Shown here: positions 1 to 12,677 of the stretch, piece after piece | Position numbering within the stretch: the first letter of the stretch is position 1 | Layout: every line of letters begins with the position of its first letter | Source of the DNA: Candidatus Parcubacteria bacterium | GTDB taxonomy: Bacteria > Patescibacteriota > Minisyncoccia > Phycocordibacterales > UBA1006 | Length of the DNA stretch: 12,677 bases | Assembly: GCA_027028225.1 (NCBI GenBank) | Contig: JALVJP010000031.1 | Coordinates: 1-12,677 of the forward strand | Reading direction: 5' to 3' | The notes under the pieces: model-generated | What the model was told of the DNA's origin: nothing | What the model saw: only the letters and a program-made list of their open reading frames with translations | Databases searched by the model: none | Position numbers and translations under genes: made by a program

Positions 1-2
1 TT

Positions 3-854
3 CCCTACCATGTGCTTGGGGTGAAATTCTTTGCGAGAAAGGAGATTAAGGACCTCATTTCCTACTTGCGTGCCGCACTTAACCCTGCATCACTTGCTGA
101 TGTGAAACGAGTTATTAACCTTCCGAGGCGCGGACTTGGAAAAACATCAATTGCGAGGATTTTTGCAGGGAAGGAAGAAGAGCTTTCTCCTCGTGCGCGT
201 GAATCCTACTCACACTTTCTCTCGCTCCTCCAGAGAATTCGGAAAACCGCGGAGAAAAAACAACCTTCCGAAATTATTCGTTTCATTATCGAGGAGAGTG
301 GACTTCGCATACTTCTCGAGAGAGGGAGTGAGGATGATCGAGAACGGCTTGAAAATATGGAGGAGCTCGTGAGTTACGCGTCAAAATATGACGGAATGGA
401 GAACGCACTCGAACTCTTTCTTGAAGAGGTGGCACTCCTCTCAGATCAGGATTCCCTCTCCTCTTCAGAAAAGAGTGGAGGAAAAGTGAAATTGATGACA
501 ATTCATGCCTCAAAAGGTTTGGAATTTGAGTATGTCTTCGTTGCGGGTCTTGAGCAAGGTCTCTTTCCGAGCGAGCGTGGAGATGCACAAGAAAAACACG
601 AACAGGAGGAAGAGCGGAGGTTGTGCTATGTTGCCTTTACTCGTGCAAAGAAACGGCTCCACCTCTCCTATGCACGAAGAAGAATGATTTACGGGCAGGA
701 GTTTGCGCAAGAGCCATCGGAGTTTCTTCATGATATTCCACACGAGCTTCTTGAGGATGGTGGTGATAGTATTCCTGTCATTCAGTATGACGAAGAAGAA
801 TCTACCTACATTGATGAAGATGGAGTGGAGCGAAGGTCGTATTTGGATTTTTGA
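3..854 (+). CDS. uvrD: UvrD/PcrA-type DNA helicase, C-terminal part (5' partial)
   Basis: This is the C-terminal 283 residues of an ATP-dependent 3'-5' superfamily 1A helicase, a family that unwinds DNA in nucleotide excision and mismatch repair and removes proteins from DNA. The frame is open from base 3, and the first residues (PYHVLG, then FFARKEIKDLISYLR) match the interior of the family, so the gene starts before the window and the GTG at 12 is not its start. Motif V (TIHASKGLEF) lies at 498-527. Motif VI (EEERRLCYVAFTRAKKRL), with the arginine that contacts ATP, lies at 606-659. The N-terminal Walker A and B motifs are outside the window. Only about 64 residues follow motif VI, ending in an acidic tail, so the Tudor-like C-terminal domain of longer PcrA proteins seems absent. 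PcrA, UvrD and Rep cannot be separated from this fragment. A hairpin terminator follows at 893. Confidence 0.93.
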   Translation, partial: PYHVLGVKFFARKEIKDLISYLRAALNPASLADVKRVINLPRRGLGKTSIARIFAGKEEELSPRARESYSHFLSLLQRIRKTAEKKQPSEIIRFIIEESGLRILLERGSEDDRERLENMEELVSYASKYDGMENALELFLEEVALLSDQDSLSSSEKSGGKVKLMTIHASKGLEFEYVFVAGLEQGLFPSERGDAQEKHEQEEERRLCYVAFTRAKKRLHLSYARRRMIYGQEFAQEPSEFLHDIPHELLEDGGDSIPVIQYDEEESTYIDEDGVERRSYLDF

Positions 855-892
855 TGTTTCGTTTTTGTGCGGGTATGTACATAGAATAGAAA

Positions 893-929
893 GCGGGCGG
901 TGCGTAGTATTACGCACCGCCCGCCTTTT
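893..929 (+). terminator. Intrinsic terminator of the helicase gene, member of the GC-rich hairpin family
   Basis: A perfect 14-bp GC-rich stem (893-906 with 911-924) with the 4-nt loop GTAT is followed by CTTTT. It lies 38 nt after the helicase stop codon. It is also one of the family of GC-rich hairpins found in the other repeat islands, so repeat and terminator may be the same thing here. Confidence 0.75.
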
Positions 930-1009
930 AGACAAAGCACAAAGTGCTTTGTCATTCTAAACTCACCACTCTGTCATTCCCAACTTAGCAACAACATACG
1001 AAGTATGTT

Positions 1010-1131
1010 GTCGTTCCCGTACCCGCATACGCGAGCACAGGCTCCGGCGGGAATCCAGGAGTATTACCACTTCGTGTGAGTAGCTAAACAACATGCTTAT
1101 TCTCTAGATTCCGCATCAAGTGCGGAATGAC
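1010..1131 (+). repeat. Composite repeat unit A (122 bp, two bracketing palindromes)
   Basis: A left palindrome of 49 nt (1010-1058; GTCGTTCCCG ... CGGGAATCCAG) is joined by a conserved spacer (AGTATTACCACTTCGTG, then TGAGTAGCTAAACAA, then TGCTTATTCTCT) to a right palindrome (ATTCCGCA-TCAAG-TGCGGAAT) that ends GAC. The same design occurs inverted at 6070-6191 (also 122 bp), and direct at 8247-8345 and 12265-12395. The 49-nt left palindrome also recurs alone at 6270-6318. Confidence 0.85.
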
Positions 1132-1132
1132 A

Positions 1133-1192
1133 GCGGGGCGAGGATAAAATCCTCGCCCCGCTTCGCAAGAAAAATGCTCTGCATTTTCCTTG
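1133..1192. repeat. Paired hairpins: GC-rich stem followed by A-rich stem
   Basis: A perfect 13-bp GC-rich stem (1133-1145/1149-1161, loop AAA) is followed after 4 nt by a 12-bp A-rich stem (1166-1177/1181-1192, loop TCT, one mismatch). The same GC-then-A-rich order is seen at 893-953, 5815-5876 and 12201-12266, which suggests that the two hairpins move or act as one module. Confidence 0.8.
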
Positions 1193-1245
1193 TTATTCCA
1201 GTAACGAACATACTTCGTATGTTGTCATTCCCGTTTTTCTCTTCC

Positions 1246-1272
1246 GTCATTCCCGCGAAAGCGGGAATCCAG
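1246..1272 (+). repeat. dRS3-like palindrome ATTCCC-N8-GGGAAT
   Basis: The core at 1249-1268 is ATTCCC, eight bases (GCGAAAGC), GGGAAT, flanked by GTC and CCAG. This equals the published consensus of the Neisseria dRS3 repeat. Other exact N8 copies are at 8323-8342 and 12373-12392. Variants with different arms or loop lengths are at 1342-1369, 6017-6042 and 6168-6188. Confidence 0.85.
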
Positions 1273-1387
1273 AAAATAATCACAACCTAAAGTAAGACAC
1301 TCTACCCTCTTATCAAACCCCTTCGTCAAAATAAACCACCTGTCATTCCGGGCTTGACCCGGAATCCAGAAGTATAACCACCTACTT

Positions 1388-2083
1388 TTAAAATTTCTTC
1401 TTTGAAAAAACTTTATTTAAGTAGTCACGAAGCACTCGGAATTCTCTTTCATATTGAGTAGCAATACTTAACTTCTCCTCTTTTGTCATTGAAAATCGCG
1501 ATGTGTCTTTCTTCTTTTTATTATTATAGATAGTAAATATTTCCCTCTCTTCATCGTAACTAAAGTGAAGTTTTATCTTTGTTTCTCTTTGTAACTCCTC
1601 TACAAGCTTCCCAAACAATCTTTTCTTTTTATTGTGTATTTTCCGCCATTGAATATATTCCTCTGTAAGCTTCTGTTTTTGTAATTCTTTTTCTATCTCA
1701 TTACGAACCACTTCCCCTTCTTCTGTCGCCCAACTGAGGTATGGGTGAAAATTATTATACCCATTTTTCATGAGGATCTTTTTCACAAGAGTATATTCAT
1801 TTTGGTACTTCTCTTGTGGTTTTCCGTTTGTAGTGAAGTCGATATATGCCTCAAGGCTATAATCAAAGAGAGAGTCATTTTTCTTTGTAGTTCTTCCTAT
1901 ATAGGGAAGATGCACTCCTTCAATCGAGAACCCAATAACTTCTAACTGTGCTGCGAGATGAAGGAATATTGGTTTTGTGTAGATATTTCTATTTTTAATA
2001 TCGGTAGAGATAAAGTTTGTAAGTCTTTTAAAATGTTTCTCCTTGAGATAGAAGAAATGGCTCAATTCGTTATTATCTTTCAT
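1388..2083 (-). CDS. Protein of unknown function, 231 residues
   Basis: I do not recognise this protein. It has no signal peptide or membrane segment. The N-terminal 125 residues look like a mixed globular fold (stretches such as FLHLAAQLEVIGFSIEGV and SLEAYIDFTTNG). From about residue 130 it becomes very rich in Lys and Glu and is probably helical or coiled coil, ending VFSKKKF. The ATG at 2083 (MKDNNELSHFF) is preferred. A TTG at 2098 would add five residues, and a stop lies just beyond it. Neither start has a clear Shine-Dalgarno sequence. The gene is divergent from ksgA, with 72 bp between the start codons. It is AT-richer than its neighbours and its stop codon abuts a repeat island, which may indicate lineage-specific or acquired DNA. 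Coding is supported by a long open frame and consistent amino-acid composition. Confidence 0.75.
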   Translation of the reverse strand: MKDNNELSHFFYLKEKHFKRLTNFISTDIKNRNIYTKPIFLHLAAQLEVIGFSIEGVHLPYIGRTTKKNDSLFDYSLEAYIDFTTNGKPQEKYQNEYTLVKKILMKNGYNNFHPYLSWATEEGEVVRNEIEKELQKQKLTEEYIQWRKIHNKKKRLFGKLVEELQRETKIKLHFSYDEEREIFTIYNNKKKKDTSRFSMTKEEKLSIATQYEREFRVLRDYLNKVFSKKKF

Positions 2084-2142
2084 ATACACAGGATACAAGA
2101 TTCATCTTTTTCTGTCATTCTTCCTTTTCTCTCTTTCTCCTC

Positions 2143-2148
2143 TATACT
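2143..2148 (+). promoter_or_regulatory. -10 box of ksgA, leaderless arrangement
   Basis: TATACT ends 7 nt before the ksgA ATG at 2156, so transcription would start at or next to the start codon. No convincing -35 box and no ribosome binding site are visible. Confidence 0.55.
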
Positions 2149-2155
2149 CAATACG

Positions 2156-2950
2156 ATGAAAAATCCTCGCGCGAAAAAATCACTTGGGCAGAATTTCCTT
2201 AAATCTGAACATGCACTCAACACAATGGTGAGACTCGCACAGGAAGCAGAGAATAAGTATATTCTCGAAATAGGTCCAGGAAAGGGTGCGCTTACTTGTA
2301 AACTTATTGAAGCAGGCATTACTGTAACCGCGGTAGAGCTTGACGAACGAATGGTTGAATATCTCCACGAGAAGTGCGCAGATGCGATTGCACAGAAACA
2401 ACTTAACTTAATTCATGGTGATGTACGCTCAATTAATACACAGAAACTTTTTCCGGACACAGGGTATAGTCTTGTAGCGAACATTCCTTACTACATCACA
2501 AATATGATTATCCGCAGTTTTCTCACAACAGAGAAAAAACCAAGCACAATGATTCTCCTTATCCAAAAAGAGGTTGCGAAACGCATTGTTGCTTCTGATA
2601 GAAAGGAGAGCCTCCTCTCCCTCTCTGTGAAGTTTTTTGGAAAACCTCGTTTCGTCGAGAAAGTTCCAAAACGCTTTTTCAGTCCGACTCCAAAAGTAGA
2701 TTCTGCGATTATTGAAATTGGGGATATTGGAAAAGTTTCTCGCACAAAAGAGGAAGAAGAAGCATTCTTTACTCTCATTCATCACGCATTTTCACAGAAA
2801 CGGAAACAAGCGATGAAACTCCTCCGCCCTCACCATAATGAAAGGGTGCTCATAGACGCATTCCAAAAATGTGGAATCTCACAGAACGCACGCGCAGAAG
2901 ATATTACCCTTTCTCAGTGGATATGTTTTCTTCGAAAAATTGACAGATAA
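2156..2950 (+). CDS. ksgA: 16S rRNA (adenine-N6,N6)-dimethyltransferase KsgA/RsmA
   Basis: KsgA uses S-adenosylmethionine to dimethylate two adjacent adenines in the terminal loop of 16S rRNA helix 45 (A1518 and A1519 in E. coli), a late check in small-subunit assembly. The 264-residue product has the normal family length. It begins MKNPRAKKSLGQNFL, the conserved N-terminal signature. The SAM-binding loop EIGPGKGALT is at residues 38-47, an acidic residue after strand 2 in AVELDE (59-64), and the catalytic NIPYY motif at 109-113. FSPTPKVDSA and the helical C-terminal domain follow. The frame stays open upstream to 1958, but homology begins at the ATG at 2156, which also sits 7 nt behind a TATACT box, so this start is well supported. 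A TTGACA box for the next gene overlaps the 3' end. Confidence 0.97.
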   Translation: MKNPRAKKSLGQNFLKSEHALNTMVRLAQEAENKYILEIGPGKGALTCKLIEAGITVTAVELDERMVEYLHEKCADAIAQKQLNLIHGDVRSINTQKLFPDTGYSLVANIPYYITNMIIRSFLTTEKKPSTMILLIQKEVAKRIVASDRKESLLSLSVKFFGKPRFVEKVPKRFFSPTPKVDSAIIEIGDIGKVSRTKEEEEAFFTLIHHAFSQKRKQAMKLLRPHHNERVLIDAFQKCGISQNARAEDITLSQWICFLRKIDR

Positions 2951-2967
2951 TTTATTTACGGTTAAAT
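2940..2967 (+). promoter_or_regulatory. Promoter of the small membrane-protein pair
   Basis: A perfect -35 box TTGACA (2940-2945) is followed after 16 nt by TTAAAT (2962-2967). The -35 box overlaps the last codons of ksgA. Transcription would begin around 2974, about 12 nt before the ATG at 2986. Confidence 0.5.
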
Positions 2968-2985
2968 AGCACCGAATATTAAAAA

Positions 2986-3186
2986 ATGAAAAAAAGAAAA
3001 ATTAAGCCCTTCTTGAAAGGGCTTGTTATCCTATTCCTTATAGGAATAGGATATCGTATTTACCCTAACGGGGAAATACACAAAATGGACGAGATTATTG
3101 CTCGTTCATTAGGAAGCGGTATCTCTATTATGAGTGCAATGGGGATACTTGCAACTTTTTTCTCTTCTGAAGAAGATCAAATATGA
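2986..3186 (+). CDS. Small membrane protein of unknown function, 66 residues
   Basis: The product starts with a basic stretch (MKKRKIKPFLK), then a hydrophobic segment at about residues 12-25 (GLVILFLIGIGY), a short polar loop, and a second more weakly hydrophobic segment at about 45-60 (GISIMSAMGILATFF). It is probably a two-pass membrane protein with the N terminus inside. The family is not recognised. Coding is supported by its own promoter and by the ATGA overlap with the next frame (stop 3184-3186, next ATG 3183), typical of translational coupling. The first 25 codons contain two perfect hairpins at 3004-3053. Alternatives are a toxin-like or regulatory microprotein, but nothing in the sequence decides this. 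Confidence 0.6.
   Translation: MKKRKIKPFLKGLVILFLIGIGYRIYPNGEIHKMDEIIARSLGSGISIMSAMGILATFFSSEEDQI
3004..3053 (+). other. Two consecutive perfect hairpins inside a coding region
   Basis: Stem 1 pairs 3004-3011 with 3017-3024 (8 bp, loop CTTGA). Stem 2 pairs 3027-3038 with 3042-3053 (12 bp, loop TAT). They are separated by 2 nt and fall in the part coding for the first membrane segment. Neither is followed by a T-run, so termination is unlikely. Confidence 0.65.
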
Positions 3187-3380
3187 AATTCTTCAAGAAG
3201 AGACTTATTCTTCTTACCTTTTTTTCAATGATAGGAATACTGTCCTTTCCTTGGAATTTAGAAGAATGTGGAGTAGGGGAAATAATTATTCGCCTATTCA
3301 TAAGTGGGATATTTTGGTCTTTGTTTGCTATCTCACTACTCGACTTCTCCTGTTGTGGAGAAGAAAATAACAAGAGGTAA
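3183..3380 (+). CDS. Small membrane protein of unknown function, 65 residues
   Basis: The product starts MKFFKKRL, followed by a hydrophobic segment at about residues 8-24 (ILLTFFSMIGILSFPW) and a second at about 34-55 (IIIRLFISGIFWSLFAISLL), then a Cys-Cys pair and a short acidic/basic tail (GEENNKR). It is probably a two-pass membrane protein. Its ATG overlaps the stop codon of the preceding 66-residue gene (ATGA), so translation is probably coupled and the two may form a pair in the membrane. Its TAA stop (3378-3380) lies in the loop of the terminator hairpin. The family is not recognised. Confidence 0.6.
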   Translation: MKFFKKRLILLTFFSMIGILSFPWNLEECGVGEIIIRLFISGIFWSLFAISLLDFSCCGEENNKR

Positions 3381-3396
3381 AACTCTTGTTTTTTTT
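3369..3396 (+). terminator. Intrinsic terminator containing the stop codon of the small membrane gene
   Basis: An 8-bp stem (3369-3376 with 3383-3390) with a 6-nt loop runs into eight T residues (3389-3396). The TAA stop codon of the preceding gene is within the loop. Confidence 0.85.
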
Positions 3397-3414
3397 ATGA
3401 AAACTCGTTACACT
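3387..3414 (+). promoter_or_regulatory. Putative promoter of the thrombospondin type 3-like gene
   Basis: TTGTTT (3387-3392) and TACACT (3409-3414) are 16 nt apart. The -10 box ends 9 nt before the ATG at 3424, so the mRNA would be leaderless or nearly so. The -35 box lies in the T-run of the upstream terminator. Confidence 0.4.
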
Positions 3415-3423
3415 ACCTACTGT

Positions 3424-4356
3424 ATGAATTTACGAAGTTTTTTACGAAAGGTTCTGTCCTATAAGAAATTTTTTATCACTATTCTTGTTGTTTTCGTATT
3501 CATATTAGGAATTGTGTTTTTCTATAATAAAACTCAATCTGGAGAAAAAAAGATTGATGAAAATTTTATTAATGTTCGTTATCTTTCTGAAAAGAATAAA
3601 GATCCTCGTCTTATTGATAGTGATAATGATGGGGTCTACGATTGGAAAGAAGAATTACTTGGACTTAATCCACATAGTAGAGACACAGATAATGATGGTA
3701 TTTCAGATCTTGAATATGTGAGAAAATTAGAACAAGAAGTTGAACTAAATTCGCAAGAAGGTGGAGAAAATCTCACACTCTCCGATCGTTTTGGAAGAGG
3801 AGTGTATACTGCACTCTACCTCTTGAGAGAGGCGAACGGAGGAAAATCTATTGATAAGGATACTAAAGAGAAGGTTACAGAAAATATCAAAGATTATATT
3901 GAAAATCTTAATTTTGGAGAGAAACTCTATACACGTGATTCACTAACAATAGTTGAAGATAATAAAGACAATGATTTTGCGTATGAAAAAAGTATGAAAA
4001 AGATATTCAAAGAGTATCCGGTCAAGTTTAGTGATTTTAAACTACTCTCTGATGCGGTGGGTAAATCTCAAAAATATCGTGTTAAAATTAAAAATGTGGT
4101 TATGCGTTATGATGATTACCTCCACGAACTTGAAAAAGTGAGTGTTCCTGGTCTCATTGTGCAGAAGCATCTTCAACTTATGAATGCGGTTATGAAGTTG
4201 AAAACCGCACTTGCAAATATTGATAATGAGGACGATGGAATTATTGTTGTGTCTGCACTCAGTCAATATAGTAAACTTATTCGCGAAACACTTGATGCGA
4301 TTATAAAAATACAGAAGTATTTCCAAATTATTCATGAACCGGGAGCGTTTAACTAG
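3424..4356 (+). CDS. Membrane-anchored protein with thrombospondin type 3-like calcium motifs
   Basis: The 310-residue product begins with a basic N terminus and one strong membrane segment at about residues 17-34 (FITILVVFVFILGIVFF) without a clear cleavage site, so it is probably anchored with its bulk outside. Residues 65-74 (DSDNDGVYDW) and 87-95 (DTDNDGISD), joined by KEELLGLNPHSR, form a thrombospondin type 3-like pair of calcium-binding Asp loops, widespread in extracellular bacterial proteins. The remaining 215 residues are charged and probably helical, with no recognised domain. The frame is open back to 3304, but an upstream start would fall within the preceding gene and its terminator. 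The ATG at 3424, behind a TACACT box, is preferred; the ATG at 3397 would add nine residues. A role in envelope structure or adhesion is likely but not shown. Confidence 0.8.
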   Translation: MNLRSFLRKVLSYKKFFITILVVFVFILGIVFFYNKTQSGEKKIDENFINVRYLSEKNKDPRLIDSDNDGVYDWKEELLGLNPHSRDTDNDGISDLEYVRKLEQEVELNSQEGGENLTLSDRFGRGVYTALYLLREANGGKSIDKDTKEKVTENIKDYIENLNFGEKLYTRDSLTIVEDNKDNDFAYEKSMKKIFKEYPVKFSDFKLLSDAVGKSQKYRVKIKNVVMRYDDYLHELEKVSVPGLIVQKHLQLMNAVMKLKTALANIDNEDDGIIVVSALSQYSKLIRETLDAIIKIQKYFQIIHEPGAFN

Positions 4357-4362
4357 TTAGAG

Positions 4363-4391
4363 GAAAAGTAGTTTTCACTGCTTTTTCTTTT
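4363..4391 (+). terminator. Probable intrinsic terminator before nusA
   Basis: A 9-bp stem containing G-T pairs (4363-4371 with 4378-4386, loop TTTTCA) begins 7 nt after the stop codon of the preceding gene and runs into a T-rich tract. Confidence 0.5.
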
Positions 4392-4409
4392 TAATTCACT
4401 TTTTTCTGT

Positions 4410-4415
4410 TATACT
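4410..4415 (+). promoter_or_regulatory. -10 box of nusA
   Basis: TATACT lies 73 nt before the nusA ATG. No good -35 box is visible. It implies a leader of about 66 nt containing a weak GAAAA/TTTTC hairpin followed by a T-rich run, and a 6-codon open frame (4476-4496) that overlaps the nusA start. Confidence 0.45.
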
Positions 4416-4488
4416 CCCTTCTGGAAAAGGCATTTTCGCTTTTTTCTCTTAATTACTCACAACTTAATCAATAAAATGAAAAACGCAT

Positions 4489-5736
4489 ATGTTTGATTTA
4501 AAAACATTACAAGAAACATTAGAACAAATTGAGAAAGAGAAGGGAATTTCACGCGATATTCTTATCTCTGCAATTGAACAGGCGCTCGCTGCTGCATATA
4601 AAAAAGATTATGGCTCAAAAGGACAGGTTATTCGCTCTCATTTCAACCCAGAAACAGGCGACCTCGAATTTTACCAAGTAAAAACAGTCGTTGACGATAC
4701 AATGGTTCGCCCTCCGCTTGAGGAAGGAGAAGTCGAAGAGAAGAATACAGATGAAGATGACGAGCGTGTTCGCTTTAACGAAGAACGACATCTCTATGTT
4801 GAAGATGCAAAGAAAATCAGGAAAGGGGTGAAGCCGGGAGATGAGATTATCTTTCCTCTCGATAATCCTCTCAATGAGGAGAATTCAGAATTTCGTCGAG
4901 TAGCCGCACAAACTGCGAAACAGGTGATTATTCAAAAGATTCGTGAAGCAGAGAAAGAATCAAAATTTCAACGCTACCAGAAACTTGTGGGAACAATCCT
5001 TCCTGGAACGGTGCAAAAAATTGTAGGAGGAAGAATTTTTGTGGAGCTCGCTCCGCGCACAATCGGTGTTATTGAAAAAGAGGAGCAAGCACGAGGAGAA
5101 TGGTATCGTCCAGGAGACCCTATTAAAGTGTATCTTCTCTCTGCGGAGATGGGTCCTCGTGGAGTGCTTCTCAACCTTTCCCGCAAGCACCCAGAAATTA
5201 TTCGTGAACTTTTCAAGATGGAATCCCCAGAAGTCGCAACTGGTGTGGTAGAAATTAAATCTATTGCACGAGAGGCAGGGGATAGAACAAAAATCGCAGT
5301 ATACAGTAATGATCCTGATGTGGATGCAATTGGAGCCTGTGTGGGACAACGAGGATCAAGAATCAATGCGGTAACTGCTAGTCTTGGAAACGAAAAAATT
5401 GATATTATTCTTTGGTCAGATGACCCACTCATCTTTGTCGCAAATTCGCTTGCCCCCGCACAAGTTCTTGATATTGAGGGGGATATTGAAGCAAAAGAGG
5501 CGAAAGCTATTGTCCCAGAAGATCAACTTTCCCTCGCAATTGGAAAGGGTGGACAGAATGCACGCCTCGCAGCAAAACTTACCGGTTGGAAGATTGATAT
5601 CTCAGGGAGTAATGAGGTAGAACCAGAATTTGAGGAGGGAGAAGATGACGGATTTGTTCCCCTTGAGAATTTACAAGATGACATCGAAGGTGGTGATTTA
5701 GAAAGTAATGAAGAAGTTCTTGTAGAGGAAGAATAA
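4489..5736 (+). CDS. nusA: Transcription termination/antitermination factor NusA
   Basis: NusA binds RNA polymerase and nascent RNA and modulates pausing, termination and antitermination. The 415-residue product opens with the RNA polymerase-binding N-terminal domain (FDLKTLQETLEQIEKEKG, then ISAIEQALAAAYKKDYG). That domain carries an acidic insertion around residues 78-92 (EEGEVEEKNTDEDDE). An S1 domain begins near residue 165 (LVGTILPGTVQKIVGG). KH1 has its GQRG loop at 286-289 and KH2 its GKGG loop at 352-355. The last 37 residues are a strongly acidic tail; there are no E. coli-type C-terminal repeats. The start at 4489 fits homology. There is no Shine-Dalgarno sequence. Unlike the usual rimP-nusA-infB operon, the gene stands alone between terminators. 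Confidence 0.97.
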   Translation: MFDLKTLQETLEQIEKEKGISRDILISAIEQALAAAYKKDYGSKGQVIRSHFNPETGDLEFYQVKTVVDDTMVRPPLEEGEVEEKNTDEDDERVRFNEERHLYVEDAKKIRKGVKPGDEIIFPLDNPLNEENSEFRRVAAQTAKQVIIQKIREAEKESKFQRYQKLVGTILPGTVQKIVGGRIFVELAPRTIGVIEKEEQARGEWYRPGDPIKVYLLSAEMGPRGVLLNLSRKHPEIIRELFKMESPEVATGVVEIKSIAREAGDRTKIAVYSNDPDVDAIGACVGQRGSRINAVTASLGNEKIDIILWSDDPLIFVANSLAPAQVLDIEGDIEAKEAKAIVPEDQLSLAIGKGGQNARLAAKLTGWKIDISGSNEVEPEFEEGEDDGFVPLENLQDDIEGGDLESNEEVLVEEE

Positions 5737-5740
5737 AGAT

Positions 5741-5770
5741 AAAAGAGTGGTATTCCGCTCTTTTTGTTTT
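5741..5770 (+). terminator. Intrinsic terminator of nusA
   Basis: A 10-bp stem with one G-T pair (5741-5750 with 5755-5764, loop TATT) runs into TTTTTGTTTT. It lies 4 nt after the nusA stop codon. Confidence 0.88.
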
Positions 5771-5814
5771 GAAAAAGTACTTTGTTATCCTTAATTTGAT
5801 TCAGAATCCAGAAA

Positions 5815-5876
5815 GGCGGGCGAGTGCGTATGCACTCGCCCGCCTCTCAAAAGAAACTGCTTTGCAGTTTCTTTTG
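5815..5876. repeat. Paired hairpins: GC-rich stem followed by A-rich stem
   Basis: A perfect 13-bp GC-rich stem (5815-5827/5832-5844, loop GTAT) is followed by a perfect 13-bp A-rich stem (5848-5860/5864-5876, loop TTT). The second stem ends in CTTTTG, and TC follows, directly before the 101-bp element. Confidence 0.85.
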
Positions 5877-5878
5877 TC

Positions 5879-5979
5879 GGTGACACCACTTTTGCAACTT
5901 GTTCCAGTGCATAACTCAAGACGAGTACGCATTTACTTTCACTAACCACTTAGAATGAAAGAGCAAAAGCGGTGTCACC
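5879..5979 (+). mobile_element. 101-bp element with 17-bp terminal inverted repeats, copy 1
   Basis: The ends are GGTGACACCACTTTTGC (5879-5895) and GCAAAAGCGGTGTCACC (5963-5979), inverted repeats with one difference that still allows a G-U pair in RNA. The second copy (9562-9662) is also exactly 101 bp and agrees at about 84 of 101 positions by eye, most differences being transitions. There is no coding capacity. It could be a non-autonomous mobile element (MITE-like) or a structured RNA. No target-site duplication is evident. Both copies are preceded by TTTTGTC and followed by CCAG. Confidence 0.65.
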
Positions 5980-6069
5980 CCAGCAACCCCTCACACAATC
6001 ATCTTTTGTGTGAGGGGTCATTCCGGACTCGATCCGGGATCTAAAAAACCCGCGCGCTTTCTTCTCCCT

Positions 6070-6191
6070 GTCATTCCCGTACCCGCCTACGCGAGCACAG
6101 GCTCCAGCGGGAATCCAGAGAATAAGTACATTGTTTGTTTACTCACACGAAGTGGTGTTACTTCTGGATTCCCAATCAAGTTGGGAATGAC
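6070..6191 (-). repeat. Composite repeat unit B (122 bp, inverted)
   Basis: The 49-nt palindrome (6070-6118) is followed by the reverse complement of the conserved spacer (ACTCACACGAAGTGGTGTTA) and the palindrome ATTCCCAA-TCAAG-TTGGGAAT (6168-6188), ending GAC. It has the same length as unit A, in the opposite orientation. Confidence 0.8.
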
Positions 6192-6466
6192 GAGGTGGTG
6201 GTTTGGGAATGACAAAGCACAAAGTGCTTTGTCTAAAGCGGGGCGAGCGTAATTTTACGCCACCCCGCTGTCATTCCCGTACCCGCCTACGCGGGCACAG
6301 GCTCCAGAGGGAATCCAGGAACATTACTACTTCCGTAAGCAAACCACTTTGTCACCACCGACTTCGATTGGGGACCCAGCAAAGGAGAAGTAGTGATTTC
6401 AGCACCACCGCTATTCAAAATATTCATCCGTAATATACCTTTTGAAACATTTTTAAAAAACTTAAC

Positions 6467-6496
6467 TTGCATATTTTCGCTAACCTATGATATACT
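6467..6496 (+). promoter_or_regulatory. Promoter of the cysteine-rich secreted protein gene
   Basis: TTGCAT (6467-6472) and TATACT (6491-6496) are separated by 18 nt. The start codon at 6529 follows about 26 nt after the expected transcription start. Confidence 0.6.
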
Positions 6497-6528
6497 CTTT
6501 ACGATTATCATTGTTTATATAGATACAT

Positions 6529-8148
6529 ATGAAACCAAAGATGAAACAACAAATTACGCATTTTCTCATTTCCTTTGTGGCAACTCTCGTTTTGCTTGTT
6601 GGAGTCCAGGTTGGATCTGCTACGAATGGAAATATCTTAGGTCTATCAGGAAGGTTTTATCATCACATTTCCCTAAAACCGTTTCTTTCTTCTGATAATT
6701 CTCTCCCGACAAAGATAGGTTCGCTCATCCTTAAAGACTTTGGGGGAGGAACACACTCATTCCTTTTAGGAAATAGCACATACCGTAATCGATGTATTTC
6801 TCACAAGGAGGGAGCGGAAAAAGAAACATGTCTTGAAGTTACAAAGAGTGATGGCTTAGGGTATGGATTTTTCAATCTCCTTTCTGCACTCGATAATAAC
6901 AGTCAACAGATGGTTACAGTCGCAAATGGAAGTGCTTCAAGCGGGGGCGTTGTGGTTGAACCTTTTACCTTAAATAGTTCTTCATCCTCACGACTTGCTC
7001 ATGCAGATTTTATTGAAGAGCAGTTTAGTGACGGAAATGATTCGATGCTCATTTCTTCTCTTGCGTTGAAAGGGACAAATGGAGATTTTGCACCGAGTGA
7101 TCCAAATCGTCTCCGCCCGGTATGTGCGGATTCACAAGGAATGCTTACCACAGATTGCGGAACAACAGCGACATATACTTGTTCAGGTTCTATTACAAAT
7201 GGACAAATGTGTTCTGGGGATGATCAAAATCTCACACAAAATGGAACATGGCATGCAGTAGAAAACTGTGGAGCAGATAAATGTGAATACACCTGTGATA
7301 CTGGATATCATGAAGACAATGGATCATGTGTCGCTGATGCGACTTACCATTGGGAGACAGGAGATTGGGGAAATTGTGAATCTACTGGTATGTGTCAGGG
7401 AACTCTTTCAGGACATTGTGCAGGAAGTGGATATCGTTATTATTATGATTATGTTTGTTACAATCATGATTGTCAATGTGTTGAAAGAAGAACATATTGT
7501 TCAGGTTTAGAATCAGGTAACTGTAATTTCCATGTGAGTGGTAGTATTACATTGAGATTACTTTCTCCATTCGTAAAACGCGCTTACGCTGCTGCTGAAA
7601 ATAATGGTCGTGATGGTAATGGATGTCTGTTACCTGGTGCGTACGGAGCTTGTCATTGGGTAAATGCTGATTGTTCAATTAAAAATGGAACGAGCGAGAG
7701 TGAGTGTGAAAGTTATAATAGTGCTTGTTCTTGGTCTCCTGGTGATACAGTAAGAACGCGCGATGTCTGGTGTGAAGATCAAAACGGAACTCCTGTTGCG
7801 GATTCAAATTGTGATGCGAATACACGACCACAGGAGACAGAAAGTTGTAGTACAGGAATAACATTGAAATGTTTTACTGGAATTTGGGAGGAAAATGATT
7901 CTCTTCATAGTGGTGGAGGTTCTGTTGATTATGTGTTACATGGAAACCAAGAGCATGTGGATCATCTATGGTCTGGACATAAATATCGTATAACCTACGA
8001 CAACAATACTACTCTCACAACAACGGGAGTGTATGAAGTAAGATGTGGACATAATTGTAATCTCTATATTGAGGATGCGTGTGGAGTAGGAACACATTGT
8101 TGTGGAAATGGAAGTTGTGCTCCGGATGGTGTAAATTGTACCGTGTAA
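6529..8148 (+). CDS. Secreted cysteine-rich protein with thrombospondin type 1-like modules
   Basis: The 539-residue product has an N-terminal signal sequence (hydrophobic core FLISFVATLVLLVGVQV, likely cleavage after GSA near residue 31) and 34 cysteines, nearly all beyond residue 195, so it is probably exported and disulfide-bonded. Residues ~217-268 look like a small Cys module of EGF or sushi type (CEYTCDTGYHEDNGSC). Residues ~270-325 begin with WETGDWGNC, like a thrombospondin type 1 start, and residues ~405-441 (TRDVWCEDQNGTPVADSN, later RPQETESC) resemble the second half of such a repeat. The C terminus is CCGNGSCAPDGVNCTV. The N-terminal 190 residues are Ser- and Asn-rich and unrecognised. 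Residues 344-357 (LLSPFVKRAYAAA) look like the end of a signal peptide inside the protein, so a past fusion is possible. An adhesin or surface role is inferred. Confidence 0.8.
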   Translation: MKPKMKQQITHFLISFVATLVLLVGVQVGSATNGNILGLSGRFYHHISLKPFLSSDNSLPTKIGSLILKDFGGGTHSFLLGNSTYRNRCISHKEGAEKETCLEVTKSDGLGYGFFNLLSALDNNSQQMVTVANGSASSGGVVVEPFTLNSSSSSRLAHADFIEEQFSDGNDSMLISSLALKGTNGDFAPSDPNRLRPVCADSQGMLTTDCGTTATYTCSGSITNGQMCSGDDQNLTQNGTWHAVENCGADKCEYTCDTGYHEDNGSCVADATYHWETGDWGNCESTGMCQGTLSGHCAGSGYRYYYDYVCYNHDCQCVERRTYCSGLESGNCNFHVSGSITLRLLSPFVKRAYAAAENNGRDGNGCLLPGAYGACHWVNADCSIKNGTSESECESYNSACSWSPGDTVRTRDVWCEDQNGTPVADSNCDANTRPQETESCSTGITLKCFTGIWEENDSLHSGGGSVDYVLHGNQEHVDHLWSGHKYRITYDNNTTLTTTGVYEVRCGHNCNLYIEDACGVGTHCCGNGSCAPDGVNCTV

Positions 8149-8183
8149 TAAATAGGTAGAGAGTGAGTATTTCTTAGTAATAT

Positions 8184-8214
8184 AAAAAACAAACTCAAAT
8201 GAGTTTGTTTTTTG
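8184..8214 (+). terminator. Intrinsic terminator of the cysteine-rich gene
   Basis: A perfect 14-bp stem (8184-8197 with 8200-8213) has an A6 start on the left arm and ends in T6 on the right arm. It lies 35 nt after the stop codon. Because of its symmetry it could work in both directions. Confidence 0.88.
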
Positions 8215-8224
8215 TTTCCATATT

Positions 8225-8490
8225 TAGACAAAGCACTTTGTGCTTATCATTCTGAACTTGATTCAGAATCTAGGAGTATTACCACTTCGTGTGAGTAGCT
8301 AAACAATGTGCTTATTCTCTGGATTCCCGTTTTCACGGGAATGACAGAGAGGTGAGAAACATGAATGACAAGGAGAAGAGAAGCGGGAATGACATGTGAG
8401 AAAAGAGTGCGGAATGACAAGCGAGGCGAGGGTGAAACCCTCGCCTCGCTTTCTAACACCTTGCACAATTATCTTTTTGTGTGAGAGGCA
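8225..8490. repeat. Repeat island 3 before the winged-helix gene
   Basis: The island holds, in order: a variant of the A-rich hairpin (8227-8244); composite unit C (8247-8345); a segment (8364-8392) matching the 24-bp tandem repeat at 12388-12435; a perfect 14-bp GC-rich hairpin (8420-8433/8437-8450, loop GAA); and a decayed copy of the CACACAA/TTTGTGTGAG hairpin (8463-8490) leading into GCATTCCTGCG. No gene is seen between 8149 and 8590. Confidence 0.8.
8247..8345 (+). repeat. Composite repeat unit C (99 bp)
   Basis: A short left palindrome (ATTCTGAA..TTCAGAAT) is followed by the same spacer as unit A, almost base for base (AGTATTACCACTTCGTG, TGAGTAGCTAAACAA), and an exact ATTCCC-N8-GGGAAT right palindrome (8323-8342). 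It differs from unit A mainly in having the short form of the left palindrome. Confidence 0.8.
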
Positions 8491-8537
8491 TTCCTGCGAA
8501 AAAACAAACTACTTACTTTTTAACTATAAAAGACATC

Positions 8538-8565
8538 TTGACTTTCCTATATCTTCTATTACACT
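8538..8565 (+). promoter_or_regulatory. Promoter of the winged-helix protein gene
   Basis: TTGACT (8538-8543) and TACACT (8560-8565) are 16 nt apart. The ATG at 8591 follows about 19 nt after the expected transcription start. Confidence 0.6.
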
Positions 8566-8590
8566 ATATCTCACTTAATATAAGAGACAT

Positions 8591-9409
8591 ATGAGCGAGA
8601 AGAATACACAAGTAAAAGACATTGTCGTTGTTAGTGGAAAAGATAAAAGGACACTTACTCTACCTTCCTCTACTACGAATCTTCACAAAATCGTTCGCGC
8701 GCTTTATTTCATTGCACGTAATATAGACGATAGAGAACTTGCTTCTTCGTTAAAGAAGAATGCAATGGGTATATCTGAATATACTTATACCTTTTTTCGT
8801 GCGAGTGGTGGGGATGTAAAAGACATTCTTTTTCGTAAAATTACATTTACTCTCGATGAGATTCAACTCTCTCTTAAGCTTCTTTTTGAAGAAGGGTGGC
8901 TTACAGATTTACAGCGAAATCTATTTCAAAGAGAACTCACACAATTCAACGCTCTATTAGGGGAGTTATCTACCAATACAAAAGATAAGATGGGAGAAGA
9001 ATCAACGCTTCTCTCTCCGATTGATTTGTCATCTTTTTTCTCTCACCAAGAAGAACAGAAAGAGGTTGATACGGAGCGGAACACAGAGCGAGATATATCC
9101 ACCTCTTCGATAAAGAAACATCGTAAGAGTGAGACATCAAATAAAATTACAAAGGATAATAGCGGTAGCAGTAAGAAAGCAAATAAAATTCGTTCAGTAC
9201 GCAAAGATACTCTCAAAAAAGAAGAGCGAAAGAAAGCAATTCTTGTTCATCTTCGAAAAAAAGAATCTTGTTCGCTCCCTGAGATTGCAGCTCTGTTTGA
9301 TGGAGCGGGACAGAAAACAATCCAGAGAGATCTTCGTGAGCTCATTTCCCAAGGCCTTGTTGAAAAAGAAGGGGAACGAAGATGGGCGAAGTATAGAGTT
9401 GTAGATTAA
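8591..9409 (+). CDS. Putative transcription regulator: helical N-terminal domain plus C-terminal DeoR-like winged helix
   Basis: The 272-residue product has three parts. Residues ~25-128 are predicted helices (NLHKIVRALYFIARNIDD, then EIQLSLKLLFEEGWLTDL), faintly resembling the four-helix-bundle S23 family; that link is weak. Residues ~150-210 are a polar Lys/Ser/Glu-rich linker. Residues ~210-268 form a winged helix: ERKKAILVHLRKK, SLPEIAALFDGAGQKTIQRD, LRELISQGLVEKEGE. The recognition helix pattern TIQRDLRELISQGLVEK is close to DeoR-family HTH domains, although DeoR proteins carry it at the N terminus. It probably binds DNA; target and ligand are unknown. The gene is a single unit with its own promoter and a strong terminator at 9442. 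MSEKN at 8591 is a good start, though there is no Shine-Dalgarno sequence. Confidence 0.75.
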   Translation: MSEKNTQVKDIVVVSGKDKRTLTLPSSTTNLHKIVRALYFIARNIDDRELASSLKKNAMGISEYTYTFFRASGGDVKDILFRKITFTLDEIQLSLKLLFEEGWLTDLQRNLFQRELTQFNALLGELSTNTKDKMGEESTLLSPIDLSSFFSHQEEQKEVDTERNTERDISTSSIKKHRKSETSNKITKDNSGSSKKANKIRSVRKDTLKKEERKKAILVHLRKKESCSLPEIAALFDGAGQKTIQRDLRELISQGLVEKEGERRWAKYRVVD

Positions 9410-9441
9410 ATACATATATAGAGGAGAAAAGGACATATTAA

Positions 9442-9481
9442 AAAATGGGCGGGGCGTAGTTTACTACGCCCCGCCCATTTT
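9442..9481 (+). terminator. Terminator of the winged-helix gene, longest GC-rich hairpin
   Basis: A perfect 19-bp stem (9442-9460 with 9463-9481) has a GC-rich centre, AAAAT on the left and ATTTT on the right, so it can terminate in both directions. It belongs to the GC-rich hairpin family of the repeat islands. Confidence 0.8.
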
Positions 9482-9561
9482 CCTTATAAAGGACATCTTA
9501 TTTATTACTCCCTGTATTCATTCCGTCACCCTCATAAAAAAGACACAATACATTTTTTGTC

Positions 9562-9662
9562 GGTGACACCACTTTTGCAACTTATTTCAGTGCATAACTC
9601 AAAGTGAGTGCGCATTTACTTTCACGAATTATCTGACACAAAAGAGCAAAAGTGGTGTCACC
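9562..9662 (+). mobile_element. 101-bp element with 17-bp terminal inverted repeats, copy 2
   Basis: The ends GGTGACACCACTTTTGC (9562-9578) and GCAAAAGTGGTGTCACC (9646-9662) are perfect inverted repeats. The interior contains a small hairpin ACTCA-AAG-TGAGT (9597-9609) that copy 1 keeps as 4 bp. TTTTTGTC precedes it and CCAG follows, as for copy 1. The following bases to about 9700 (AACCACTTTCGCAGGCAAAC) resemble the spacer after the palindrome at 6270-6318. Confidence 0.65.
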
Positions 9663-9783
9663 CCAGTAAACGAACCACTTTCGCAGGCAAACCGCTTTAC
9701 ATTCATGAACCACACAAATTTGACAAAAACCCAAAAATCATTGCATTTCACTTTTCTCTGTAAGACTTTCTGCTTTCTCTCGT

Positions 9784-9789
9784 TATAAT
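9784..9789 (+). promoter_or_regulatory. Consensus -10 box ahead of the structured RNA
   Basis: TATAAT is the only perfect -10 hexamer noted in the window. There is no clear -35 box at 16-18 nt. A perfect TTGACA lies at 9720-9725, too far away to pair with it. Transcription would start near 9796. Confidence 0.6.
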
Positions 9790-9795
9790 AGATGA

Positions 9796-10132
9796 ACTGC
9801 AAATGCGGTGGAATTGCAGTCGCGCACCTCGCGTGCATCCGCAAGTTGCTTTCTACGAGCAGTCTTGTCACTTCTCAAAGAAGTGTTACACTGCATTTCG
9901 TAGTTAGCAATAACTACCTCGGCTCTTACGAGTCGAGTATTCCACTCACCGCGCGCAATGCGCAGGGTTTGTGTCGATGAACCCGTGAGTGGGCGGTTCT
10001 CTTGAAGCGCACGAGAGGACCGTGTGCGCTTGAGGTCACGTCGAAACCGACCGATGCACGAATTATTTATACCCCTTATATCGATGAAAAGGATTATGAG
10101 TTATTATTCGTTTTGTTTCTCATCAAAAGGGG
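9796..10132 (+). ncRNA. Unidentified structured RNA, or long structured leader of the S-layer-like gene
   Basis: This GC-richer stretch has no good reading frame but dense pairing. Helices seen: 9796-9802/9814-9820; long-range 9833-9839/10053-10059; 9859-9863/9890-9894 with 9869-9874/9880-9885 inside; 9900-9906/9911-9917 closed by a GCAA tetraloop; 9920-9925/9930-9935 closed by TTAC; a three-way junction of 9942-9949/9985-9992 enclosing 9953-9956/9960-9963 and 9965-9969/9980-9984; and 10005-10012/10024-10031. TCTC at 9998-10001 can pair with GAGA at 10013-10016 to make an H-type pseudoknot with the last helix. A further hairpin spans 10072-10132. Signatures of RNase P RNA, SRP RNA and tmRNA were looked for and not found. 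No strong terminator separates it from the gene at 10198, so it may be a leader of about 400 nt. Confidence 0.6.
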
Positions 10133-10134
10133 AA

Positions 10135-10162
10135 TAAATAAATTTTTATAAAAATTTATTTA
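10135..10162. repeat. 28-bp perfect A/T palindrome before the S-layer-like gene
   Basis: The sequence is exactly self-complementary over 28 bp and only A and T. It lies 35 bp before the ATG at 10198. It could be a weak terminator on either strand, an mRNA hairpin near the start codon, or a protein-binding site. Confidence 0.6.
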
Positions 10163-10197
10163 CAAATTTAGTAAATCAAACAGATAGAAAAGACATT

Positions 10198-12042
10198 ATG
10201 AAAAAATTAGTAATGACAACAGTTGTTACCGCTGCAGCATTTGCTGCTAGCTTCGCAGCTGCTGCAACATTCACTTATGACTACACACTCCGTTACGGAA
10301 TGAATGGGTCAGAAGTAACAGAGTTGCAAAATTGTCTTAACTCAATCAGCTACCATGTTGGATATGCTGATGGAATGTTCGGAAACATGACATACGCAGG
10401 AGTTAAGGCATTCCAAACAGACCACTCACTCACACCTGATGGGATTGTAGGGCCAATGACAGGAGCTGCTCTTGAAACAGCATGTAATGGTTCTACAACT
10501 ACAACCACAACTACAACAGGATCTTCAGACGAAGCTCTCTGTCCTAACGGAATGACAATTGCAAGCAATTGTACAACCGCTCCAGCAGGATCTTCATCAG
10601 ACGAAGCTCTCTGTCCAAATGGAATGACAGTTGCAAGTAACTGTACAGCTGCACCAGGAGCGTCAACTTCAACAGTTACCTCAACAGAAGAAGCAGACCT
10701 TTCTGTTTCAGATATTGATTCAGGAGACGACCTTGATGCTGACAAAGACGGACAAAAAGCTTTCTCAGTAGAGATTGAAGCTGACGAAGATGGTGGTGAT
10801 GCTGCTATCGAACGAATGGATCTTTCATTTGAAATCACCCCTAAAACTGGAGGAGAAGAAGATCTCTATGACATTATCAAAAAGGTAACTCTTGAAGTGA
10901 ACGGAGAAGAAGTTGCTTCTAAAGTAACAACTGACGATGATGACTGGAGAAATCTTGATAATTCAGACAAAACAGGGGAAATCCGACTTTCAGGATTTAA
11001 CACTGTTGTGAAGTCAGACGAAAAGGTTACCTTTGATGTAATTCTTGACATCGATGATCTTGACGATACTGATGATCTCTCACTTGACATTGCACTTACA
11101 GGTGTTGAAGCACGATATGTTGATGGTGCGGGAATTGTTGATCTCGTTTCTGCTACTTCAACAAAGAAAGTTTCTGTAACACCTGTTGGAGCTTTTGATA
11201 TGACTTTCAAAGAGGATAACTCATCACCAGATGATAATGCTGCTCTCGACCTTTCAAGTTCAATTTCTAAGGAAAAACTTGTTGTGGTTGAAGCAGAGAC
11301 AGCAGATACACAAGATGGAGTTCTCAAGAGGGGAGAAGTAACTCTTGAAATTACGAATGTAAATACTACAGATGATTTCAATGCAGATGATCTCATCAGT
11401 AAACTTTACTTCTACATTGATGGAGAAAAGATTGATGATACAGATGTTGATACTGCTGTTGCTCATGGTGGTACTGCTGTTCCTGTTACCTATACTTTCG
11501 ATCTTGATGACTATGCGGTTAATAAAGACACAAAGTATGAATTTGCAGTTAAGGCAGACTTCAAGGAAGTTGAATCAACTGACGCTATGCTTGGGGCTCA
11601 AGTAAAGGTTACATCTATTAAGGTTGAAGGAGAGAGCGATGATAATGAAGACTTTGGTCCATTAACAGCTGATACTTCTTCATACGCACCAGTATTTACT
11701 GCAACAGCTGGAAATCTTACCGCTGATGTAACAGACCTTGTAAAATACGAAGGGTCAATTGATAATGCGGGAACAGTTGAATTTACAGTAACTGTATCAA
11801 ACGATACAGGAGCTCAAATTTCTGTTGATCCTGCTGATTGGACATTCGATGTACATGGTGTAGGAGGAATTGATTATTCAAGTTCTAATTATCATGTATA
11901 TGATGCAGGAACAACTACTGATGCATCAACATTAGATGATGGTGAAACTGCAGAATATGATGTAATCATTCCTTACACATCAGTTTCAACAGAAGACCTT
12001 AGTGTTGATGTTGAAAGTATCGATGGAATTACAGTTGCGTAA
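10198..12042 (+). CDS. Putative S-layer protein with N-terminal peptidoglycan-binding domain
   Basis: The 614-residue product begins with a clear signal peptide (MKKLVMTTVVTAAAFAASFA, cleavage near AAA at 20-23). A PG_binding_1-type domain follows at about residues 30-97 (LRYGMNGSEVTELQNCLN, GYADGMFGNMTYAGVKAFQ, PDGIVGPMTGAAL), expected to bind cell-wall peptidoglycan. Next come a Thr-rich linker, two near-identical 23-residue Cys repeats (DEALCPNGMT..ASNC, residues 109-156), and about 455 very acidic residues rich in Asp, Thr, Ser and Val that look like successive beta-sandwich domains (e.g. KVTFDVILDIDDL, YEFAVKADFKEV). Signal peptide, wall-binding domain and acidic beta-rich body match proteins proposed as S-layer subunits in Patescibacteria; the family assignment is inferred. 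The start is unambiguous. There is only a weak ribosome binding site. A structured leader may control expression. A terminator follows at 12087. Confidence 0.85.
   Translation: MKKLVMTTVVTAAAFAASFAAAATFTYDYTLRYGMNGSEVTELQNCLNSISYHVGYADGMFGNMTYAGVKAFQTDHSLTPDGIVGPMTGAALETACNGSTTTTTTTTGSSDEALCPNGMTIASNCTTAPAGSSSDEALCPNGMTVASNCTAAPGASTSTVTSTEEADLSVSDIDSGDDLDADKDGQKAFSVEIEADEDGGDAAIERMDLSFEITPKTGGEEDLYDIIKKVTLEVNGEEVASKVTTDDDDWRNLDNSDKTGEIRLSGFNTVVKSDEKVTFDVILDIDDLDDTDDLSLDIALTGVEARYVDGAGIVDLVSATSTKKVSVTPVGAFDMTFKEDNSSPDDNAALDLSSSISKEKLVVVEAETADTQDGVLKRGEVTLEITNVNTTDDFNADDLISKLYFYIDGEKIDDTDVDTAVAHGGTAVPVTYTFDLDDYAVNKDTKYEFAVKADFKEVESTDAMLGAQVKVTSIKVEGESDDNEDFGPLTADTSSYAPVFTATAGNLTADVTDLVKYEGSIDNAGTVEFTVTVSNDTGAQISVDPADWTFDVHGVGGIDYSSSNYHVYDAGTTTDASTLDDGETAEYDVIIPYTSVSTEDLSVDVESIDGITVA
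10522..10659 (+). repeat. In-frame tandem repeat coding for the Cys module
   Basis: Two 69-bp units (10522-10590 and 10591-10659) encode SSDEALCPNGMT..ASNC modules. They are nearly identical in DNA, suggesting a recent duplication or slippage. Copy number may vary between strains. Confidence 0.8.
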
Positions 12043-12086
12043 TTGCTCATCTGATTAAATTTCAGTGTATTCTCACTAATGCACAC

Positions 12087-12116
12087 AAAAAACCGCTCAC
12101 GTGGTTTTTTGTTTTT
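12087..12116 (+). terminator. Intrinsic terminator of the S-layer-like gene
   Basis: An 8-bp stem (12087-12094 with 12103-12110) with an 8-nt loop is followed by GTTTTT. It lies 44 nt after the stop codon. Confidence 0.8.
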
Positions 12117-12264
12117 ATGAGAAGGGGGCAAGCGGAGCGGATAAGATTATCCGCTCCGCTTTGTAAAAAGGTTCTATGGATTTCGGCTTGTTTCGGAATG
12201 GAAGCAGGGGCGAGAGCAAAGCTCTCGCCCCTGCTTCACAAGAAAAATGCTTTGTATTTTTCTT

Positions 12265-12395
12265 GTCACTCCGCACTTGACCTGCCACTCACACAGGTTT
12301 TGTGTGAATGGTGCGGGGTCCAGAAGTGTCACCACTTACCTCACGAGAACAGACAATGTGCTTACTCTCTAGATTCCCGCTTTCGCGGGAATGAC
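12265..12395 (+). repeat. Composite repeat unit D with a nested hairpin
   Basis: The left palindrome has arms CTCCGCAC and GTGCGGGGT, split by an inserted hairpin (TCACAC..TGTGTGA), then CCAG, the spacer (ACCACTTACCTCACGAG, later CAATGTGCTTACTCTCT) and an exact ATTCCC-N8-GGGAAT palindrome (12373-12392). The inserted hairpin resembles those at 5987-6017 and 8463-8490. Confidence 0.7.
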
Positions 12396-12435
12396 AAGGA
12401 GAAGAGAAGCGGGAATGACAAGGAGAAGAGAAGCG
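12388..12435 (+). repeat. Two tandem copies of a 24-bp unit
   Basis: The unit GGGAATGACAAGGAGAAGAG plus AAGC occurs twice in tandem, with a third start (GGGAATG) after it. The same sequence occurs once at 8364-8392. It looks like a duplication of one arm of the palindrome plus its flank. Confidence 0.85.
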
Positions 12436-12505
12436 GGAATGGCAGATGAGGAAGGGATGTAAAATGACAGCGAAGTGAGGATGGAATCCTCACTTCGCCC
12501 CCATC

Positions 12506-12534
12506 TTGTGTTAGTTTACAGTTTACTGTAAACT
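12506..12534 (+). promoter_or_regulatory. Putative promoter of the right-end HTH gene, leaderless type
   Basis: TTGTGT (12506-12511) and TAAACT (12529-12534) are 17 nt apart. The -10 box ends 9 nt before the ATG at 12544, and it lies inside the palindromic operator. Confidence 0.4.
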
Positions 12535-12540
12535 GTAAAC
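12514..12540. promoter_or_regulatory. Operator-like perfect inverted repeat with four half-sites
   Basis: Two 12-bp arms (12514-12525 and 12529-12540) flank the centre CTG. Each arm contains two half-sites on a 7-bp period: GTTTAC, GTTTAC, then GTAAAC, GTAAAC. It overlaps the proposed -10 box and ends 3 nt before the start codon of a gene beginning with a helix-turn-helix. It is therefore a likely autoregulatory site. Confidence 0.65.
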
Positions 12541-12543
12541 ATC

Positions 12544-12677
12544 ATGACAAGTATAGATAAAATAGAAAAACTTCTCTCAAAGAAAAAGTGGAGGGTGTCA
12601 GAACTCTCTGATGAACTTGGGGTAAGTCGTCAGCTTGTTCATCGCTATCTCAAAAAATTTCTTAATGAGGGTAAAGT
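12544..12677 (+). CDS. Helix-turn-helix protein, N-terminal part (3' partial)
   Basis: Only 44 codons are in the window. They encode a compact winged helix-turn-helix: helix 1 (SIDKIEKLLSKKKW), helix 2 (RVSELSDELG), and a recognition helix (VSRQLVHRYLKKFLNEGK), a pattern seen in DeoR- and ArsR-like regulators. The start codon follows directly after an operator-like palindrome, which supports autoregulation. The missing C-terminal part decides the family. In my recollection some bacterial proteins join such a domain to a STAS-like or nucleotidyltransferase domain, but nothing here shows which applies. Confidence 0.75.
   Translation, partial: MTSIDKIEKLLSKKKWRVSELSDELGVSRQLVHRYLKKFLNEGK

Follow-up and report, generated by a model that had tools for sequence, protein, structure and literature searches.

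The window analysed in the present work is a stretch of 12,677 nt from the genome of a Candidatus Parcubacteria bacterium, which is available as a draft of 557 kb in 113 contigs (the window lies on contig C31). Two forward-strand genes, F1 and a gene for a 614 amino acid (aa) protein, are separated here by 788 nt without a convincing open reading frame (ORF), and this interval contains the RNA described below. The downstream gene probably encodes a secreted-type surface protein, as judged from the secretion-signal-like start and the PG_binding_1 match of its predicted product, and S-layer-like is used as a putative label for it. The whole leader extends to the start codon of this gene at 10198; its conserved part ends 36 nt earlier with a perfect palindrome. 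Several other features are found nearby. A MITE-like repeat of ~100–130 bp, whose terminal inverted repeats are 17 nt long and perfect (9562–9578/9646–9662), is present at 9550–9680, again at 5872–5986 and at 13621–13731 of contig C31; it gives 30 matches in the 557-kb genome at 18 separate places, itself counted and two of them short. A 19-bp perfect inverted repeat with a 2-nt spacer (9442–9481) directly follows F1 and is possibly its terminator. At 6529–8148 lies a gene for 539 aa whose product begins like a signal peptide and matches the thrombospondin type-1 repeat, and the ORFs at 6010–6252 and 12117–12449 resemble translated intergenic repeats (strings of the SLDSRFRGNDK type) and are probably not genes.

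A DNA similarity search of 197 related genomes has identified one real relative of the region, G001, which is 89% identical; the other matches listed covered 15–57 nt only and were taken as chance. The remaining relatives in the genus were reached via the neighbouring surface-protein gene and then via the 26-nt palindrome, which, in a search permitting up to 2 mismatches, is present as a single copy with 0 mismatches in 10 of the 12 genomes of the genus and in none of the 185 relatives outside it. The two genomes counted as misses (G008 and G011) are assemblies that lack both F1 and the palindrome, and at 3 mismatches one extra site appears, in G010. When 84,980 genomes were searched for the exact sequence, 10 stretches were returned: nine belong to the other carriers of the genus, and the tenth, on a Neomarinimicrobiota contig (L079) without such a leader or surface gene, was taken as a chance match. 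In all 10 carriers F1 lies upstream of the leader, and the palindrome ends 17–36 nt 5' of the ATG of a secreted-type protein (the ATG of G001 was taken from the printed sequence, an N run interrupting the ORF there, and the surface gene of G002 and G009 runs off the contig), so that the expected synteny, i.e., a position directly before the surface gene, is seen throughout. The leaders 5' of the palindrome share a mean identity of 55% (40–90%), and their folding z-scores range from -6.1 to -11.1 (60 shuffles each). Seven of them (G003, G004, G005, G006, G007, G009, and G010) align well and are referred to as type B, and the other three (the window, G001, and G002) as type A. The features of the window are summarized in Table 1.

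Table 1. Genes, promoter candidates, and predicted RNA elements of the leader region (window coordinates).
Feature	Coordinates	Strand	Characteristics
F1, conserved neighbour gene	8591–9409	+	Predicted Avd/S23-like four-helix bundle (residues ~26–134) and C-terminal winged helix (~208–272)
P0, tentative upstream promoter, TTGACA	9720–9725	+	Weak, no good -10 seen
P1, TATAAT	9784–9789	+	Identical in G001
Two hairpins between P1 and P2	9796–9835	+	9796–9802/9814–9820; 9821–9825/9831–9835
P2, TTGTCA-16-TACACT	9865–9892	+	Predicted; extended -10 (TG)
H1	9900–9906/9911–9917	+	GCAA loop, in window's fold
H2	9918–9925/9930–9937	+	In window's fold
Three-way junction	9942–9992	+	Closing helix 9942–9949/9985–9992 around 9951–9954/9960–9963 and H4
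H4, distal GUCGA hairpin	9965–9984	+	GTCGA 9973–9977; compensatory change in G001
H5	9993–10023	+	GCGC in loop, invariant in 10 genomes; 10005–10012 may pair with 10024–10031 (pseudoknot)
H6, proximal GUCGA hairpin	10024–10059	+	Inner 10034–10037/10049–10052, outer 10024–10027/10056–10059, GTCGA 10040–10044
H7 (helix A)	10063–10141	+	10063–10070/10134–10141, 10072–10077/10127–10132, 10083–10087/10120–10124
Perfect palindrome, 26 nt, AAATAAATTTTTATAAAAATTTATTT	10136–10161	+	28 nt palindromic in window, 10135–10162
Surface-protein gene, 614 aa	10198–12042	+	Signal-peptide-like start (by reading); PG_binding_1 at residues 36–92

A first-pass annotation of this DNA had described a perfect TATAAT, which is present, followed by ~265 nt of highly structured RNA of no known class. 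The structure exceeds chance: the folding energy of 9794–10070 is -118 kcal/mol compared with -87.0 ± 5.6 kcal/mol for 200 shuffled sequences (z -5.56, no shuffle equal). The structured region is, however, larger than was proposed, as pairing continues into H7 and the palindrome, and for 9794–10197, up to the start codon, the corresponding values are -147.1 and -100.5 ± 5.3 (100 shuffles, z -8.72). The minimum-energy fold contains the annotated GCAA tetraloop (9907–9910) and the three-way junction with its closing helix and two inner hairpins, and the layout of this junction is also readable in G002 with unrelated letters (by reading). The first of the two hairpins between P1 and P2 is present in the fold of 9794–10070; the second was drawn by reading, its stem being kept with changes in G001, and the minimum-energy fold pairs that stretch long-range instead. 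Similarly, H6 was drawn by comparison with type B (helices 3–5), and the window's own best fold pairs the stretch differently. No match to Rfam 15 was obtained at gathering thresholds in the window, in the 10 loci of the genus, or in 20 loci of the order; at E ≤ 10 the window gave chance-level matches only (the best, RsaOG on the minus strand, reached 29.1 of 50 bits), and ARAGORN found no tRNA or tmRNA gene in it; the first-pass annotation had noted that RNase P, SRP, and tmRNA signatures are missing. The leader is a real, cis-positioned structured RNA without an Rfam match.

Three other elements of the annotation consist of strings that are exactly complementary in the window. The long-range helix 9833–9839/10053–10059 is unsupported, since it carries an uncompensated C.A mismatch in G001 (by reading), and its 3' segment is also able to form local pairs within hairpin 6. 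The H-type pseudoknot (9998–10001/10013–10016 with 10005–10012/10024–10031) is kept in G001 with one G-U pair, is shrunk to ~5 bp in G002, and no counterpart was noticed in the other seven relatives by a reading that was not systematic. The alternative fold 9804–9808/9839–9843, suggested to compete with the long-range helix, is likewise not conserved. Two structures that probably do exclude each other lie elsewhere, namely the helix 10063–10070/10134–10141 and the palindrome hairpin.

In single-sequence folds, all 10 leaders of the genus consist, after P2, of a row of hairpins followed by the long hairpin H7. The parts that are invariant in all ten are the GUCGA of both the H4 and the H6 loop, the GCGC of the H5 loop, some U-rich letters in the H7 loop, and the palindrome. 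The last 3' bases of H7 are also the 5' arm of the palindrome, and because of this shared foot the base of H7 and the palindrome hairpin are mutually exclusive. Compared with the best fold, forcing the palindrome hairpin costs 0–3.2 kcal/mol in the 10 genomes. In G005, G006, and G009 the palindrome is unchanged although its partner in H7 has drifted (by reading), so it is probably held by something besides H7. These observations are only suggestive of a switch, and it is doubtful, if conceivable, that one is in use.

The covariation that the first-pass annotation had named as a check is strong in the seven type-B relatives, which do not include the window's own sub-type. For the H4–H6 part of these sequences, and a 30-pair structure drawn from the same sequences, 90.3% of the cells are paired, compared with 75.0% after column shuffling and 36–41% with slid partners, and 20 of the 30 pairs have changes on both sides (10.3 in shuffled columns). 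The covariation score is 0.568 vs. 0.255, and none of 500 shuffles was as high. None of 1000 alignments simulated along the tree without a pairing constraint equalled the data, the highest values being 14 pairs and 19 cells where 20 and 36 were observed; the match of these simulations is inexact, the simulated alignments being more diverged than the real one (56% vs. 65% identity). RNAalifold, run without the drawn structure, predicted 46 pairs, of which 21 have changes on both sides and 11 are invariant palindrome pairs that are uninformative. The H4 counterpart is among the covarying parts, and a helix at columns 73–77/101–105 is only 74% paired, partly because the alignment misplaces G009 (by reading). 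Compensatory changes thus exceed both the column and the tree controls in type B. For type A, which comprises three sequences only, the predicted pairs of the window compared with G001 include 79 that are unchanged, 6 kept through one change, 2 kept through two changes, 2 broken, and 2 gapped; relatives of F1 (P0003–P0005) suggest that further type-A leaders exist. A covariance model built from type B did not recover the window up to E 10 (G002 scored E 0.018 and G001 E 4.5), and with stricter filters its 7 matches among the 197 relatives were all training members, with none outside the genus; this model (R1) was therefore rejected as a general detector of such leaders, being specific for sub-type B. 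Taken together, the comparisons indicate that the region almost certainly represents a conserved structured leader RNA.

Three promoter candidates, all of them predictions from sequence, precede or lie within the leader. P1 is the TATAAT named in the first-pass annotation; it is not the sole candidate, since each of the 10 carrier genomes retains the -10 region of P2 in the form GTGnTA[CG]A[AC]T. As a single-sequence match P2 is at chance level (2 sites found vs. 1.8 expected). The position of P0 resembles that of the box promoter of other genera, which is described below. Upstream of P2, an inverted-repeat block CTGTAAT...ATATACAG is kept in most genomes of the genus (~310–410 nt 5' of the palindrome in G003, G004, G007, and G010), and could be a further promoter or a first hairpin.

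The protein F1 was matched in 166 of the 197 relatives, and its profile matched 146 of 286 genomes of the class; it persists at loci without an adjacent leader. Five Pfam models match F1 at E ≤ 0.01, all in its C-terminal part (HTH_DeoR at 5.4e-6), with no Avd/S23 family model among them, and nothing exceeded the cut-off in NCBIfam. The predicted fold of F1 matches the structures 4dwl, 8ub8, 2rld, and 2gsc near the level at which helical bundles can match by their arrangement, and the absence of other folds from the match list is no evidence against them. In comparison with these Avd (of diversity-generating retroelements, DGRs) and S23 bundles, F1 has ~16% identity and an attached winged helix. 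The Avd-type bundle is otherwise known, as we take it, from retroelement ribonucleoproteins.

To examine the leader outside the genus, 120 regions of the order lying 3' of F1 were hand-picked among the F1 matches listed. One was without an ORF; of the 119 parsed, 19 were dropped for having a next ORF that was shorter than 180 aa or on the opposite strand (such ORFs are often spurious ones within the gap), and a further 4 on account of their length or of N letters. A same-strand ORF of at least 180 aa is thus next in 100 of the 119 loci, and 96 were measurable, with a median noncoding gap of 634 nt; their start codons were chosen by a hydrophobicity rule and the ends are approximate. The 300 nt 5' of the start have a median z of -4.63 compared with -1.87 for coding controls from these same loci (Wilcoxon p 1e-13), and z ≤ -4 is found in 62 of the 96 leaders vs. 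10 of the 96 controls (25 shuffles each). Among the words enriched in the last 600 nt are TGTCGA (53 vs. 10.1 expected) and TTGTGTCGA (19 vs. 0.3). A palindrome near the start codon was rejected as an order-wide feature, as one of at least 16 nt occurs in 3 of the 96 loci vs. 2.0 in shuffles.

The pentamer GTCGA is present in the last 420 nt of 83 of the 96 order leaders, with 121 sense and 25 antisense sites. In single-sequence folds 87 of the 121 sites are in hairpin loops, which is the top number and fraction among all 5-mers with at least 25 sites (mean loop fraction 11.9%), and seven single-base variants of GTCGA are loop-bound in 0–20%. The sites form two groups at about -200 and -100 (-225 and -158 in the window), and their flanks give higher stem scores with their own than with swapped partners (17.2 vs. 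10.8 and 18.3 vs. 10.2); the corresponding difference among eight other words is 0.1–3.8, the largest being that of CGATG (13.3 vs. 9.5). No GTCGA is found in the last 420 nt of 13 of the 96 leaders, and none in a predicted loop in 29. In ~140 kb from the ten genomes of the genus, 23 of 155 sites lie in leaders, with a mean stem score of 14.0 compared with 10.1 elsewhere; a single site is not diagnostic because some non-leader sites score equal or higher. Kissing between loops through the self-complementary UCGA was considered and rejected, as at least 2 GTCGA loops are present in 19 of the 96 leaders, one in 48, and none in 29, and only 5 of the 48 single-loop leaders have another UCGA loop.

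From other orders of the class, 40 regions were hand-picked among the stronger F1-profile matches, and their ORFs were named by reading translations. In 24 of the 40 regions F1 is followed by a long surface-type ORF, and these contain GTCGA in 24 of 24 and the DnaA-box sequence in 23 of 24 cases, whereas in the 12 regions where F1 is followed by a galU-like ORF neither is found (0 of 12 for both), a contrast that is weakened because the gaps are short there (-4 to 238 nt). The remaining regions include three without an ORF and one (G349) in which the next ORF is ambiguous, with one box and one GTCGA. On the best reading of these sequences, the leader type spans this order of the Patescibacteria and other orders of its class.

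The box is the word TTATCCACA, whose letters presumably are those of the DnaA box consensus. The exact word is present in 75 of the 96 order gaps as one sense copy (one gap has an extra reverse copy), at a median of 441 nt 5' of the start codon, and the 8-mers TTATCCAC and TATCCACA each occur in the last 600 nt of 70 of the 96 loci with 0.8 expected, a figure that includes a pseudocount of 0.3. In a promoter scan, a -35/-10 pair lies behind the box in 51 of the 75 gaps (in 47 of them 6–11 nt behind), and L211, L177, and L122 provide examples of an exact box before the surface-gene promoter. In eight genomes there are 5–22 copies of the box vs. 3–13 of the reversed control word, with no excess over this word in G010 and G107. 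The 22 copies of G124 include one in the leader, four in one cluster, five within ORFs, and 12 elsewhere, some of the latter preceding pilin-like and ribonucleotide-reductase-like ORFs (names by reading). Among the 10 genomes of the genus the exact box is found in G005 only; the window's leader region has none, and a DnaA-box-like sequence with two mismatches, TGAACCACA, lies at 9706–9714. The box in the order gaps thus has the exact letters of a DnaA box on the sense strand, with a putative role; if it works, synthesis of the coat would be coupled to chromosome replication.

In our opinion, the region is reasonably probably a structured 5' leader that heads the mRNA of a secreted, S-layer-like surface protein, and is of a cis-acting type in which GUCGA is read in trans. 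Individual parts of this reading differ in strength: an action in cis on the downstream gene is very likely, and the chances that a specific factor reads the GUCGA loops are about even. The mechanism that we infer involves a loop-reading factor and the life-time or translation of the mRNA. RNA polymerase would start upstream, at P0, P1, or P2, and the leader would fold while emerging; a trans-acting factor would then read the tandem GUCGA loops and thereby set the life-time and/or the translation of the surface-protein mRNA, and the H7/palindrome alternative beside the start codon may be the output step in this genus. F1, with its Avd-like bundle and winged helix, would be the first candidate for this factor, an assignment that is tentative and on balance unlikely to be correct. 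A two-level unit of the Paceibacteria, in which a DnaA-box promoter ties the surface protein to replication and F1 binds the GUCGA leader, with a palindrome-hairpin switch in the genus, is decidedly improbable.

A row of stable hairpins could passively protect an abundant mRNA against nucleases without the help of a specific factor; very stable folds are indeed seen for all 10 leaders of the genus, and S-layer mRNAs are reported to be unusually long-lived in a review (PMC8056022). A shield, however, requires stems and not letters. Since GUCGA never varies among the 10 genomes of the genus, and of the frequent 5-mers in 96 other leaders is the one most often confined to loops, this explanation is rather unlikely. 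The upstream TATAAT and the self-contained fold of ~265 nt would also suit a stand-alone noncoding RNA that precedes the gene by coincidence, as the first-pass annotation had allowed. This is highly improbable: a simple scan of 9400–10300 found no terminator-like site, conserved sequence and pairing (H7 and the palindrome) reach to within 17–36 nt of the start codon, and the surface gene is next in all 10 carriers. The outcomes for Rfam, covariation, and synteny all favour a leader.

A riboswitch for a metabolite or ion is equally remote, given that no Rfam match was obtained and that the conserved letters are spread over separate hairpin loops rather than gathered in one pocket; the near-equal energies of the H7/palindrome alternatives and the conserved loops are what speak for it. 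The palindrome itself may be a DNA operator for a dimeric regulator, e.g., the winged helix of F1, with the RNA fold as a separate matter, and this would be compatible with the reading as a leader. Its two-fold symmetry is perfect, with 0 mismatches in 10 genomes whose flanks are ~55% identical, and it has persisted where its H7 partner drifted. It lies, however, inside the presumed transcript and away from the promoter candidates, and F1 is order-wide, whereas the palindrome was found only in the genus; an operator is thus possible but not the expected outcome.

For a cis-acting leader read through its loops, the covarying stems and fixed loop letters point to an undescribed RNA control element on a surface gene. 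Most Patescibacteria cannot be grown, and in our judgement their gene control has been little explored; a search of the literature, as far as its sources were accessible, found no report of an S-layer leader, or of its DnaA box, in the Patescibacteria. A leader class attached to a single surface-protein gene throughout an order may help to explain how the coat of these cells is controlled, in that it offers a loop code (GUCGA), a candidate binder (F1), and a sequence signature for locating the surface protein in uncultured genomes.

Two known systems provide useful comparisons. The targets of CsrA/RsmA are protein-binding leaders with tandem hairpins and the loop GGA, and the present leaders resemble them in the display of a short fixed loop sequence on several unrelated stems, but differ in that the loop is GUCGA and the binder putative. 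Long stable leaders also precede S-layer mRNAs in other bacteria, and the likeness to these consists of an untranslated head before an abundant surface-protein gene with a probable role in mRNA life-time. To our knowledge, such leaders have not been described as a family with fixed loops, whereas GUCGA hairpins and covarying stems are a recurrent feature of the present ones throughout the order.
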